Shown in pieces: positions 1-64,000 of a DNA stretch of 64,000 nt. Under the pieces are notes generated by a model. That model was not told the DNA's origin. It made no database searches and saw only the letters and a program-made list of their open reading frames with translations. The first letter of the stretch is position 1, and each line of letters starts with the position of its first letter. Source of the stretch: Paenibacillus sp. FSL H8-0537 (GTDB lineage Bacteria; Bacillota; Bacilli; Paenibacillales; Paenibacillaceae); contig NZ_CP150290.1 of assembly GCF_038051995.1 (NCBI RefSeq), positions 4,578,001 to 4,642,000 on the forward strand, in the 5' to 3' direction. A program made the position numbers and the translations under genes.

Positions 1-650
1 GCTGATGTAAGGCTAAGGCCGCCACCTGTAAGCCCCACTGTTCCAGCCTGCAGATCGGCTGCAGACGCTGGATGAAACCAGGCCAGCATAACGGCGGCGA
101 TGGCGCCAATGCAGGCTGCTCCAGCGAGCGCCGCGAGTGAGCCGAGCCGCGTCACAGCACCGCTCGTGCCGGGAGCAACTATTTTGCCGCTCGTCACCGA
201 TCGAGGTGGGCGCTTGCTCAGCGCACCGATCTCCGTCGCCCATGTGTCGGCATTTACGGCCGCCATAACTCCAATATAAGCGAGTAGCCAGCCATCGCCA
301 GCTGCTGGAAACAGCGCATGGCCGAAGCACAGCAGCAGACCTACTCCGCCATTCGCCCACACTTGTCCAGCGTCGCGACGTCCTGTTTTTTCATATCCCG
401 CTTCCGCCTTCGCTTTCGCTCGGGAGTGCTTTTTCCATTTCGACCATAGGGTTGAGGTAACGAAAAACGCAATAAGACAGGCGAACCATACCGGTTCGCC
501 CCATGTCACAAAGCCCGTGCCCATTGCCATTGCCGATAAAGCACCCGATAACGAAAGAGAGCGGAAACGATAGGCGACGAAAGCAATTAAGCCGCTTCCA
601 ACAAGACCGCCAAGCAGCCTGAGCCACCATTCATCGATCCAGCCTACCAT
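1..650 (-). CDS. DUF92 family membrane protein (partial, C-terminus outside window)
   Basis: The minus-strand frame starting with ATG at 650 stays open to the window edge, about 216 codons. It reads MVGWIDEWWLRLLGG and then AYRFRSLSLSGALSAMAMG, a hydrophobic pattern with the RSLSxSGA motif typical of the DUF92/TIGR00297 integral membrane family. Some plant and cyanobacterial relatives act in phytol or prenol phosphorylation; the bacterial role is not established. A later stretch reads VNADTWATEIGALS, also typical of the family. The ATG lies inside the stop region of the upstream phosphodiesterase gene (7-nt overlap), so translational coupling is likely. Family assignment is from motif memory; function is unknown. 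Confidence 0.75.
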   Translation of the reverse strand, partial: MVGWIDEWWLRLLGGLVGSGLIAFVAYRFRSLSLSGALSAMAMGTGFVTWGEPVWFACLIAFFVTSTLWSKWKKHSRAKAKAEAGYEKTGRRDAGQVWANGGVGLLLCFGHALFPAAGDGWLLAYIGVMAAVNADTWATEIGALSKRPPRSVTSGKIVAPGTSGAVTRLGSLAALAGAACIGAIAAVMLAWFHPASAADLQAGTVGLTGGGLSLTS

Positions 651-1420
651 TCTTCTCGCTCCTCTCCAGTTCTATCTCTCAGTCCTGCCATTGCCTGACG
701 CCAGCGATTCGGGAAATTCGTGCAAATCATTAGCTCCCGGTCCAGCTCCGCGATTTTGCGAATAGCCCGTTCCTCGTTTATCGTCCAGGCCATTACCTGA
801 ATGCCAGCTTCCTTAAGCAGCTTCACTCGCTCCTTATTCAGCCTCGAATAATCAATCGAAAGCAAGGTCGACCCCGTCTGACTCAGCTCCAGAGGCAGCG
901 TCTGACGCCAGCCGTCAATAATTAAGCCGGTACGAATACGTCCTTCCGCCAGCTTAAACAGCTTATTCAGCGCTCCGGCATAGAAAGAGGTCAGCACTAC
1001 TTCATTTTCCACGCCGAATCGGAGCACGCTTGCAAGAACTTGCTCCTCAAGCGCAGGATAGCGAATGCCATTCGTCTTGAGCTCAATGTTTACATTGCAG
1101 CGCCCGGCTGTTAATGCCAGCACTTGATCAAGTGTCGGTACTCCCTCATCTTTGAACAAGGGCGAAAACCAGCTGCCCGCATCAAGCGCGCCAAGCTCGG
1201 CAGCCGTCCAGTTGCGGACATCCCCTTTGCCATTCGTTGTACGCCTTAGCTTATAATCATGAATAACGACCGGAATATGATCCTTCGATAGCTGCACATC
1301 AATTTCAATCCAAAACACATCAGGCTCTTCCATCGCCAGCTTTACCGCTGCAAGCGTGTTCTCCGGTGCGCGTCCTGACCACCCGCGGTGGGCAACGCAT
1401 ACATTTCTTGGCTCAGCCAT
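644..1420 (-). CDS. Glycerophosphodiester phosphodiesterase (GDPD/UgpQ type)
   Basis: A 258-residue cytoplasmic GDPD-family protein with no signal peptide. The family hydrolyses glycerophosphodiesters to glycerol-3-phosphate and an alcohol in a Ca/Mg-dependent reaction. The TIM-barrel signatures are clear: HRGxxxxAPENT at residues 11-22 with the catalytic His, EIDVQLSKDHIPVVIHD at about 39-55 (metal-binding Glu/Asp and second catalytic His), and a central NIELKT Glu. Length is usual for the bacterial family. The start has a strong GAGGAGGAG ribosome binding site. The gene lies 20 bp after the CapA-like gene and overlaps the DUF92 gene by 7 nt, so the three probably form one transcript. Confidence 0.9.
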   Translation of the reverse strand: MAEPRNVCVAHRGWSGRAPENTLAAVKLAMEEPDVFWIEIDVQLSKDHIPVVIHDYKLRRTTNGKGDVRNWTAAELGALDAGSWFSPLFKDEGVPTLDQVLALTAGRCNVNIELKTNGIRYPALEEQVLASVLRFGVENEVVLTSFYAGALNKLFKLAEGRIRTGLIIDGWRQTLPLELSQTGSTLLSIDYSRLNKERVKLLKEAGIQVMAWTINEERAIRKIAELDRELMICTNFPNRWRQAMAGLRDRTGEEREEW

Positions 1421-1440
1421 GCGCTCCTCCTCGCTGCTCT

Positions 1441-2829
1441 TTATTTAGAGACGAGAGCGCCATCCTCACGGAGCTTCACGCCAAAGGACAGGCTCGTCAG
1501 GCGCTTAAGCAGCGCTGCCGCATTTTCAGGTTCCATGAGCACTGGCTGCGCTTTGTCCGAGGACATCGGGTAAAACTTCAGGTCACAGTTCCCTTTTTTC
1601 GTGCAAATCGCATCCAGCACACCTGTCTCTGCAGTCGGCCCCTTCGGGTAAGCGCTAAAAATAAAGTTCCCTAAACTGTATGCAATCCACTTGCCTTTAT
1701 ACGTCTCAAAACCTTGCAGCACATGCGGATGGCTGCCGATAATGAGATCGGCTCCCGAATCTATGTATTCACGTGCAAAATCCCGCTGATATTGCAGCGG
1801 CGTATCTTTGCGCTCTTCTCCCCAGTGAACCATCACGACAACCAGATCGGCCTGCTCCTTCGCTTTCTTAATTGCTGCCTTCGCTCTCGTCGTATCGTAG
1901 GTTTCCGCTACGCCTGCAACATTTTTGTCTGCTTTCCACGATACTTCCGGTACAACTCTGCTCAGTCCAATGTAGGCTACTTTAATGCCGCGCACGTCTT
2001 TAATGACAGGCGCAAACGCATCCGTATCATTTTTGCCGGCTCCCATATGGGAAATGCCCGTCTCATCGAGATGCTTCATCGTATTAAATAAACCTTCGAC
2101 GCCTTGGTCAAGCGTATGGTTGTTCGCCAAGCTAACGATATCAAAGCCGGCATCCCGAAAAGCAGGAAGCGCTTCTGGAGAACCTTTGAACACATACGTC
2201 TTATCTAGCGCCGGAACACCGCTATCCGTCACCGGATACTCCAAATTAGCGGCCATAATATCCGGCTCGCTCAAATAAAGCAGCGATTGCTTATATGGAT
2301 AGTCGTACCCATTCAGCTTCATCATGTCGCCAACCGAAGCTGCCAGCAAAATATCGCCAACAAAGCTCAGCTTCACCGTATCCTCGTCCCCAGCCTGAAA
2401 CGACGGCTGCTCGCCAGAAACGTCATTGCCACCTGTGCCATCGACCGCTTCATTGCCAACCTCTTCCGGCTGCTTCTCCGGGGTTGCCGCTGGCTCGCCT
2501 GCGCCGTTAGCCTCATCGGCTGTAGGAGCAGGTTCCTTCGTTGCTGCCGCTTCATCAGATGGAGAAGGCGAGCTGCTACCTGTGTCCGTTTCCGCGTTTT
2601 GCGGCTTCTGACCATCGCTCATGCCCGCGGAAGCGGCATCGGCTGCCTGAGGCTTATTTTCCCTATTAAATAAGGACCCAGCATCAAACCAGTTTTGCGT
2701 ATTAAGCCATAAGCCAATAACGACTGCAATAAGACCTAACATAAAGCCGTTGAAAATGATGAGGCGTCTTAGTCTTCTTTTACGCCTGATTTTTTGCTGC
2801 TGTCGCGATTCTGTTCTAGATCTATTCAT
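1441..2829 (-). CDS. CapA family (PGA_cap) metallophosphatase-like membrane-anchored protein
   Basis: A 462-residue protein: a very basic N-terminus (RRKRRLRRL), one membrane segment at about residues 24-43, a Pro/Glu/Ala-rich low-complexity linker to about residue 150, then a PGA_cap domain. Domain motifs seen are SFVGDILL, NLEYPVTD, SLANNHTLDQG, VVMVHWGEE and IIGSHPHVLQG, ending with YSLGNFIFS, the order found in CapA/PgsA proteins with a calcineurin-like fold. Relatives take part in poly-gamma-glutamate capsule handling, but no capBC genes are nearby, so a true capsule role is doubtful and an extracellular phosphatase-like role is possible. The start follows an AAAGGAG site. Confidence 0.85.
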   Translation of the reverse strand: MNRSRTESRQQQKIRRKRRLRRLIIFNGFMLGLIAVVIGLWLNTQNWFDAGSLFNRENKPQAADAASAGMSDGQKPQNAETDTGSSSPSPSDEAAATKEPAPTADEANGAGEPAATPEKQPEEVGNEAVDGTGGNDVSGEQPSFQAGDEDTVKLSFVGDILLAASVGDMMKLNGYDYPYKQSLLYLSEPDIMAANLEYPVTDSGVPALDKTYVFKGSPEALPAFRDAGFDIVSLANNHTLDQGVEGLFNTMKHLDETGISHMGAGKNDTDAFAPVIKDVRGIKVAYIGLSRVVPEVSWKADKNVAGVAETYDTTRAKAAIKKAKEQADLVVVMVHWGEERKDTPLQYQRDFAREYIDSGADLIIGSHPHVLQGFETYKGKWIAYSLGNFIFSAYPKGPTAETGVLDAICTKKGNCDLKFYPMSSDKAQPVLMEPENAAALLKRLTSLSFGVKLREDGALVSK

Positions 2830-2899
2830 GACAGGATGCTCCTTTATGAATAAAGTTTCCTGTCTATTATAGCAAGCTTGCTATAAATATGCGAAATAA

Positions 2900-4387
2900 C
2901 TAGGAAGAGGAGAGCGCAGCAGCCGCAATTTCCTTGCCCTGCCGAATACAGTCCGGCAAACCTACGCCGTCGAAAGCCGCTCCTGTAATATGAATGCCTG
3001 GCACCTGCTGGGCCAAACGCTTGCGCAGACGCTTCGTATGGGACAAATGGCCAACCGGATATTGCGGCATAGAGCGCGGCAGCCGTGTAATTTCCGTAAA
3101 TAAAGGCGCCGCGGTAATATTCATCGTCTTCTTCACATCTTCTCTTACGGCAGCCATTAGCTGATCATCCGGCAAAAAAGGCGTGATTTGATCGCCTGCC
3201 CTGCCTACATAACAACGAAGCAGCACTTTGTCTCCCGGACTTGTATGCAGCCATTTCGTCGAGGTCCATGTGCATGCCGTAATTCGCAAGCCTTCCGAAC
3301 GCGGAATAACAAACCCCGAACCTTTGAAGGTTATACCCAAGCTCGCCTTGTCAAATGCCATTACGACGTTTGCGACCGATACATAATCAACTGCCCGCAG
3401 CTCCGCGCAATCGACCAGCGGCTCCAGCAGCTCCGCTGCCTGAAAAGCTGGTGCAGTCACAATGACTTTGTCGGCAGGCAGCTGCTCCCCGTTTGCCAGC
3501 TCAATCGTATAACGGGACCCAGACTGTTCTCCAGCCGTCATGCCAGTAAAACCTGCTGCTGCTTCATCGCCCGCAGCTTTATCATGAATCGCAGTCACCG
3601 CCTGGCCTAACTTACGCTCCATGCTCGGTAAAGCTCGGTCAAGCGCATCTACCAAAGTAGACAGCCCGCCTTTAAATGTAAGAAACACGCTGCTTCTTGC
3701 CCCTTCCGGCAGCATGCTCATATCGGGAGCCTTAGCGAGCTTTTTGTTGCTGCGCATCCCGCGAATCAAGCTGCCATGCTTGCGCTCTGCAGCTGCGAAC
3801 TGTGGGAACGTCGCTTGAATGCTCAGCTTGTTAAGGTCGCCAGCGTAAATGCCCGCCAGCAGCGGCTCTGCAATGCGCTGCACAACCTGAGTCCCCAGCC
3901 GCCGGCCAAGGAAGCCTCCCAGCGATTCGTCGCCAGCATCACTCCGCGAAGGCTTGATGAAGTCAAGCAGCGCCCGCAGCTTGCCGCCCCAAGAAAGCAA
4001 GCCCGTCCGGGCGAAAGGCATAATTTCCGTCGGAATGCCGAGCACGAGTCCCTGCGGCATCGCATGAAGCTTATTTTTGAACAAAATATAGGATTGCTTG
4101 CCCTTTGGGTTCGTACCCGTCAGCTCGGACTCTATGCCGAGCTCTTTAGCCAGCTCTATAATCGCCAGCTTGCGGCTAAGAAAAGAATCAGGGCCGCGTT
4201 CGATGACGAAGCCGTCACGCTGCAGCGTATTAATTTTGCCGCCCAATACCTCGGCGCTATCGACAAGCGTAATATGAATCGCTTTACCTTGCCGCTCCGC
4301 TTCCCGCTGCAAATAAAAAGCGGAGCTCAGCCCGCTGATCCCCCCGCCAATAATGACAATTCGATCAGCTTCTCCGATTCTCCGCAT
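2900..4387 (-). CDS. hemY: Coproporphyrinogen III oxidase (HemY/CgoX type)
   Basis: A 495-residue FAD-dependent oxidase. An N-terminal GGGISGLSSAFYL dinucleotide-binding motif is followed by VIERGPDSFLS, a typical HemY/PPOX region, and the C-terminus carries HITGAAFDGVGLPDCI, the second FAD contact. In Firmicutes this enzyme oxidises coproporphyrinogen III to coproporphyrin III in the coproporphyrin-dependent haem pathway. It is last in hemE-hemH-hemY, 26 bp after hemH. I choose the ATG at 4387 rather than 4396: the GAAAGG ribosome binding site lies 9 nt before it but directly abuts the upstream ATG. No hemQ is seen in the window. Confidence 0.93.
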   Translation of the reverse strand: MRRIGEADRIVIIGGGISGLSSAFYLQREAERQGKAIHITLVDSAEVLGGKINTLQRDGFVIERGPDSFLSRKLAIIELAKELGIESELTGTNPKGKQSYILFKNKLHAMPQGLVLGIPTEIMPFARTGLLSWGGKLRALLDFIKPSRSDAGDESLGGFLGRRLGTQVVQRIAEPLLAGIYAGDLNKLSIQATFPQFAAAERKHGSLIRGMRSNKKLAKAPDMSMLPEGARSSVFLTFKGGLSTLVDALDRALPSMERKLGQAVTAIHDKAAGDEAAAGFTGMTAGEQSGSRYTIELANGEQLPADKVIVTAPAFQAAELLEPLVDCAELRAVDYVSVANVVMAFDKASLGITFKGSGFVIPRSEGLRITACTWTSTKWLHTSPGDKVLLRCYVGRAGDQITPFLPDDQLMAAVREDVKKTMNITAAPLFTEITRLPRSMPQYPVGHLSHTKRLRKRLAQQVPGIHITGAAFDGVGLPDCIRQGKEIAAAALSSS

Positions 4388-4413
4388 CTCATTCATCCTT
4401 TCATTACCAAACT

Positions 4414-5355
4414 CTACGTTGCTTCTATTACAGACTCCGCCAGCGTCTCCATATACAGCGGGTCGCGATTTAACATTTTAATACGCTCAAGGGTAATGCC
4501 CATATTTTTCGCTGTTGTCTTCGCTTCTATATCGAGGTCAAACAATACCTCAAGATGATCCGACACAAAGCCGATTGGCGCGGCCAGTACAGCCTTAACA
4601 CCCTGTTCAGCAAGCTCGGCAAGTGTCTCCAAAATGTCCGGTCCCAGCCAAGGCTCTCTCGTCCGGCCTGCGCTTTGCCAAGTAAACTGCCATTTATCGT
4701 CCGCAATGCCAGCCTGCTTCGCAATCGCTCGCGACGTCTCCAGCAGCTGCTCCTCATAAGGATCGCCTAGCTCGCGAATTTTTTCCGGCAAGCTGTGCGC
4801 GCTGAACAGCACTTTTACATTCGTCTCTCCGCCAGATGATGCGCTTAATCGTGCAAGCCCGTCCGTCACCCGCTCCGTCAATGCCTTGAGCAGCTTCGGA
4901 TGCAGATGGTATTGCTTGACAAACGTCATCTCCAGGCCAAGCTCGCTTGCCTTCTCCTGCGCACGCTTGATGTAGCTGCCAACGCTCATCGTCGAATAAT
5001 GCGGGGCCAGTACAATGCCTACTGCCTGCTTAATTCCGTCACGAGCCATTTGCTCCACACCGTCTTCGATAAAAGGACGGGCATGCTTAAGCCCCTGATA
5101 ACAGGCATAACGGCCTGGAGCGAGCTGCTCCAGCTTATCCTGAAGGCCAGCCACCTGCCCGTTCGTATTCTCACGCAGCGGGAATACGCCGCCGACAATC
5201 GCCTCATACCGGCCATATAAATCCGTTAACTGCTCTGGAGTAGGCGGATGTCCACGACGAATATGCGTATAATACGCTTCTACATCATCAAGGCTTTCCG
5301 GTGTTCCATATGACATAACGAGAACTCCGATTTTGCTGTTTTCAGCTTCCGACAT
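4414..5355 (-). CDS. hemH: Coproporphyrin ferrochelatase
   Basis: A 313-residue soluble ferrochelatase (CpfC in the coproporphyrin-dependent pathway), inserting Fe2+ into the porphyrin. Visible signatures are GVLVMSYGTP at the N-terminus, SAHSLPEKI in the middle with the metal-binding His, and APIGFVSDHLEVLFDLDIEA near the C-terminus with the conserved Glu. The reading frame is open from 5385, but the ATG at 5355 (MSEAENSK) has an AAGGGAAGGAAA ribosome binding site and is preferred. That start overlaps the hemE stop by 14 nt, which fits translational coupling in hemEHY. Confidence 0.95.
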   Translation of the reverse strand: MSEAENSKIGVLVMSYGTPESLDDVEAYYTHIRRGHPPTPEQLTDLYGRYEAIVGGVFPLRENTNGQVAGLQDKLEQLAPGRYACYQGLKHARPFIEDGVEQMARDGIKQAVGIVLAPHYSTMSVGSYIKRAQEKASELGLEMTFVKQYHLHPKLLKALTERVTDGLARLSASSGGETNVKVLFSAHSLPEKIRELGDPYEEQLLETSRAIAKQAGIADDKWQFTWQSAGRTREPWLGPDILETLAELAEQGVKAVLAAPIGFVSDHLEVLFDLDIEAKTTAKNMGITLERIKMLNRDPLYMETLAESVIEAT

Positions 5356-6418
5356 GGCTCGTTTCCTTCCCTTCGCGCGCTGCAATGTATTTTTTTGAAT
5401 ACGAATGTATGTAAGCCGTCAGCTCTTGAAGCTTCTCAAGCGAGGCCTCAGGAAATAATCCATGCCCCAAATTAAAAATAAATCCTGGCTCTTCCAATCC
5501 CTGTTCAATAATTTCCGCCGCATACGATTCAAGTACGCTCATTGGAGCTGTCAGCAGGACAGGATCCAGATTGCCCTGTACCGCAAAGCCGTGATTCAAA
5601 CGGCGGCGTCCCTCTGGAATCGATACTCTCCAGTCAAGGCCAATCACATCAGCCTGCAGCTTGTGGAGCTCCGGCAGCAGCTCGCCCGAGCTTACGCCTG
5701 GGAAATAAATTTTCGGCTGCGGCAAATCCGACAGCTCGCTGAAAATCCGCTCGATCGTCGGCAGTACAAACTTGCGGAAATCTGCTGGCGCAAGCGCGCC
5801 TACCCAGCTATCAAACAATTGAAAAGCCTTGCCGCCACTAGCGATGTGCGCACGCAAATAAGCGATAACCATATCGCCCAGCTTGTCCATCAGCTTGTTC
5901 CATACTTCTGGCTCACTGTACATCATAGCCTTCGTGCGCAAATAATTTTTGGACGGTCTGCCTTCAATCAAATAGCTGGCAATCGTAAACGGCGCTCCGG
6001 CAAATGTAATAAGCGGGACATCAAGCTCCCGGTCTAAAATCCGGATCGTTTCCAGCACATGGCCGAGATCGCCTTCTACATCGATTGGCTTTAGACGATC
6101 TACATCCGCCGCGCTGCGGATCGGGTTATCGATTACGGGTCCAACATTCGCCACAATATCAAAATCAATACCGATTGAAGCAACCGGATTCATAATATCC
6201 GAATATAAAATAGCGGCATCCACGCCGAGCTTGCGCACCGGCATCATCGTCACTTCCGCAGCCAGCTCCGGCTGCTTGCAAATTTCCAGCAGTGAATATT
6301 TCTCTTTTATTTTTCGATATTCAGGGTCGTATCTTCCAGCTTGGCGCATATACCAGACGGGTACCTGATCCAGCTGTTCTTTGCGGCAGGCCCGAATGAA
6401 ACGGTCATTATAGCTCAT
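5342..6418 (-). CDS. hemE: Uroporphyrinogen decarboxylase
   Basis: A 358-residue cytoplasmic enzyme converting uroporphyrinogen III to coproporphyrinogen III by four decarboxylations. The N-terminal signature PVWYMRQAGRYDPEYR, with the substrate-binding Arg residues, is diagnostic; ILYSDIMNP holds the family's essential Asp and FNLGHGLFPEA lies near the C-terminus. It is the first gene of hemEHY. A GAGGAACGGC ribosome binding site precedes the ATG. About 130 bp upstream on the minus strand is a perfect TATAAT (6547-6552), a candidate -10 element, without a convincing -35. Confidence 0.97.
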   Translation of the reverse strand: MSYNDRFIRACRKEQLDQVPVWYMRQAGRYDPEYRKIKEKYSLLEICKQPELAAEVTMMPVRKLGVDAAILYSDIMNPVASIGIDFDIVANVGPVIDNPIRSAADVDRLKPIDVEGDLGHVLETIRILDRELDVPLITFAGAPFTIASYLIEGRPSKNYLRTKAMMYSEPEVWNKLMDKLGDMVIAYLRAHIASGGKAFQLFDSWVGALAPADFRKFVLPTIERIFSELSDLPQPKIYFPGVSSGELLPELHKLQADVIGLDWRVSIPEGRRRLNHGFAVQGNLDPVLLTAPMSVLESYAAEIIEQGLEEPGFIFNLGHGLFPEASLEKLQELTAYIHSYSKKYIAAREGKETSHVGS

Positions 6419-6623
6419 GTTCGCCGTTCCTCTTTTCTATATAATTTTCTATTAACTCCATTATGCCCGTTTTTGCAGGGGCTAACAACCGCCAGCACCG
6501 GACTTCCTATGACAATGTTATGACACTCTCTTAACGCATTCACTTTATTATAACCTGATCCAAGGCGAATTTCGTGCTTTTCTGACATATTGTTCTTCGC
6601 ATTTCTGTCTGCCCTGCAGCTTG

Positions 6624-6639
6624 TGCTATACTAAAAAAC
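6624..6639 (+). promoter_or_regulatory. Extended -10 promoter giving a leaderless MFS transcript
   Basis: TG at 6624-6625, one spacer base, then TATACT at 6627-6632 form an extended -10 element. Only seven bases (6633-6639) lie between it and the ATG at 6640, so a start point at the usual distance falls on or next to the A of the ATG. No purine-rich ribosome binding site is present upstream. The -35 region (6604-6609, TCTGTC) is weak, as is usual for extended -10 promoters. Confidence 0.6.
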
Positions 6640-7851
6640 ATGGAACAGTGGAAAAAAAATCTCATCGTACTTTGGTTCGGGCAATTTCTCGTAATGGCTG
6701 GAATGACCATGATCATTCCTTTTATGGCGTTTTATTTGCAATTTGAGCTGGGTCTAACCGATCCGCATGAAATTGCCGTATGGGCTGGCCTTATTTTCGC
6801 CGGCAACTTCGTCACGCAATTTATTTTTCAGCCGATATGGGGAAAATACGCCGATCGCTACGGACGCAAGATGATGCTGCTTCGCTCCGGCATTGGCATG
6901 GCGATTGTCATTGTGCTGATGGGCTTTGCGACGACGCCGTGGCATCTGCTGCTGCTGCGCATGCTGAACGGCACGATTTCCGGCTTTAACCCCGCAGCGG
7001 TGGCATTAATATCCGCCAGCACGCCTAAGGATCGAATGGGCTATGCGATGGGAACGCTCCAATCAGGCGGCATAGCCGGAACGATATTAGGCCCTTTTAT
7101 CGGCGGGCTGCTGGCTGACGCTGTCGGCTACCGTCCGATATTTTATTTAACAGGCTCCCTCTTGTTCGCCGCATCTATGCTGGCATTGTTCGTCGTGAAG
7201 GAGACGTTCGATTTGCAAAAGGCAGCAGCTAAAGTGCAAATTTCCGTCATCGAGGGCTTCAAGCGGCTGCGCGGCATTCATGAGCTGACATCGCTGTATG
7301 CGGTCACCTTCCTCATCCAATTCGCAATGATGAGCTCGATGACATTGCTGCCGCTGCATGTGCAAAGCCTGCACGGCCCGACAGCCAATTTGGCTTTTTG
7401 GGCGGGCTTCGTCGGCTCGGCTGCTGGCATCTCCAATCTCATTGCGTCGCCCGTGCTAGGTAAGCTCAGCGATCGCATCGGGTCGGAGCGCATTCTCGGC
7501 TATTCACTTATTGGCGCGGGACTCACCTTTATCCCGCAGGCACTCGCCGACAGCGTACCGCAGCTGCTCATTTCCCGGTTTGTGCTGGGTATTTTCCTCG
7601 GCGGACTTGTGCCAACGGTCAACTCGCTCATTCGCAAATATACGCCGGACGGCATGGAATCCCGTGCCTATAGCTTTAACAGCAGCACGCTCGGCCTTGG
7701 CAATATGGTCGGCCCGATTACCGGCGGCGCGCTATCCGGCTGGATTGGCATCCGGGGGCTGTTCATTGTGTCCGCAGTTATGATGCTGCTGAATGCACTG
7801 TGGGTGCATCGGTCGCTGCTGCGGGGCAAACGGAGAGCTGCACAAAGTTAG
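6640..7851 (+). CDS. MFS drug exporter, MdtG/YmfD-like
   Basis: A 403-residue major facilitator transporter with about 12 hydrophobic segments. The inter-TM2/TM3 motif A reads GKYADRYGRK, and SGGIAGTILGPFIGG in TM5 fits the antiporter motif C, so the protein is probably a proton-coupled drug exporter of the DHA1 type. The substrate cannot be told from sequence. The next Met is residue 19, inside the first membrane segment, so the ATG at 6640 must be the start even though no ribosome binding site precedes it; see the promoter entry. It is divergent from hemE and monocistronic. Confidence 0.88.
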   Translation: MEQWKKNLIVLWFGQFLVMAGMTMIIPFMAFYLQFELGLTDPHEIAVWAGLIFAGNFVTQFIFQPIWGKYADRYGRKMMLLRSGIGMAIVIVLMGFATTPWHLLLLRMLNGTISGFNPAAVALISASTPKDRMGYAMGTLQSGGIAGTILGPFIGGLLADAVGYRPIFYLTGSLLFAASMLALFVVKETFDLQKAAAKVQISVIEGFKRLRGIHELTSLYAVTFLIQFAMMSSMTLLPLHVQSLHGPTANLAFWAGFVGSAAGISNLIASPVLGKLSDRIGSERILGYSLIGAGLTFIPQALADSVPQLLISRFVLGIFLGGLVPTVNSLIRKYTPDGMESRAYSFNSSTLGLGNMVGPITGGALSGWIGIRGLFIVSAVMMLLNALWVHRSLLRGKRRAAQS

Positions 7852-8264
7852 CTAGAGATAGCTCTGCGGATTTAACGTGAAAGAACCGAGCAGTAAGTCT
7901 CCGCCGGGCAATAATGGAGCTTGGATGAGACATTTGGAAGTGGAGATCGCAAACAAATGCCTTGTGAGCTGCTATCAAGAAGAAGCAAACAAAGGGGATA
8001 GTGAACCATGGGGCAAGTCAATGAGGCACTCTTAACATTTCTTTCCGAACTGGAGTTGATCATCAGCCCGGCTTCATAATCGGTCTTGCCAATCAGCTTG
8101 TGAGTTTCGACTTTACTGAAGTGGCAATGTGAGGTAAAGACTATGAAGACATTCTTAATGGAAGCAGAAACGGCATGAGCGCTCCGTCCAAATATCGTTC
8201 ACAACATTCCATTACTACCACTTTTCTGTTATAATTTTGTAATAACGTGAGGAGGGGATAGTAA
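7852..8264. other. Intergenic stretch with no recognised gene
   Basis: About 410 bp separate the MFS gene from the next small ORF. A tiny plus-strand ORF at 8008-8079 (MGQVNEALLTFLSELELI..., 23 codons) has a reasonable GGGGATAG ribosome binding site but resembles nothing I know; it may be a real small peptide or debris. No convincing hairpin or U-rich terminator is seen here, which is odd directly after an exporter gene. Base composition begins to drift towards AT from about 8.1 kb. Confidence 0.3.
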
Positions 8265-8552
8265 TTGACAAAAACTAAGTTATTCATTTGGAGTTGTATT
8301 ATTCCGCTTTCTTCTATTTTTTGGAGCCAACTTTATCAGGACGGGTATAAAGTGTTTAAATTAGGCTTCCCGCTTAATTTCATTACGTATCATGGAGCTG
8401 AAGCGCCTGCTTACAATTTCCTCATTTTCAAACACTTCCCATTTTCAACATCTTTCAGAGTAGATATTTATGTAGCAAGTGTAGTTATCACCTATTTTGT
8501 TCTGAAGTTTATAATAAAAATGTTGGGCCGAATCAAACGTCCCACCATATGA
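8265..8552 (+). CDS. Small two-TM membrane protein, unknown
   Basis: A 95-residue protein with a TTG start (8265), preceded by a good GAGGAGGGG ribosome binding site at 8249-8256. It has an N-terminal hydrophobic segment (about residues 5-22), a loop with YHGAEAPAYNF, and a C-terminal hydrophobic segment (about 68-88) ending in a basic tail (GRIKRPTI). I do not recognise the family. It lies in an AT-rich pocket with the convergent secreted orphan, and may have been acquired horizontally. Confidence 0.6.
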   Translation: MTKTKLFIWSCIIPLSSIFWSQLYQDGYKVFKLGFPLNFITYHGAEAPAYNFLIFKHFPFSTSFRVDIYVASVVITYFVLKFIIKMLGRIKRPTI

Positions 8553-8570
8553 ATTAGAATGAATACAATA

Positions 8571-8675
8571 AAAAAGAGCACTCTTCGTAATTGGAAGCCG
8601 CTGAAAAAGTCCAACATCTAAATAATGAAAAACATAAGTTTTCAGTGGCCTCTGTAATAGAGGAGTGCTCGTTTT
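8571..8675. repeat. MITE-like hairpin built from IS1182-type ends; bidirectional terminator
   Basis: The outer arms AAAAAGAGCACTC (from 8571) and GAGTGCTCGTTTT (to 8675) pair. Immediately inside them are GCCGCTGAAAA (about 8597-8607) and TTTTCAGTGGCCTC (about 8639-8652), nearly the same as the ends of the IS1182 remnant at 22452 and 23633. The roughly 105-bp element therefore looks like a solo, imperfect long-inverted-repeat MITE. It sits between two convergent genes and probably serves as their shared terminator. Confidence 0.55.
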
Positions 8676-8685
8676 AAGTTATTCA

Positions 8686-9354
8686 CTAATAAAGACGCAA
8701 ACTTGCATTCCATGTATCGTTCAAGGTTGCACCAATAGGTATGTTGTTCCATGTAATACCTAAAATATAATATCCTTTTGCTGTAACCTTTATTGTATCT
8801 CCCGAGGTTACAGTTGTTGCAAAGTTATACGAGTGATTAGTCCCAACCCATGAATAAATGTGTATGCCACCTAAGTAAGATGAGAAATTGGATGCACTTG
8901 TGAAGTAGGGTTTCCCATTAGCGTGAGAATAACTATAATCATATGAAATATTACAAGTAATAGTAATTGCAGTACCACCCCATCCCGGATTACCTGGACA
9001 CCACCATTCGTTAACATATGATGCATTATAAGTGGTAGCAGCCAAATTACTGAATGAATTTAGTTTACTTTGTTCGCTAGCTGGAATAAGGATTTCATCT
9101 TGAAAATGTGACTTTTCATTCAAAATTGATTTCTTAAATTCCTTAAGTTGGATCTCCAAATCATACAGACTGCTAATTTCAATAGTTTCATTCGCATTTG
9201 AAAGAATCGAACTATCTTGAGTGGCTTCAAAACCATACTTATTAAGAAGATTAATCAGATCTTGCTCCGAGTTAGCTTCTTCATTTGCACTTACAACAGA
9301 AACAGTCGAAAAAAGAAACATTAAGGAAATTAAAATAGCAGCAAACTTTTTCAT
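8686..9354 (-). CDS. Secreted protein of unknown function
   Basis: A 222-residue protein with a classical Sec signal peptide: MKKFAAILISLMFLFSTVSV, cleavage probable after VVSANEE (around residue 24). Start choice: the GGAGG ribosome binding site lies just upstream of the ATG at 9354, so the in-frame ATG at 9366, which would contain that site within its own codons, is rejected. The mature part has an acidic helical section, then a Tyr/Ser/Asn/Gly-rich beta-type domain with two Cys (CPGNPGWGG and ITCNISYDY). No family recognised. Codon use is clearly more AT-rich than in the flanking hem and MFS genes, suggesting horizontal acquisition. Confidence 0.7.
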   Translation of the reverse strand: MKKFAAILISLMFLFSTVSVVSANEEANSEQDLINLLNKYGFEATQDSSILSNANETIEISSLYDLEIQLKEFKKSILNEKSHFQDEILIPASEQSKLNSFSNLAATTYNASYVNEWWCPGNPGWGGTAITITCNISYDYSYSHANGKPYFTSASNFSSYLGGIHIYSWVGTNHSYNFATTVTSGDTIKVTAKGYYILGITWNNIPIGATLNDTWNASLRLY

Positions 9355-9760
9355 AACAACCTCCAAAATTTTTTTGTTTAATGAATCTACAAATTCTATG
9401 AAATAAACATGTAAAAATGTGGCTCTTTTGGATAATTTACCTCCTCGCTAACAACATACCACATTGCATCAATTTTGTTAACATTTTTTTACATCGAGAT
9501 GGAGTGAATTTTTGAAGGGATGATCAGTTAAAATAATTGCAAGCAGCAGCGATAGACTTTTCCTAATCACATTGCTTCTATATGCTTATATGTTACTCAT
9601 CAAAAACCATTCGAACATAGACAGGTCGTAGGAGGGATGTACTCAAAATTCTGAATATAATAAAGCATCTACCTAAGTTTAATAGAATAATGGAGATTAT
9701 ATTTTGAATTGTCTATAGAAGAGATTTTGCAACATAGCCTGAATAATCGGCTGACTGTAA

Positions 9761-9849
9761 AAAGAAAATAAAGTTTTAGACTGACGAGGTTGATTCAACA
9801 CGGTTGGTCGGGTGGGTCAGCCATTTCAGTCTAAAACTTTATTTTCTTT
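9761..9849. repeat. Perfect 24-bp inverted repeat
   Basis: The arm at 9761-9784 is exactly complementary to the arm at 9826-9849 (core GTTTTAGACTGA / TCAGTCTAAAAC), around a 41-nt GC-richer loop. There is no U-run, so it is not a standard terminator. It may be back-to-back ends of a lost insertion sequence, or the stem of a structured RNA. Confidence 0.6.
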
Positions 9850-10050
9850 GCTCAACAAGATCATCAGCGAACCTTCACCACAAGCCCCACTCGTTGTTCG
9901 AAACAATCAAACAATTATTGAGCATCTGGGGGTAACCGCTGCTCTAAAAAAATCCAGCTTAGTCACACTTGATGCAATGCAAGCCAACGCAAGCCCGACT
10001 GGCCGGCAGAGAATCGGTAACACGAACACGTAGAGGAATTTTAACCACAA

Positions 10051-10080
10051 CCCCAACACTCAAGATGTTGGGGTTTTATT
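10051..10080 (+). terminator. Intrinsic terminator
   Basis: CCCCAACA (10051-10058) and TGTTGGGG (10066-10073) form an 8-bp stem with a 7-nt loop, followed by TTTTATTATT. No intact gene is upstream, so it is probably a relic of the decayed ORF region. Confidence 0.75.
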
Positions 10081-10163
10081 ATTGTAAATAGATTCAATAT
10101 TCTTTCTATTCTAAATAAAACTTACCGTTGCATTGGTGTAATGCATGATACGGAGGAGCTGGA

Positions 10164-10307
10164 ATGCTCGTTGTTTTTAATAGTTTCACCGGAAAGGTGA
10201 AGCGATTTGTCAATATGCTCGGGCTGCCAATAAGGGAGATCGAAGACGGGCTAGTCATTGACGAGCCATTTGTGGTGGTCACATTTCCTCTGACAGCAAA
10301 ACTGTAA
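10164..10307 (+). pseudogene. nrdI: Truncated nrdI (flavodoxin-like) remnant
   Basis: A 47-codon frame beginning MLVVFNSFTGKVKRF and continuing LGLPIREIEDGLVIDEPF matches the first third of NrdI, the flavodoxin-like protein that generates the Mn-tyrosyl radical cofactor of class Ib ribonucleotide reductase. Full-length NrdI is about 120 residues; here the match stops at VVVTF and the frame ends 6 codons later, so the FMN-binding TTGFG region and everything after it are missing. It keeps a good GGAGGAG ribosome binding site and is followed by an intrinsic terminator. It may still be translated as a short peptide, but cannot act as NrdI. Confidence 0.75.
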
Positions 10308-10335
10308 CGTAAACTTCACAGGGAAAAAGGAGATA

Positions 10336-10370
10336 AAGCAGCCTCGGCATTTACGCCGGGGCTGCTTTTT
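10336..10370 (+). terminator. Intrinsic terminator after the nrdI remnant
   Basis: AAGCAGCCTCGGC and GCCGGGGCTGCTT form a 13-bp stem (one G.U) round ATTTAC, followed by a T-run. It lies 29 bp after the nrdI-remnant stop. Confidence 0.8.
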
Positions 10371-10432
10371 CAAAATATAAGCCGCGAAACGGTAGCTTTG
10401 CCGCCAGAGTAAGGCGTCTGTCGTTTACGCTT
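10366..10432 (-). repeat. Dispersed palindromic element, copy E
   Basis: On the minus strand this reads GCGTAAACG...CTCTGGCGGCAAAGC TACCGTTTCGC and then a TATATTTTGAAAAAG tail, matching the copies at 14365, 24693, 28138 and 49757. Outer arms AAACG/CGTTT pair. It is the only copy found here in reverse orientation. Confidence 0.55.
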
Positions 10433-10527
10433 GGTTGTGCACTTAGTGTATCCTCTACTAATTCCCCAGATAAAGGACATCGCTTATCCTGTTATCCACT
10501 TTTTGTTGTCCCATTCCTGTTGCCTAC

Positions 10528-11310
10528 TCAATCGTCAGACAGCAGGAATAGCTCGTCACCAACATGCACAAGCCCCATTTTCGTAACCGAGGCGTACAAG
10601 CCGACATGCAGATTAAGCTCCTGATTTACTTTTTTGAGCAGCGACATATCCCGCTCTTGCGTATCGGGGTCTAGCGCAATCATGGAGCAGCGCTCGCAAT
10701 GCTCATCTACTCGCAGCTCCGCGCTGCCAAGCTGGAGCCGCTTGCCGATCCAGCTGTCTTCATCCGGCGCATCGCCCGCAAGCGCCACAATCAGGTTTGC
10801 CCTGAACCGCCGCGCATCGAGCGGCTTGCCCCACATCGCCTCCAGCCTGCTTAGCAGCGCATCCGTCACAATGAGCACGCTGCTGGCATCCGCGCCTAGC
10901 AAATCCAGTGTTTGCGGCGCATAACGCCGCATGGTAATGGTCGTGCGGGTGTGCGCCTGTATTTCGGCGAGCAGCTGCTCGCTCCAGGCGAGCTCGCGAT
11001 TGTCAGGCGACGTGACCGTCACTTCGGGAAACTCGGAAGCCGCTGCCGTACCCTTTTCACAATCAGCATTGCCTTGGAGCTTCGCCCTGTAGCCAAGCAT
11101 CGCCGGAATTTGCCGCGCCGTAATAAAGCTGTCCCAGCCTTGCTTCGTTTCATCTATAAAAGCATGGCTGCGGTCGCCGTACAGCCCATACGTCTCCACC
11201 CTGCTGGATGTGAGCCGCTCACCCGCAAACGATTTAATCGGGTAACGGTTCATTTCCTTAATCGTCCCAATCCGTGTTTTTACAAGTCCAACTGCCGGTT
11301 TTTCTGCCAA
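10528..11310 (-). CDS. MOSC domain-containing protein
   Basis: A 260-residue protein with an N-terminal MOSC-N beta-barrel (IGTIKEMNRYPIKSFAGERL, then YGLYGDRSHAFID) and a C-terminal MOSC domain with RRFRANLIV and DEHCERCSMIALDP, the latter carrying the conserved Cys seen in mARC-type molybdenum-cofactor-binding proteins. The family handles sulfur or nitrogen-oxide substrates via Moco; the reaction is not known here. I place the start at TTG 11310, nine bases after an AGGAG site (AGGAGAAGAGGGCA); the ATG at 11346 has no site and overlaps the terminator of the neighbouring gene. Monocistronic. Confidence 0.85.
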   Translation of the reverse strand: MAEKPAVGLVKTRIGTIKEMNRYPIKSFAGERLTSSRVETYGLYGDRSHAFIDETKQGWDSFITARQIPAMLGYRAKLQGNADCEKGTAAASEFPEVTVTSPDNRELAWSEQLLAEIQAHTRTTITMRRYAPQTLDLLGADASSVLIVTDALLSRLEAMWGKPLDARRFRANLIVALAGDAPDEDSWIGKRLQLGSAELRVDEHCERCSMIALDPDTQERDMSLLKKVNQELNLHVGLYASVTKMGLVHVGDELFLLSDD

Positions 11311-11346
11311 TGCCCTCTTCTCCTGTCTCCTGCAAAATAACTGCAT

Positions 11347-11387
11347 AAAACGGGCGCTGCCCCCATAGAGCGGCAGCGCCCGTTTAT
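11347..11387 (-). terminator. Terminator of the EamA gene
   Basis: Long GC-rich stem: AAACGGGCGCTGCC pairs with GGCAGCGCCCGTTT around an 11-nt loop. It lies just past the stop at 11413 and ends in TTTTAT on the minus strand. Confidence 0.8.
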
Positions 11388-11412
11388 ATTTATACGACGA
11401 TTCTATTTGCTA

Positions 11413-12312
11413 TCATAGCACAGGAAGCTCTTTCTTCAAGCGTCGGGGCTTCCGATTTACTACGACTATGCTGGATGCTACAAGCGCGAGGCCCACCGCC
11501 AAATTAATCGTTACATGCTCATTCAAAAACAATACGCTGAACACGATCGCTATAAGCGGAATCAGAAACATGAACGAGCCGACCTTCGCTGAATCGCCAT
11601 TGCGAATTAGCTTGAAGTAGATAAGCCAGCCGACCGCAATAACAAAAACAGAGATGAACAGCGTATCGAATATGAATGGCATATTCCATACAATATCGGA
11701 CCAGCTTTCGGTCACCGACCCTGCGCCCAAAATGGCAATACCGCCAATGACCACCTGCATCGCGGTCATCCAAAGGGAATCGACCCGCGGCGCCATTTTT
11801 TTCGTATAGATCGTTCCTCCCGCCCAGCATATGGCCGATGCAATCGCAAGCAGCACGCCCCACACGGAAATATGGCCGGAGATGCCGCCCGTCGTAATCG
11901 CCGCAACGCCGGCGAAGCCTAGCAGCAGACCGAAAATTTTTAGCGGATACATCGCCTCGCCAAGCCAAAGCCATGCAAACACACCGAGAAGCACAGGCTG
12001 CAAAAAGACAATCGCCGTGAACAGTCCAGCCGGCATATATTGGAGCCCTATCGTCTGAAAGCTGTAATACAAGATGATGTTCAGTATCGAAGCAATGAGA
12101 TAAATATGCCAATTCTGCTTTAGGCGCAGCGGCCCCCGCTTCCAAATCGCAAAGCCTACAAGCAAAATACCGCCAATCAGCGTGCGAATGCCTGCAAATA
12201 ATAAGGGTGGAGAAAAGTCCAGCGCATATTTGGTGAGCGGCCAATTAATGCCCCATATAAACACGAGAAAAATTAAATATATCGTTGCCGCTGATCGGGA
12301 AATACCAGGCAC
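11413..12312 (-). CDS. EamA/DMT-superfamily transporter
   Basis: A 299-residue integral membrane protein with ten predicted helices in two EamA repeats. The first begins FLVFIWGINWPLTKYALDF, a very typical EamA start; the second begins WGVLLAIASAICWAGGTIYTK. EamA proteins export metabolites or drugs; substrate unknown. The frame is open to ATG 12354, but GTG 12312 is preferred: it lies 9 nt after AAGGAG, while 12354 has no ribosome binding site. The C-terminus is basic (NRKPRRLKKE), in keeping with a cytoplasmic end. Monocistronic. Confidence 0.88.
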   Translation of the reverse strand: MPGISRSAATIYLIFLVFIWGINWPLTKYALDFSPPLLFAGIRTLIGGILLVGFAIWKRGPLRLKQNWHIYLIASILNIILYYSFQTIGLQYMPAGLFTAIVFLQPVLLGVFAWLWLGEAMYPLKIFGLLLGFAGVAAITTGGISGHISVWGVLLAIASAICWAGGTIYTKKMAPRVDSLWMTAMQVVIGGIAILGAGSVTESWSDIVWNMPFIFDTLFISVFVIAVGWLIYFKLIRNGDSAKVGSFMFLIPLIAIVFSVLFLNEHVTINLAVGLALVASSIVVVNRKPRRLKKELPVL

Positions 12313-12394
12313 TTTGAACAGCTCCTTGTGTGGTCGTTTTACCGAATGATACATTAGTTTTCAGCATAAATAAAATAAATGTTACACGCAGCAG

Positions 12395-12443
12395 CAAAAA
12401 AGCTTTATTTTCCAAGACGCTTCCGCCATGAAAAATAAAGCTT
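12395..12443 (-). terminator. Terminator of the ABC-F gene
   Basis: AAGCTTTATTTT (12400-12411) is exactly repeated in inverse at 12432-12443; on the minus strand the stem is followed by TTTTTTGCTG. It lies 33 bp after the ABC-F stop. Confidence 0.8.
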
Positions 12444-12475
12444 GCGCGACTTGCACTTGCGCGATTAGCTGCGTT

Positions 12476-14248
12476 TTAAAGCTCCAGCTCCCTACGCTTA
12501 GCGACCAGCTCGCTGAATTTCAGCTCCAGCGCCGCCTTGTCTTCGGCTGAACGCTGGGGCAGCGACAGCAGCGCCAACGTCTCAGCGAACTCTTGCTCCA
12601 GCTTCAGCCGCAGCTCCTCCTGCTCCACGCTCGCCTTCGCCGCTTCCGTTCCTGCTGCTGCCGAGTTGCTTGCAGCAGCGCCGCCATCGTCAACCGCTTC
12701 ATTCTCGCTGAAGCGCCATTCCCCGTCACCGAGCAGTTGCAGGATATGTGTCGCCGCCCCTCTAACCAAGCGCCGATCATGCGAAGCAAATATAATCGTT
12801 CCGGGATACGCCCGAAGCGTTTCTTCCAGCTGCTCACGGGCGTAAATATCCAAATAATTGGACGGTTCATCGAGCAGCAGCGTATTATGCCGCCCCAGCA
12901 GCAGCTTCGCAAGCGCTGCCTTCACCCGTTCGCCGCCGCTCAGCAGCGCCACCTGCTTAAACACATCCTCGCCTTTGAACAGCGTCCTTGCCAATACGGT
13001 TCGCACATGTGCATCGGGATAGACGGCTGATGCCAACACGTTTTGCAGGACACTTTTGGATTCATCCAGCAGCGATAAATCCTGGCGAAAATAGCCCATA
13101 CGGCAGGATGGGGCCACTACAACCCCTTCCGCTAACTCATATATGCTCCGAAGCAGCGTCGTTTTGCCCGCCCCATTGCCGCCTACCAGCGCAATGCGCA
13201 TGCCTGGCTTGATTTGAACGGACAGCTCGTGGAACAGCCTGCGGCCATCTGACAGCTTTGCCTCCAGCTGATCCAGTCTGAGCACATGCTTGCTGCGGCA
13301 AGGCTCATGCACCTGCGTATCGAACAAGGGCATTTCCAGCTCTGCCGGCTTCTGCTTCACCTCCAGCCGCTCCAAACGGCTTTCCAGCGCATCCGCCGCC
13401 TTGTTCAGCTTCGCCTGCGAGCTGCGCATGCCTTCCAGCCCTAGATTCGCCTCCTTATAGCTCATTCGCTTCGGCTTGTGGCTGATGCCCTTTGCCGCTT
13501 GGCGCACTTTGGCGAGCGAACCCAGCAGACGGCTCTTTTCCTTGGCGTACTGCTCGTATTCAAAAGCTTCGCGGGCCCGCTTCGCCTCCTTTTCCCGCTT
13601 ATAAGCCGAATAATTGCCTTTGAAAATAAGGAGTTCCCCATCCTCCAGCTCAATAATCGAGGTACATACAAGGTCCAGCAGCTCGCGGTCATGGGAGACG
13701 AAAATGACGGCTCCCGGATACGCCGCGAAGGCTTCTTCCAGCTGGCGAATGCCTGCCGCATCCAAATGGCTCGTCGGCTCATCCGCAATTAATATTTCCG
13801 CTCCGCTTGCGAACAGCTCAGCTATCGCCGTTCTCGTCTTTTCGCCTCCGCTGCCAAAGCCTTTCGCCTCCTCCGCAGCCAGCGCCTGCCAGCGGCTGGC
13901 ATTTTCCCCTTCGCTATGGCTGCGGGAGCGGCAAATCACGTCCTCTTGCAGCTCATGCTTATCGCTGAGCACATCCGAGGGCAGCTGCGCTGCTTGTTCA
14001 TCCGCCGCTGCCTCGCCCCGATAGCCCGCTGCCTGGCGCAGCTCGGCAATAGAGCCGCTGCGGGTCAATGTGCCTTTATCCGGCTCCAGCCTGCCTGCCA
14101 GCACAGCCAGCAGCGTCGATTTGCCCGCACCATTGACGCCAATGATGCCAATGCGATCGCGGTCACCCAGCTCCCAGACACCGTCCAGCTTGCCTAACAA
14201 TCGATCCTGTACTGCTATTTCTATATGTCTAACCTCTAATTTTCCCAT
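12476..14248 (-). CDS. ABC-F ribosome-protection-type ATPase
   Basis: A 590-residue soluble protein with two ABC ATPase domains and no membrane segment. ABC1: Walker A GVNGAGKST near residue 38, signature GSGGEKTR, Walker B ILIADEPTSHLD. A long charged inter-domain linker follows (KREKEAKRAREAFEYEQYAKEK). ABC2: Walker A GGNGAGKTT, signature LLSGGERVK, Walker B LLLDEPSNYLD. A C-terminal coiled extension ends the protein. The small N-terminal domain and domain order fit the Msr/Vga/VmlR branch, which dislodges macrolide, lincosamide, streptogramin A or pleuromutilin drugs from the ribosome. ATG 14248 has GGGGAGG 7 nt upstream and is chosen over 14302. The 5' leader suggests induction by ribosome stalling. 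Confidence 0.88.
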   Translation of the reverse strand: MGKLEVRHIEIAVQDRLLGKLDGVWELGDRDRIGIIGVNGAGKSTLLAVLAGRLEPDKGTLTRSGSIAELRQAAGYRGEAAADEQAAQLPSDVLSDKHELQEDVICRSRSHSEGENASRWQALAAEEAKGFGSGGEKTRTAIAELFASGAEILIADEPTSHLDAAGIRQLEEAFAAYPGAVIFVSHDRELLDLVCTSIIELEDGELLIFKGNYSAYKREKEAKRAREAFEYEQYAKEKSRLLGSLAKVRQAAKGISHKPKRMSYKEANLGLEGMRSSQAKLNKAADALESRLERLEVKQKPAELEMPLFDTQVHEPCRSKHVLRLDQLEAKLSDGRRLFHELSVQIKPGMRIALVGGNGAGKTTLLRSIYELAEGVVVAPSCRMGYFRQDLSLLDESKSVLQNVLASAVYPDAHVRTVLARTLFKGEDVFKQVALLSGGERVKAALAKLLLGRHNTLLLDEPSNYLDIYAREQLEETLRAYPGTIIFASHDRRLVRGAATHILQLLGDGEWRFSENEAVDDGGAAASNSAAAGTEAAKASVEQEELRLKLEQEFAETLALLSLPQRSAEDKAALELKFSELVAKRRELEL

Positions 14249-14255
14249 AAAAAAA

Positions 14256-14290
14256 CCTCCCCAGCTCGAATAAGTATCGATCTGAAGAGG
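14256..14290 (-). promoter_or_regulatory. Ribosome-binding-site-sequestering hairpin of the ABC-F leader
   Basis: On the minus strand CCTCTTCAG (14290-14282) can pair over all nine bases (two G.U pairs) with CTGGGGAGG (14264-14256), which contains the GGGGAGG ribosome binding site of the ABC-F gene. A TCGA/TCGA pairing lies inside the loop. An alternative pairing, CGAATAA with TTATTCG, starts just upstream and would break this hairpin. Confidence 0.55.
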
Positions 14291-14291
14291 A

Positions 14292-14312
14292 TTATTCGCC
14301 AATTATAGCCAT
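14292..14312 (-). CDS. Candidate leader peptide MAIIGE of the ABC-F gene
   Basis: A six-codon ORF, ATG at 14312 to TAA at 14292, reading MAIIGE. Its stop codon is one base before the CCTCTTCAG that masks the downstream ribosome binding site, so a ribosome paused on the last codons would cover that strand and free the site. This is the arrangement of known uORF-controlled vmlR/vga/msr genes. The uORF's own ribosome binding site is weak (CGGA). The role is inferred from position only. Confidence 0.35.
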   Translation of the reverse strand: MAIIGE

Positions 14313-14364
14313 TCCGAAAAAGCATGCAGTTACCCCTGTTCACGTATAGCAGCAAACAAGCACG

Positions 14365-14430
14365 CCAAGGTGAAACGTCTGTCTCTGTCCTTTGGCGGCA
14401 AAGCCTACCGTATCGAGGGTGAAATGTACG
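14365..14430 (+). repeat. Dispersed palindromic element, copy A
   Basis: AAGGTGAAACG, then TGTCCTTTGGCGGCAAAGC CTACCG and GAGGGTGAAAT, collinear with copies B and C. It lies in the leader region upstream of the ABC-F gene; the 3' AT-rich tail seen in B and C is not conserved here. Confidence 0.6.
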
Positions 14431-14678
14431 GGGCATGTCCGGAAATGGGCGCAATAATCCTATCTTCAGAAAATGAACTTTTAATGAATCACAAGTTGTC
14501 ATTTACAAGCTTCTGAACGAATAGGTTATTTTCTCATGTTCCTCGGACACCGTTCCCTCTCTCGCGGGGCGCTGATTTTAATTCCCCCTCATTATAAAAT
14601 AATGAGCTTGCGAGCGTCAACCTTCGCCCCGCGCTAATCAGACAGACAATCCTTTGCCCTGCCATCGCCATTCACCTG

Positions 14679-15311
14679 TTATTTAACAATCGCAATAGCC
14701 AGTCCATCATAGCCGGGAAGCACCGTGCTCAGCAGCCGCTCATCATTTGCAATCCGCTCATTAAACGCTCTTACCGCTTGTATAGCCGGACCAACTCTGG
14801 CCGCATTCATAGTCCGTCCACGCAAAAATACATTGTCTCCTACAATAACGGCTCCTGGCGTTGCTAAAGCGAGCGCATATTCCAAATACGCGGGATAACC
14901 TTCCTTATCCGCATCAATAAAGAAAAAATCAAACTGCTGACCCTCTGCTTTAAGCTGCTCCAAGCTCGCTTTGCCATCGCCAATTTTGAACGTGACAGCC
15001 TGTCCGTAGCCCGCTGCCTCCACATTGCCGCGCGCGACCTCCGCGTATTCCGCCTTCAGCTCCAGCGACGTCAGCCGTCCGCCTTCTCCCGCTCCCCGCA
15101 GCAGGCAAATACCGCTGTAGCCGCCAAGGGCACCGACTTCGAGCAGCTGCTTCGCGCCTGACATGGTGACGAGCATCGTCAGCAGCCGGCCATAGCCGTC
15201 AGCAACGGAAATGTCCGGCATGCCGCTTGCCGCAAGGGTTTCGCGCACCCGAATCAGGTCTAAATCTTCCTTATATAAGCTATCTGCATATTGTTCATTT
15301 TCGTTCGTCAT
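14679..15311 (-). CDS. Class I SAM-dependent O-methyltransferase (COMT/YrrM-like)
   Basis: A 210-residue cytoplasmic methyltransferase of the metal-dependent O-methyltransferase_3 family. The SAM motif I is QLLEVGALGGYSGICLL, with the acidic SLELKAEY after it; FDFFFIDADKEGYPAYLEY carries the metal-binding Asp pair, and VGDNVFLRGR follows. The enzymes methylate catechol-like hydroxyls or tRNA wobble uridines (TrmR/YrrM in Bacillus subtilis); both are possible. ATG follows AAAGGATG. The 430 bp to the ABC-F start hold only the attenuator, the repeat copy and AT-rich sequence. Confidence 0.88.
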   Translation of the reverse strand: MTNENEQYADSLYKEDLDLIRVRETLAASGMPDISVADGYGRLLTMLVTMSGAKQLLEVGALGGYSGICLLRGAGEGGRLTSLELKAEYAEVARGNVEAAGYGQAVTFKIGDGKASLEQLKAEGQQFDFFFIDADKEGYPAYLEYALALATPGAVIVGDNVFLRGRTMNAARVGPAIQAVRAFNERIANDERLLSTVLPGYDGLAIAIVK

Positions 15312-15426
15312 TTTTTAACTCATCCTTTCATTTGTCAAAACAAGCTGCGTTTACTATACTTGATTGTATGATTTTGACCGTGAGGATTCAACTGCCGCTT
15401 TACATACGAAGGAGAGAGTGACACGA

Positions 15427-16593
15427 ATGACAACGAAAATTGAATTGATCGCAACGACGCCGATGGGCCTTGAGGCGATTGTCGCACGCGAGCTTAAGGA
15501 CCTCGGCTATACCGATCTGACAGTAGAAAATGGACGCATTACCTTCCCAGCCGAGCCAATCGATATTTGCCGCACGAATTTATGGCTGCGCTCGGCCGGA
15601 CGGATTTTGGTCAAGATGGGCGAATTTCAGGCGACCACCTTCGAGGAGCTGTTTGAAGGCACGAAGGCGCTAAACTGGCCTGACTGGATTCCCGGAGATG
15701 GCGAGTTCCCAGTGGACGGACGTTCCCACAAGTCGCAGCTGTCCAGCGTCCCTGCCTGCCAGAGCGTCGTGAAGAAGGCCGTCGTAGAAAAAATGAAAGA
15801 GCGCTACGGAACTGAATGGTTTCCGGAAAATGAGGGCCGCTACGTCATCGAAGTGACGCTGCTTAATGATCGCGCGCAGCTGACGCTCGATACGACGGGA
15901 GCTGGCCTGCACAAGCGGGGCTATCGCAATGTGGCGACGGAAGCGCCGCTGCGCGAGACGATGGCAGCCGCGCTGCTGCAAATTAGCCGCTGGCAGCCCG
16001 AGCGTCCTCTGTACGATCCGTTCTGCGGGTCGGGTACTATTCTGATCGAGGCCGCTATGCTGGCTTGGAACGTCGCTCCAGGGCTGCGCCGCTCCTTCAA
16101 CAGCGAGGGCTGGCCGCTTGTGCCGGACCAGCTGTGGGAAACGGCGCGCGAAGAAGCTTTTGATGCGGTGAAGGATGATGTGGCGCTGCAAATTGCCGGA
16201 TCGGATATTGACCCGAGCGCCATCGAAATCGCAACAGCCAACATCAAAAAAGCCGGCTTCGGCAAAGACATCAAGCTGAGCGTCATGCCAGCAGCAAAGA
16301 TTAAGCCCGAGGGCGAATACGGTGTCATCGTGACGAATCCGCCTTATGGAGAGCGTCTTGGCGATGATCGCGAGGCGGAAGCGGCGCTGCGCCAGTTCGG
16401 CATGTCGGCGCTCCATTTGCCGACTTGGTCATTTTTCGCTTTTACGCCTGTTGCCGCTATCGAGCATTATATGGGCCGTCCTGCCGACAAGAAACGCAAG
16501 CTGTTTAACGGTCGGATTGAATGCAACTATTATCAATTTTTCGGACCAGGCGGCCTGTATGCGAACCGCAAATCCCAATCATCGGAAAAATAA
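15427..16593 (+). CDS. THUMP-domain RNA methyltransferase (YpsC/RlmL-like)
   Basis: A 388-residue protein: an N-terminal ferredoxin-like/THUMP half (IELIATTPMGLEAIVARELKD) and a C-terminal Rossmann methyltransferase with YDPFCGSGTILIEAA (SAM motif) and the catalytic VTNPPYGERLGD. The NPPY motif marks N-methylation of a base, here most likely guanine of 23S rRNA (RlmL-type m2G2445) by homology to YpsC. ATG 15427 is chosen over 15364 because AAGGAGAGAG lies just before it. It is divergent from the O-methyltransferase, and the next gene follows after 66 bp. Confidence 0.92.
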   Translation: MTTKIELIATTPMGLEAIVARELKDLGYTDLTVENGRITFPAEPIDICRTNLWLRSAGRILVKMGEFQATTFEELFEGTKALNWPDWIPGDGEFPVDGRSHKSQLSSVPACQSVVKKAVVEKMKERYGTEWFPENEGRYVIEVTLLNDRAQLTLDTTGAGLHKRGYRNVATEAPLRETMAAALLQISRWQPERPLYDPFCGSGTILIEAAMLAWNVAPGLRRSFNSEGWPLVPDQLWETAREEAFDAVKDDVALQIAGSDIDPSAIEIATANIKKAGFGKDIKLSVMPAAKIKPEGEYGVIVTNPPYGERLGDDREAEAALRQFGMSALHLPTWSFFAFTPVAAIEHYMGRPADKKRKLFNGRIECNYYQFFGPGGLYANRKSQSSEK

Positions 16594-16659
16594 TAATAGA
16601 GAGAAATAGACTCACCAATCAGGAGAGGAAAGGGACTTTTAGAGAGGAACTTTCAATTC

Positions 16660-18738
16660 ATGCGTCAAAAAATTCGCAAAGCTCTAGCTTACAGCTTGCA
16701 AGCGGCAGCCCGCTGGGGACGGCGTCCCTATGGCGCGGAGCTCCTGCTCTTTTTCGGAGTACTGCTGCTTAAGCTGTATGCCTTTGATTTATTTATAGCG
16801 GTGCCTAATATGAAAATGAACGTCTACGATGTCAAAATCGCTATTGGCACCCTTGCACTTTGCAGCTTCTGGACGCTGCTGCTGCCGCTGCGGGGCCGAT
16901 TCATCACGCTCATCGCGATGAATGCCCTGTTTTCGGCTATTTTGTATGCCGATTTAATTTATTATCGCTACTTCGAGGATTTGATTTCCGTACCTGTCCT
17001 GCTGCAGGCAAGGCAGGTAGAGGCACTAGGGGGCAGCATCGCTACGCTGCTGGAGGCGAAGGATTTTATATTGCTGGCGGATATCCCGCTGCTGCTTGGC
17101 TATATCTGTCTGCTCGCATGGAAGCGGCGCGCTGCTAAGGCAGTCGCCCTGCCAGCTGCCACAAACGCTGAGGCCGCTTTATTCCCGATCTTCAAGCAGT
17201 CGCCTTGGGGAACAATCGCACGGCGTTTACTCCTAAGCTCCGTCCTGCTGGTGATGGGCTTGATGCTTACCTTTGGCGGCATTAATGATGCCAAGCGCAC
17301 ATGGGCAAAAGGATTGTTCGAAAGCAACTGGTGGAATTTATCGCTGTACAATGTGACAGGTGCTCTGGGCTTTCACGGCTATGATTTGTACCGTTATGCC
17401 TCGCTGAATTGGCTTAATGCAGAAGCCGTCTCTGCCGAGACGACTTCTCAGGTGCGCGCCTGGACGGAGGAATCCGGGCAATCGCGATCCAATCTGGAGC
17501 AGGACTTGAGCTTTGGAGCGTATAAAGGCAGCAATATTATTTTGGTACAGGCGGAAGCTTTCCAAAACTTCATGATTAACAGGTCGTTCAACGGCCAGGA
17601 AATAACACCGAACGTCAATAAGCTGGTGAAGAGCAGCGCTTATTTCAGCTCCTTTTTCCACCAAACCGCGCAAGGCCGAACGTCGGACGCTGATTTTGCC
17701 AGCAATTGCTCGCTTCAACCGCTCGCCAGCGGCTCGGTATTTATTCAATATGCCGGGAATGCATTTCAATGCTTGCCGCAGACACTGCATAATAACGGCT
17801 ACTACACTAGTGTTTTCCACGCCTATGAAGGAAGCTTCTGGAACCGCAATACGATGTACGCGAATATGAAATACGATGCTTTTGTTAGCAAAAAACAATA
17901 CGAGCTGGACGAGCCAATCGGCTGGTCGCTTGGAGATAAATCCTTTTTCCGCCAATCGCTTGACCGAATTGCCGAGCAGCCGCAGCCGTTTCATTCTTTT
18001 CTCATTACGCTGTCCAGCCATCATCCTTACCAAATGCCAGAAGCTGACCAGAAGCTTTCGCTCGGCGAGCTTGAAGGCACGATGATGGGCGATTATTTGC
18101 AAGCAATCCATTACGTGGATGAAGCGCTTGGCGAACTCGTTGAACGGCTTCAGCAGGAAGAACTTTGGGAGCATACGATATTTGCCATGTATGGCGATCA
18201 TGATAATTCGATCAGCGATTGGAGCTTGTTTGAAACGTTTCTGGGCGAACCGCTCAATGAGCTGGAGCGGGAACAGATCGTGAAGCAGGTGCCGTTTCTC
18301 GTTCATTTGCCAGACAATCGTTATGCAGGTACATATCCCTCTCCGAGCGGACAGCTGGATGTCACGCCAACGCTGCTGCATTTGCTCGGAATATCCTCCA
18401 GCGAGCTTGCTATGATAGGAACACCGCTTATTACGGAAAGCATGAGTCAGCCGCAGCTGCAAAATCAGAACCGCAAGCTCGTTGTGCTGCGCAATGGCGC
18501 ATTTACGAATGGCGACGTTTATTATATCCCTTCTGCAGATGGGCTTGCCGAGCATGGCATATGCTGGAACGTAGCACAGCAATCACCTGGAGAGCTGGCT
18601 CCTTGTCTCAGCCTGCGTGCTGCCGCGCAAGCCGAGCTGTCCATGTCGGACCTTCTGGTCATTCATAATTTGATCCCGGAGCTTCATGCTGCAAGCATGG
18701 TTCGGGCGGGCAGCCATCAAATGGCCGTTCAAAAATAA
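16660..18738 (+). CDS. LTA synthase family membrane sulfatase-like protein
   Basis: A 692-residue protein with about five N-terminal membrane helices (residues 25-210) and a large extracellular sulfatase-fold domain. Catalytic and metal-site motifs are visible: VQAEAFQNF (metal Glu), QGRTSDADF (catalytic Thr), FHAYEGSFWNRN, and AMYGDHDN (Asp/His). These fit the LtaS/YfnI/YqgS family, which transfers glycerol phosphate from phosphatidylglycerol to grow or prime lipoteichoic acid. The C-terminal extension after about residue 590 is less conserved. GAGAGGAAC precedes the ATG. It follows the rRNA methyltransferase at 66 bp and ends at a strong terminator. Confidence 0.9.
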   Translation: MRQKIRKALAYSLQAAARWGRRPYGAELLLFFGVLLLKLYAFDLFIAVPNMKMNVYDVKIAIGTLALCSFWTLLLPLRGRFITLIAMNALFSAILYADLIYYRYFEDLISVPVLLQARQVEALGGSIATLLEAKDFILLADIPLLLGYICLLAWKRRAAKAVALPAATNAEAALFPIFKQSPWGTIARRLLLSSVLLVMGLMLTFGGINDAKRTWAKGLFESNWWNLSLYNVTGALGFHGYDLYRYASLNWLNAEAVSAETTSQVRAWTEESGQSRSNLEQDLSFGAYKGSNIILVQAEAFQNFMINRSFNGQEITPNVNKLVKSSAYFSSFFHQTAQGRTSDADFASNCSLQPLASGSVFIQYAGNAFQCLPQTLHNNGYYTSVFHAYEGSFWNRNTMYANMKYDAFVSKKQYELDEPIGWSLGDKSFFRQSLDRIAEQPQPFHSFLITLSSHHPYQMPEADQKLSLGELEGTMMGDYLQAIHYVDEALGELVERLQQEELWEHTIFAMYGDHDNSISDWSLFETFLGEPLNELEREQIVKQVPFLVHLPDNRYAGTYPSPSGQLDVTPTLLHLLGISSSELAMIGTPLITESMSQPQLQNQNRKLVVLRNGAFTNGDVYYIPSADGLAEHGICWNVAQQSPGELAPCLSLRAAAQAELSMSDLLVIHNLIPELHAASMVRAGSHQMAVQK

Positions 18739-18741
18739 AGC

Positions 18742-18792
18742 AAATCCCCCATGACACACCGCTTGTATCGCGGCGTGTCATGGGGGATTTTT
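18742..18792. terminator. Bidirectional terminator
   Basis: AAATCCCCCATGACAC pairs exactly with GTGTCATGGGGGATTT, with CGC/GCG inside, and is flanked by A- and T-rich sequence on both sides. It serves the convergent LTA-synthase and PDZ/Lon-like genes. Confidence 0.9.
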
Positions 18793-18848
18793 ATGGGGCT
18801 CGCTTATAAACAAGCAGCCAGCCCCTCCGGTTTATTTTCACCCTTTGG

Positions 18849-20297
18849 TCAGGATTTCCCATGGGTTTGCAGCCAGAGCAAAATATCGTCGATTGTCCTT
18901 ACCGGCACGACGAGCAGCGCCGGCGCTGCGCTCTTCGCCTCCGGCGCAAGCTCCTCCGGTACGAAAAAAACATCCGCATCGGTCCGGCTCACCGCATAAG
19001 CCTTCTGCGGCACACCGCCTACAAGGCCTACCGAGCCGTCCGGCTCTATCGTGCCTGTGCCGGCAACATTCAGCCCATGCGTCACCCCGCCTGGCGTAAG
19101 CTGATCCAAAAGCGCAAGCGTCAGCATGGCGCCATGGGACGGACCGCCGATATGGGCAATATACGAATAATAGCTGACAGGCCTTGGGGCATCCAGCTTC
19201 AGTTCATTTTGCACCGATATGCCGAATACGGCGCGCACAGGCAATTGATCGGTAGCTGCTGCGGCAGCTGTCTTCACCTCAAGCGTTAATTTTTCTGCCA
19301 GCGTCCCTCTTTGAACACCGACTTGAACCGATTTTCCCGGTATAACAAAGGCTGGATCTGCCATAAAGGAGGTGAGTTCCATCACATTATCCACCGCCTT
19401 GCCATTTAAGCTGACGATTAAATCACCAGGAACGAGTACGCCCTGTGCAATAGAATCCTTCGTCATGCCAACAATGCGGACCCCCGTCGTTGTTACGCCA
19501 TTTCCTATGCCCGCCTTGCCTTCGGCAATCGCCGCGGCTACACTGTTCGCATCGGTTTTCATCGTGGAAACGAGCGTATAGGATTCTGACAAGGAGGGCT
19601 CATTCTCAGGCTTGCGCTCAAACGTATATTCCGGCAGCACCAGGCTGTAGAGCCAGTCTGCAGGCACCGCAGGCCGATCAAACACCAGCACGCCGCTAAT
19701 GCTGCCTCCAGCGGCTCCTCCTTCGACATGGGCGTAGCGGTTCATGTTCATCGTAAGCCCCGGATAAGTGACGATATAATTTGTCGGGTACACGAGTACA
19801 AAAGCAGCGGCCAGCGCAGAGCCCAGCATCCAAATAAAGGTTTTAGGCCAGCGCCCTCCGCGATTCGAATGACTTCGCCTTGCAAGCAGCTCGCTCCAGA
19901 CCATTTCAATGCATACGATCAGCAGCATGCCGCCGATGAGCGGCAGCGACAGCATTAACCTTTGCGGGAAAATAGCAATGCAAAAAATAGCAGACACACC
20001 GATTATAGCGATGCCGTATTGAACAACGGCAAGCAGCCGCTCGAAACGAATAGTGGCAACAGGCGCAAAACCGCCGCTTCGATTCACGCGCTCCACAATG
20101 CCTCGGCAGACGCCCACCAGCCAAAGCAAAGGAATGACAGCAAGCAAATAAAGCAGCCAGTTGATCATATCAATCCAAAGCATGCCGGAAGCGGCCAGCT
20201 TCAGCGGTGCGGGGAGCCAGATCAGTTCGACAGCCACAATGTACAGCAAGACCAGAACCAATCCAGCGATATAATAGCGGAAACGACGCATGCTCAC
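18849..20297 (-). CDS. PDZ / Lon-like (S16) membrane serine protease, YlbL-related
   Basis: A 482-residue protein with about five N-terminal hydrophobic segments (residues 8-175), a PDZ domain with GVLVPGDLIVSLNGKAVDN, and a C-terminal Lon-type protease domain. The Ser-Lys dyad is visible: GGPSHGAMLTLALLDQ carries the Ser and GGVPQKAYAVSRTDAD the Lys. YlbL-type enzymes are usually about 340 residues with one membrane segment; the extra multi-helix N-terminus (about 150 residues) here is unusual. The active site should face outwards. GAGAGGTTGAG precedes the ATG. Substrate unknown; quality control of cell-envelope proteins is possible. Confidence 0.88.
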   Translation of the reverse strand: MSMRRFRYYIAGLVLVLLYIVAVELIWLPAPLKLAASGMLWIDMINWLLYLLAVIPLLWLVGVCRGIVERVNRSGGFAPVATIRFERLLAVVQYGIAIIGVSAIFCIAIFPQRLMLSLPLIGGMLLIVCIEMVWSELLARRSHSNRGGRWPKTFIWMLGSALAAAFVLVYPTNYIVTYPGLTMNMNRYAHVEGGAAGGSISGVLVFDRPAVPADWLYSLVLPEYTFERKPENEPSLSESYTLVSTMKTDANSVAAAIAEGKAGIGNGVTTTGVRIVGMTKDSIAQGVLVPGDLIVSLNGKAVDNVMELTSFMADPAFVIPGKSVQVGVQRGTLAEKLTLEVKTAAAAATDQLPVRAVFGISVQNELKLDAPRPVSYYSYIAHIGGPSHGAMLTLALLDQLTPGGVTHGLNVAGTGTIEPDGSVGLVGGVPQKAYAVSRTDADVFFVPEELAPEAKSAAPALLVVPVRTIDDILLWLQTHGKS

Positions 20298-20362
20298 TCA
20301 ACCTCTCATGACGACCTTTCGAGGAAGGTCGCTTGATTTTTTCACAATGGAAAAGCTGATGC

Positions 20363-20387
20363 AAAAAAGACTCAACAGATGTTGAGT
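20363..20387 (-). terminator. Terminator of the DUF1450 gene
   Basis: ACTCAACA and TGTTGAGT pair across a 2-nt centre, followed by CTTTTTTGC on the minus strand. It is 24 bp downstream of the DUF1450 stop. Confidence 0.75.
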
Positions 20388-20411
20388 CCCTTCACTGCTG
20401 CCCTATCTTGA

Positions 20412-20636
20412 CTATCCTTTAATGTAACGTTTGGCCTTCTCAATCGCTTCATCTTCTGTAGCGCCTTTAATATAACGCCCATTAATAAAAATAAATGGCG
20501 ACCTAGCGCAAGGCCCGCAATAAGATTTGCAGCCAACCCGAATTTCCGCATCGGGCACAAGCTTTTGCAGCTTTGGCACCAAAGTCTTAACCTGATAATA
20601 CCTGCATTTGTCACATACCATTATATCATTAGCCAT
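20412..20636 (-). CDS. DUF1450 family small protein (YuzB-like)
   Basis: A 74-residue thioredoxin-like small protein. It carries CDKCRYYQ at the N-terminus and GCKSYCGPCARSPFIFING in the middle, the Cys pattern of DUF1450/YuzB. Function is unknown in the family; a redox or metal-carrier role is plausible from the Cys spacing and from the neighbouring HesB-like gene 45 bp upstream on the same strand. Confidence 0.8.
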   Translation of the reverse strand: MANDIMVCDKCRYYQVKTLVPKLQKLVPDAEIRVGCKSYCGPCARSPFIFINGRYIKGATEDEAIEKAKRYIKG

Positions 20637-20680
20637 TATTGTTAGTCCTACTTCCGTATTGTCTTCGGTATCACAGCCTG

Positions 20681-20989
20681 TTAGTGGTCGCCGTGATTGC
20701 CTTGGGAAGGGTTCGTAATGGCAAAGCCTTCTTCAGGCACATAGAAGTAGTCAATGCGAATGCCATCAAGGAATTTGTTGTCCTTCTCCAAAATAACTTC
20801 GATATCTTTATCTGTGGATACGACAATATCTTTATCCGTCGGATCATCAATGCCCATACCATAATGCGCATGGTCGCCGTGAGAATGCGTCACATGTACG
20901 CGAAGCTTCTTTCCTTCATTCTCAGGCTTGTCCAGCTCAAGCTTCAATATCTTTGCCGCATTGCGCGAAATTTTGACTGTCATCATCAC
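20681..20989 (-). CDS. HesB/IscA-like Fe-S biosynthesis family protein
   Basis: A 102-residue protein with the HesB-fold pattern: VKISRNAAKILKLEL at the start, KLRVHVTHSHGD in the middle and GIRIDYF before the C-terminus. The conserved A-type carrier Cys residues are absent; instead there are several His (THSHGDHAHYG, and a GNHGDH tail), so metal rather than Fe-S binding is possible. Relatives such as YneR lack the Cys too. AAGGAG precedes a GTG at 20989, with ATG codons immediately after, so the exact start is uncertain by one or two residues. Confidence 0.75.
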   Translation of the reverse strand: MMMTVKISRNAAKILKLELDKPENEGKKLRVHVTHSHGDHAHYGMGIDDPTDKDIVVSTDKDIEVILEKDNKFLDGIRIDYFYVPEEGFAITNPSQGNHGDH

Positions 20990-21033
20990 TTAAACACTCC
21001 TTCATTTGTCTAACCAGCAATTAGAAAAAAATT

Positions 21034-21270
21034 TTAGCTTATCCTATTATACTTGTTCTCGGTTCTACGGGCAAACCATTCTGCAACAATCATCGTCACG
21101 GCTATATCATCAAACGGCAAATAGGGCAATGCGTCAGGCAAAACCCAATACAGCAGCACCGGAACAAGGAACAGCAGCTTGTCTTTCCAGGAAACCTCCT
21201 TGGAGCGAAGCAGCTGAAAAATTCGGCCGAACGTGCGCTGCCAATGCCGGAGCGATAAAAATTTACGCAT
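21034..21270 (-). CDS. DUF1232 family small membrane protein
   Basis: A 78-residue protein with a basic N-terminal helix, then SWKDKLLFLVPVLLYWVLPDALPYLPFDDIAVT. The (L)xP-D-LIP-like turn within a hydrophobic helix, followed by DD, is the DUF1232 (YkvA) signature. Function unknown. It is the first of three small minus-strand genes in a row (with HesB-like and DUF1450). AAAGGCGG precedes the ATG. Confidence 0.7.
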   Translation of the reverse strand: MRKFLSLRHWQRTFGRIFQLLRSKEVSWKDKLLFLVPVLLYWVLPDALPYLPFDDIAVTMIVAEWFARRTENKYNRIS

Positions 21271-21381
21271 GTCTTTCGCCGCCTTTCTTTGTTATTTTCG
21301 CCTTCATTATAGCATAACCATATCCGCTGCAAAGCTGGACTAAAGGCGGGCATTCCCGCTACTCTACCCCATACATCCGGC

Positions 21382-21428
21382 AATAGCCGCAGGAAATCGA
21401 AGCTTTCGCTTCATTTCCTGCGGCTATT
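21382..21428. terminator. Long perfect hairpin, possible terminator of the M14 gene
   Basis: AATAGCCGCAGGAAAT pairs with ATTTCCTGCGGCTATT, with GAAGC/GCTTC continuing the stem round a 4-nt loop and a single mismatch. No U-run follows on either strand. Position 40 bp after the M14 stop suggests termination or mRNA end protection. Confidence 0.5.
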
Positions 21429-21468
21429 CGCTCCCCGCTTTACGTACAGTGCTTGCATTTGAAAATGG

Positions 21469-22443
21469 CTAAAGCTCCCGTGCCCGATGAAGCGACAATG
21501 CCTCCACAAGAAGCGGCTTCACCGACTCATAGATGGCGGGCAGTTGCTGAGGCGGCAGCGGATTTTCTCCCCTTCCCGCTTCAATCGTAAAGCCCGGCCT
21601 TCTAAAACGCTGAATAAACCAATCTTTATAGCCAGCATCGCTGCCTGTCAGCTTCACGGGCTTATAGCCACTGACGAGCCCTAGCCGCTCCGCCAGCTGC
21701 TCCGATTCCTTTGGCTCATAGCCCCGGTAGTTCCAGTAAATTTCCTCGCCCTGCGTGTGCAGCGCGACGGTCAAATCAAAGCGCTGTGCTGTCGTTAAAT
21801 TCGCCATCGCCATCGCTTCTGGCTCACTTAAAGGATAAGGTCCCGGATAATCGCGTGGACCTGGCCCCTGAACTTCGCGCCGCTGACACTCTTCCTCCCA
21901 ATGCGCCGGAAACTGGTCATTCAAATCAACGCCGCGCGCATTCGCCTTCCAATCGGCAAATGACTCCCGGCCTTCATTCCATGCCATGAGCTGGGAATAG
22001 AAAGGGTGGGCGGGCAGCGCTCCTTGCTGCGCAAGCTCCACGCCATCGGGATTGACCATGGGCACCGCCCACAGCGTCGTCTCCTCATGCAGACGTGCTG
22101 CCATCTCCCCGCAGATGGAGCGGCCCTCAGCGCAAGACGCAGCATAATCCGCTACAAATCGCATAAGCAAAGCTGACGTAATCCATTCATTCGCATGGAA
22201 CGCCCCATTCATATGAATGCTTCTTGCACCCGTTCCGCAGCGCAGCGCAACGATGGGCTTGCCCAGCACGCTATGCCCAATGGTATGAACGGTGACAAAT
22301 GGGTACGCCCCCGTCAGCTCGCGGCAGTCCGCCAGCAGCTCCTGATAGCCGTATTTTCCTCCCCCTACTTCATTATCCGTATGCCTCACCTCGCTCCAAA
22401 ATTGCTTCTCCCTCCGAGTATATTCGGCAAAAAAGCCTCCCAT
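21469..22443 (-). CDS. M14 family zinc carboxypeptidase
   Basis: About 324 residues of a cytosolic-looking M14 peptidase. Zinc ligands are in GAFHANEWITS (HxxE) and VALHTQGEEIYWNY; RGVDLNDQFPAHW holds the substrate-binding Arg/Asn region and FTIEAGRGENPLP contains the catalytic Glu. This fits gamma-D-glutamyl-diamino acid endopeptidase-like M14 enzymes acting on peptidoglycan peptides. An IS1182 element is inserted exactly at the 5' end: its 9-bp target duplicate includes the T of the ATG at 22443. The frame remains open into the insertion (to 22500), so native expression signals were displaced. No good ribosome binding site is seen, and expression may be lost or altered. Confidence 0.8.
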   Translation of the reverse strand: MGGFFAEYTRREKQFWSEVRHTDNEVGGGKYGYQELLADCRELTGAYPFVTVHTIGHSVLGKPIVALRCGTGARSIHMNGAFHANEWITSALLMRFVADYAASCAEGRSICGEMAARLHEETTLWAVPMVNPDGVELAQQGALPAHPFYSQLMAWNEGRESFADWKANARGVDLNDQFPAHWEEECQRREVQGPGPRDYPGPYPLSEPEAMAMANLTTAQRFDLTVALHTQGEEIYWNYRGYEPKESEQLAERLGLVSGYKPVKLTGSDAGYKDWFIQRFRRPGFTIEAGRGENPLPPQQLPAIYESVKPLLVEALSLHRAREL

Positions 22444-22451
22444 GCCACTTG
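22443..22451. repeat. Target-site duplication, left copy
   Basis: TGCCACTTG immediately before the left inverted repeat; the same nine bases recur at 23648-23656 immediately after the right one. Confidence 0.8.
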
Positions 22452-22482
22452 GAGGCCACTGAAAAAGTCCTTTTGAAGCAAG

Positions 22483-22527
22483 AAAGGTACATTCACTCAT
22501 GAAAAATGAGGAGAATGTACCTTTTTT
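22483..22527 (+). terminator. Terminator hairpin inside IS1182 left end
   Basis: AAAGGTACATTC pairs with GAATGTACCTTT, with CTCAT/ATGAG extending the inner stem, followed by a T-run. Insertion sequences often carry such a hairpin to block read-through into the transposase gene. Confidence 0.7.
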
Positions 22528-22567
22528 CTTGTATTAATGAAAGGAATACAGGAAAGCAGGTGAGCTA

Positions 22568-23054
22568 ATGATTCAAATGCAGCAAACGCTGGTTGTCAGT
22601 CCATATATTTAACTTTACAAACTGGTTATACCCAAGGATAATATGCTGCGGCAAATCAATGAGCTCGTTTACTTTTCTTTTGTATATGAAGAACTGAAAG
22701 TAAACGATTGCCTGAACAAGGGTAGAAATGCTATCAAACTGATCCGGATGTTTAAGTACTTGCTGCTTAAAGCCCTTTTTGAATGGTCTGACGGTGATCT
22801 TGTCGAGCGATCTACATACGACATGTCGTTTAAGTACTTTCTGGATATGGCCCCAGAAGAGTCGGTGATTGACTCCCGTTCGTTAACCAAGTTCCGCAAG
22901 TTGCGGCTAAAGATATGAATCTGTTGGACCTGCTGATCAACAAAACGGTAGCCATTGCAATCGAGAAAGGTGTAATCCAGAGTAAAGTGATCATCGTCGA
23001 CGCGCCCCATACAAAAGCTCGGTACAATCAGAAGTCCCCACGGGAAATGTCGGA
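22568..23054 (+). pseudogene. Broken IS1182-family transposase (N-terminal half)
   Basis: Starting at MIQMQQTLVVSPYI, the frame meets TAA at codon 15, then continues NMLRQINELVYFSFVYEEL, NAIKLIRMFKYLLLKALFEW, SRSLTKFRKLRLK. A one-base deletion near 22912 shifts the frame, after which MNLLDLLINKTVAIAIEKG and HTKARYNQKSPRE follow in the next frame. Homology to IS1182 transposases stops at about 23054. So there is a nonsense mutation, a frameshift and a 3' truncation; the protein cannot be active. Confidence 0.85.
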
Positions 23055-23196
23055 TGACAAGAACTTTAGTACATTCCCCATTCTCTTTCGATTCGTATAG
23101 GTTAGGCTCCTTCCTTATGTCGCAATTCGTATTATGTCTTCAACGTCAAGCGGCAGCCGAAATTTTCTAGGCTGCCGCTGTGAATTATAACGCGTG

Positions 23197-23448
23197 TTAA
23201 TTTTCTAATTTACGGGTCAATGCCTCGATGCTTTGATCTACCGGACTGGCGCAATCAATTATCTCGGTTGTAGGGATTTTTATAACTTCCCCTTCCAATG
23301 AATGAAGTGTTAAAAATTCTTCGTCCATATCTTCACAAAAACCTCGTACGAAATCGTTTTTCTCTTTTACGCCAATTAGCACAAAACGTCTCTCATTTAC
23401 AGACCATTCTATAAATTTACGGATGTTCTCGTCCAAGAAAATCACCAT
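23197..23448 (-). CDS. Small protein of unknown function inside the IS1182 remnant
   Basis: An 83-residue acidic protein starting MVIFLDENIRKF. The pattern VRGFCEDMDEEFLTLHSLEGEVIKIP recalls the beta-strand run of Sm/Lsm-like barrels (G-F-x-D-x-D-x-x-x-L then G-x-x-x-x-I-P), but this is a weak structural guess. The true start may be TTG at 23436, since AGGATGGTGA precedes it at good spacing. It lies between the transposase remnant and the right inverted repeat, antisense to the transposase. It could be cargo or a host gene caught by a composite event. Confidence 0.5.
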   Translation of the reverse strand: MVIFLDENIRKFIEWSVNERRFVLIGVKEKNDFVRGFCEDMDEEFLTLHSLEGEVIKIPTTEIIDCASPVDQSIEALTRKLEN

Positions 23449-23647
23449 CCTATTCTATTTTAGGCGGAATTATTTGGATAACTGCTTGAAAACTTGTCGT
23501 TATTGAATTTATATTTTCATTTACAGCCATAATGGCCTGTCTAGAAAGCGAAAAAACGACCGATATTCCTTAAAACGGGAATTTGGGTCGTCTTTTATTT
23601 TGTGCTTGATTGCTCTCCTCTAAAATCACAAGTTTTTCAGTGGCCTC

Positions 23648-23656
23648 TGCCACTTG
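23648..23656. repeat. Target-site duplication, right copy
   Basis: TGCCACTTG directly after the right inverted repeat, identical to 22443-22451. Joining the two flanks restores a continuous murI 3'-flank to M14 5'-end. Confidence 0.8.
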
Positions 23657-23706
23657 CCAGCGGCTTGGAAAGCTTTTTCGAAGGATGGCAGAGACGGCTA
23701 GAGCCG

Positions 23707-24522
23707 TTATCCGATCGTCGGCACCTGCCATACGACAGGCGTCAGCTCAATTTGCTCGCCAAGCCATTGCTGGGCAATGGCTTTGAACATTATTGGGTCG
23801 CCGCTGGAGAAAAACTGATGAATAGGCAGCACTTCGCCTCGGGAAAGCTGGCCCTTATCATGAAGGATCGTACTAATATCACGAGCCGTCTCGTCTGCCG
23901 AGCTGATGAGTTCAATGCGGGAGCCAATAACCTCAGCGATCGCTTCTGTCAAAAAAGGATAATGCGTACAGCCTAAAATGAGGCAATCCATCGGATATTG
24001 GCTTAAGTGACCGATAGATCGGCGAATCGTCTCATACGTTTCGCTGGAACGAAAATTGCCCCGCTCTACAAGCGGAACAAATAACGGACAAGCCTCGCTT
24101 ATAACACGCACGCTTGGTGACAGCTCCTTGAGAGCCAGCTCATAAGCGCCGCTGCTTATCGTGCCTTCTGTACCGATGACACCTATACAGCCCGTCTGGG
24201 TGCGCTTGATGGCTGCTCTTGCCCCGGGATTGATAACACCAATGACAGGTATGTCTACTCTAGAACGTATATCCTCAAGCGCAACTGCCGTAGCGGTATT
24301 GCAAGCTATAATAATCATTTTCGGCCGAAACTGGATTAAATAATCGACAATTTCCCGTGTAAATTGAACGACTTCCTGAGAAGGGCGCGGTCCATACGGC
24401 GTTCGAGCCGTATCTCCAAAATAAATAATTTTTTCACGCGGCAGTTGGCGCATAACTTCCTTGGCGACGGTAAGCCCGCCCACTCCTGAGTCTAGTATGG
24501 CTATCGGTTGCTGCACAAACAC
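23707..24522 (-). CDS. murI: Glutamate racemase
   Basis: A 271-residue cofactor-independent racemase giving D-glutamate for peptidoglycan. Both catalytic Cys motifs are present: MIIIACNTATAVAL and CLILGCTHYPFLTEAI, with LDSGVGGLTVAKE at the N-terminus and FGDTARTPYGPRP. The track-open start is GTG 24522 (MFVQQPIAIL), with only a weak AAAGCGG site; a second GTG two codons in is equally possible. Bacillus names it racE or murI. The IS1182 insertion lies 50 bp after its stop. Confidence 0.95.
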   Translation of the reverse strand: MFVQQPIAILDSGVGGLTVAKEVMRQLPREKIIYFGDTARTPYGPRPSQEVVQFTREIVDYLIQFRPKMIIIACNTATAVALEDIRSRVDIPVIGVINPGARAAIKRTQTGCIGVIGTEGTISSGAYELALKELSPSVRVISEACPLFVPLVERGNFRSSETYETIRRSIGHLSQYPMDCLILGCTHYPFLTEAIAEVIGSRIELISSADETARDISTILHDKGQLSRGEVLPIHQFFSSGDPIMFKAIAQQWLGEQIELTPVVWQVPTIG

Positions 24523-24692
24523 ACCGCTTTCTTAAACGTAATGTAGTCGCTCATAAGGAGAATAATTCATCAACAGCATATGTTTTCTGCTATCAAAACG
24601 TACCTACATCTTATCTCAATTATGTACGGCCATCAAGAAATACGCTTAAGATACGGCGCGATACATGCCCTGGAAAATATGGTCAGAAGCTG

Positions 24693-24795
24693 CCAAGGCG
24701 AAACGGCTGTCGCCGTCCTTTGGCGGCAAAGCTTCCGTTTCACGGGTGAAATAGAAGCCCATTATAATTGTAACTTATACATGCTTCTATTTAGA
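24693..24795 (+). repeat. Dispersed palindromic element, copy B
   Basis: The longest copy: AAGGCGAAACGGC, TGTCGCCGTCC, TTTGGCGGCAAAGC, TTCCGTTTCACGGGTGAAAT, then the AT-rich tail GCCCATTATAA...GTAACTTATAC. GAAACGG/CCGTTTC form an outer stem over two inner hairpins (ACGGC/GCCGT and CTTTG/CAAAG). It lies in the 370 bp between murI and the YtxH-like gene, which hold no other gene. Confidence 0.65.
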
Positions 24796-24796
24796 C

Positions 24797-24833
24797 AAAA
24801 GGAAAGAGCCTGCTCCCTATTTAAGGCAGGCTC
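24797..24833 (-). terminator. Terminator of the YtxH-like gene
   Basis: On the minus strand GAGCCTGC...GCAGGCTC forms an 8-bp stem followed by TTTCCTTTT. It lies 60 bp after the stop at 24893. Confidence 0.65.
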
Positions 24834-24892
24834 CATGCATTGCTGCTGCTCAATTCCTGATATTAATGCAGCTTCACAGAGCGGTCGACGCC

Positions 24893-25399
24893 CTATTTTT
24901 CAATCGTTTCAGTGGCTTCCACTTCCGTTTCAACTTCCACCGTTTCCACCGTTTCCACCGTTTCCACCGTTTCCTCCGTTTCCAGTTCCACCGTTTCCAC
25001 CGTTTCCTCCGTTTCCAGTTCCAGTTCCAGCTCCTCTGAGCGGCTTGCCGCTTCCACCAAGCCAGTTTGCCCCACTTCGCCGGCAGCCTCCGTCGTAAAT
25101 TGGGGCTCACCTTTCCTCCATGTACGCGCACTGCTGATCAATGCCTCTGCTCCATCCTTGGCACGATCTGCGATGTGAACCGCTTTATCGCCCAGCTGTC
25201 TAGCCGTTCTAGTCGTTTTCTCGCTGGCCTGTTCCACTGCTCTAGCCGTTTTTTCGCTCAGATCGTGAACGCCGCCTGCAATATCCTGACGCAGCTCCTT
25301 GCCTGCTTTTGGAGCGAGCAGCAGCGCTGTAACCGTCCCGGCGACCGTCCCCGCCAATGCCCCCAACAAAAATCCTTTCGTTTGCTTCTGCTTTGCCAT
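24893..25399 (-). CDS. YtxH-domain protein with repetitive acidic tail
   Basis: A 168-residue protein. The N-terminus GFLLGALAGTVAGTVTALLLAPKAGKELRQD is the YtxH domain: one Gly/Ala-rich membrane helix ending in the LLAPKSGKELR-type motif. A helical, stress-protein-like middle follows (EKTARAVEQASEKTTRTAR), then a C-terminal tail of about 45 residues made of Thr-Val-Glu repeats. ATG 25399 (MAKQKQT) has a GAAGGGAG site and is preferred over 25465. YtxH relatives are general-stress proteins of unknown action. It follows the YtxG-like gene at 58 bp, as in Bacillus ytxGHJ. Confidence 0.8.
   Translation of the reverse strand: MAKQKQTKGFLLGALAGTVAGTVTALLLAPKAGKELRQDIAGGVHDLSEKTARAVEQASEKTTRTARQLGDKAVHIADRAKDGAEALISSARTWRKGEPQFTTEAAGEVGQTGLVEAASRSEELELELETEETVETVELETEETVETVETVETVEVETEVEATETIEK
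24938..25025 (-). repeat. In-frame 9-bp tandem repeat in the YtxH-like gene
   Basis: The plus strand shows repeated CCGTTTCCA units, some with CCGTTTCCT, broken by GTTCCA variants. In the gene this encodes Thr-Val-Glu triplets. Units are multiples of three bases, so copy-number change would alter tail length without a frameshift. Confidence 0.8.
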
Positions 25400-25457
25400 A
25401 CGATTCGCTCCCTTCATAATTGCGGCGCATTCCGCCATTTTCGCGCCGTTGTTGCTG

Positions 25458-25895
25458 TCAGCCATTATGCTTGCGCTTAGTTTGCCAAAGCTGCCACGCC
25501 AGCATACCTAGCTCTGCCCATTCCATCGCTTCTTTTGCCTTATTTCTCGTTTCAGCCTTCGCTATATGCTCAGCAGCGGATTCGGACAACAGCGAGGAGA
25601 CCTTGCTAACGGTTTCTGTCGTTTGCTCAATCGTCTCGCCTATTTGTCCTGCCGCTGTAAACAAGGACTGGACATTTTGCAGCTGCTGGTGCACCAGCAG
25701 GAGGGATTGCTTCGCTGGTTCTATTAAAGCGACTATCTCGGTCGCTGTATGCTGCAGCTGTCCCCGCAGCTCATCAGCACTTGTTTGCAGCCTTTCGAGC
25801 TGAACCAGCCCTTTGCGCAAGCCAAGCAATAGGCCCGCCACCAACCCAATAAATGCTAACGTCGCTGCTATCGCGCATCCCGCTATAACGTCCAT
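25458..25895 (-). CDS. DUF948 domain protein (YtxG-like)
   Basis: A 145-residue protein: an N-terminal membrane helix (IAGCAIAATLAFIGLVAGLLLGL), then a long coiled, Gln-rich segment (LERLQTSADELRGQLQHTA) and IGETIEQTTETVSKV, typical of DUF948. ATG 25895 (MDVIAGC) has GGGAGGTGAAC upstream and is taken in place of 25994. Function unknown; general stress membership in Bacillus. Forms a pair with the YtxH-like gene downstream. Confidence 0.8.
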   Translation of the reverse strand: MDVIAGCAIAATLAFIGLVAGLLLGLRKGLVQLERLQTSADELRGQLQHTATEIVALIEPAKQSLLLVHQQLQNVQSLFTAAGQIGETIEQTTETVSKVSSLLSESAAEHIAKAETRNKAKEAMEWAELGMLAWQLWQTKRKHNG

Positions 25896-25992
25896 CGCCC
25901 GTTCACCTCCCGCTGTTGACCAGAGCAGGGCATCTGCCCATTTCGTAATGCCATTATAAGCAGCATGGGCTTGGCTTGACACAACTGCATGC

Positions 25993-26045
25993 AAAAAAAC
26001 CGATGGCTAGAGCAAGGTCTTATGACCTGCCTATCCATCGGTTTA
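25993..26045 (-). terminator. Terminator of the SufR-like regulator gene
   Basis: AAACCGATGG pairs with CCATCGGTTT, with GGCAGGTC/GACCTTGC inside (imperfect), followed on the minus strand by TTTTTTT. Confidence 0.8.
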
Positions 26046-26066
26046 TCCCATTAACATATATGATAC

Positions 26067-26738
26067 CTATACGGCACTTATCTTGTATGTGCATTTGTTC
26101 CCGCCTTTAGCGAGACATTCGGTCCGCTCTACCTCAGCATGAAGCAGCGACTGAAATAACGTCAGCTCACAGCTGCAAGCTTGCTGATATTGATTCGCTA
26201 CCTGAGCAATTGGGCAATTATACTCATTTAATACAAAATGCCCTTCGCCTGCCGGCTCGACCTCAACCATATAGCCTCCAGCATTTTGAATAGCTGCAAG
26301 CTCAAGCACCTTCTGCTCCAGCGCTTTTCCCGCCATTCGAGGCGCGTAACGCTCCAGCAGCTTCTGCTTGCGCCCTTCAAACATACGAGTAATGAGACCT
26401 GCCGTATTGGCCTCATCTGCCAGCTCGCCAAGTAAATCGAGCGCCAGCGTATGGTAGTTTTTCGGAAAACGGTCATCCGCGTGAGCGGTGAGCTCATAAC
26501 GATGCATCGGTCTTCCCATAGCCTGCTTGACCGTAACAATCTGAATGGTCTGCTCCTCTTCCAGTGCGTACATATGCCGCCTTACGGCCATTTCAGTCAG
26601 CGAAAGCTCGCTTGCAAGCTGCGCGGCATTCATGGAGCCATTCATCTTGAGCAAATGCAAAATGCGCTGACGCGTAAAGCCTGGAGACGTTCTCTTATCC
26701 GGCGCAGGACCGGAGCTTCGTTGATTTTGCTGCTTCAT
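26067..26738 (-). CDS. SufR-like DeoR/ArsR-type transcriptional regulator
   Basis: A 223-residue regulator. The N-terminal winged helix-turn-helix (TRQRILHLLKMNGSMNAAQLASELSLTEMAVRRHM, about residues 22-58) is followed by a C-terminal sensor domain with EYNCPIAQVANQYQQAC, then CELTLFQSLL and VERTECLAKGGNKCTYKI. The CPI...C...VERTEC..KGG..C arrangement is that of SufR-type regulators, whose Cys ligands bind an Fe-S cluster; the Cys at the third position here is part of ACSC, so the exact ligand set should be checked. No suf operon is adjacent. It may instead control itself or neighbours. Confidence 0.8.
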   Translation of the reverse strand: MKQQNQRSSGPAPDKRTSPGFTRQRILHLLKMNGSMNAAQLASELSLTEMAVRRHMYALEEEQTIQIVTVKQAMGRPMHRYELTAHADDRFPKNYHTLALDLLGELADEANTAGLITRMFEGRKQKLLERYAPRMAGKALEQKVLELAAIQNAGGYMVEVEPAGEGHFVLNEYNCPIAQVANQYQQACSCELTLFQSLLHAEVERTECLAKGGNKCTYKISAV

Positions 26739-26810
26739 CCTATCGCCACCTTCGAACGCTTGTTACAGGTATTGTAACATATTCTCAAAGTATGGTGTGT
26801 ACGATTCGGA

Positions 26811-27251
26811 TTAAACTTTCCCCTCAAAATCAACCAGCTCGCGCTCCAGATAAAGCTCCACTTCCTGTTTGAAGCGCAGCAATTGCGGAGCGAGCTGCCT
26901 TGTTAGCGGATGCAGCTCGGCCCGCTGCCATTCATAATATTGCTGAACGAGCGGCCTGCGCAGCTGTACCAATTGTTTGAATGTCGGCAGCAGCTCTGCG
27001 GAAAATACGCCTTCGGCTCCCGTCACATCAACAATATCCTCGTAACTGCTCGCATCACGCATCATAAATCCGTCAATAAGATAGCTGCCGACATCAGTAA
27101 CCGTTTCAACTGCAAGATGCAGCGCCCGCTCCTGTGCCAGTCCTTGCAGCATGCTGCCATCCCACTGTGCTGCAATTAAGTTCAGCGCCTCAGCTATGTC
27201 AGGAATGGCATCAAGCCTCACCGCAATTTGTTCGCGATTCACGTAATACAT
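26811..27251 (-). CDS. HepT-like/DUF86 protein (YutE-like) lacking the catalytic His
   Basis: A 146-residue all-helical protein: IPDIAEALNLIAAQW, then ALHLAVETVTDVGSYLIDGFMMRD, typical of DUF86/YutE. HepT RNases carry a C-terminal RNxLVHxY motif; here the same place reads RRPLVQQY, with Gln in place of the essential His. No MNT nucleotidyltransferase antitoxin gene is adjacent. So it is probably a domesticated solitary relative rather than an active toxin. AAAGGTGG precedes the ATG. Confidence 0.75.
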   Translation of the reverse strand: MYYVNREQIAVRLDAIPDIAEALNLIAAQWDGSMLQGLAQERALHLAVETVTDVGSYLIDGFMMRDASSYEDIVDVTGAEGVFSAELLPTFKQLVQLRRPLVQQYYEWQRAELHPLTRQLAPQLLRFKQEVELYLERELVDFEGKV

Positions 27252-27272
27252 ACCGCTACGCCACCTTTATCG

Positions 27273-27377
27273 TTACTTCTTTTTTTTGGCCTTGCGCTTT
27301 AGCACAGCGACCATAATAATACTGCTGGCAATAATGACGATTAAATACGTCATTATTTGATATACGTCTTCTCCCAT
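27273..27377 (-). CDS. 34-residue membrane peptide
   Basis: ATG 27377 to TAA 27273 reads MGEDVYQIMTYLIVIIASS, then a hydrophobic run (IIMVAV) and a basic tail (LKRKAKKKK). One membrane helix with a positive C-terminus is well formed for a small membrane protein. It ends 22 bp before the HepT-like gene. An AGAGAGG site lies 13 nt upstream, somewhat far. Unknown function. Confidence 0.4.
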   Translation of the reverse strand: MGEDVYQIMTYLIVIIASSIIMVAVLKRKAKKKK

Positions 27378-27426
27378 TGCCACTAACGTCCTCTCTTAAG
27401 GCTGGCGTGTCTTGGAGATTGCGACG

Positions 27427-27464
27427 AAATAAAGCACCGCTAATTTGTTTACAAAAGCGGTACT
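27427..27464 (-). terminator. Terminator of the Dabb gene
   Basis: On the minus strand AGTACCGCT...AGCGGTGCT forms a stem with an AT-rich loop, followed by TTATTT. It lies 18 bp after the stop. Confidence 0.7.
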
Positions 27465-27481
27465 AATTTCCTCGCAGCTCC

Positions 27482-27769
27482 CTAGCTTTCAAAATCGATG
27501 CTGACAGACGCTTCGCGAACCTGGGTCATATGCTCAATTACTTTCTGGTGCACCGGATGAACCTGATAAGCTGCCAACGCATCAAGCGATTCGAAAGTTG
27601 TGATTAGGCCAATATCATAAGAACGCTCGGAATGCAGGACGTCCAAACCAACCGTAATCGATTTTAATTCGTCAATTTTACCTTCCATATTGCGAAGCAC
27701 CTGTGCGGTCGTTTCCACGCTCTCGGCACTGTTATCCTTTAGTTTAAACAAAACAATATGCGTAATCAT
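27482..27769 (-). CDS. Dabb (stress-responsive A/B barrel) family protein
   Basis: A 95-residue dimeric alpha/beta-barrel protein. The N-terminus MITHIVLFKLKD is the hallmark Dabb strand; GLDVLHSERSYDIGLITTFESLDALAAY and HPVHQKVIEHM follow in canonical order. Bacterial Dabb proteins include small stress-linked or ring-modifying enzymes; no specific substrate can be inferred. Divergent from the small membrane protein at 27881. Confidence 0.88.
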   Translation of the reverse strand: MITHIVLFKLKDNSAESVETTAQVLRNMEGKIDELKSITVGLDVLHSERSYDIGLITTFESLDALAAYQVHPVHQKVIEHMTQVREASVSIDFES

Positions 27770-27880
27770 TATTGTATTACTCCCTTCAACTAGTGGAATT
27801 GCTTAAACCCTTTTGTCACATAATAACCCAAGCAGCCGTATTCCGGCAACGTCAAACCGATGAGAGAGGACTGATTTAAC

Positions 27881-28138
27881 ATGCGTTATAAATTCACGGC
27901 CATCGCCGCCTTGATTGGACTCGCCTTATGCCTGTATAATTCCACCGGTTACGATCCGCATAACATGGTGTTTTTTATGTTCAGCGTCCCAGCCTGGTTT
28001 GTTGATTTGTTTATTGATGTTCATGAGGTAAGTGTAATGCTCATGTATGTACTTACAGTCGCAACATGGGCGCTGCTCGGATTAATTGCCGACACCATCG
28101 TGTACCGCACCTCATCCAGAACGCGTTATCGCGCCTAG
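27881..28138 (+). CDS. Small two-TM membrane protein, unknown
   Basis: An 85-residue protein with an N-terminal membrane helix (FTAIAALIGLALCLY), a loop with YDPHNMVFFMFSVPAWFVDLFID, a second helix (VSVMLMYVLTVATWALLGLIA) and a basic C-terminus (RTSSRTRYRA). No family recognised; the sequence is well formed and has a GAGAGGAC site. Copy C of the dispersed repeat begins at its stop codon. Confidence 0.65.
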   Translation: MRYKFTAIAALIGLALCLYNSTGYDPHNMVFFMFSVPAWFVDLFIDVHEVSVMLMYVLTVATWALLGLIADTIVYRTSSRTRYRA

Positions 28139-28240
28139 CGTAAACGGCCGAAAGCCGTCCTCTGGCGGCAAAGCTACCATTTCGCAGGTGAAATATGAGC
28201 CCATTATAAGGGGGTAACTTATACTTGCTTATATTTTTAA
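28138..28240 (+). repeat. Dispersed palindromic element, copy C
   Basis: Starts at the stop codon of the preceding gene: GCGTAAACGGC, AAAGCCGTCCTC, TGGCGGCAAAGC, TACCATTTCGCAGGTGAAAT, then GCCCATTATAA and GTAACTTATACTTGCTTATA. Closest to copy B over its whole length, including the tail. Confidence 0.65.
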
Positions 28241-28268
28241 AAAGAGGAGCCAGCCGGCTCCTCTTCTT
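28241..28268. terminator. Bidirectional terminator
   Basis: AAGAGGAGCC pairs with GGCTCCTCTT around AGCC-type loop bases; A-rich before and CTTGTTT after. It lies between the convergent two-TM protein gene and cupredoxin gene, just past repeat copy C. Confidence 0.75.
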
Positions 28269-28335
28269 GTTTATAAAACCTATGTGACAGAAAGCGCCCC
28301 AGAGCACCTTCTCTTTTTAATGAAAAATTCGTTTA

Positions 28336-28725
28336 TTAAGCCGCTTCTACAATAAGCTTCGTCTTCATCTCCGTATGCCCTGTACCACATGGGATAGAGC
28401 AATGCATCACATATTCGCCTGGCTTGTCGAACTCAATATTTGTTTCCAGTTGCTCGCCTTCAAGATCAACATTCAGCTCATCAATTTTCAAACCATGAAT
28501 ACCGCTTTTGTTTTTCAGACGAAGAATGACCTTGTCTCCAACCTTCACTTTATATTCTGTTTGATCAAAAGTGAAATCTGCGTTGGCTTGTACGTTAACT
28601 AGCACCGTTCCTTCAGGCAATGCAGCAGATTCATCCACTGGCTTTGCAGGCAAACCTACTGTTAGCAAATAAACACCTAGCAGTGATGCCGCTGTCATTA
28701 ATACAAACATAATCCACTTATACAT
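28336..28725 (-). CDS. Membrane-anchored CuA-type cupredoxin
   Basis: A 129-residue protein with an N-terminal membrane anchor (IMFVLMTAASLLGVYLLTV) and one cupredoxin domain facing outwards. The ligand loop CSIPCGTGHTEM has the C-x3-C-x3-H-x2-M spacing of the binuclear CuA site of cytochrome oxidase subunit II, and the other His ligand is in SGIHGLKI. The usual CuA Glu between the Cys residues is replaced by Ile. No oxidase genes are near, so it may be a copper carrier or assembly protein, or an N2O-reductase-like CuA relative. AT-richer than neighbours. Confidence 0.82.
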   Translation of the reverse strand: MYKWIMFVLMTAASLLGVYLLTVGLPAKPVDESAALPEGTVLVNVQANADFTFDQTEYKVKVGDKVILRLKNKSGIHGLKIDELNVDLEGEQLETNIEFDKPGEYVMHCSIPCGTGHTEMKTKLIVEAA

Positions 28726-28917
28726 TACAACGTACTCCCCTTTACTATCTAATGTTTACTTCTTATATTACATAAGATTGTCGTATGTACTCAAGCTTAA
28801 ACTGACTAAGGGGAAAACTTTTTTGGAGATTATGACAAAATGATGAACTTTTCTCATTCCTCACTAAAAGCAGCAGGAGTGAAGCTTGACTTTTCAATTG
28901 TAAAGCAGAACTTATTA

Positions 28918-29313
28918 TTATCGACAATACGTCCGAAGCAGCTGCTCAGATTCCGATCGAATATACCCCCATAATAAAATGAAGCGGTGGCGATAGCCTC
29001 GGCAAATATACTGGGCCTCCAGCCCATCCTCACTTCGTATCTCCTCAAGCATCTCAATACCCTTGCTTCGAAGCTGCTTGCGAAGAGCAGCCAGCTCCAG
29101 CAGCACACGGTCCTGTAAGCCAAGCAGCATCGTCTCATAAAGCTTAGGCAGCTTTGCTTCGCTTGAATGAAGCACACGAATATCATGATCCAAAATCCTC
29201 ACAATGATGCCCAGCAGCACATAACGCCTTGCAAGCACAAGCTCCTCCTCTCTCTGTATCGGCTCTCGCTTCATAACCAGTACTCGCGCAGTCGGTTTCT
29301 CCAATGGCTTCAT
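28918..29313 (-). CDS. Conserved-looking helical protein of unknown function
   Basis: A 131-residue basic, mainly helical protein (ARVLVMKREPIQREEELV, LARRYVLLGIIVRILDHD, LQDRVLLELAALRKQLR) with no membrane segment, ending WGYIRSESEQLLRTYCR. I do not recognise the family. ATG 29313 (MKPLEKP) is chosen because an AGGGGG site lies upstream; the frame is open to 29346. Its 3' neighbour is the cupredoxin gene; no clear terminator is seen. Confidence 0.55.
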   Translation of the reverse strand: MKPLEKPTARVLVMKREPIQREEELVLARRYVLLGIIVRILDHDIRVLHSSEAKLPKLYETMLLGLQDRVLLELAALRKQLRSKGIEMLEEIRSEDGLEAQYICRGYRHRFILLWGYIRSESEQLLRTYCR

Positions 29314-29401
29314 CGAAATAAACAGCCCCCTTCGCAATAAGAACATTTGTTCCTATTATATACAAAGCGAGCTGCTATATACAAGTGCTGCACGATGAAC
29401 A

Positions 29402-29800
29402 TTATTTATTTTTATCTTTTAAAACTTCAATCATTTGGCGAATCTTATCTGGAAGCGGCAAACCCAATCTTCCGTAATTTTCAGTGATGGAGATTAATTC
29501 ATTGGCAATATAAAAATAAATGGCTGCTCCCATCGTCATATTGTTGGCATCCAATAGCAGATCTACACGGTGTGCGATGAGTATGACGAGCAGCATAAGC
29601 CCTTTGCGAGCAATCCCCCACGCTCCAAATGAACTATTAAGGCCCCGTCCTTCCTTTAATGATGCAGACACCCCGGTCACATAGTCTATAGCCATGACAA
29701 CGATGAGCAGTGTAAGCGATTCCATCCATACGCCAAAAGCAAAAGTCACAATAGAGCCTAAAAACGCACAAATGGAGCAAAGATATACAAACCCTGGCAT
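29402..29800 (-). CDS. Phage-type holin family protein (holin_4_1/TcdE-like), solitary
   Basis: A 132-residue protein: N-terminal hydrophobic segments (FVYLCSICAFLGSIVTFAFG), LTLLIVVMAIDYVTGVSASL with the family DYxTG motif, then ARKGLMLLVILIAHRVD and YFYIANELISITENYGRLG. This is the classical holin_4_1 pattern. ATG 29800 has AGGAGG 7 nt before it. No endolysin, tail or other phage gene is adjacent. In Firmicutes such solitary holins can assist secretion of wall enzymes or toxins, or sporulation-linked lysis; it lies directly downstream of the ger cluster on the same strand. Confidence 0.85.
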   Translation of the reverse strand: MPGFVYLCSICAFLGSIVTFAFGVWMESLTLLIVVMAIDYVTGVSASLKEGRGLNSSFGAWGIARKGLMLLVILIAHRVDLLLDANNMTMGAAIYFYIANELISITENYGRLGLPLPDKIRQMIEVLKDKNK

Positions 29801-29938
29801 CAGGTATCCTCCTCTTCTCAATCTATACACTATCGTATGCCGAGAGATTAGGGATGGCCTGTTCATTCTATTAAATATGCATATAACTATGTAGAACTCT
29901 TTCATCTGCTGTCCAGATCTAATAGCTTCTTTCTAATT

Positions 29939-31075
29939 TTACCCCAGATTGCTTGTCCTCCCTTTCTTAAACACTACCATGATGACCGCTGCCAGGACCA
30001 AAAGCAGAATATTGGTCAAATCCCAAAAGGGCCAAATGGATGAATATCCATTAATATACGGAATATTGGAACTAATTGCATAAGAAATTCCAAATATTAG
30101 TAATCCTAAGGGGAATATCATTGCACGTTGTTCTCGCAGACCCAGAAACTGAGTTATGCCATATATAAAGGCAAAAGCATTAATTGTCATTTTCACATAG
30201 GTCGAAACGATATAGCTGATGACCAACACAGCCTCTACCCGTTCTATAAATCGGCCGATGCTAATTCTTTTGGCCATAGCGTAGGCAGCATAAATTTGAT
30301 GCTCCGTCATGTACTCGCCCAGTACGAGCAGCGACATAATAACGATCAGAAATAAAGAAAAGCTTGCTACTAGAGAAGCCAGCATAAAATCTCTGGTCCA
30401 GCTGTCCGTCTGCTTCATGAAAGGAAAGAACATAAGCAAGGTAACCATTTGAAAATAGGGAAATGAGGTCGCATACAATACACCTTTGCCATAGTCCACT
30501 GCTTTATGGTGAAATACAGGCAGCAGGTTGGAGAGGGATGCTTCCGGAAGCAGCATAACAATAAACATGATGAACATCAGCACCACGCCCATGATAAAAA
30601 TCTCGGCCGATTTTGCAAAAACAGCCAGACCAGCCCTTAAGGTAATGACAACTATAAGTGTAACCATTAGGACGGTTACCTGAGCTGGTGTTTCCGGCAA
30701 CATTTGAGTCGTAACAAAGTCGCCAACGACCCTCAATTGAACACCTATAGCATTGAAAAGCAGATATAAAAAAAACAGGCTGCATAGGCCGCCCAGCCAT
30801 TTTCCTAGTGCAGTTCGATAAATCTCGATCAACGTAAGTCCAGGAAAAAGGCGGTGGCACTTATCTATAAACCAGACGACGACGAGTCCTGAGAACATGC
30901 TCAGCAAAGAGGGAATCCATGCATCGGAGTCCAGAATGGATGCGAGCAAGGTTGGAATAAACCAAAACATGTCGCCCACGATGAAAAATAGCACGAGTAC
31001 TGCCATTTGTCTTGTGCTTATGCTTTCCCGCTTCAGCATGCCCTCGCCCCCTCCAATTATAATGCATTGAACCAA
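29939..31075 (-). CDS. Spore germinant receptor permease subunit B (GerAB/GerKB family), first paralogue
   Basis: A 378-residue APC-superfamily membrane protein with about ten helices. The N-terminal STRQMAVLVLFFIVGDMFWF matches the GerAB start (xxQxxxLxxxFxxGxxxL); FPYFQMVTLLMFFPFM in the middle and the central repeats fit spore germination permeases that form the germinant-binding and channel unit in the spore inner membrane. It overlaps the D-like gene by 19 nt and is the last gene of the cluster. It differs more from the two upstream B genes than they do from each other. Confidence 0.92.
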   Translation of the reverse strand: MVQCIIIGGGEGMLKRESISTRQMAVLVLFFIVGDMFWFIPTLLASILDSDAWIPSLLSMFSGLVVVWFIDKCHRLFPGLTLIEIYRTALGKWLGGLCSLFFLYLLFNAIGVQLRVVGDFVTTQMLPETPAQVTVLMVTLIVVITLRAGLAVFAKSAEIFIMGVVLMFIMFIVMLLPEASLSNLLPVFHHKAVDYGKGVLYATSFPYFQMVTLLMFFPFMKQTDSWTRDFMLASLVASFSLFLIVIMSLLVLGEYMTEHQIYAAYAMAKRISIGRFIERVEAVLVISYIVSTYVKMTINAFAFIYGITQFLGLREQRAMIFPLGLLIFGISYAISSNIPYINGYSSIWPFWDLTNILLLVLAAVIMVVFKKGRTSNLG

Positions 31076-31284
31076 TTTTCCATCGGCTTATAAATGTACA
31101 CAATAATATTTAATGGACTGGGCAGTCTGATTTGGTTGATTGCACATATGCTCAGAAAAGCCCCACCCAGCAGCATAATCAAATAAACAACGATTTCTTT
31201 CTTCCAGCCCTTTTTCGCCAGCTTCGGCAGTTCAAGACATGCAAGCGTTATGGCCAGAGCCGATATGAATAAAATTCCAGCCAC
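31057..31284 (-). CDS. Two-TM D-like subunit of germinant receptor
   Basis: A 75-residue protein with two membrane helices (ILFISALAITLACLEL and IVVYLIMLLGGAFLSICAI) and a charged loop KKGWKKE. Small two-helix D subunits are encoded next to GerA/B/C genes in many Bacillales and tune receptor response. The position, between C and B with an 11-bp gap and 19-nt overlap, supports this. Assignment is by size, topology and location. Confidence 0.8.
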   Translation of the reverse strand: MAGILFISALAITLACLELPKLAKKGWKKEIVVYLIMLLGGAFLSICAINQIRLPSPLNIIVYIYKPMENWFNAL

Positions 31285-31294
31285 TTGGCCTCAC

Positions 31295-32515
31295 TCATTT
31301 CTTCATATAGTTTTGAAACGCATCATTTGTCGTGCCAATCTTTGGAACCTGAACCTCAATATCAAATTCCAGCTTGACCTGCGGAAAAAGCTCATCCCAA
31401 TCGTCCTTCCACTTTTCCCACTGCGCGGGCATGTATTCATGAAACGTATTGCCAAAGCCAAATATGTCGGTATTATACGTTTTCTGTACATGCTCAACTA
31501 CTCCCTGAATAAACTCTTGCAGCCTTTTCTCCCCGTTTTTTTCAAGCATTTCAATCGTTTCCGGTTTCGTTAAATCGATTTTGCATTCCACATCGGCCAC
31601 CGATGCGACCTGCTTCATCTTCACCTTAATGACTGGCTTCCCGTCAACGACCTTTGGTGTAAGCTTTGTTTTATTGCGTATAACCTCCATGACAATATAG
31701 CCTCCATCCGGACATTTCTGATGGCCTACCGTGCTTGTCACGTTATTCATTATATAATTGTAGCCTTTGCTGTGAACTTCACTAAGCCAGCCGACAAGCT
31801 TGTCAGAATGAAAAACAGCAAGCCCCGTAATTCGGGTACGCGTTCGCGAATCTGCCTGCTGGATATTTGAAATATTTTCCCCTTCACGGGCATTGCCTTC
31901 CAGCTGTACACCGGTTAGCACCGGGCTAATACCGTCTGTTACTAGCTGTTCAATCAAACGTTCTATCGTAACCGTTGTCGTAGGAGCCCACGTCTTGGCA
32001 GACGTATCCAGCGCGTAAAATAAATTTTCCGCCGGGATTTTCTCCAGCGACGTCAAAATTCTCAAAATTTGATTGGCCGGCGCCTTATGCGCAATCATTA
32101 AGTAAAAATCCGTCCGGGCTTCCGGATTTCGTGACAGCAGATCAAGTACGTTGGCAATACCCTCCCTCGCCAGCGATTCCCCAATAATCAGCACACGGAT
32201 ATGCGCGGAATATATTTTTCGCGAGCTGGTTTCCGTCAATTTGCGGAACGCTTCAAATACGGTTGGAGCAGTCGCCTCATACATGGCTACCGGCGAGCGC
32301 CCTCCCCCGCCTGCCTTGGCCGACAGCTCGCTAGGAATAACAACCTGCACCGATACGCGGTATTGATTGCCAACCTTGTCAATGGCTGTTCCCAGCTGAA
32401 TGCCAAGCGTATCCAGCTCCCGCCGATTCCAGCAGCCGCTGACCACAGAAGCGGCAAGCGACCCTATCAGCACTAGCAAGAGCAGCTTGCCTGCTCGCCT
32501 GGTAAATCTGCTCAT
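31295..32515 (-). CDS. Ger(x)C family spore germination lipoprotein
   Basis: A 406-residue lipoprotein: signal peptide GKLLLLVLIGSLAASVVSGC with lipobox VSGC, then WNRRELDTLGIQLGTAIDK, the universal Ger(x)C opening. Domain phrases such as KIYSAHIRVLIIGESLAREG and PVLTGVQLEGNAREGENI follow. It is anchored to the outer face of the spore inner membrane and forms a complex with A and B subunits. Twelve bases separate it from the A gene stop. Confidence 0.95.
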   Translation of the reverse strand: MSRFTRRAGKLLLLVLIGSLAASVVSGCWNRRELDTLGIQLGTAIDKVGNQYRVSVQVVIPSELSAKAGGGGRSPVAMYEATAPTVFEAFRKLTETSSRKIYSAHIRVLIIGESLAREGIANVLDLLSRNPEARTDFYLMIAHKAPANQILRILTSLEKIPAENLFYALDTSAKTWAPTTTVTIERLIEQLVTDGISPVLTGVQLEGNAREGENISNIQQADSRTRTRITGLAVFHSDKLVGWLSEVHSKGYNYIMNNVTSTVGHQKCPDGGYIVMEVIRNKTKLTPKVVDGKPVIKVKMKQVASVADVECKIDLTKPETIEMLEKNGEKRLQEFIQGVVEHVQKTYNTDIFGFGNTFHEYMPAQWEKWKDDWDELFPQVKLEFDIEVQVPKIGTTNDAFQNYMKK

Positions 32516-32526
32516 GCTTTATCCTC

Positions 32527-34026
32527 CTAAATTTTCGATTTGCTACTTGGTCTTTGCCGAACCAAATTTTTCTCTGCGCTTGCCACAGCGCGGGTGCGCA
32601 TTTTCGTCCAGGGCAGCCGGAACAGCGTATCCTTCTGATTGCTCCATACGAATGGGGAGAACGACTGCATATAGGGAATGCCAAACGATTGCAGACTATT
32701 CAAATGCAGGACGAGCAAAATATAGCCCAGCAAAATACCAAACAAACCAAAGGATGCGGCAAGCCCCATTAAGACGAATCGAATCATCCGTACCGATATG
32801 GACATGCTCGTAGCCGGAATGACAAAGCTTGATATCGCCGTAATGGACACGATAATAACCATCGCCGCCGAGACGATGCCTGCGTCTACAGCGGCCTGCC
32901 CAATAACGAGCGTTCCGACGATCGAAACTGCTTGTCCAACGGTTTTCGGCATTCGCACGCCAGCTTCCCGCAATATTTCGAAGGTGAGCTCCATCGCAAG
33001 CGCTTCAATAAAAGCCGGAAATGGCACGCCCTCACGCTGAGCCGCCAAATTAATAAGCAGGCTTGTTGGAAGCATTTCTTGATGAAAGGTCGTTATGGCG
33101 ATATAAAGCGATGGAGCAAGCAGCGTGATCATAAAAGCAACAAACCGCAGCATCCTCAGCAAGGTGCTGATATCCGCCCGCTGATAATAATCTTCCGCCG
33201 ATTGAAAAAATTGAATAAACAGCGCTGGCACCAGCAGCACAAAGGGCGTACCATCTACCAAAATCGCAACTCGGCCTTCAAGCAGACCAGCAGCAATTGT
33301 ATCTGGCCGTTCCGTATTGTAAATCGTAGCAAAGGGTGTCCATGCGGTATCCTGAATCAGCTCCTCAATATAGCCGCTCTCCAGAATACCGTCGATATTG
33401 ATTTCACCGAGCCGCTTTCTCACTTCCTGCACGATCTTCTCATCCGCTACATTGCGCAGATACATAACCGATATAGCGGTTTTCGTAATCTTGCCAATGT
33501 CCATGCCTTCTGTCCAAAGCTGCGGGTCCTTAATCTTGCGCCGAATGAGCGCTCTATTGGTACCAATATTTTCAGTAAAAGCTTCCATTGGGCCCCTAAC
33601 GACAACCTGGGAGGTAGGCTCACTGACATTGCGATCCTTCCAGCCCTCGGCTGCTATACATATGGCTTCTGAACTATCTGCCAATAACAGAATGGCCCAA
33701 CCGGACAGCAGTTGATAAAACAATGGGTCCCATTCATTGATCGTAACGGTTTCACCGACCGCGAGCACCGCATTTTTCAAATATAACAGCCTATTTCCGC
33801 TCTTATGGCTCGCCGTTTGCTCCTCAGACATAAAATAATCCAGGATCAAATGGTTAATGATCGTGGAATCCGTTAAGCCATCCATATAAACAAGCGCCGC
33901 CTGCAGGCCATTGCCATTATTCAATTCTTTAATCACGAGATCCTGGCTATTGCCTAGGCTGACTCTGATGAACGCGAGATTGTTCAATAATTTAAGGTCC
34001 AGCCGCTTATCCACAGAAGCGTTCAT
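32527..34026 (-). CDS. Spore germinant receptor A subunit (GerAA/GerKA family)
   Basis: A 499-residue protein with a large N-terminal cytosolic domain (LLNNLAFIRVSLGNSQDLVI; ending with GMDIGKITKTAISVMYLRNVADEKIV) and a C-terminal membrane part of about five helices (AILVDGTPFVLLVPALFIQFF; GAILLxY-type end HLNSLQSFGIPYMQSFSPF). These match GerAA-type ion-channel subunits. It is the only A gene in the cluster, so it must serve all three B paralogues if they are all used. AGAGGTGG precedes the ATG. Confidence 0.95.
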   Translation of the reverse strand: MNASVDKRLDLKLLNNLAFIRVSLGNSQDLVIKELNNGNGLQAALVYMDGLTDSTIINHLILDYFMSEEQTASHKSGNRLLYLKNAVLAVGETVTINEWDPLFYQLLSGWAILLLADSSEAICIAAEGWKDRNVSEPTSQVVVRGPMEAFTENIGTNRALIRRKIKDPQLWTEGMDIGKITKTAISVMYLRNVADEKIVQEVRKRLGEINIDGILESGYIEELIQDTAWTPFATIYNTERPDTIAAGLLEGRVAILVDGTPFVLLVPALFIQFFQSAEDYYQRADISTLLRMLRFVAFMITLLAPSLYIAITTFHQEMLPTSLLINLAAQREGVPFPAFIEALAMELTFEILREAGVRMPKTVGQAVSIVGTLVIGQAAVDAGIVSAAMVIIVSITAISSFVIPATSMSISVRMIRFVLMGLAASFGLFGILLGYILLVLHLNSLQSFGIPYMQSFSPFVWSNQKDTLFRLPWTKMRTRAVASAEKNLVRQRPSSKSKI

Positions 34027-34047
34027 CTACAAACCACCTCTCAAAGA

Positions 34048-34072
34048 TGCACATAATTGTATATATTGTGCA
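34048..34072. repeat. Inverted repeat in the gap before the A subunit gene
   Basis: TGCACA (34048-34053) and TGTGCA (34067-34072) flank an AT-only centre. It could be a regulator site or weak hairpin in the 77-bp gap between a B gene and the A gene. Confidence 0.4.
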
Positions 34073-34103
34073 ACCGGACTGCTAATTATGTAATTGGGTG
34101 TTA

Positions 34104-35237
34104 CTAATCGCCTGTTTCTCCTGCTTCACGCCAGTCCTCCCCCTTCTTGCTCCAGCCCTGTCTCAACCGGGCAGCTATATAACTTAGCAGCAGCAGCCCC
34201 GGCGAGTAGCTAAATACCCAGAACAGCCACACCACATCGAATTGTACAAAAGCAACGACGCCCGGTGCCAAAAAATACGCATAGCCAACAATAAGAAACC
34301 CAAATGGACGCATTATAAACCGATGGTCCTGAAGCTTAAATAGCTGCTGCAGCCCCCGTATAAAAGTATAGCCAAATATGATGGATCGAAAATAAGCGGA
34401 AATGATATAGTCAATCGCCAGCACCGCTTCCAGTCGCTGCACAAAGTCGCCGATATTGATTTTTTTAGCCATCACATAGGGCGAATATATAGTATGTTCC
34501 GTAGTGTATACCCCTAGAACGCATATACACAGCACGATAACGCTCCAAATGGCTATACCTGCAGCTAGAGCAGCCAGCAAATAATCACGGGCAGCGTGCT
34601 CGCTTTCCTCCACACTCTCGAAAATCATCAAAAATGCGAACATTTCGCAAAAAGGAAACACTATAAAAAAAAGCGCCCCTTTCACGACGCCCGATAACCC
34701 CGTCACCTCAATCGGCAGCAGTTGCGTAAGATCTATTTTCGGGATAAGCAAAATGATAAGCAAAATAAACAAAACGGAAAAGAGCGGAAAAATCACCTCG
34801 CCCAGCCGACCAATCGTCGTGATCCCACCGCGGATGGCAAGAGTAATCGGCAAAACCAGCAGCAGGCAAATAACTAGCTGTGGTGTCTCCGTCATCATTT
34901 GCGTCGATACAAAATCTGCGATTTCCCGAACCTGGGTAATCGATTGATTAAACATCATCACGAGAAACACGAGGGATAGAAGTCCACCTGCTATTTTTCC
35001 AAATGCCTGATTATTGATATCAATTAATGTTTTCCCTGGGAAACGTTTACTGAAGCTGAAAATAAACCAAGCAGCTCCAACCCCAAACGGAATACCAATA
35101 ACTCCCGACATCCAGGCTGATTGTTTTGCAAAAGCAGCTGTTAATGGAGGCAAATATAGCTGCATATCGCCGATAACGAATAATATAACGAGGATGGCTA
35201 GCTGCCTCGCGCTAATCGTTTGTCGTTGCTGCTGCAC
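34104..35237 (-). CDS. Germinant receptor permease B subunit, second paralogue
   Basis: A 377-residue GerAB-family permease with about ten helices, opening ISARQLAILVILFVIGDMQLY. It is highly like the next gene: both have INNQAFGK, SFSKRFP/SLSKYFP, VREIADFVSTQ/IREIGDFVSTQ, and FPFCEMFAFLMIF/FPFCELFAFLMIF. This indicates tandem duplication. Loop residues near the predicted ligand pocket (FPFCEMF) differ by only one conservative change. The gap to the next B gene (96 bp) also shares sequence with the region before that gene. Confidence 0.92.
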   Translation of the reverse strand: MQQQRQTISARQLAILVILFVIGDMQLYLPPLTAAFAKQSAWMSGVIGIPFGVGAAWFIFSFSKRFPGKTLIDINNQAFGKIAGGLLSLVFLVMMFNQSITQVREIADFVSTQMMTETPQLVICLLLVLPITLAIRGGITTIGRLGEVIFPLFSVLFILLIILLIPKIDLTQLLPIEVTGLSGVVKGALFFIVFPFCEMFAFLMIFESVEESEHAARDYLLAALAAGIAIWSVIVLCICVLGVYTTEHTIYSPYVMAKKINIGDFVQRLEAVLAIDYIISAYFRSIIFGYTFIRGLQQLFKLQDHRFIMRPFGFLIVGYAYFLAPGVVAFVQFDVVWLFWVFSYSPGLLLLSYIAARLRQGWSKKGEDWREAGETGD

Positions 35238-35333
35238 TTCCTATCACCCGCTTTGCGTTTGAAATATAACCGTAATCCATTTTGTCCAGCAAAATGTTGA
35301 ATTATCCATAATTGGAATTACGGCAGCGATTGG

Positions 35334-36443
35334 CTATTCTGCCGTCTCCTTCTTCGGCAGCTTGCCACGTAGTTTAGCAAATCCCCACCCGAGCAGCAGC
35401 AATCCCGGTGAATATGTCAAAATCCAGAGCACCCAAGGTACGGCAAGCGTGTTAAGAAACACAATCCCCGGCGTCGCCATATAAGAATAACCTAACGCCA
35501 TAAAAGCGAAGGGGACCGTCAATATTCGAAAATCTCTAAGCTTGAACAGCCTAGAAACGCCAAGAACGAAGGCATAGCCGTAGATCAAACTGCGAAAATA
35601 GGCGGTAATGATGAAGCTGATGGCAAAAATCGCCTCCATCCGCTGAACGAAGTTGCCGATGTTGATTTTTTTCGACATGATGTACGGGGAATAGAAGGAA
35701 TGTTGGGTAATGTAAGTACCGAGCACGAGCAAGCACAGCAGCACCATAATCCATATCGCCAGCCCACCTATTAAAACCCCAAGCATATAGTCACGGGCAA
35801 GATATTTGCTTTGAGCAACATTCGGAAAAATCATCAAAAAAGCGAACAGCTCGCAAAAAGGAAAGCCAACAAAAAAGAAGGAGCCCTTCATGATGCCGGC
35901 AGCGCCCGCACCCCAGATAGGCAAAAGTTCAGTGGCAGTCAAACTCGGCAGAAGCAGCAGCAGCAGCAATACAAATACCGCTACAAATAGGGGGAATATG
36001 GTTTCACCCACTCTGCCGATGGCTAGAATCCCCCCATGTATCGCGATCGCTAATGGAAAAATCATCAGGAGGCAGATCATAATAATCGGCGTCTCGATCA
36101 ATATTTGTGTGGAGACAAAATCACCGATTTCCCGAATTTGGATAATCGAGGTGTTGAACATCATCGCCAGAAACAGCAGCGAAACAAGGCTTCCGGCTAA
36201 TTTGCCAAAAGCCTGATTATTGATTTCAATGAGTGTCATATTGGGGAAGTATTTGCTTAGGCTATATATAAACCAAGCCATGCCAAGCCCGATGGGCAGA
36301 CCTATTAACCCGGATATCCAGGCTGCTTCTTCTGCGAATTCGGCCGTAAGAGAAGGTAAAAACAACTGCATATCGCCCATAATAAAATAAATAACGAGAA
36401 TAGCTAGCTGTCTGGCGTTTATCGATGGCTGTCCCTGCTGCAT
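35334..36443 (-). CDS. Germinant receptor permease B subunit, third paralogue
   Basis: A 369-residue GerAB-family permease opening INARQLAILVIYFIMGDMQLF, the first gene of the cluster in the direction of transcription. See the second paralogue for shared blocks. Leader sequences before both genes share GGACAAAATGG and CGCAAAGCGGGTGA, so the duplication took in about 80 bp of upstream DNA. Sporulation-specific (sigma-G) control is expected, but I could not place a confident promoter. Confidence 0.92.
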   Translation of the reverse strand: MQQGQPSINARQLAILVIYFIMGDMQLFLPSLTAEFAEEAAWISGLIGLPIGLGMAWFIYSLSKYFPNMTLIEINNQAFGKLAGSLVSLLFLAMMFNTSIIQIREIGDFVSTQILIETPIIMICLLMIFPLAIAIHGGILAIGRVGETIFPLFVAVFVLLLLLLLPSLTATELLPIWGAGAAGIMKGSFFFVGFPFCELFAFLMIFPNVAQSKYLARDYMLGVLIGGLAIWIMVLLCLLVLGTYITQHSFYSPYIMSKKINIGNFVQRMEAIFAISFIITAYFRSLIYGYAFVLGVSRLFKLRDFRILTVPFAFMALGYSYMATPGIVFLNTLAVPWVLWILTYSPGLLLLGWGFAKLRGKLPKKETAE

Positions 36444-36566
36444 GCTGCTTCACCCGCTTTGCGCTTAAAATGTTGACTTGCTGCCGTTATCCATTTTGTC
36501 CACAGGAATGAATAATTATCCAGCATGCACGGGGGAAGCCAAGCTGGGCAAGCTCAGCTTGGGAGG

Positions 36567-37406
36567 CTAGCTGTACATTTCACGGTATGCTTTCGGGGAG
36601 GCATTTTCGGCTTTGCGAAAAACGCGAATGAAATAGCTGGATTGCGAAAACCCCGTTCGGCTGGCAATTTCGCTGACCGGAAGCCTAGTCGCAACTAGCA
36701 GGCTTTTGGCGGCGGCAATACGGCAGCTGGTCAAATATTGCTGCGGCGTACGCCCCATTACCTGCCGAAATAGCCGTAAAAAATAATAGGGGCTGTAGCC
36801 GCACAGCGCTGCCATCTCCGGCAGCGTCCACGCTTGTCCACTCGTGCCGCGTATAAGATCTGCTGCTTCACGGATCGCATTTTTGGTAATAAGCGGCAGC
36901 GCATCGTGCTCCAGGCGCTCTGAATTATGGGCAAGCTCCGCCAGCAGCTCATATAGAAGCGCTGACATCCGCGGCTCATGCCGCGTCTCGAAGCTGCCAC
37001 ACAACTCGTACATCTCCTCTGTAATCTCGATAAAACGCGCAAGCGAGGCTTCCGATACAGCAAACATCCACACGCTGGAAGTATCCGCTGCCCGCAGCAG
37101 CAACAGCTCCATCGGCACCATAAAATGAATCCAGCGCACATCCCATGGCTGCCCGGGATCGGTTCCATAATGCTGGAACGCCCCTCGCGGATACAGAAAG
37201 CCATCCCCTGCTTTCAGAGCAATACGCTGGCCCTCCTTCATAACAAATCCGCTTCCAGAGCAGATCACATGCAAATTATAGGCAGCTATAACCCCTGCCG
37301 CCCGCTGCTCGTTATGCTGGGGAAAATCATTATATCGGCCAACTGCATCCGGATAGCAGACATAATGTGGAGCAGCTGGCTCGGGCAATTGATAGTAGGA
37401 ACGCAT
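36567..37406 (-). CDS. AraC family transcriptional regulator
   Basis: A 279-residue regulator: an N-terminal cupin-like sensor (YLYPRGAFQHYGTDPGQPWDVRWIHFM; the phrase DGFLYPRG is typical) and a C-terminal double HTH (TLPEMAALCGYSPYYFLRLFRQVMG, then ASRTGFSQSSYFIRVFRKAENASPKAYRE). These regulators usually sense a sugar and activate the adjacent glycosidase. It is divergent from the GH42 gene with a 145-bp shared promoter region. AAAGGAG precedes the ATG. A GC-rich hairpin without U-run follows its stop (36539-36562). Confidence 0.93.
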   Translation of the reverse strand: MRSYYQLPEPAAPHYVCYPDAVGRYNDFPQHNEQRAAGVIAAYNLHVICSGSGFVMKEGQRIALKAGDGFLYPRGAFQHYGTDPGQPWDVRWIHFMVPMELLLLRAADTSSVWMFAVSEASLARFIEITEEMYELCGSFETRHEPRMSALLYELLAELAHNSERLEHDALPLITKNAIREAADLIRGTSGQAWTLPEMAALCGYSPYYFLRLFRQVMGRTPQQYLTSCRIAAAKSLLVATRLPVSEIASRTGFSQSSYFIRVFRKAENASPKAYREMYS

Positions 37407-37551
37407 GGATTAGCTCCTTTCCGCTAAAGATCGCAATATTTTCATATCGATCACAACATAATAGTATATACGCACTGAAATACTGATTCTACAATAATAA
37501 AATAACCGATAGATAGCAATTTATTATTATTTCGATGGAGGTATCCCCCTT

Positions 37552-39606
37552 ATGACACACGTAAATCCAATAAATGAGTTTGCCCTTGGCGTCTGCTATT
37601 ACCCCGAGCAATGGCCGGAGGAGCTGTGGGATGATGATCTTCGCCGAATGAAGGAAATGGGGCTGTCGATCATTCGGATAGCCGAATTTGCCTGGTCGGT
37701 GTTCGAGCCCGAGGAAGGTGTCTTCCAGTTCGATCTGTTCGACAAGGTTATTGACCTGGCCCATAAGCATGGTCTGAAGGTCATTATCGGCACCCCTACA
37801 GCAACGCCGCCCGCATGGCTGACTTTTAAGTATCCCGAGGTGCTTAACGTAACCTTTGATGGGGTAACGCTTCAGCATGGGCTGCGCCGCCACACCAACT
37901 ATAACAGTCCCAAATATCGGGAGCTGAGCGCCCGCATTGCTCGTCAAATGGCGGAGCATTATTGTGATCATCCGGCAGTTGTTGGCTGGCAAATCGACAA
38001 TGAATTCAATTGTGAAATTTCTGAATTTTATTCGGAAGCGGATCATCTGGCTTTTCGTGAATGGCTGCAGCGCAAATACATTACGCTGGATAAGCTGAAT
38101 GAGGCTTGGGGCGCGGTCTTTTGGAATCAGACGTATTCCGCTTGGGAGCAAGTCTTTCTTCCGCGTCCAACTGCGGCGCCAAGACAGCCGAATCCGCATC
38201 AAGCGCTGGATGAGAAGCGGTTTATATCCGACAGCACCATTTCTTACGCCGAGGTGCAGGCCAAGGTGCTGCGCGAGGCAGCTCCCAAGCAATGGGTAAC
38301 GACGAACGGCTTGTTCGGCCATCTCGACAGCCACCGGATGACGGACGAACTGCTGGACTTTTTCAGCTACGATTCCTACCCGCAGTTTTCCACCATTAAC
38401 TTTGACAAAAATGAAGAAAACCCGCTGCTCGATCGCGGCTGGAGCCTGACGCTGTCTACAACCCGCTCCATTTCGCCGAATTTCTGCATTATGGAGCAGC
38501 AGGCTGGACCAGGCGGCTGGGTGAACCGCATGGATATGCCTTCGCCGAAGCCGGGTCAAATGCGCTTGTGGACGTACCAATCCATTGCCCATGGCGCAGA
38601 TATGGTCGTTTATTTCCGCTGGCGCACGGCAGCCTTCGGCAATGAAATCTATTGGCATGGCCTGAATGACTACCATAATGGACCGAACCGCCGCCTTCGT
38701 GAAGCAGCGCAAATCGGTGCTGAGCTTGCCAAGGCCGGTCCGCACATTGTCGGTACGCGCAACCGGGCGGAGGTTGCCCTCGTACGCGATTATGACAATG
38801 AGTGGGATGGCGAATACGATATTTGGCACGGCCCTTTCTCCTGGAAAAGCAGCAAGGAATGGTTCAAGGCGCTGCAGCACCAGCATATTCCAAGTGATGT
38901 TCTTTACATGCGAAGCGGCACAACGCTTGCTGACCTGCAGCGCTACCGCGTGCTCGTCTATCCGCACCCGGCCATTATGCGGGATGAAACAGCTGCTTTG
39001 CTGGAGCAATATGCCGAGAGCGGCGGCACTATTATATTCGGCTGCCGCACGGGCTACAAGGATGAGCGCGGTCACTGCTACATGCGACCATTCCCTGGCG
39101 CCGCTGCAAGCCTTGTCGGCATTTCCGTCGAGGAGTTTACGCAAATTAAAGGTACGCGCAAGCCGGCAATGATCGAGTGGAAGCAAGGAGGCGGTGAAGC
39201 AACTACGGCGGATCTGTTCAATGATGTACTCGCAGTCGAAAGCGATACCGTCGAAATCATTGGCGAATATGCCTCCGATTATTATGCAGGCAAGCCCGCT
39301 GTTACGCGCAATGCCGTTGGGGCAGGCTCAGCTTGGTATTACGGAGCTGTATTCAATGAGGCAGCGGCTCGTAATATGATTGGCCTGCTTGGCTTGTCAT
39401 CGCCTGTTGCCAATTGGCTTTCCCTGCCAGAGCAGGTGGAGCTGACTATTCGCGAGGGCGAGGCCGGGCCGCTCTACTTCCTCCTCAACTATGCGGAAGA
39501 GGCTGCCGAGCTTACTCTCAGCGAGCCGCGCACCGACCTTATAAGCGGCGATACGCTTCAAGGGGCAGTCATGCTGGAGCCTTATGGCGTGCTTATATTG
39601 ACCTAA
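37552..39606 (+). CDS. Beta-galactosidase, glycoside hydrolase family 42
   Basis: A 684-residue cytosolic enzyme with the three GH42 domains: a TIM barrel (GVCYYPEQWPEELWDDDLRR at the start; acid/base Glu in VGWQIDNEF; nucleophile Glu in CIMEQQAGPGGW), a trimerisation domain (ADLQRYRVLVYPHPAIMRDE), and a C-terminal beta domain. It hydrolyses beta-galactosides, mostly galacto-oligosaccharides from pectic galactan. No signal peptide. GGAGG lies before the ATG. Regulated most likely by the divergent AraC-type protein. A long antisense frame across it is a shadow. Confidence 0.95.
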   Translation: MTHVNPINEFALGVCYYPEQWPEELWDDDLRRMKEMGLSIIRIAEFAWSVFEPEEGVFQFDLFDKVIDLAHKHGLKVIIGTPTATPPAWLTFKYPEVLNVTFDGVTLQHGLRRHTNYNSPKYRELSARIARQMAEHYCDHPAVVGWQIDNEFNCEISEFYSEADHLAFREWLQRKYITLDKLNEAWGAVFWNQTYSAWEQVFLPRPTAAPRQPNPHQALDEKRFISDSTISYAEVQAKVLREAAPKQWVTTNGLFGHLDSHRMTDELLDFFSYDSYPQFSTINFDKNEENPLLDRGWSLTLSTTRSISPNFCIMEQQAGPGGWVNRMDMPSPKPGQMRLWTYQSIAHGADMVVYFRWRTAAFGNEIYWHGLNDYHNGPNRRLREAAQIGAELAKAGPHIVGTRNRAEVALVRDYDNEWDGEYDIWHGPFSWKSSKEWFKALQHQHIPSDVLYMRSGTTLADLQRYRVLVYPHPAIMRDETAALLEQYAESGGTIIFGCRTGYKDERGHCYMRPFPGAAASLVGISVEEFTQIKGTRKPAMIEWKQGGGEATTADLFNDVLAVESDTVEIIGEYASDYYAGKPAVTRNAVGAGSAWYYGAVFNEAAARNMIGLLGLSSPVANWLSLPEQVELTIREGEAGPLYFLLNYAEEAAELTLSEPRTDLISGDTLQGAVMLEPYGVLILT

Positions 39607-39651
39607 ATGACCTTAGGCTAGGCTGCGTTCAAAAAATATAACCGAAAGCAA

Positions 39652-39705
39652 ACAGCACCCCAAATCCGCCTCATCAGCTGAGGAGGATTCGGGGTGCTGT
39701 TATTT
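39652..39705 (+). terminator. Terminator of the GH42 gene
   Basis: CAGCACCCC and GGGGTGCTG, with AATCC/GGATT and CTC/GAG continuing, form a long stem followed by TTATTTC. It lies 46 bp after the stop. Confidence 0.8.
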
Positions 39706-39709
39706 CTGC

Positions 39710-39868
39710 CTAATTTTCCGTGCCATGCACCCATGCAAAGCCTGGACCTTCCACCGTAGCACGGCGATTCGTATAAATAATCCACCATTCCTGCTACTCG
39801 CGATTATAAATTACGACCGGATCCGCCGCTCCGTCAAAGATTGGATCTCTGAATAATGGCGCCTTCAT
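39710..39868 (-). pseudogene. N-terminal remnant of a GH43/GH130-like glycosidase
   Basis: Minus strand ATG at 39868 reads MKAPLFRDPIFDGAADPVVI, the five-bladed-propeller start seen in GH43-like enzymes, then YNRE, TAG at 39796-39794, and continues QEWWIIYTNRRATVEGPGF and AWVHGTEN before a second stop. So a short segment of about 53 codons with an internal nonsense mutation remains, and everything after the first blade is gone. It lies between the two plant-glycan enzymes, so it was probably part of that utilisation locus. Confidence 0.7.
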
Positions 39869-39937
39869 CTGCTTATTCCTCCCGGCAAGCTCTGTCATTA
39901 TGCTAACATAAACAGCTGCTGTCAATGGTGTCAATGG

Positions 39938-40234
39938 TTAATGGCTTGCAACAGAGCGCCACCTGACATCATTTGGATTCGGACAGCTTTTTTCCTTATA
40001 TTTAGCGGAGATTTGCACAATACATCCGCAAACGATGCAGGTTGTCCCGCTCATGAGTTTTGGACAGCTGCCGCATTCCCGAAGGCGCGCTGCGTACACT
40101 TCATCATCCACGCAGCGTTCGGACGACTGAAACATCGGCGCAGCCAAAATTCGCTGGATCTGCGCTTCTGTGACGGTATAGCTGTCATCACAGCCTTTGC
40201 AGTTTCTCGCACTCCTGTCCATGCCTGGCTTCAT
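39938..40234 (-). CDS. DUF6171-like cysteine-rich small protein
   Basis: A 98-residue protein with paired Cys motifs: NCKGCDD, then a helix (VTEAQIQRIL), ERCVDDE, ECGSCPKL, TTCIVCGCIVQI and KSCPNP, giving a zinc-ribbon-like layout. ATG 40234 has GGAGGCGGACGGC before it and is favoured over 40249. Function is unknown; similar proteins occur widely in Paenibacillus. It lies between the GH43-like remnant and the GH51 gene, 36 bp after the latter on the same strand. Confidence 0.7.
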   Translation of the reverse strand: MKPGMDRSARNCKGCDDSYTVTEAQIQRILAAPMFQSSERCVDDEVYAARLRECGSCPKLMSGTTCIVCGCIVQISAKYKEKSCPNPNDVRWRSVASH

Positions 40235-40270
40235 GCCGTCCGCCTCCATTTCATTCTAATTCTAACTTTA

Positions 40271-41761
40271 TTATTGCTCGATCAGCTCAAGCACCGTAAC
40301 CGACATCGCTGGAAGCTTAGCCGATACCTGTGCGCCATCCCATGTAAAGCTTGTGAAAGCGGCTGGCTCTACTGCATTTGGCTGCTCAAACGTATTATGC
40401 GAGTCAATGGCCGCGCCCGACAGCACCGTACCTTTAATTGTTTTCAAGCCTTGCGTCAAACCGCGCAGCGCAATGGATACATCCGCTTCGGCACTATGAT
40501 CCAGATTACACAAGCTGATGTGGATTTTGCCATCTGCCGCTTTGGAAGCCGATACAGAAATTTGCGGCAGCAACTCGTCGCCATGCTCGTAACGGGCGCT
40601 AGTCGTATGCGTGTCCAGAAGTTCTGCATCCTGATGCACCTTAAACATATCAAAAATATGATAGGTTGGCGTCAGCAGCATTTTTTCCCCTTCTGTCAAA
40701 ATAACCGATTGCAGCACGTTGACGATTTGCGCAATGTTTGCCATTTGTACACGGTCGCAATGATCGTGGAAAATATGCAGCGTAAGGCCGGCTACGAGCG
40801 CATCGCGAATCGAATTTTGCTGGTACAGGAAACCTGGGTTTGTTCCCGGCTCTGTATTGAACCATGTGCCCCACTCATCGACGATCAAGCCAACGCGCTT
40901 CTCTGGATCATATTGATCCATAATCGCCGAATGCTTCGTAATAAGCTCCTCCATCCACAGCGCTTTTCTAAGCGTAAGAGCCCACTCGTCCTCTGGGAAG
41001 CCAGTAGCTGCTCCCTTGTCCTGCCAATCCTTCGGAACGGTGTAGTAGTGGAGGCTGATGCCGTCCATTTTGCCCGCAGCTTCCCGCATCAGCACTTCCA
41101 TCCACTTGTAATCGTCGACGTTCGGGCCGCAGGCAATGCGGTAAATTTCATTGTCGCCATAATTGCGAACGTAAGTCTGGTAACGGCGGTACAAATCTGC
41201 ATAATATTCCGGACGCATATTGCCGCCGCAGCCCCAGTTTTCATTGCCGACGCCAAAATATTTCAGCTTCCACGGCTTCTCGCGGCCGTTTTTCTCACGC
41301 AGCTCCGCCATCGGCGATACGCCATCGAAGGTCATATATTCAACCCACTCAGACATCTCCTGCACCGTTCCGCTGCCTACATTGCCGGAAATATAAGGCT
41401 CGCAGCCGAGCTGTTCGCAAAGCAGCAAAAACTCATGTGTGCCAAAATGGTTATTTTCAACTACGCCGCCCCAATGGGTATTGATCATGCGCTTGCGCTC
41501 TTCGCTTGGGCCAATGCCGTCCTTCCAATGATATTCATCGGCAAAACAGCCGCCCGGCCAGCGCAGCACCGGAATATTCAATTTTTTGAGCGCTTCCACA
41601 ACATCGTTGCGAATGCCTTTCGTGTTTGGAATAACCGAATCCTCGCCAACCCAGAAGCCTTCATAAATACAGCGCCCCAAATGCTCGGAGAAATGTCCAT
41701 AAATGTTGCGGTTAATTGTACCTTTAGCAATGTCTGCGTTAATTGTAATTTGATTGCTCAT
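40271..41761 (-). CDS. Alpha-L-arabinofuranosidase, glycoside hydrolase family 51
   Basis: A 496-residue intracellular GH51 enzyme. [20 protein letters not shown] is the family opening; acid/base Glu in [11 protein letters not shown] and nucleophile Glu in [10 protein letters not shown] are plain, and a C-terminal beta domain ends the protein. It releases arabinose from arabino-oligosaccharides of arabinan or arabinoxylan. GGGAGGC precedes the ATG. A cre-like palindrome is found about 125 bp upstream. It is in the same neighbourhood as GH42 and the GH43 remnant. Confidence 0.95.
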
Positions 41762-41884
41762 CGTTATAGCCTCCCAAATGGATTAATAAAAATATAAATC
41801 ATTTATTGATAACATTAATTTAGATTCATCATAAACAATCCAACCACAATTATCAACCCTCTTTTGAAAAATAAATCGGATAAA

Positions 41885-41899
41885 CGTAAACGCTTACTT
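41885..41899 (-). promoter_or_regulatory. Candidate cre (CcpA) site upstream of the GH51 gene
   Basis: The palindromic GTAAACGCTTAC core matches the cre consensus at all but two positions. About 125 bp before the GH51 start; it could equally be an AraR-type operator. Confidence 0.4.
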
Positions 41900-41962
41900 T
41901 CATTGCTCGCTACAAACCTAAATATGTCGTCTACCCTACTATTCGGACTGCAGCGTGACACC

Positions 41963-42003
41963 AAAAAAAAGCTTCTCCATCCTCACTCGGATAGAGAAGC
42001 TTT
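41963..42003 (-). terminator. Terminator of the ABC exporter operon
   Basis: GAAAGCTTCTC pairs with GAGAAGCTTT around a 16-nt loop; on the minus strand it is followed by TTTTTTTTGG. It is 13 bp after the stop at 42016. Confidence 0.85.
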
Positions 42004-42015
42004 CTGCTTCAAACC

Positions 42016-43899
42016 TTATACAACTTCGCTGGTTATGCGCTTGCCCGTGAACTGGCTGTTATACAGATCGGCATAAAATCCGCCCTGCTCCAGCAGCTCC
42101 TCATGTCTACCTTGCTCAATAATAGAGCCGTTGTTCATGACCAAAATCAGATCAGCGCCGCGAATCGTCGACAGGCGGTGGGCAATGACAAAGCTGGTGC
42201 GATTTTTCATCAGCTCGCCCATCGCCCGCTGGATAATAATTTCCGTACGCGTATCGACGCTGCTCGTCGCTTCATCAAGGATTAGAATCGATGGATCTGC
42301 TAAAATTGCCCGGGCTATGGTCAGCAGCTGCTTCTGCCCTTGAGAAATATTCGACGCTTCCTCGTTCAGGATCGTGTCATAGCCTTCTGGAAGCGTCCGA
42401 ATGAAATGATCGGCATGCGCCGCCCTTGCCGCTTGATAGACCTCTTCCTCCGTAGCATCCTCACGCCCATAAGCGATGTTTTCTCGAATGCTGCCATTGA
42501 ACAGCCACGTATCCTGCAGCACCATGCCGAACACCCGGCGCAAGCTTCTGCGCTGAAGCGCTGTAATGTCCTCGCCGTCAATCGTTATGCGGCCGCCATT
42601 CAGTTCATAGAAGCGCATCAGCAAATTAATCATCGTCGTCTTGCCCGCTCCGGTCGGACCGACTATGGCGACGGTCTGGCCTGGCTTAACATCAATATTC
42701 ATCCCGCTAATGAGCGGCTCATCCGATTTGTAGCCGAAATCCACCTGCTCGAAGCGAACGGCGCCGGTCGGCTTGCTAATTGCCTTGGCATTTTTCGCCT
42801 CGGGCACCTCATCCTCTTCATCAAGCAGCTCGAATACCCGCTCTGCGGAGGCGATTGTAGATTGAATAATATTCGCAATATTGGCAAGCTGCGTAATCGG
42901 CATTGTGAACTGTCTTGTGTATTGGATAAATGCCAAAATATCACCGATTTTTATCGCATTTCTCGTAACTAGCAAACCACCGATGACGCATACAAGCACA
43001 TAGCCAATATTACTAATGAAGCTCATAATCGGCATAATGATGCCCGACACAAATTGTGCGCGCCAGCCGGAATCATACAGCTTTTCATTCATTTCATTAA
43101 ATTCATCCAGCGATTTGCGCTCATGGCCGAATGCTTTGATGATTTTGTGCCCCGTGTACATTTCCTCGACATGTCCGTTCAAGCGTCCGAGCTCCGCCTG
43201 CTGACCGGCAAAATATTTCTGCGAACGCGTGGCGATCGCCTTCGTTGCAAGTAGGCTCGCTGGAATCGTTAAGAAAACGATCAGCGTTAGAAGTGGGCTG
43301 ATGGTCAGCATCATAACGATGACGCCGACTAGGGTAATGAATGACGTGATGAGCTGCGTCAAGCTTTGCTGAAGCGTATTGCTAATATTGTCCACATCGT
43401 TGACGACCCGGCTCAGCACCTCGCCATTGGAGCGCGAATCGAAAAACTTCAGCGGCAAGCGCGCAAATTTATTATTTACATCCTTGCGCAGGTCGTAGAC
43501 GGTTTTCTGGGCGACGCCAGCCATTAAATACTGCTGAATGAAGCCAAATGCGGCGCTGATCAAATACAGCACGACTAGCGTCAGCAGAATCGTGTTAATG
43601 GCATCAAAATCAATACGTGCACCTGGCACGCCTTGGGCTATTGCTATTACACCCTCGTACAGCTTCGTTGTCGCATGCCCCATCATTTTCGGGGTGACGA
43701 TGCTGAATACGGTACTTAAAATCGCGGTCAGCAGCACAAGCGCAAGCTTCGTGCGATGCGGCTTCAAGTAGGCAGCCAGCCTTTTTAAGGTCCCCTTAAA
43801 ATCCTTCGCCTTCTGAGGAGGCATCATCATGCCCATTCCGGGCGGGCCCATGCCGATCCCTTTCGGCCTTTGCGGGGAATTCTGCTTTTGCTCACTCAT
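42016..43899 (-). CDS. ABC exporter half-transporter, canonical ATP site (BmrD/YheH-like)
   Basis: A 627-residue TMD-NBD half-transporter. An unusual Gly/Met/Pro-rich N-terminus (GIGMGPPGMGMMMPPQKAKD) precedes six membrane helices (residues about 55-340) and the NBD: Walker A VGPTGAGKTT, signature NISQGQKQL (a deviation from LSGGQ), Walker B ILILDEATSSVD with catalytic Glu. It pairs with the next gene, overlapping it by 4 nt (ATGA), to form a heterodimeric multidrug exporter of the BmrCD/LmrCD type. Confidence 0.92.
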   Translation of the reverse strand: MSEQKQNSPQRPKGIGMGPPGMGMMMPPQKAKDFKGTLKRLAAYLKPHRTKLALVLLTAILSTVFSIVTPKMMGHATTKLYEGVIAIAQGVPGARIDFDAINTILLTLVVLYLISAAFGFIQQYLMAGVAQKTVYDLRKDVNNKFARLPLKFFDSRSNGEVLSRVVNDVDNISNTLQQSLTQLITSFITLVGVIVMMLTISPLLTLIVFLTIPASLLATKAIATRSQKYFAGQQAELGRLNGHVEEMYTGHKIIKAFGHERKSLDEFNEMNEKLYDSGWRAQFVSGIIMPIMSFISNIGYVLVCVIGGLLVTRNAIKIGDILAFIQYTRQFTMPITQLANIANIIQSTIASAERVFELLDEEDEVPEAKNAKAISKPTGAVRFEQVDFGYKSDEPLISGMNIDVKPGQTVAIVGPTGAGKTTMINLLMRFYELNGGRITIDGEDITALQRRSLRRVFGMVLQDTWLFNGSIRENIAYGREDATEEEVYQAARAAHADHFIRTLPEGYDTILNEEASNISQGQKQLLTIARAILADPSILILDEATSSVDTRTEIIIQRAMGELMKNRTSFVIAHRLSTIRGADLILVMNNGSIIEQGRHEELLEQGGFYADLYNSQFTGKRITSEVV

Positions 43900-45623
43900 G
43901 CGATTTCCTCCTCCGAAAGCTGTGAATATACGATTTCCCGATACACATCACAAGACTCCATAAGCTCCTGATGCGTCCCGATTCCAGCTAGCTGGCCTTC
44001 ATCAAGCACAATGATGCGATCGGCATCAAGCACTGTACTTACCCGCTGAGCAACGAGCAGCACCGTCGAATCTACCGTTTCCTCACGCAAGGCGGCACGC
44101 AGCTTCGCATCCGTCTTAAAGTCGAGCGCCGAGAAGCTGTCGTCGAACACATAAATTTCTGGCTGACGCACAAGCGCCCTGGCAATGGACAGCCGCTGCT
44201 TTTGCCCGCCGGAAAGGTTGCTGCCTCCCTGAGATACGTTTGCGCCAAACCCTTCCTTCATCGTGCCAATGAACTCTGCTGCCTGCGCCACCTCTGCCGC
44301 GTGCTCCATTTCCTCATCGGTTGCATTTTCTTTGCCATAGCGGATATTTTCGGCGATCGTGCCTGTGAACAATACGGCTTTTTGCGGGACAAAGCCGATT
44401 TTTTCACGCAGCGTTTCCTGAGATAGCTCTGTTATATCCACATCATCAATAATAATGCTGCCTCCCGCCGTATCATAAAAACGCGGGATCAAATTAACGA
44501 GCGTTGACTTCCCTGATCCCGTTCCTCCAATAATAGCCGTCACCTCGCCAGGCGCCGCCTTGAACGAAATATTCGATAAAGCGGGCTGCTCGGCTCCAGG
44601 ATAGCTGAACGTCACATCACGAAACTCGATATAACCCTTACGCGAGCCTGTGTTCTTAACGCTGGCGCTGTCAGCAATATCAGGCACCATGTCCAGCACT
44701 TCATTAATACGCACCGCCGATGCCGACGCACGCGGAACCATAACGAGCATCATCGATAACATTAGAAGCGAGAACATAATTTGCATCGCATATTGGATAA
44801 AAGCCATTAATGAGCCGACTTCCATATCGCCATTCTCGATGCGCAGTCCACCGATGGCAATAATCGCCACTGTAGATAAATTCATGACGAGCATCATAAG
44901 CGGCATCATCACGGCCATAATTTTGTTCACTTTAATCGCTGTTTCGGTCAGATCGCTGTTGGCAGCATCAAATTTCTTATTTTCATAATGGGTCCGATCG
45001 AATGAGCGAATAACCCGAATGCCTGTCAGTCCTTCGCGCAGCACCAAGTTCAGCTTATCGATCCGAACCTGCATCATTTTAAACAGTGGAATCCCTTTGC
45101 GGACGACGAGCAAAATCGTGCCAGCGAGAACAGGCAGTGCGACAACAAGCACAAGCGACAGCTTCGCATCCTTCGAAACGGCCATAATAATGCCCCCGAT
45201 GCACATCATCGGCGCCATCACCATCATGCGCAAAATCATCATCAATACTTGCTGTACCTGCGTAATATCATTCGTCGTCCGCGTAATGAGCGAGGCCGTG
45301 CCGATTTTGTCAAACTCCTGCAGCGAGAAGTTTTGCACATGCCCAAATACCTTCTCCCGCACGAGGCGCCCGAAGCTCGCTGAGGCTTTTGCCGAAAAAT
45401 AGCTGGCGCCGATAGAGCTGATGCCCCCTACCGCCGCTATGAGCAGCATAAAGGAACCGATTTTCCAAATAAGCGGAGTGTCTCCTTTAGCTACACCATC
45501 ATCTACGATGTCCGCCATTAGCGTGGGGAGATATAAATCAGACAACGACTGAATAAAAACAAGCACAAGCACCGCGGCTATGAGCCAGCGAAACGGCTTT
45601 AAAAAGCGAAATAACTTTAACAT
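43896..45623 (-). CDS. ABC exporter half-transporter, degenerate ATP site (BmrC/YheI-like)
   Basis: A 575-residue half-transporter: six membrane helices, then an NBD with Walker A IGGTGSGKST, signature NLSGGQKQR and Walker B IYVFDDSFSALD, in which Asp replaces the catalytic Glu. That degenerate site in one partner, and the aberrant signature in the other, are hallmarks of asymmetric heterodimers such as BmrCD. Its start overlaps the MarR gene stop by 7 nt. Substrate unknown. Confidence 0.92.
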   Translation of the reverse strand: MLKLFRFLKPFRWLIAAVLVLVFIQSLSDLYLPTLMADIVDDGVAKGDTPLIWKIGSFMLLIAAVGGISSIGASYFSAKASASFGRLVREKVFGHVQNFSLQEFDKIGTASLITRTTNDITQVQQVLMMILRMMVMAPMMCIGGIIMAVSKDAKLSLVLVVALPVLAGTILLVVRKGIPLFKMMQVRIDKLNLVLREGLTGIRVIRSFDRTHYENKKFDAANSDLTETAIKVNKIMAVMMPLMMLVMNLSTVAIIAIGGLRIENGDMEVGSLMAFIQYAMQIMFSLLMLSMMLVMVPRASASAVRINEVLDMVPDIADSASVKNTGSRKGYIEFRDVTFSYPGAEQPALSNISFKAAPGEVTAIIGGTGSGKSTLVNLIPRFYDTAGGSIIIDDVDITELSQETLREKIGFVPQKAVLFTGTIAENIRYGKENATDEEMEHAAEVAQAAEFIGTMKEGFGANVSQGGSNLSGGQKQRLSIARALVRQPEIYVFDDSFSALDFKTDAKLRAALREETVDSTVLLVAQRVSTVLDADRIIVLDEGQLAGIGTHQELMESCDVYREIVYSQLSEEEIA

Positions 45624-46141
45624 TGCTGTTCATCTCCCGTTTGTTCAGACTCATTCAGCTCATCAAAATACTCAAAGGCTTTGGATAAAATCCGAATCAG
45701 CTCATGCGAATCCCGCTCTCCCAAGTATTGCGCCAGTCCTGCCATTCGATTCATAAAATCGGCAATGACCTTCTCCGCGATGCGTTCCCCTTCCTCTGTC
45801 AGCGAGATGCGAACAGCACGCCGATCATCAGGATCAGCGTTTCTCTGCACGAGTCCATTCGCTTCCATGCCGTTGACCAGTTGGGTGACGGTGGGAGAGG
45901 TGACACGCAGCAAACGACTGATGACCGAAATTTTCATCCCCGGCTTGTCCTGCGTCTTCATAGATCCCCGCTTAATGCACATCAGCACCTGCATCTCGCT
46001 AAACTTGCCGTCCGGATTAGGCTTCTGCCGCCAATTGAGCCGATGAAAGCTGCGAAACACACGAATCAATTCATTCGTAATTTGCTCGCTATGTTCCGTT
46101 GCCTTGCTTTCTTTGCTTGTGTCATTCTGGTTATGTTCCAA
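45617..46141 (-). CDS. MarR family regulator of the ABC exporter
   Basis: A 174-residue winged-helix regulator: SFHRLNWRQKPNPDGKFSEM, SVISRLLRVTSPTVTQLVNG (recognition helix), then RNADPDDRRAVRISLTEEGE, the MarR wing motif. The start is TTG 46141: the AAAGGAGG ribosome binding site lies 7 nt before it, but within the codons of the upstream ATG (46159), which is therefore rejected. It probably represses the operon and responds to an exporter substrate. It overlaps the first exporter gene by 7 nt. Confidence 0.9.
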   Translation of the reverse strand: MEHNQNDTSKESKATEHSEQITNELIRVFRSFHRLNWRQKPNPDGKFSEMQVLMCIKRGSMKTQDKPGMKISVISRLLRVTSPTVTQLVNGMEANGLVQRNADPDDRRAVRISLTEEGERIAEKVIADFMNRMAGLAQYLGERDSHELIRILSKAFEYFDELNESEQTGDEQQC

Positions 46142-46773
46142 TGAGAGTCCTCCTTTCATTTATATCTCTTTGCCTTTCATGTAGGCTACCAATTATTTTC
46201 CTGTTAATTATTTTCCCTATAATTATCTTATAACTAAAATAATAGGCAACCTAATTATAAAGCGCTAATCAAACGGCTGTCAATAACCCACTTCCAAGGT
46301 TTTTAAGTATGTAAACAATCCAGAGCTGGGGTGCTCTGCTACTGCTGCTTGTTTAGCACTAATTCGGGAGCAATCTCATCTAACGATTCAAGGCTGATGA
46401 ACGGCAGACTGCGATTGTAGCTGAAACTCCATAGCTCGGACACTCTCTCCGTGTTTGAAGGACTGAGGTTCCGCTATTCTGGCCTTTCATCCGATTTCAG
46501 GCTCTAAGAGGACACGAGATCCGTTATCGCTATCAAAACCCCGTCAAAATGGGTGGGGGGAACGTTTTAGCGGCTCCTGAGTCCGCAGCCTGTGCCATAA
46601 CCCGTCATTCGATTGAAATAGCTGTTTCTGTGTCCGCCAAGTTGAAAAAGGGGAAGCATTCTCTGGAGGAGAAAGATTGCTTTTGGCTTGTGGTTTGTGG
46701 TTTGTGGTTTGTGGTTCTTGGCTCTCGGTTTTTCTCATCTTTGCCATTCGGTTTAGGGTTTGAAATTTTAAGT

Positions 46774-46810
46774 GGGGGGTGGGGAAGTGGAGAGGAGTGA
46801 AGGGGTGGGG
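46774..46810 (+). other. G-rich run with G-quadruplex potential
   Basis: Four runs of at least four G (46774-46779, 46781-46784, 46802-46805, 46807-46810), plus shorter GG pairs between, on the plus strand. This meets the simple pattern for a quadruplex, with one long loop. Confidence 0.4.
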
Positions 46811-46833
46811 AGTGAGAAGCGGAGCGTTCGCTT

Positions 46834-46892
46834 TTAGCGCCCTGATTTCTACCTATAGGGTGGAAATCAATGCATAGAAATCGGGGTGCTAA
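46834..46892. repeat. 18-bp inverted repeat
   Basis: TTAGCGCCCTGATTTCTA (46834-46851) pairs fully with 46875-46892 if two G.U pairs are allowed. The loop contains GGTGGAAATC, which can alternatively pair with GATTTC of the left arm. No U-run follows. Confidence 0.6.
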
Positions 46893-47112
46893 TGGCGATC
46901 GAGCCCCTACCCCTTCACGCAGCGCAGCGCCCCTATCACCCCCATTTACGTTTCAAACATAAATGAATAAATTCTCATTAACTTCTCATAAACACCAAAC
47001 AACACGAATTCCCCTCCATTTGCGCTCTCATCATGAGAAAAGGCTCATTTTTTGGTGTGGTATAGTGTTTTTAGCCAAAAACGAATCGTACAACGAAAGG
47101 AATCACACCATA

Positions 47113-47592
47113 ATGATTAAGAGAAACTTTTTTCGCTCCGTCATCAAATTGAGCTTATGCGCAAGTATTGGTTTGACAGCCTTCACCTTCGCTTCCGGCA
47201 ACCAGGCGCATGCCGCAACTGAAACTTCCCTACAATTAATTGACTCCGGCAAGGAGTTTATTGGAACCCCCTATAAATATGGAGCCCCAGCAGGCATTAC
47301 ATACGCTTTTGACTGCTCTTCCTTTACACAATACATATTCGATGCCATGGGTGTTTCCCTGCCACGCAGCTCATCCTCCCAAGCTTCCATTGGAACCAAA
47401 GTAACGAAGGAAAACCTTAGCGTTGGCGATCTTGTCTTCTTTAATACAAGCGGCAGAGGCATTAGCCATGTAGCTATTTATGCGGGCAATAACAAAATCT
47501 TGCACAGCGCTACTAGCACAGGCGTAACGATCAGCAGCCTTGGCGAATCCTACTGGCACAAGCGCTACGTGACAGCACGCCGCGTATTGTAA
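47113..47592 (+). CDS. Secreted NlpC/P60 (C40) peptidoglycan peptidase
   Basis: A 159-residue secreted enzyme: signal peptide after MIKRNFFRSVIKLSL with cleavage probable at AHAATE, then a minimal NlpC/P60 domain: FIGTPYKYGAP, AFDCSSFTQYIF (catalytic Cys), SVGDLVFFNT, and ISHVAIYAGNNKILHS (catalytic His), with the third polar residue further on. It cleaves gamma-D-Glu-diamino acid bonds in the wall. No SH3 or LysM domain is present. ATG 47113 has AAAGGAAT upstream; the frame is open from 46963 but that region lacks a start site and contains no signal peptide. Confidence 0.9.
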   Translation: MIKRNFFRSVIKLSLCASIGLTAFTFASGNQAHAATETSLQLIDSGKEFIGTPYKYGAPAGITYAFDCSSFTQYIFDAMGVSLPRSSSSQASIGTKVTKENLSVGDLVFFNTSGRGISHVAIYAGNNKILHSATSTGVTISSLGESYWHKRYVTARRVL

Positions 47593-47660
47593 AAACAAAG
47601 CGGAGGCTTCCAACGTTTTACACCGTATCTATTAAGCTCTGCAATCATACCCTTAAATAT

Positions 47661-47697
47661 AAAAACGTCCCGAACGCCAACCCGTTCAGGACGTTTT
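47661..47697. terminator. Bidirectional terminator
   Basis: AAAAACGTCC(C)GAACG pairs with CGTTC(A)GGACGTTTTT, flanked by A and T tracts. It serves the NlpC/P60 gene and possibly minus-strand read-through. Confidence 0.85.
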
Positions 47698-47731
47698 TGC
47701 TTATGATTGTATTTCCAGTGCTCCTCCAAAT

Positions 47732-47781
47732 AAAAAAATGCCGCCCTCTTCTCCAGCACCAGCCTGATGAAGTGGACGGCG
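47732..47781 (-). terminator. Terminator of ppaC
   Basis: GCCGTCC and GGGCGGC pair on the minus strand with a longer, partly paired loop, followed by ATTTTTTTAT. It is 16 bp after the ppaC stop. Confidence 0.7.
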
Positions 47782-47796
47782 TCCTTTCATTCACAC

Positions 47797-48726
47797 TTAT
47801 TTGCTAAGCGTATCTGTCAATACAGGGACAATTTGCGATTTGCGGGACACTACGCCCTTCAGAACAGCTTTGTTGTCAGCCAGCTTGACATTATAGGCTT
47901 TCTCAACTGCGCCTGCTGCGCTGCCGATAGCAAGCGCTACGGAATCGCTGTTCAAAATGTCCGTTACGACGAACAGGAACAGATCCAAGCCTTTTTCTGA
48001 AACGATAGCGTTAATCGCTGTTTCTAGATCCGCTTGGCGAACCAGTACATCGTTGGTGTCAACCGCGTTTACTTGCGCGATTTCTACTTTGCTGCCGCCC
48101 ATTTGGAATTCTTTCGCATCAAGCGAAAGCAGCTGAGCAATCGATTTATCGCGTACGTCTGCTCCTGCTTTCAGCATTTCCAGGCCGTATGCTTCTGTAT
48201 CAACGCCCGCAATAGCTGCAAGCTCCTTAGCAGCCGCTACATCCTGCTCTGTGCAGGTTGGCGATTTGAACAGCAAGGAATCGGAAATGATAGCGGACAG
48301 CATCAGACCCGCAATTTGCGGCTCAATAGCTACGCCGTTTTCTTTATACAATTTATTCAAAATCGTAGCTGTGCAGCCTACAGGCTCAGCGCGATAGTAT
48401 AGTGGGTGGCTTGTCTCAAAATTCGCAATACGGTGGTGGTCAATAACTTCCAGCACGCGAACCTGATCGATATCTGCCGCGCTTTGCTGACGCTCATTGT
48501 GGTCAACGAGAATAACCGTCTCTACTTCATTAGCTACCGTTTCTACAAGACGAGGAGCTTCTACTTTGAAATGGGTCAGCGCGTATTGCGTTTCACCACT
48601 AACTTCACCCAGACGAACGGCTTCAACCTCAAAGCCCAGCTTAGCCTTCAAATCAGCATATGCGATCGCAGAACAGATTGTATCCGTATCCGGATTTTTA
48701 TGCCCGAAAATAAATGTTTTTGCCAT
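47797..48726 (-). CDS. ppaC: Manganese-dependent inorganic pyrophosphatase
   Basis: A 309-residue family II (DHH) pyrophosphatase hydrolysing PPi. [15 protein letters not shown] gives the first metal motif, [10 protein letters not shown] the second, and [14 protein letters not shown] the DHH motif; the DHHA2 domain has RKSQIVPVL (the substrate-binding SRKKQVVP-like element) near the C-terminus. Cytosolic. GGAGAC precedes the ATG. No CBS insertion is present, so it is the constitutive type. Confidence 0.96.
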
Positions 48727-48961
48727 TTTACTGTCTCCTTAGTTCTTGTATTTGGGATTGCGGCTGCCCGCATTTCCCAATAAGTTTTTCCCACATTTGA
48801 TTATATAATATAATGAAGTATACTCCTATGCCCTTACAGAGATTTTTGCAAACAATTCTCAAATAAGCTTGCTTAAAGGCGGAAGCGAATGGTATAAGGG
48901 GTATAGAACATTCGGCTTCCAAGTAACTACATCATCCAGATAGAACAGGAGACCTACAAAA

Positions 48962-49738
48962 ATGAGTTATAAAATTGCTTTTTTTGATATTGATGGCACA
49001 TTATTAGATGAAGATAAACAAATTCCCCAAGATACGATTGATGCGATTCGTGAAATTCAGGAGCAGGGCGTCGAGGCTGTCATTGCGACGGGACGCGCGC
49101 CTTATTTTTTCAAGGATATTGCCGAGAAGCTTGCGATCAACTCCTTCGTCAGCCTTAACGGAGCTTATGTCGTTTACAACGGTATTCCCGTATACCATAA
49201 TCCTATTCCGCGCACAGATGTCAAGGCGCTTGTTGAGCATGCCGGACTTCATAACCATTCGCTCGTCTTTGAAGGCCATGACGCGTTTTTCTCCAATGCG
49301 AAGGCGCATCCGCAGGTGTTCGACTCCGTAACGTCGCTGCGCGTGGCACAGCCGGGCTTTGATCCAAGCTTTTGGGAAAAAGCAGACATTTATCAAATCT
49401 TCCTGCACTGTGAGCCGCAGGACGAGCATCTTTATACAGACGTCATCCCGGGCTTGCGCTATATTCGCTGGCACCCGTTTGCAATGGACGTGCTTACGAA
49501 TGATGGCTCCAAGGCGCTTGGCATTGCCGCGCTGCTGAAGCATTTGGGACTGACGGCGGAGGAAGCACTTGCCTTCGGTGACGGACTTAATGACAAGGAA
49601 ATGCTCGAAATCGTTGGACTGGGCATTGCCATGGGCAACTCCCATCCGGAGCTGCTGCCATTCGCCGATTACGTAACGACCCATGTTAGTGAAAATGGCA
49701 TTCGGGGTGGCTTGCGTCACGCCGGCTTGTTGAAGTAG
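48962..49738 (+). CDS. Cof-type HAD-IIB hydrolase
   Basis: A 258-residue HAD phosphatase. Motif I FFDIDGTLLDEDKQ (catalytic Asp pair), motif II ATGRAPYF, motif III with Lys in NDGSKALGIAAL, motif IV FGDGLNDKEMLEIVG. The IIB cap lies between. Members dephosphorylate sugar phosphates, nucleotides or flavin precursors; the substrate is not predictable. AGGAGACC precedes the ATG. Copy D of the dispersed repeat and a strong terminator follow. Confidence 0.93.
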   Translation: MSYKIAFFDIDGTLLDEDKQIPQDTIDAIREIQEQGVEAVIATGRAPYFFKDIAEKLAINSFVSLNGAYVVYNGIPVYHNPIPRTDVKALVEHAGLHNHSLVFEGHDAFFSNAKAHPQVFDSVTSLRVAQPGFDPSFWEKADIYQIFLHCEPQDEHLYTDVIPGLRYIRWHPFAMDVLTNDGSKALGIAALLKHLGLTAEEALAFGDGLNDKEMLEIVGLGIAMGNSHPELLPFADYVTTHVSENGIRGGLRHAGLLK

Positions 49739-49756
49739 TACTCCATAACGATCTCA

Positions 49757-49860
49757 ACAAGGTGAAACGTCTCTCTGTCCTTTGGCAGCGCGGCGCGTTT
49801 CATTCCGAGAAAGATAGTGAAGGTATCGCGTCATGCTATACTTTCCTATATTTTAAAAAA
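49757..49860 (+). repeat. Dispersed palindromic element, copy D (diverged)
   Basis: AAGGTGAAACGTCTCTC, TGTCCTTTGGCAGCG, GCGTTTCATTC, then a diverged part and an AT-rich tail with ATGCTATACTTTCCTATATTTT and AAAAAATAAAG. The 5' part is close to copy A; the core GGCGGCAAAGC is altered. It lies 20 bp after the HAD gene stop. Confidence 0.5.
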
Positions 49861-49861
49861 T

Positions 49862-49906
49862 AAAGAGGTACAGCTAACGGTTCGAAGCGTTAGCTGTACC
49901 TCTTTT
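49862..49906. terminator. Strong bidirectional terminator
   Basis: AAAGAGGTACAGCTAACG pairs exactly with its inverse copy around an 8-nt loop, with A- and T-rich flanks. It serves the HAD gene and, in the other direction, the small membrane protein gene at 50012. Confidence 0.9.
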
Positions 49907-50011
49907 CATATATTTGAAATTAGCCGCCGTTTACGTTCAGCCAATTACTTTCCTAATGTTAGACATGCTCACGCAGGTCAGCCTGGCAAAACGTACTGGC
50001 CTTTGTCCCAC

Positions 50012-50176
50012 TTATTGCTCTTCTACGACGGTGCTTTGAAACAAAAATTGAATGAGCCACCACAAGGACAGCAGCACAATAACCGCCGATGAGGTTAAAG
50101 AAATCCATTTAAAAAACAAGTACAAAAAAGGATCGCTGGAACGTGTTCTTCTCTGATCTCCACCACTAAGGTTCAT
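50012..50176 (-). CDS. 54-residue membrane protein
   Basis: ATG 50176 to TAA 50012: MNLSGGDQRRTRSSDPFLYL, one or two membrane segments (FFKWISLTSSAVIVLLSLWW, LIQFLF), then QSTVVEEQ. A GGGAGGCG site lies 11 nt before the ATG. The start overlaps the end of a 22-codon ORF by 11 nt. No family recognised. It ends about 100 bp before the strong bidirectional terminator. Shorter than usual gene-calling cut-offs but convincingly formed. Confidence 0.6.
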   Translation of the reverse strand: MNLSGGDQRRTRSSDPFLYLFFKWISLTSSAVIVLLSLWWLIQFLFQSTVVEEQ

Positions 50177-50234
50177 AATAAACTTCGCCTCCCGTATGCG
50201 TTTTATGAAGCTCTAAGCCAAGCCATGTTGCCAT
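50166..50234 (-). CDS. 22-residue ORF overlapping the small membrane protein gene
   Basis: ATG 50234 to TAG 50166: MATWLGLELHKTHTGGEVYY, then EP. It has a strong AGAGGAGGAAG site, better than that of the gene it overlaps, so it may be a translated peptide or a leader that couples translation of the membrane protein. Purely sequence-based. Confidence 0.45.
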   Translation of the reverse strand: MATWLGLELHKTHTGGEVYYEP

Positions 50235-50384
50235 GCTTACTTCCTCCTCTTAATTATTAAGCCCTCTTTATTCAAGAGCTCTTATCAATACTCTAACATA
50301 TATATGACATAAGAACCACAGTTAACCAACAATTAGTCACGAATACGTCATATTTGTCAATAAGCTGCAAGCTGGATTTTAAAC

Positions 50385-50429
50385 TTGACAAAAGTTAGTT
50401 CATAAAATATAGTTAGTTACAAATAGTAA
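50385..50429 (+). promoter_or_regulatory. Sigma-A promoter and operator-like repeat of the VOC gene
   Basis: TTGACA (50385-50390), a 17-bp spacer, and TATAGT (50408-50413). Just downstream, TTAC-N5-GTAA (50417-50429) covers the start-point region, a typical repressor position. In Bacillus subtilis catechol-dioxygenase genes are under YodB/CatR or MhqR quinone-sensing repressors; I suggest, but cannot show, an analogous control. Confidence 0.7.
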
Positions 50430-50455
50430 TCAACTTAGCACAGGAGGAATTATAA

Positions 50456-51319
50456 ATGACCTACAGTATAAATACCGATACCGTACTCGGAAAAGTAAAG
50501 CTTAACATTAGCGATATGGAGCGTTCGCTGCCATTTTATCAGGAGGTCGTTGGCTTGCAGGTATTGGAGCGCCAAGGCAGTACAGCCAGCCTTACGGCTG
50601 ATGGCGTCAATGTACTCATTGAGCTGGAGGAAATTCCGAATGCCATCGTCTCTGAGCGCAGAACAACGACCGGCCTATACCACTACGCTCTGCTGCTGCC
50701 TAATCGCGAGGCGCTTGGCGCCGCACTTGCCAGATTAATCGCCTCCGGCATTCACATCGGCCAAGCCGATCATCTGGTCAGTGAAGCGCTGTATATTACA
50801 GACCCTGACAACAATGGCATTGAAATTTATGCGGACAGGCCGCGCTCGGAGTGGAAAAAAGAAGAGAACGGCGATTACATTATGGCGAGCAATCCCATCG
50901 ATTGGGACGGCCTCCTTGCCGCTGCTGATCCGGCTGCCGCCACACTGCTGCCGGCTGGCACAATAATCGGCCATATTCATCTTCATATTAATGGCATTCC
51001 GGCTGCCCGCGCCTTTTACAATGGGCTGCTTGGCTTTGATATCGTAGGCGACTACACCGATTTCAAAGCATTGTTCGTCTCAGCTGGAGGCTATCACCAT
51101 CATATCGGGCTTAACATTTGGGCTGGCATTGGCGCTCCTGCACCTGCCGCCAGCAGTACCGGGCTGGACTACTTCACCATCATCTATCCGAATCTTGCGG
51201 AAAGGGATACAGCCATAAGCAGGCTGCGTGAGGCGGGAGCAGCTCTTGACGAGTCAGATGGCGTTATTTTTGCAACCGATCCTTCCAGCATTCGGATTGA
51301 GCTTGCAGTAGCAAAATAA
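50456..51319 (+). CDS. VOC family protein, catechol-2,3-dioxygenase (CatE)-like
   Basis: A 287-residue protein of two vicinal-oxygen-chelate modules. VKLNISDMERSLPFYQEVVGL opens the first, with YHYALLLPNREAL and ADHLVSEALYITDPDNNGIEIYADRP; the second runs IGHIHLHINGIPAARAFYNGL, HHIGLNIWAG, and SIRIELAV. Metal ligands are His in GHIHLHI, His in YHHHIGLN, and Glu in IRIELA, as in CatE. It probably cleaves catechols or detoxifies quinones. AGGAGGAATT precedes the ATG. Monocistronic with its own promoter and terminator. Confidence 0.9.
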   Translation: MTYSINTDTVLGKVKLNISDMERSLPFYQEVVGLQVLERQGSTASLTADGVNVLIELEEIPNAIVSERRTTTGLYHYALLLPNREALGAALARLIASGIHIGQADHLVSEALYITDPDNNGIEIYADRPRSEWKKEENGDYIMASNPIDWDGLLAAADPAAATLLPAGTIIGHIHLHINGIPAARAFYNGLLGFDIVGDYTDFKALFVSAGGYHHHIGLNIWAGIGAPAPAASSTGLDYFTIIYPNLAERDTAISRLREAGAALDESDGVIFATDPSSIRIELAVAK

Positions 51320-51343
51320 TAAACCAGCAAGCAGCAGCTACAG

Positions 51344-51388
51344 CAAAAGCCGCGCAAAACCACTGGCATGTGGTTTTGCGCGGCTTTT
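51344..51388. terminator. Strong terminator of the VOC gene
   Basis: AAAAGCCGCGCAAAACCAC pairs exactly with its inverse, around TGGCAT, with T-run after. It may also serve the convergent GT39 gene. Confidence 0.9.
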
Positions 51389-51440
51389 ATGCATTTTTTA
51401 CTGAAAGATTTGCTCCAGTTCCATTAAAGAACCGCACTTT

Positions 51441-53780
51441 TTAGCTGCCGCTCAACAACGCAGCTTGCGGCGTCACCTCATATATAGTTATATTGCTGCC
51501 GCCTCCGCCGATGCCTCGGTAGCTGCTGTCTTCCGCATTGCTGTTTCCACTTGTCGTTAGCCATTCGCTGGCTGCGACCTGCTGACCATACGAAGTAATC
51601 CACTTCGTCAGCTCATTATTATTGCCGCCTCCACGGCCCCCTTGTGAAACAAGGAAATATTTCAGCTCCCCAGCGGCCACGAGCGCCTTCAGCCGGTCTA
51701 CCGACAGGACGGGATCGGAACCGGAATAACCGCCGAGTATAATCACATTTTCACCGGAATCAATGATATATGGCGCTGCGGTCGAATAGCTGTTCGTCGC
51801 AAACAGGTACTTCTCGCCTGTATGGTGCGCCTTCAAAAAAACAAGCGCTGCTTCATTAAGCGGCTCATCGCGAGAAGAGGCATTCGTCTGATCAGGTCCT
51901 GCCTCTGGCAGCTGGCTGCTCTGGCCGTATACGATAGGTGTCGCCGCCCAGTAAGCTGGACCAATGAAAAGAACAAGCAGCCCGAGCAGCGCAATCAGAT
52001 TCACGGCAGGCTGCTGCCAGACTTTGCGGCGGCTCACCACATGTACTCCGTTTTGAACGCAAGCGCCGGCTTTCAAATATCCACCTTGCCCATACGGCTC
52101 GGTATCTGCACCAGCATTCGCCTCTGCTTCATAGCCTTCTATGCCTTCACTACCTTTACTGCTATTTCGGATAAATGACTTCGCTTGCTTCTGCTTCTTT
52201 AGCCGCCATGCAATAAGCAGCAGGCTTGCTGCCAATCCGCCAATTAGCACGGCAAGCGACCACCCGCTGCCAATTGTAGCGTCAAATGGCTGCATAATAT
52301 ACCATTCAAACCCAGCTGTTGTGGCAATTCCGAGTGGCAGCAGCCAGCCTGGCCAGCCAGCTCTGCTGCGATATTGGCCCCACAGCTCACCCCAGCCTGC
52401 TCCAAGCAGCGCGGCAATTGGAGGTCCCATCATAATTAAATAATAGGGATGGAAAAAGCCGGCGACGCTGAAAAACGCCATAACCGGCAGCAGCCACGCC
52501 AGCCAAAATAACGTTTCCTTATGCTTCATCGTCAAGTTGCGTCTGCGAATGCTCGCCAGCATGCCCACGCAGGCGACAAATACAAAAGGCAGGAACCAAC
52601 TCGCTTGACCCGACAGCTCCGCTTGGAACAATCGAAGCGGCCCTGCCGTACCTGTTCCAAACATGCCGCCTGATCCACCGCCTACAAAGCCGCCGCGAGT
52701 GCTCATGCCGTCCATACCGATGCCAGGCCAACCGTTAAAGCCACCAGCTCCAGCGCCTCCTCCGGCTCCTCCGCCATTATTGCGGTCCGCGCCCTGACTG
52801 TTTCCATCGCGATGGCCGCCAGCATCACCATCCAGCCCCTGCCCATCCTGCTCTACAGCTGCAATGCTGCGGTTGCCGCCTGGCACATCGCCGCTGAACC
52901 AGCTATTGACCACATTCGTCTGGGCAAAGGCTGTGTTTCCAATCGCTGGAAGCTGCTGCGGCCCCATCATCGAGCCGGTACTGCCTCCGCGATTTCCGGT
53001 CAGCCTTGAAAGCCCGTTATATCCGAATGCCAGCTCCAACACGGAGTTTGTCTGGCTGCTGCCCACATAGGGCCGATTATCTGTCGATATAGAATCAACT
53101 GTCACCGCCCAGGACAAGGAAACAACCAGCATAATAGCGGTCGCTCCTGCCAGCAGGCTGATTTTCTTAAACCACTTGCCCTTCCACGCCATTAAAGCAA
53201 ATAAATAAAACGCCGGAAGCACCATGTAGGCCTCCATCATTTTCATATTAAAGCTGACGCCTATGACGGCAAAAGCGCCAATCAGCCAAAGCGCCTTGCC
53301 CTGCTTCGTTCCGCGAAATAACAGCCAAACCGCAAGCAGCAGCGTAAACACGAGCATGCTGTCGATATTATTCGTCCGGCTCACTGCAACCGCAACCGGC
53401 ATCGTTGCCATCGCCGCAGCTCCAATGCGCGCCGCCGCAAGTCCAAAGGACGGTTTGAGCAGCACATACAGCAAAATCGTCGAGCCCATACCCGCTAACG
53501 CTTGGGGCAAAATCACGCTCCAGCCATGCAGGCCCAGCACATAGGCAAAAGCCGTCTGTATCCAGAACGTTACCGGCGGCTTGTCAACGGTTACGAAGCC
53601 GCCAGAATCGACCGTTGCAAAGAAAAAATTGTGGAAGCTTTGCAGCATGCTGGCGACCGCAGTCGTGTAATACGTATTGACATGGTCATCTGTCCAAATT
53701 AAAAATCCATTCAAAAATGCCGAAACGAGGATACCTATCATTAATATTGCATCTAATCGCTGTTTTTTTATTGGTGCCAT
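51441..53780 (-). CDS. GT39-type membrane glycosyltransferase (YkcB-like)
   Basis: A 779-residue polyprenol-phosphate-sugar-dependent transferase with about eleven membrane helices. N-terminal part: LIWTDDHVNTYYTTAVASML, then DSGGFVTVDKPPVTFWIQ, the Asp-bearing first extracellular loop of PMT/ArnT enzymes. A Gly/Asn/Asp/Met-rich extracellular stretch of about 100 residues (around 300-390: NGGGAGGGAGAGGFNGW, GGGSGGMFGTG) interrupts the usual order. C-terminal periplasmic-type domain: FLKAHHTGEKYLFATNSYST, VILGGYSGSDPVLSVDRLK. It probably adds a sugar to a surface polymer or protein. An 11-bp-phased operator precedes it, as it does the VTC operon. Confidence 0.9.
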   Translation of the reverse strand: MAPIKKQRLDAILMIGILVSAFLNGFLIWTDDHVNTYYTTAVASMLQSFHNFFFATVDSGGFVTVDKPPVTFWIQTAFAYVLGLHGWSVILPQALAGMGSTILLYVLLKPSFGLAAARIGAAAMATMPVAVAVSRTNNIDSMLVFTLLLAVWLLFRGTKQGKALWLIGAFAVIGVSFNMKMMEAYMVLPAFYLFALMAWKGKWFKKISLLAGATAIMLVVSLSWAVTVDSISTDNRPYVGSSQTNSVLELAFGYNGLSRLTGNRGGSTGSMMGPQQLPAIGNTAFAQTNVVNSWFSGDVPGGNRSIAAVEQDGQGLDGDAGGHRDGNSQGADRNNGGGAGGGAGAGGFNGWPGIGMDGMSTRGGFVGGGSGGMFGTGTAGPLRLFQAELSGQASWFLPFVFVACVGMLASIRRRNLTMKHKETLFWLAWLLPVMAFFSVAGFFHPYYLIMMGPPIAALLGAGWGELWGQYRSRAGWPGWLLPLGIATTAGFEWYIMQPFDATIGSGWSLAVLIGGLAASLLLIAWRLKKQKQAKSFIRNSSKGSEGIEGYEAEANAGADTEPYGQGGYLKAGACVQNGVHVVSRRKVWQQPAVNLIALLGLLVLFIGPAYWAATPIVYGQSSQLPEAGPDQTNASSRDEPLNEAALVFLKAHHTGEKYLFATNSYSTAAPYIIDSGENVIILGGYSGSDPVLSVDRLKALVAAGELKYFLVSQGGRGGGNNNELTKWITSYGQQVAASEWLTTSGNSNAEDSSYRGIGGGGSNITIYEVTPQAALLSGS

Positions 53781-53840
53781 CGTTCAGCCGCCCTTTCACT
53801 TCCGTCTCTTGCTTCACTATGTGAGATTGTGCGCCTTTTC

Positions 53841-53879
53841 CCTGAAACCCGAATGAAGCAAAGCTGAAAATTTGCTTAA
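53841..53879 (-). promoter_or_regulatory. Phased TTCAGC-like half-site array upstream of the GT39 gene
   Basis: On the minus strand TTAAGC (53879-53874), TTCAGC (53868-53863), TTCATT (53857-53852) and TTCAGG (53846-53841) follow one another at exactly 11-bp steps, 61-99 bp before the GT39 start. The same element and spacing is found upstream of the VTC operon. OmpR/PhoB-family regulators bind such tandem repeats on one DNA face. A lone TTCAGC also occurs at 53903 before the response-regulator gene. Confidence 0.65.
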
Positions 53880-53960
53880 AACCATAAAAATCAGATGAAA
53901 CTTTCAGCGAAACAGATAATAATGAAAGAAGCATGCGTTTGCAAAACTGGAGATGATAAA

Positions 53961-54644
53961 ATGTCGGTTAAAGGAATTAAGCTGCTGCTTGTTGATGACG
54001 AGCCGCATATTGTGCAGTTTTTGGAGCTTGGCTTGCTGAATGAAGGCGCGGATATTAGGACAGCCAGCAATGGCGAGGAAGCGATCATAGTCGCTAGCGA
54101 CTTCAAACCGCATGTTGTCATTTTGGATGTGATGATGCCGGGCATGAATGGCTTTGAAGTATGCCAGGCACTTAAGGCAACGGGCGATAATATCGCCATT
54201 ATTATGCTGACTGCCAAGGACGAAACGCAGGATCGCGTGAAGGGGCTGAACATTGGCGCTGACGATTATATCATAAAGCCGTTCAGCTTTGAGGAATTGC
54301 TTGCCCGCATTCAGGCGAGGCTTCGCAATCAGTTTCCGAATTTGCTCGGGGAAGTTGTATACGGTCCGTTTTGCATCGACGATCTGCGCAAGGAGCTGTC
54401 CTACATGGATAAAATGCTGGAGCTTTCGCCTACCGAATATGAGCTGCTGAAATATATTGTGATGAATAACGGCATTGTACTGAGCAAGGCGCTTATTTTG
54501 GACAAAGTATGGGGTTATCATTTTCGCGGCGAGGAAAACATTGTGGAGGTGTACATCCGTTCGCTGCGTGAGAAGCTGCAGGACAAAGAGCACAGACTTA
54601 TTCGTACACTACGCGGCTCTGGCTATCGCATGGATTTTCCATGA
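53961..54644 (+). CDS. OmpR/PhoB family response regulator
   Basis: A 227-residue regulator: receiver domain (KLLLVDDEPHIVQF with acidic pocket; phospho-acceptor Asp in HVVILDVMMPGMNGF; MLTAKDETQDRVKGL; Lys in DDYIIKPFSFEELLAR) and C-terminal winged helix (LSPTEYELLKYIVMNNG; VEVYIRSLREKL). ATG 53961 has GGAGATGATAAA before it, so the longer open frame from 53895 is rejected. It overlaps the histidine kinase by 4 nt. Likely to bind the phased arrays near the GT39 gene and VTC operon. Confidence 0.95.
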   Translation: MSVKGIKLLLVDDEPHIVQFLELGLLNEGADIRTASNGEEAIIVASDFKPHVVILDVMMPGMNGFEVCQALKATGDNIAIIMLTAKDETQDRVKGLNIGADDYIIKPFSFEELLARIQARLRNQFPNLLGEVVYGPFCIDDLRKELSYMDKMLELSPTEYELLKYIVMNNGIVLSKALILDKVWGYHFRGEENIVEVYIRSLREKLQDKEHRLIRTLRGSGYRMDFP

Positions 54645-56143
54645 TGGGCCGAAAAGCTCCGCTGCTGCTTCGTCTCTTAAAGCCCGAATCGCTTCGCTAC
54701 CAACTGCTCAGCCGCTCGCTGTTCGTACTGGCAGGGCTGCTTCTGTTAATTGGAACGCTGCAATACGTTTTTATGAAGGATTTTATTTATAATAATCGCG
54801 CTGAGGCATTGGAAGCGCAAATACAGGCGATGCCTCCCCTGTGGTATATGGACAACATACGCGCTTACCAAAAAAAATCACCCTATAAAGGTGATGCAGC
54901 ATCGCCGGAGGACCCAAGCAATATGCCTATCATTACTCAGCCAAGGTTATCTCTTGCCTATGTTAGCAATACAGGAAAACGGACGGTACTGACGATTAGC
55001 AGTGAAACTTGGACTCCAGAGCTGAGCCAAGAAGAATATATGAAAATTTTAAATGATTTGAAAAAACATCGCGAGGTCAGCTATCGGCTGCTCAGCAACA
55101 GCGAAGGGGCACAGCAGCTTGTCGTCTTTCGGCTGGCTGGACCGCCAGATTCTCCTGACGGACTCTTTCAAGCGGGCAACGACACGGACTTGCTGCAAAC
55201 GGTACTTGCGTATCAGCTCGCGATTTTCGCTGGGCTGTCTATTCTTGCCTTGGCAGGAGGCCTATCACTGTATTTGCCGATACTGCGCAAGACGCTTTCA
55301 CCTCTGTCGCGTATCGTGAAAGCAGCCCAGCGCACCGATGCCGTCAATCTCACAGAACGGCTTCCTATATCGCAAGGTCAGCAGGAAATCGATCTGCTCT
55401 CGGAAGCATTCAACGGCATGCTCGGCCGGCTGGAAAGCTCCTTCGAGACGGAGCGGCAAACGACGGAGCGGATGCGGCGCTTTGTTGCCGACGCTTCGCA
55501 TGAGCTGCGGACACCACTCACTTCTATCCATGGGTTTCTGGAGGTGCTGCTGCGCGGTGCCGCTACAAATCCTGAACAGCTGCACCACGCCTTAACGAGC
55601 ATGAAGCTGGAATCGACGCGTATCAACAAGCTCGTCGAGGATTTGCTGCTGCTAGCCAAGCTTGATCAGGCGCCGGAGCTCGTTAAAGTGGATACGAGCA
55701 TTGGCAAACTCATTCATGAGTTGGAGCCGCAGCTGCATATTTTGGGCGGAGAGCGAGAGGTGCGAATTGATGCTTCTGTAAGCATATGCGGACGCTGCAA
55801 TCCCGATCAGCTAAAACAGGTGATGCTTAATTTATTTTCAAATGCTGTCCAGCATACCGATGCCGATCTGGGAAAAATATCGCTAAAGCTCGCTAAAGCC
55901 GGAGCCTATGCCGCCATCTCCATTACCGATAATGGAACGGGCATTAAGCCGGAGCATCTCCCCCATTTGTTTGAGCGTTTTTATCGCAGTGAATTTTCAC
56001 GCACCCGCTTGAGCGGCGGAGCAGGCCTTGGACTATCGATAACGCAGTCCATCGTTGAGGCGCACGGCGGCACGATTGAGGCGGCCAGCATTGTCGGCGA
56101 GGGAAGTACTTTCACCGTCAAGCTGCCGTTAGAGGATGCTTAG
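54641..56143 (+). CDS. Two-component sensor histidine kinase
   Basis: A 500-residue membrane kinase: first membrane segment LLSRSLFVLAGLLLLIGTL, an extracellular sensor of about 140 residues (SGTGKRTVLTIS-type PDC-like region, no assured family), second segment AIFAGLSILALAGGLSLYL, HAMP domain, phospho-acceptor His in FVADASHELRTPLTS, N box NLFSNAVQH, G1 DNGTGIKPEHLPHLFERFY, G2 GGAGLGLSI. Together with the preceding gene it makes a complete two-component system. Input signal unknown; its sensor is extracytoplasmic and the neighbours are envelope enzymes. Confidence 0.95.
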   Translation: MMGRKAPLLLRLLKPESLRYQLLSRSLFVLAGLLLLIGTLQYVFMKDFIYNNRAEALEAQIQAMPPLWYMDNIRAYQKKSPYKGDAASPEDPSNMPIITQPRLSLAYVSNTGKRTVLTISSETWTPELSQEEYMKILNDLKKHREVSYRLLSNSEGAQQLVVFRLAGPPDSPDGLFQAGNDTDLLQTVLAYQLAIFAGLSILALAGGLSLYLPILRKTLSPLSRIVKAAQRTDAVNLTERLPISQGQQEIDLLSEAFNGMLGRLESSFETERQTTERMRRFVADASHELRTPLTSIHGFLEVLLRGAATNPEQLHHALTSMKLESTRINKLVEDLLLLAKLDQAPELVKVDTSIGKLIHELEPQLHILGGEREVRIDASVSICGRCNPDQLKQVMLNLFSNAVQHTDADLGKISLKLAKAGAYAAISITDNGTGIKPEHLPHLFERFYRSEFSRTRLSGGAGLGLSITQSIVEAHGGTIEAASIVGEGSTFTVKLPLEDA

Positions 56144-56164
56144 CTTGCTTAAGAGCGCATATGC

Positions 56165-56220
56165 AAACAGGGTGCCCCACACAGCCATGAACTGGCCTCC
56201 GGGACACCCTGTTTTATTTT
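56165..56220. terminator. Terminator between kinase and phosphoesterase genes
   Basis: AACAGGGTG(C)CCC pairs with GGG(A)CACCCTGTT around a 20-nt loop, followed by TTATTTTT. It overlaps the end of the convergent phosphoesterase gene by a few bases. Confidence 0.8.
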
Positions 56221-57479
56221 TCACTTTGCAGCACGAACGTATCCAGCTTGTTGCCTTCCACATCATAAGCCTCGTATGTCAGCTTATCTCCTTCGATGGT
56301 AATGCCGGCAAACAGTTGCTTATGATTTTGAAAATGAACCTTATGATAAAATTGATCCTCTTTCTTCTCATTAAACTTCTGCCCCGCCGCGTTAGTCACG
56401 ACATAGACGGTGCCGCTTGAAGTGCTGATGACACCCTCTCCATCCCCTGTCACCTTTCCATCCTTCAGTGGATATGATCTTGCATATTCATGATTGTGCC
56501 CCTGAAGCACGAGATCAACTCCATATTTGTCAAACAGCTTAACCCAATCATCGATTTTCTCGTATTGATTACCGGCATAAGGACCACGATGCACCGATAC
56601 GATAATCCAGCGTTTATCTGTAGCTGCCAAATCCTGTTCCAGCCACTTCGTCTGCTCCTTTTTGTTTGATTCCGTGTTCAGCATGATGAAGTGCGCCGGG
56701 CCATAGTCGTACGAATACGTCGTTCCAGCGATCGAGCCGTCCGCCCCACTCTCTGGCAAATTGAAATGGGATACAAATTCATCCGCGTTGCCATCAACCT
56801 CGTCGTGATTTCCTGTAACTGGCATTAACGGAAAGCGTGTTACCCACTGCTGCGCCTTGCCAAAAAAGTTTTGCCATGCGATTTCATCATCCGGATTTTC
56901 CGTCAAATCGCCGTTATGCACAATAAACTGCGCACCAGGGAAGGTCTTAAACGCCTGATCCAGCGTATTTCCCCACAGCTCGAAATCCTGCTCCGTTATG
57001 CCTTGCGAATCCGTCACATTAATAAAAGTGAAATGATCTGCATCCTGCGCCTCCGTCATAAAATGGAACGCTTCACTCCAGCCATTCTCGCTGCCATCGC
57101 CCACACGGTACGTATAGGCTGTGCCAGGCGACAGCCCCGTCAGCTCCAGCTTATGCACCCCTCTTATTACGCCATTGCCCGTATTCAGCGTTGTTGTCTT
57201 CCCCTCGATACGACTGACCTGTATCCCCTCGCCCTCGCCAGACAACATTCCCGCATCCATTCCTTCCATCCATTCCACCACCGTTCCTGACTGCGGATTA
57301 TCAGTGAACCAAGTGAATGCGCGGCTCGTTGCCGCATCCTCCTTAAAGGTCGTAACGACCGCATAAGGCTTACCAGCAGCCTTATCTGTGTTCCCATCTG
57401 ATTTCAGCCACTCTATTCCTGCAACAACGAGCAGGAGCAAGAGGCAAAGGGCAATCATCCATATCCATTCCTTTTTCAT
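56214..57479 (-). CDS. Purple-acid-phosphatase-like metallophosphoesterase, secreted
   Basis: A 421-residue protein: an N-terminal membrane anchor or signal (WIWMIALCLLLLLVVAGIEW), a fibronectin-like PAP N domain (GVHKLELTGLSPGTAYTYRVG) and a calcineurin-like phosphoesterase domain. Metal motifs are visible: NVTDSQG (unusual; D in place of GD), FIVHNGDLTE, MPVTGNHDE, IVSVHRGPY, and VLQGHNHEYAR. ATG 57479 (MKKEWIW) has GAAGGAGATT and is chosen over 57542. It is divergent from the VTC operon and may hydrolyse a phosphate product outside the membrane. Substrate not known. Confidence 0.9.
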   Translation of the reverse strand: MKKEWIWMIALCLLLLLVVAGIEWLKSDGNTDKAAGKPYAVVTTFKEDAATSRAFTWFTDNPQSGTVVEWMEGMDAGMLSGEGEGIQVSRIEGKTTTLNTGNGVIRGVHKLELTGLSPGTAYTYRVGDGSENGWSEAFHFMTEAQDADHFTFINVTDSQGITEQDFELWGNTLDQAFKTFPGAQFIVHNGDLTENPDDEIAWQNFFGKAQQWVTRFPLMPVTGNHDEVDGNADEFVSHFNLPESGADGSIAGTTYSYDYGPAHFIMLNTESNKKEQTKWLEQDLAATDKRWIIVSVHRGPYAGNQYEKIDDWVKLFDKYGVDLVLQGHNHEYARSYPLKDGKVTGDGEGVISTSSGTVYVVTNAAGQKFNEKKEDQFYHKVHFQNHKQLFAGITIEGDKLTYEAYDVEGNKLDTFVLQSEK

Positions 57480-57556
57480 CACAATCTCCTTCCCCATGAA
57501 GTTCGTACCCATGCTGCCTTTTACGATAACGCTCCCGCACAAGGCGCGTCAAACGT

Positions 57557-57606
57557 TTCACCTGGCATTCAGCAATCTTTCAGCTGACATTCAGCAATCT
57601 TTCAGC
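57557..57606 (+). promoter_or_regulatory. Five-unit 11-bp-phased TTCAGC operator upstream of the VTC operon
   Basis: TTCACC (57557), then TTCAGC at 57568, 57579, 57590 and 57601: five half-sites at exactly 11-bp steps. The last ends 9 bp before a -35-like TTAACA. This is the textbook layout of an OmpR/PhoB-family activator site, and matches the array before the GT39 gene. Confidence 0.75.
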
Positions 57607-57615
57607 GGGCACTCA

Positions 57616-57643
57616 TTAACACATCAGTATCTGAATTTACAAT
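57616..57643 (+). promoter_or_regulatory. Candidate promoter of the VTC-DUF4956-CotH operon
   Basis: TTAACA (57616-57621), a 16-bp spacer, and TACAAT (57638-57643). It follows directly after the phased operator. About 70 nt of leader precede the VTC gene ATG. Confidence 0.5.
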
Positions 57644-57712
57644 TGCTTTACAAACAGCTTAGCCAAGACATGATGACAGCTAAACGATTGATAGAGAGAA
57701 GGAGGGAGTAAT

Positions 57713-58426
57713 ATGCAGCAAAATTTGAAGTTCCGGCATGAGCTGAAATTTATTATCAACCAGCATCAATATTTCATTATTCGGCAGCGGCTCAAAAATA
57801 TGATGCAGCAGGACGCAAATGTCGGCGATACAGGCGAATACCACATTCGAAGCTTGTATTTCGACGATGTGAACAATAAAGCGCTGCATGAGAAGCTTGG
57901 CGGCATACGTGATCGAAGCAAATATCGGATTCGCATTTACAATACGCAGGACAAGGTCATCCATTTTGAGAAAAAAATCAAATTCAAGGATTACATTGCC
58001 AAAGTCAAGGAGCCACTTACGCGCGCTATGTATGACCAGATGATGGCTGGCGACTACGAGGTGTTCAATCGGCCCGATAAGCCGCTGCTTATGGAAATTT
58101 ACAATGAGATGAAGTACCGGCTGCTTCGTCCGAAGGTGATCGTGGATTATGTGCGCGAGCCTTACGTTTACGAAAATGGCAATGTGCGGATTACATTCGA
58201 CAAAGATTTGCGAACAGGCCTGCATGCGCTGGACATTTTTGACCCGAATCTTGATCCCGTCATTGCCCTGGAAGATAACCGGATGATTCTTGAAGTGAAA
58301 TTCGATGAATACATTCCGGCCTCTATAAAAATCGCGCTTCAGCTCGAAGGGCTGAACCGCACCTCGGCATCCAAATACGTAATTTGCCGCAAATATCTTA
58401 AATTCAACACTTGGGAGGATTTTTAA
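57713..58426 (+). CDS. VTC-domain protein (polyphosphate polymerase fold)
   Basis: A 237-residue protein matching the VTC domain, the triphosphate-tunnel metalloenzyme fold of yeast Vtc4. Opening FRHELKFIINQHQYFIIRQRL has the basic strand; IRSLYFDDVNNKAL follows, then YRIRIYNTQDKVIHFEKKIKFKD with multiple tunnel Arg/Lys residues, RPKVIVDYVREPYVY, VRITFDKDLRT and LEVKFDEYIPASI with Glu/Lys. Tunnel residues look intact, so nucleotide- or polyphosphate-handling activity is plausible. It has no membrane segment; DUF4956 immediately downstream (3 bp) may be its membrane partner. GGAGGGAG precedes the ATG. Confidence 0.9.
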   Translation: MQQNLKFRHELKFIINQHQYFIIRQRLKNMMQQDANVGDTGEYHIRSLYFDDVNNKALHEKLGGIRDRSKYRIRIYNTQDKVIHFEKKIKFKDYIAKVKEPLTRAMYDQMMAGDYEVFNRPDKPLLMEIYNEMKYRLLRPKVIVDYVREPYVYENGNVRITFDKDLRTGLHALDIFDPNLDPVIALEDNRMILEVKFDEYIPASIKIALQLEGLNRTSASKYVICRKYLKFNTWEDF

Positions 58427-58429
58427 ACA

Positions 58430-59158
58430 ATGGAGACAACGACTACGGCAGCAGCAGCAACGACAGAAGCAGCGGAAACGGCAACCTCTTTTTCCGATAT
58501 TATTAAAAACTCGGTGATGAGCAACTTTACCTCCGATATTAGCATTTCAAAAATACTCATTACAATGGGCGTAGCTTTTCTGATTGGTTTCTTCATTTAT
58601 ACGCTGTACAAACGAATATTCAGCGGCGTGCTTTATTCCAAAAGCTTCAACGTCTCGCTCATCGGCATGACGATGGTTACAGCTATGGTCATTATAGCGA
58701 TCAACTCCAATCTGGTGCTCTCGCTCGGTATGGTCGGCGCATTATCCATCGTCCGCTTTAGAACGCCAATTAAAGATCCAACCGACCTGATCTTCCTGTT
58801 CTGGGCAGCCGTTGCCGGTATCGTCTCGGGTGCAGGCTTCTATACGCTCGCTGCTATAGGCTCTGTCATTGTCGGTCTCGTGCTCTTCTTCTTCGTCAAA
58901 GGCGGCTCGGTTGAGCAGCCGTACCTGCTTGTCGTCAACTGTGACAATGAAACGACTGAGAAGGAAATTCACGGCCGTCTAAACAAGCTCGTCAAGCGTT
59001 ACAATGTGAAGCAAAAAACCGTTACGCGCGGCAATGTGGAAATGACGATCGAAATTAGGCTGCGTGATCAGGAAGGCGCGTTTGTTAACCAGCTTTCCGA
59101 GCTTGAAGGTGTCAAAAATGCCGTCTTGATCAGCTACAGCGGGGATTATGTATCTTAA
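58430..59158 (+). CDS. DUF4956 membrane protein
   Basis: A 242-residue protein: acidic Thr/Ala-rich N-terminus, then three to four membrane helices (ISKILITMGVAFLIGFFIYTLY; IGMTMVTAMVIIAIN; LGMVGALSIVRFRTPIKDP; LIFLFWAAVAGIVSGAGFYTLA), followed by a cytosolic ferredoxin-like domain (EQPYLLVVNCDN..., MTIEIRLRDQEG). GALSIVRFRTPIKDPTDL is the DUF4956 hallmark, similar to the MgtC-type turn. Always found next to VTC and CotH proteins; function unknown. GGGAGG precedes the ATG. Confidence 0.9.
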   Translation: METTTTAAAATTEAAETATSFSDIIKNSVMSNFTSDISISKILITMGVAFLIGFFIYTLYKRIFSGVLYSKSFNVSLIGMTMVTAMVIIAINSNLVLSLGMVGALSIVRFRTPIKDPTDLIFLFWAAVAGIVSGAGFYTLAAIGSVIVGLVLFFFVKGGSVEQPYLLVVNCDNETTEKEIHGRLNKLVKRYNVKQKTVTRGNVEMTIEIRLRDQEGAFVNQLSELEGVKNAVLISYSGDYVS

Positions 59159-59176
59159 TATAAGGAGGTTTCCGGC

Positions 59177-60847
59177 ATGAAGGCAAAAGCTTCAACCTTG
59201 CTTCTAAGTCTGTGCTTCCTCCTTCTGCTTCTCACCCTTACAGCCTGTACCAATGGTACAGGCTCTACTACAACGGAAGCAAGTGTTGTTTCTGATGGGG
59301 AGCAGACGCTGGATGAGACGGTATTTCCCAAGGACAAGGTTATTGACGTAAAAATTACAGTGGACAAAGATGATTTTCAAAATATGCTGGACAATGCCAG
59401 CTCCGAGGAATTTAAGGAAGCGACCGTCGATTACAACGGCCAAGTTTTCAATAATGTCGGCTTACGCACGAAGGGCAATCTAAGCTTGATCAGCGTCGTC
59501 AATAATAAAGATTCGGACCGCTACAGCTTAAAGCTCTCATTCGACGAATATGTTAATCAGACGATTGAAGGCGTTAGCAAAATCAATCTAAACAACAATT
59601 ACAGCGACGCCTCCTATTTGCGTGAGTTCCTTACCTATGAGCTTGCTGAAGCGATGGGCTTGCCAACCCCTAAATATTCCTATGTGAATGTGTATGTAAA
59701 TGGCGAGTTTTGGGGCTTTTACTTAGCCGTTGAGCAAATTGGCGAGGAATATTTGGAGCGTAACTTTGGCAACAGCTACGGTGCGCTTTATAAGGCAAAC
59801 GGCGGAACCGGCAGCGAGCTGAACTGGCTGGGTACGTTAAAATCATATACGGGGCTTGATCGTAAATCGGCTTCGTCCAATGATGATATTTTGATGAAAA
59901 TGCTCGATGAATTAAATAATGGAACGGACTATGACAGCGTTTTGGATGTACAGGAAGTGCTGAAGTTTATCGCCTTGAACACAGTCGCGGGCAATATGGA
60001 CAGCTACTTGTCGATGACAAAGCATAACTACTATTTATATGAGGATGATGGTCTGTTCTCGATTTTGCCATGGGATTACAATATGTCCTTCGGCGGCTTT
60101 GGAGGCGCAGGCGTACTCATTGATGAACCGACGTCAGGCAAACTGGCGGAACGGCCTCTCGTCGCAAAATTGCTGGCAGTAGATGAATACAAGGAGCAAT
60201 ACCACGCGATTATAAAAGAAATGATTGAAGGATATTTGGCAGACGATACCCTTGCTGCCCGTGTTAAAGAAATATCCGAGCTTATTTCTCCTTATGTAAA
60301 AGCGGACCCTTCCTCCTTCTATTCTTATGAAGAGTATGAGCAAGGCATTACGACGGTGCTTTCCTTTGCAAGCACGCAGGTAGCAAGCGTCACGCAGCAG
60401 CTCAACGGTATAATCCCCTCCTCTGGCGATGGCTCCGGAAGCGGCAGCAACGGCTTTGAAGAGGGCATGGGCGGTATGGGCGGCGGTTTCCCTGGTGGAG
60501 ACGGCGCTCCAAATGACGGGGCTAATGCAGCGGGGGGCAATGCTCCAAATGACAGTGCTAATGCAGCAGGCGGCAATCCTCCAGCTGATGGTGCTAACGC
60601 GGCGGGCGGTCAGGGCTTCGGTGGTGGTGGCTTTCCCGGCGGCGCTCCCGGTGGACAAGGCGGCATGATGGCGCCACCGAATGGCATGGATTTTGGCGGT
60701 ATGATGCCACCAAATGGCATGGGCTTCGGCGGTCAAAATGCCCAGCCCCAGGGCAGCATTTCGGAAGCTATTACTGCAGGCATCGCCTTAATCATTTTGA
60801 TCTTGTCGGGTGTTTTCGTTTTATTCTACAACCGCAGAAGGCTGTAA
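59177..60847 (+). CDS. CotH-kinase family lipoprotein with Gly-rich tail and C-terminal anchor
   Basis: A 556-residue exported protein: signal peptide LLSLCFLLLLLTLTAC (lipobox LTAC), then the CotH kinase domain (VIDVKITVDKDDFQNMLDN; VGLRTKGNLSL; YSLKLSFDEYVNQTIEGVSKINLNNN; GFYLAVEQIGEEYLERNF; KANGG; ILPWDYNMSFGGFG with the catalytic Asp region). CotH kinases phosphorylate Ser residues of spore or surface proteins. After residue 420 it becomes Gly/Asn/Met-rich with a 12-residue tandem repeat, and ends with a membrane helix ITAGIALIILILSGVFVLFY and a basic tail. Third gene of the VTC operon, 18 bp after DUF4956. Confidence 0.92.
   Translation: MKAKASTLLLSLCFLLLLLTLTACTNGTGSTTTEASVVSDGEQTLDETVFPKDKVIDVKITVDKDDFQNMLDNASSEEFKEATVDYNGQVFNNVGLRTKGNLSLISVVNNKDSDRYSLKLSFDEYVNQTIEGVSKINLNNNYSDASYLREFLTYELAEAMGLPTPKYSYVNVYVNGEFWGFYLAVEQIGEEYLERNFGNSYGALYKANGGTGSELNWLGTLKSYTGLDRKSASSNDDILMKMLDELNNGTDYDSVLDVQEVLKFIALNTVAGNMDSYLSMTKHNYYLYEDDGLFSILPWDYNMSFGGFGGAGVLIDEPTSGKLAERPLVAKLLAVDEYKEQYHAIIKEMIEGYLADDTLAARVKEISELISPYVKADPSSFYSYEEYEQGITTVLSFASTQVASVTQQLNGIIPSSGDGSGSGSNGFEEGMGGMGGGFPGGDGAPNDGANAAGGNAPNDSANAAGGNPPADGANAAGGQGFGGGGFPGGAPGGQGGMMAPPNGMDFGGMMPPNGMGFGGQNAQPQGSISEAITAGIALIILILSGVFVLFYNRRRL
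60506..60613 (+). repeat. 36-bp tandem repeat (three units) in the CotH gene
   Basis: Three in-frame units beginning at 60506, 60542 and 60578 encode APNDGANAAGGN, APNDSANAAGGN and PPADGANAAGGQ. Imperfect at DNA level, so not very recent. Confidence 0.85.
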
Positions 60848-60875
60848 GCAGCTTTTTGTGAATCGCCATAAAACA

Positions 60876-60928
60876 ACATAGCGGCAGTATAGGGCTAATT
60901 TCCAGTCCTGTACTGTCGCTGTTTTTTT
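60876..60928 (+). terminator. Terminator of the VTC-DUF4956-CotH operon
   Basis: AGCGGCAGTATAGG pairs with CCTGTACTGTCGCT (two G.U) and is followed by GTTTTTTT. It is about 30 bp after the CotH stop. Confidence 0.85.
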
Positions 60929-61276
60929 GTACAAACCGTTATTTGATGCATTCAATATCCCCGTACCTTTTGGAATCCCAAGCTGCTAAACGTTCGCTTT
61001 TCAGATAAATATTTAGCATTCAATAGCTGATTATTAGCATATTCCCCCTTTATTTCTGCCAATATAAATACTGTCAACATCGCTCATGACGCTTTCTTCT
61101 TTTCCTTTCATTGCGACTGTAAACGCTATCCATTAACATGATTATATTCCCGTTTGTTAATAGCTGTATGAAAAACGGTGAAAACTTGTTGCGCGTGATG
61201 ATCGCTTCGCTCATTCATATACCCGCGCTTATCGAAGCTGTTATTGCTTCGCAATTCATTGAGGAGGAGTCATGTC
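60929..61276. other. mtlA upstream region
   Basis: About 350 bp without a gene. It contains a cre-like site (61117-61131) and AT-rich promoter-like stretches, but I could not fix one -35/-10 pair with confidence. A GAGGAGGAGT ribosome binding site (61260-61269) ends it. Confidence 0.5.
61117..61131 (+). promoter_or_regulatory. Candidate cre (CcpA) site for mtlA
   Basis: CTGTAAACGCTATCC fits the cre consensus in its TGNAANCG core and downstream T and C, with mismatches only at the two outer positions. Catabolite control of a mannitol PTS gene is expected. Confidence 0.5.
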
Positions 61277-62722
61277 ATGAGTAGTCAAGAAGTACAACCA
61301 TCGTCATCCGGCGGCGTAAAGGTAGGGGTGCAAAAATTCGGCCGATTCCTAAGTGGAATGGTTATGCCGAATATCGGTGCATTTATTGCCTGGGGGATTA
61401 TTACAACCCTGTTCATTCCTACCGGCTGGTTTCCAAATGAAGATTTGGCAACGCTTGTTGGCCCAACCATTACTTATTTGCTTCCGCTCCTGATCGGTTA
61501 TACAGGTGGTAAAATGGTTCACGGCACCCGTGGCGGCGTCATCGGGGCAATGGTTACAATGGGCGTTATTCTCGGATCGGACATTACCATGTTCCTCGGA
61601 GCCATGATCGTAGGTCCGCTGGCCGCATGGATATTGAAAAAATTTGACCAAGCGCTGGAAGGCAAAATCCCATCTGGCTTTGAAATGCTTATTAACAACT
61701 TTTCTTCCGGAATCATTGGCGCTGCGCTCTCTATTGGAGCATACAAAGGTGTTGGCCCCCTCGTTACTTCATTCAGCAACATGATTTCTTCTGGCGTTGA
61801 ATTTCTCATCAACCACGGGCTATTGCCGCTGGCGAACATTTTAATTGAGCCGGGTAAAATTTTGTTCCTGAACAATGCGATCAACCACGGTATTTTAAGT
61901 CCAATCGGGCTTGAGCAATCGCTTGCTACTGGCAAATCCATTATGTTCATGCTGGAGTCGAATCCAGGTCCCGGCCTTGGTATTTTGCTCGCTTATTGGC
62001 TGTTTGGCAAAGGCGCAGCGAAAGGCTCTGCTCCTGGTGCGATCATCATTCAATTTTTCGGCGGTATTCACGAAATTTATTTCCCATACGTCCTGATGAA
62101 TCCGCGCCTTATCCTTGCGGTAATCGGCGGCGGCATGGCTGGCACATTCACCTTCTCCCTGCTGGGCGCTGGTCTTACAGCCGCTCCTTCGCCTGGAAGT
62201 ATTCTCGCTTATTTTGCGCTAGTGCCTAAAGATGGCTACTTCGCCATGATTAGCGGCGTTGTCGTTGCGGCGGCGGTATCGTTCGTAATCGGCGCGCTTC
62301 TGCTGAAAACAAGCAAAAACACGCAGGGCGATATTGAGGAAGCAACGAATAAAATGCAAGATATGAAGGCCTCTTCTAAAGGCGCTGAAACAGCTGGCAC
62401 TCAAGCTGGCACGGCTTCCGCAGCTGCTAATACGGTGAGATCGAAAGACGAAGTAAACAAAATTATTTTTGCCTGCGACGCTGGAATGGGCTCTAGTGCA
62501 ATGGGCGCTTCCATTATGAAAAAGAAAGTCAAAGCTGCTGGCCTCCCTGTACAGGTGACCAACACAGCGATCAATGATCTACCGTCTGATGCGGATATCG
62601 TCATTACCCATAAATCGCTGACTGAACGGGCGCGCCTTAAAGTTCCTGGAGCTGAGCACATCTCCATTGAAGATTTCTTGAAGAGCCCCGAGTATGATGC
62701 TTTAATCAAAAGATTAAGTTAA
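61277..62722 (+). CDS. mtlA: PTS mannitol transporter subunit IICB
   Basis: A 481-residue EIICB protein. The EIIC part begins VGVQKFGRFLSGMVMPNIGAFIAWG, includes AMIVGPLAAWILKKFD, FEMLINNFSSGIIG and FFGGIHEIYFPYVLMNPRLI (the GIxE substrate motif), then ends before a linker of about 60 residues. The EIIB domain has IIFACDAGMGSSAMGASIMK, with the phospho-Cys, and DADIVITHKSLTERA. No EIIA domain is fused; it must come from a separate mtlF, not in the window. ATG 61277 (MSSQEVQPS) has a GAGGAGGAG site and is chosen over 61244. Confidence 0.95.
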   Translation: MSSQEVQPSSSGGVKVGVQKFGRFLSGMVMPNIGAFIAWGIITTLFIPTGWFPNEDLATLVGPTITYLLPLLIGYTGGKMVHGTRGGVIGAMVTMGVILGSDITMFLGAMIVGPLAAWILKKFDQALEGKIPSGFEMLINNFSSGIIGAALSIGAYKGVGPLVTSFSNMISSGVEFLINHGLLPLANILIEPGKILFLNNAINHGILSPIGLEQSLATGKSIMFMLESNPGPGLGILLAYWLFGKGAAKGSAPGAIIIQFFGGIHEIYFPYVLMNPRLILAVIGGGMAGTFTFSLLGAGLTAAPSPGSILAYFALVPKDGYFAMISGVVVAAAVSFVIGALLLKTSKNTQGDIEEATNKMQDMKASSKGAETAGTQAGTASAAANTVRSKDEVNKIIFACDAGMGSSAMGASIMKKKVKAAGLPVQVTNTAINDLPSDADIVITHKSLTERARLKVPGAEHISIEDFLKSPEYDALIKRLS

Positions 62723-62745
62723 ACGAAGCAAGTCTAGACTTTGCG

Positions 62746-62776
62746 CTTAACGCTGACATTTAATGTCGGCGTTAAG
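62746..62776 (+). terminator. Hairpin between mtlA and mtlR
   Basis: CTTAACGCTGACAT pairs with ATGTCGGCGTTAAG (one G.U) around a 3-nt loop. It has no U-run, so it may be an attenuator or processing site that reduces mtlR expression rather than a full terminator. Confidence 0.55.
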
Positions 62777-62804
62777 TCCATTTCCCGGATAAGGATGATC
62801 TCCT

Positions 62805-64000
62805 ATCAAAGTATCGACGAGACAGCGACGTATTGTAGAGCTGCTGCTGGAGCAGCGGGATGAAATAACAGCGGCCGATATTGCCGCTGAGGTCGGGGCA
62901 AGCACCCGGACGATTCACCGCGAGCTGAGTGACATTGAGCTTGTACTAGCTGCCAATCATATCAAGCTGCATAAGCGTTCCGGAATCGGGATCAAACTCG
63001 AAGCGGACAGCGAGCGACTAGAGCGTTTTAAGCAGGCGCTCGAGCATGCAGATCTGTTTGAATATTCAGCAGAGGAACGCAAGGCGCTTATATTGTGCAG
63101 GCTGCTTAAGCATACCGAGCCGATTAAACAATTTTCGCTCTCCCACCAGCTGCGCGTTACGATGCCAACGATTAGCCATGATCTTGATGAGCTGGAGCAA
63201 ATGATTCGCAATCATGGGCTGACACTTGTGCGCAGGCGCGGCTATGGCGTAGAAATAAGCGGACCAGAGCCAGCAAAAAGGCTGTTCATTGCTTGGCTCG
63301 CGCAAACGCATCTGGACGAATCCGACCTGTTCGGCCAAGCTCAGGAAGCCGCAGCCCAGCATCCTTTATCCAAGGAGCTGCTGGCGATGGTTGGCAGGAA
63401 GCCTTTTTTCTCCTTGGAGCAGGCGTTTTGGAAGCTGGAGGATGGCTGGCAGCTGCATTTGTCAGAAAAAGAGCATTTACATCTGCTCATTCGGCTTGCT
63501 GTCACGCTGACGCGAATTCAGGAAGGGCATTTGATTCCGCCGCATGTGAACGGACCTCTGCCTTCCTACTCAGCAAGAGGGGGAAGCAAAGCCGAGGAGC
63601 TGCTGCGCATGCTTGCATTGGAGCTGCCTGCTGAGGAAGTCCGCTATATCGCTAAGCTGCTCAAAGCGACCGATTCGTCTGAAGAAGACGGACTGCTGCT
63701 CGCCCAGGGAGATTGGACGCTCAGCGCAAGCGTAACGAAGCTGATTGCTTTTATGGAGGAGCAGCTCGGTGAGCCTTTTACCGAGGACCGTTCCCTCAGA
63801 GAAGGGCTGCAGCAGCATATGCTCCCTGCTTTTCGCAGAATTGAGGAAGGCAGCACGATTCGCAATCCGCTGCTGGCACAAATTAAGAAAGATTATGAAT
63901 TGCTGTTTACCCTTATTCGCAAAGGCGTTAATGCTATTATAAGCACGATCGAAGTGCCTGATGAGGAAATTGGCTACATGGTCATGCATTTTGGCGCCTC
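62805..64000 (+). CDS. mtlR: BglG-family transcription activator MtlR (partial; C-terminus outside window)
   Basis: The frame is open from an upstream TGA (62793-62795) to the window end, about 398 codons. Order: DeoR-like HTH (RRIVELLLEQRDEITAADIAAEVGASTRTIHREL), a Mga-like second HTH (IKQFSLSHQLRVTMPTISHDL), PRD1 (SEKEHLHLLIRLAVTLTRIQEGH), PRD2 (LREGLQQHMLPAFRRIEEG, NPLLAQIKKDYELLF). The order fits MtlR, activated through PTS phosphorylation of its PRD and EIIB-like domains. There is no ATG, GTG or TTG between the TGA and residue 40 of the conserved part; the best-placed start is ATC at 62805, 9 nt after AAGGA. Confidence 0.85.
   Translation, partial: MKVSTRQRRIVELLLEQRDEITAADIAAEVGASTRTIHRELSDIELVLAANHIKLHKRSGIGIKLEADSERLERFKQALEHADLFEYSAEERKALILCRLLKHTEPIKQFSLSHQLRVTMPTISHDLDELEQMIRNHGLTLVRRRGYGVEISGPEPAKRLFIAWLAQTHLDESDLFGQAQEAAAQHPLSKELLAMVGRKPFFSLEQAFWKLEDGWQLHLSEKEHLHLLIRLAVTLTRIQEGHLIPPHVNGPLPSYSARGGSKAEELLRMLALELPAEEVRYIAKLLKATDSSEEDGLLLAQGDWTLSASVTKLIAFMEEQLGEPFTEDRSLREGLQQHMLPAFRRIEEGSTIRNPLLAQIKKDYELLFTLIRKGVNAIISTIEVPDEEIGYMVMHFGA

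Follow-up and report, generated by a model that had tools for sequence, protein, structure and literature searches.

Two-component control of ykcB-type genes is already known in Bacillus subtilis, where the available text of two studies gives YclJ and YrkP as regulators of the ykcBC operon (PMC5836110, PMC7961091). The C. difficile HexRK-hexSDF system is described as a two-component system for envelope lipid/glycan genes, and its authors liken HexK to YrkQ of B. subtilis and point out that the YrkP regulon includes YkcB/YkcC (PMC10128005). For M. tuberculosis PhoP, the operator is given as TCACAGC-N4-TCACAGC (PMC4832192). Gram-positive pel loci are reported to have CotH, a polyphosphate polymerase and DUF4956 among their accessory genes (PMC7112168).

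Our results make it likely that in the window (the whole 64-kb stretch of Paenibacillus DNA analysed here) a PhoP/PhoB-like response regulator activates a YkcB-like GT39 gene and a VTC-DUF4956-CotH operon, and that it is autoregulated in many relatives. We infer binding by this regulator, activation and an envelope-remodelling output from the operator arrays, their phase and conservation, their co-occurrence with the regulator, and the conservation of its recognition helix. The genes concerned are the following.

51441..53780, minus strand: GT39/GT-C glycosyltransferase gene, YkcB-like, predicted target (PF13231, PMT_2, E 1.1e-31; PF24878, YkcB_C, E 3.6e-29)
53961..54644, plus strand: response regulator of the OmpR/PhoB family, predicted reader of both arrays (PF00072 receiver, PF00486 winged helix-turn-helix)
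54537..54563, plus strand: its recognition helix, residues 193-201 (NIVEVYIRS), which align with residues 212-220 of PhoP
54641..56143, plus strand: sensor histidine kinase (HAMP, HisKA and HATPase domain matches)
56214..57482, minus strand: metallophosphatase, divergent from VTC (domain matches to purple acid phosphatase N-domain and calcineurin-like)
57713..58426, plus strand: VTC-domain gene of the polyphosphate polymerase type, predicted target (PF09359, E 6.2e-38)
58430..59158, plus strand: DUF4956 membrane protein gene, same operon as VTC (PF16316, E 1.9e-9)
59177..60847, plus strand: CotH kinase-like secreted protein gene, same operon as VTC (PF08757, E 1.3e-68)

The regulator joins a receiver to a Trans_reg_C domain, has a histidine kinase adjacent, and is associated with direct-repeat operators in steps of about 11 bp that adjoin the promoter, all features of an OmpR/PhoB-family two-component regulon. 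It scores below the cut-offs of the NCBIfam equivalogs PhoB (203 bits, cut-off 296) and MtrA (195 bits, cut-off 300); its nearest solved structure by sequence is M. tuberculosis PhoP (E 8e-54). The six helix contact positions are identical across 42/42 orthologue sequences of the regulator, duplicates of one species included. The kinase has two transmembrane segments, assigned by inspection with 28 N-termini aligned, and an extracytoplasmic domain. Our literature search, outside which most subscription papers fell, found no published study of this regulator or two-component system.

Two arrays of half-sites in 11-bp steps precede the predicted targets, each followed by a -10 box.

53826..53831, minus strand: -10 box CACAAT of the GT39 promoter, 15 bp past the start of the last half-site
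53841..53879, minus strand: predicted GT39 operator, four half-sites in 11-bp steps
57557..57628, plus strand: predicted VTC-operon operator, seven half-sites in 11-bp steps
57638..57643, plus strand: -10 box TACAAT of the VTC-operon promoter, 15 bp past the start of the last half-site

The VTC array begins with TTCACC at 57557, continues with TTCAGC at 57568, 57579, 57590 and 57601, and runs on in register through CTCATT (57612) and ATCAGT (57623). The GT39 array reads, on the minus strand, TTAAGC (53879), TTCAGC (53868), TTCATT (53857) and TTCAGG (53846). An earlier sequence-only reading of this DNA had listed half-sites at both arrays that are exact in every position and base, and had stopped the VTC array at five half-sites, two short of its extent. 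Two perfect VTC half-sites stem from a 22-bp tandem duplication that L004, G043 and G203, the nearest relatives, lack. When the 64-kb window is searched for (TTCAGC N5)x3 with at most three mismatches, there are 6 matches, every one inside these two arrays; shuffled windows (n=100) gave a mean of 0.13 and a maximum of 1. On a four-half-site score that tolerates A at position 3, and that was chosen once orthologues had been seen, the VTC and GT39 arrays reach 24/24 and 21/24, and the top score in first-order Markov windows (n=300) was 20, attained in 4/300.

The sequence-only reading had proposed that a lack of conservation before orthologous genes would refute it, and the idea survived that test. 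Among family genomes, the VTC array is kept, with a score of at least 15/18, before 67/80 close VTC orthologues, in counts where related genomes are not independent of one another. The same 80 upstream regions gave 0 matches for the opposite strand, for periods 10, 12 and 13 and for the mirror pattern, and 1 for period 9. A split by score put these 80 genes, of about 61% identity or more, on one side and 44 more distant matches on the other; 20 of the latter were fetched, and the array was found before 0/20 of these sampled paralogues. Before the GT39 gene, a looser match (at most 5 mismatches in 18) precedes 30/30 loci examined, which are the best-scoring of the 102 genomes with a GT39 match and include near-identical genomes. 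These arrays are weaker than those of VTC, since 16/30 reach 15/18 and 30/30 reach 14. The 102 genomes comprise 85 with the regulator, from which the 30 were taken, and 17 without it, of which 16 were examined (G188, with a partial gene, was omitted). The genomes lacking the regulator supplied 19 GT39 upstream regions, from more diverged homologues, and 4 of these reach 14 and 1 reaches 15. In the window's own genome, PF24878 has a single match, the GT39 gene.

The position of the -10 box relative to the array is constant in most promoters. It lies in a single 11-bp phase behind the array in 100/107 promoters, the remaining phases having 1-19. The best -10 is in phase at 61/66 VTC promoters with a scorable -10 (67 in all), and an in-phase -10 occurs at 30/30 GT39 promoters examined if any in-phase site is counted, or at 19/30 if ties are given to the first site. 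The rule extends to 3/3 FlxA-like promoters (excluding L118, in phase but with no 60-aa ORF found behind the array), 3/3 dCache+HAMP receptor promoters and 2/2 second-copy GT39 promoters; at several other array promoters it is weak or fails.

This geometry bears on how the regulator would act. It might bind the arrays and repress, or act both ways, by covering the -35 region, and the last half-sites do span the place expected of a -35. In the window, TTAACA (57616-57621), which overlaps the half-site at 57612, sits 16 bp from TACAAT, and the sequence-only reading had taken it for the -35 of the promoter. We reject this assignment, because the hexamer is not conserved: TTTTCA stands at the same place in L004 (the nearest named relative), G043 and G203. 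Its loss there also speaks against repression, and the fixed distance from array to -10 across unrelated genes suits an activator that replaces the -35, whereas a repressor needs none. We therefore regard repression as unlikely and retain activation. The VTC array might also be thought to serve the divergent metallophosphatase, but its orientation and the phase of the -10 point to VTC, and locus L006 retains the array, yet its phosphatase is reduced to a 40-residue match. The metallophosphatase is thus probably not the target. The DUF4956 and CotH genes stay beside VTC in 9/9 named loci.

Presence of the array largely follows presence of the regulator. A VTC array is found in 66/72 genomes that have the regulator vs 1/8 that lack it, and in G013 it is present although regulator and VTC lie 2 Mb apart. 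Among the six regulator-bearing genomes without a scoring array, four (G098, G059, G146 and G169) have TTCATG/TTCACA/TTCAAA in its place. An exact 17-base array pattern, searched in 245 family genomes, gave 54 matches in 42 genomes, and its reverse gave 0; the regulator, its presence per genome being judged by eye from the match listing, occurs in 41/42 pattern-bearing genomes vs 127/203 others. These counts make it improbable, slightly more so than repression, that a paralogous OmpR-family regulator is the main reader and the neighbouring one a bystander. Such a paralogue would account for G235, where a strong VTC array persists without an orthologue of the regulator, and the helix of the closest paralogue (L014, NVLEVYIAM) is partly similar. 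Yet, beyond the co-occurrence, other genera and families have arrays in the promoter of the regulator itself, and the motif N-[IVL]-V-E-x-Y occurs in 1/44 regulator loci scanned in the window's own genome. That the arrays arose by chance or as tandem repeats and have no regulatory role is hardly credible: the 22-bp duplication is recent, and the exact pattern matches L109 and L114 in other genomes appear to be simple tandem repeats, but conservation of array, orientation and phase refutes this idea in general and confines it to single matches, and the shuffles, Markov windows, reversed-pattern and orthologue controls are all against it.

Comparative genomics thus indicates that one OmpR/PhoB-family regulator (53961-54644) very probably reads both arrays beside RNA polymerase, as the sequence-only reading had supposed. 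The glycosylation, CotH phosphorylation and VTC activity that this reading ascribed to the regulon are putative roles taken from the names of the protein families. The adjacent kinase would phosphorylate this regulator, which would then, as dimers or oligomers arranged head to tail, bind direct repeats with a period of 11 bp (consensus CnTTMAGY). It would activate promoters whose -10 starts 15 bp past the first base of the last half-site or at that distance plus a multiple of 11 bp; these, having no conserved -35, would be activated in PhoB/PhoP-like fashion beside RNA polymerase. Its clear targets in this genome would be the GT39 (YkcB-like) gene, which is divergent from it, and, at a distance of 3 kb, the VTC-DUF4956-CotH operon. 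The half-site pattern, with at most three mismatches, has 21 matches in the whole genome vs 7 for the reversed-pattern control, and 6 of the 21 sit within the two arrays. None of the remaining 15 convincingly combines an array with a -10 in phase and a gene downstream, and the clear regulon here therefore consists of two promoters. Two candidates were set aside: L088, at first sight promising, has no ORF of at least 40 aa starting behind it and looks by eye like the last part of an opposite-strand gene, and the TTCATC repeats of L099 (at 6613292) precede a catalase gene beside another regulator.

The regulon looks older and broader than the sequence-only reading stated, because the regulator is spread across the order (154/198 genomes) and the class (25 further genomes outside the order), and because similar arrays lie elsewhere upstream of other gene families (FlxA-like, dCache+HAMP receptor, PepSY and YceI genes). 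A forward array with an in-phase -10 is found in the regulator's own promoter at 8/9 loci outside the family and at 1/1 further locus inside it (L054, where the contig is cut, is omitted from these counts), which suggests positive autoregulation in many genomes outside the window's genus. In one set, forward arrays were found at 10 in-family regulator promoters, all of one genus (g18), other genera being covered by separate scans. At the scored regulator loci of the window's genus, a forward array occurs in 0/15. Outside the order, 12/24 regulator loci (the 25 class-level regulators minus G450) have no array reaching 15/18 near the regulator, though the helix core is the same.

On balance, we lean towards a two-component system that is old in Bacilli, whose regulator has kept its NIVEVY helix unchanged and reads one operator grammar, and whose targets turn over by lineage. 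The grammar may well be 11-bp TTCAGC-type repeats with the -10 at +15 or farther downstream by a whole number of repeats, and the targets turning over plausibly comprise GT39/YkcB, VTC-DUF4956-CotH, FlxA-like, dCache+HAMP receptor, PepSY, YceI, MacB/FtsX and HlyD-type genes. A widespread two-component system would thereby gain a predicted operator code and a role for its regulator, and its regulon would be legible from DNA alone. The strict array-to-10 rule would permit the prediction of regulon members across Paenibacillales genomes. The VTC-DUF4956-CotH module would gain a candidate regulator, opening a reporter-based hunt for the signal; if our reading is true, no regulator had been assigned to the CotH-polyphosphate-polymerase-DUF4956 module before, as far as our literature search could show.

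Set against the described systems, the operon consists of the same three contiguous protein families as the accessory set of Gram-positive pel loci, which additionally has DUF4832 and for which the available text names no regulator (PMC7112168); none of the eight proteins scanned around the locus studied here matched a Pel family. The HexRK targets (hexS, hexD and hexF) differ from those predicted here, and an operator array is not described in the available text (PMC10128005). YclJ and YrkP come closer, being two-component regulators over a YkcB-type GT-C glycosyltransferase, as predicted here, although VTC-DUF4956-CotH is not named among their targets as there described (PMC5836110, PMC7961091); among 14 control genomes, PF24878 was found in Bacillus subtilis only. 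PhoP targets differ from those predicted here, and we claim no orthology to PhoP. PhoP and the system described here both have 11-bp direct repeats and inferred tandem binding, and the half-sites TCACAGC and TTCAGC have CAGC in common and differ in their 5' part (TCA to TT), as far as the PhoP source describes them (PMC4832192). Of the six PhoP contact residues given in the same text, three (N212, E215 and Y217) are identical in our regulator, and V213 is replaced by I (conservatively), S216 by V and Y220 by S (PMC4832192). The regulator retains the two main CAGC-reading residues of PhoP, and, with the solved PhoP-DNA complex as reference, the match of altered helix residues to altered bases in the half-site would provide a concrete test of the recognition code of this regulator family.

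The half-sites described by the sequence-only reading are present in the DNA, five at 57557-57606 and four at 53879-53841 (-), ahead of two genes on either side of a two-component system:

51441..53780 (-), GT39 gene (YkcB-like), GT-C transferase with PMT_2 and YkcB_C domains (Pfam)
53841..53879 (-), array of TTCAGC-type half-sites before the GT39 gene
53961..54644 (+), OmpR/PhoB-family response regulator, receiver and Trans_reg_C domains (Pfam)
adjoining the regulator, kinase gene with HAMP, HisKA and HATPase domains (Pfam)
metallophosphatase gene (Pfam)
57557..57628 (+), array before the VTC gene
57713..58426 (+), VTC gene, first of an operon with DUF4956 and CotH genes (all three by Pfam)

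The regulator falls under the cut-off of all 25 NCBIfam models among the matches listed, PhoB and MtrA included. In Paenibacillus vietnamensis (L006, 9687-9806), the two-component system directly adjoins the VTC operon, and all that matches the metallophosphatase between the two is a 40-residue segment.

The pattern (TTCAGC N5)x3 with at most 3 mismatches matched six times in the window, always inside the two arrays, and 0.13 times on average (maximum 1) in 100 shuffles of it. On a four-half-site score whose tolerance of A at position 3 was guided by the orthologues, the VTC array reached 24/24 and the GT39 array 21/24; the best score in 300 first-order Markov sequences of 64 kb, both strands, was 20. 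The VTC array is longer than the five half-sites first proposed, since CTCATT (57612) and ATCAGT (57623) continue it in register before a TACAAT at 57638. The last GT39 half-site stands at the same distance from CACAAT at 53831 (-). The proposed -35 box, TTAACA, had to be given up: it reads TTTTCA in G043, G203 and the nearest named relative, Paenibacillus algorifonticola (L004), whose VTC protein is 97% identical. These three genomes also lack a 22-bp tandem duplication within the perfect VTC run (57568-57606), possibly a recent tuning of promoter strength.

The arrays recur before orthologues, as the sequence-only reading had expected. VTC proteins matched at 1e-20 in 109 of 245 family genomes, and upstream DNA was taken for all 80 close orthologues and 20 of 44 weaker matches. 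A gene-oriented three-half-site array scoring at least 15/18 preceded 67 of the 80; on the same DNA, 0/80 was obtained for the reverse strand, for the mirrored sequence and for a period of 10, 12 or 13, and 1/80 for period 9. The distant paralogues had none (0/20). GT39 matched in 102/245 genomes, and a gene-pointing array with at most 5 mismatches in 18 was found at all 30 best loci, 16 of which reached the stricter 15/18 used for VTC. This weakness relative to VTC arrays counts against control by the regulator, as do the different repeats found in a single subclade (G098, G059, G146, G169, G130), where TTCATG-N5-TTCACA-N5-TTCAAA, with small variations, lies at about -85 of VTC (L212, L214, L217, L219, L218). 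Four of these five genomes encode a full regulator orthologue, and the repeats are possibly an altered half-site.

The regulator is predicted to bind both arrays and to activate both promoters. Orthologues (E up to 1e-85) were found in 168/245 family genomes; at order level the regulator occurs in 154/198. A close VTC occurs in 80 genomes; 72 of them encode the regulator, and 66 of those 72 carry the array, versus one of the eight without the regulator (Fisher P 4e-6, or 2e-5 without G130, genome relatedness ignored). That exception, G235, counts against the prediction; a second search of the eight recovered paralogues of at most 45% identity only, plus a partial orthologue in G130. The association is not mere linkage, because in G013 the regulator (0.65 Mb) and VTC (2.63 Mb) lie far apart on one contig. 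GT39 upstreams scored at least 14 in 30/30 cases, all from regulator-bearing genomes, against 4/19 from 16 genomes without it (at least 15: 16/30 against 1/19), a comparison confounded because the latter homologues are more diverged.

Of 107 promoters selected because they have arrays (67 VTC, 30 GT39, 10 regulator), 100 had a -10 box (at least 4/6) in a single phase, with the last half-site beginning 15 bp, or that plus whole 11-bp steps, before it; the other ten phases had 1 to 19 each. The half-site consensus is CnTTMAGY (n=321).

By sequence, the nearest solved structure to the regulator is M. tuberculosis PhoP. In the PhoP-DNA complex (PMC4832192), helix alpha-8 reads TCACAGC repeats spaced by 4 bp; the CAGC side is contacted by N212 and E215, the centre by S216, and the 5' side by V213, Y217 and Y220. 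Our regulator has N193, I194, E196, V197, Y198 and S201 at these six positions, identical in 42/42 orthologue sequences. The two principal CAGC readers, N and E, are retained, the S216 and Y220 positions differ, and the half-site of the arrays, TTCAGC, shares CAGC but not the 5' end. This match between helix residues and half-site bases is our inference. A scan of 44 regulator loci in the window's genome, 36 with an aligned helix and 8 further weak matches, drawn from 135 matches, showed N-[IVL]-V-E-x-Y at one locus.

The exact pattern TTCAGC N5 TTCAGC N5 TTMAG gave 54 matches in 42/245 family genomes, and its reversed form none. The regulator is present in 41 of these 42 genomes versus 127/203 others. 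By our reading, the matches represent 46 separate places.

Exact-array places in the family
Before VTC, 15
Before the regulator and pointing to it, 7
Between regulator and GT39, pointing to GT39, 3
Before second GT39 copies, 2
Before FlxA-like genes, 3
Before an uncharacterised protein (MSxSINxYxN), 4
Before a dCache and HAMP receptor-type gene, 3 (family from scan in 2/3)
Before a secreted protein, 3
Before an alkaline phosphatase gene, 1
Others, 5, two resembling simple repeats

FlxA-like (3/3, and L118), receptor (3/3) and second-copy GT39 (2/2) promoters have their best -10 in phase; this does not hold reliably for the MSxSINxYxN protein (1/4), secreted protein (1/3), phosphatase (0/1) and two singletons (1/2). 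At three MSxSINxYxN loci (L108, L110, L111) the array is followed by TTTCCGAT, which we take to be like a flagellar-sigma (SigD) -10. The array also stands before FlxA-like genes, and a link to motility is possible. Elsewhere in the window's genome, TTCATC x3 then TTCATG in 11-bp steps precede a catalase gene (PF00199; L099, G000:C1:6613292-6613319, -), adjoining a different OmpR-type regulator (L288, helix NVVDVHIKS); this is a second, distinct pair of 11-bp array and regulator.

Arrays at the regulator's own promoter suggest autoregulation outside the window's genus. Among 29 regulator promoters scored within the family, the 10 that carry an array in forward orientation all belong to genus g18; exact forward arrays also precede the regulator in genera g3, g5, g6 and g13. 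The window's genus had none in 15, which counts against the predicted regulation, and a reverse array of at least 15/18 near the regulator in 6/15. At four loci of this genus (L055, L057, L058, L073), in genomes lacking a GT39 match in the family search, a pair in reverse orientation, for example TTCAGCAAACTTTCAGC, is retained ahead of the regulator. The strand of the pair shows no clear -10 in phase, and the pair may act on the regulator promoter from inverted orientation. Outside the family, 8/9 loci had a forward array with in-phase -10, likewise L260 inside it, and GT39 adjoins the regulator in 5 of these ten. At class level the regulator was found at 1e-70 in 46/250 genomes, 25 outside the order. 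NIVEVY is conserved in all 24 of these that were read, with an array of 15/18 or better near the regulator in 12; the 12 arrayless loci count against the prediction. Behind reverse arrays at such loci lie, among others, PepSY, PepSY_TM, YceI, FtsX/MacB and short-chain dehydrogenase genes; an HlyD-type case (L259) is within the window's order.

Several elements have precedents. In the parts of the papers compared, YclJ and YrkP of B. subtilis both have the ykcBC operon in their regulons (PMC5836110, PMC7961091), C. difficile HexRK, likened to YrkPQ, controls a glycolipid operon (PMC10128005), and Gram-positive pel loci include CotH, polyphosphate polymerase and DUF4956 as accessory genes (PMC7112168). 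Those parts tie no regulator to the VTC-DUF4956-CotH set, and the open PMC literature, with subscription journals mostly outside its scope, yielded no account of this regulon. Hence, this kind of two-component system is already known, and a regulon of GT39 with VTC-DUF4956-CotH appears to be new.
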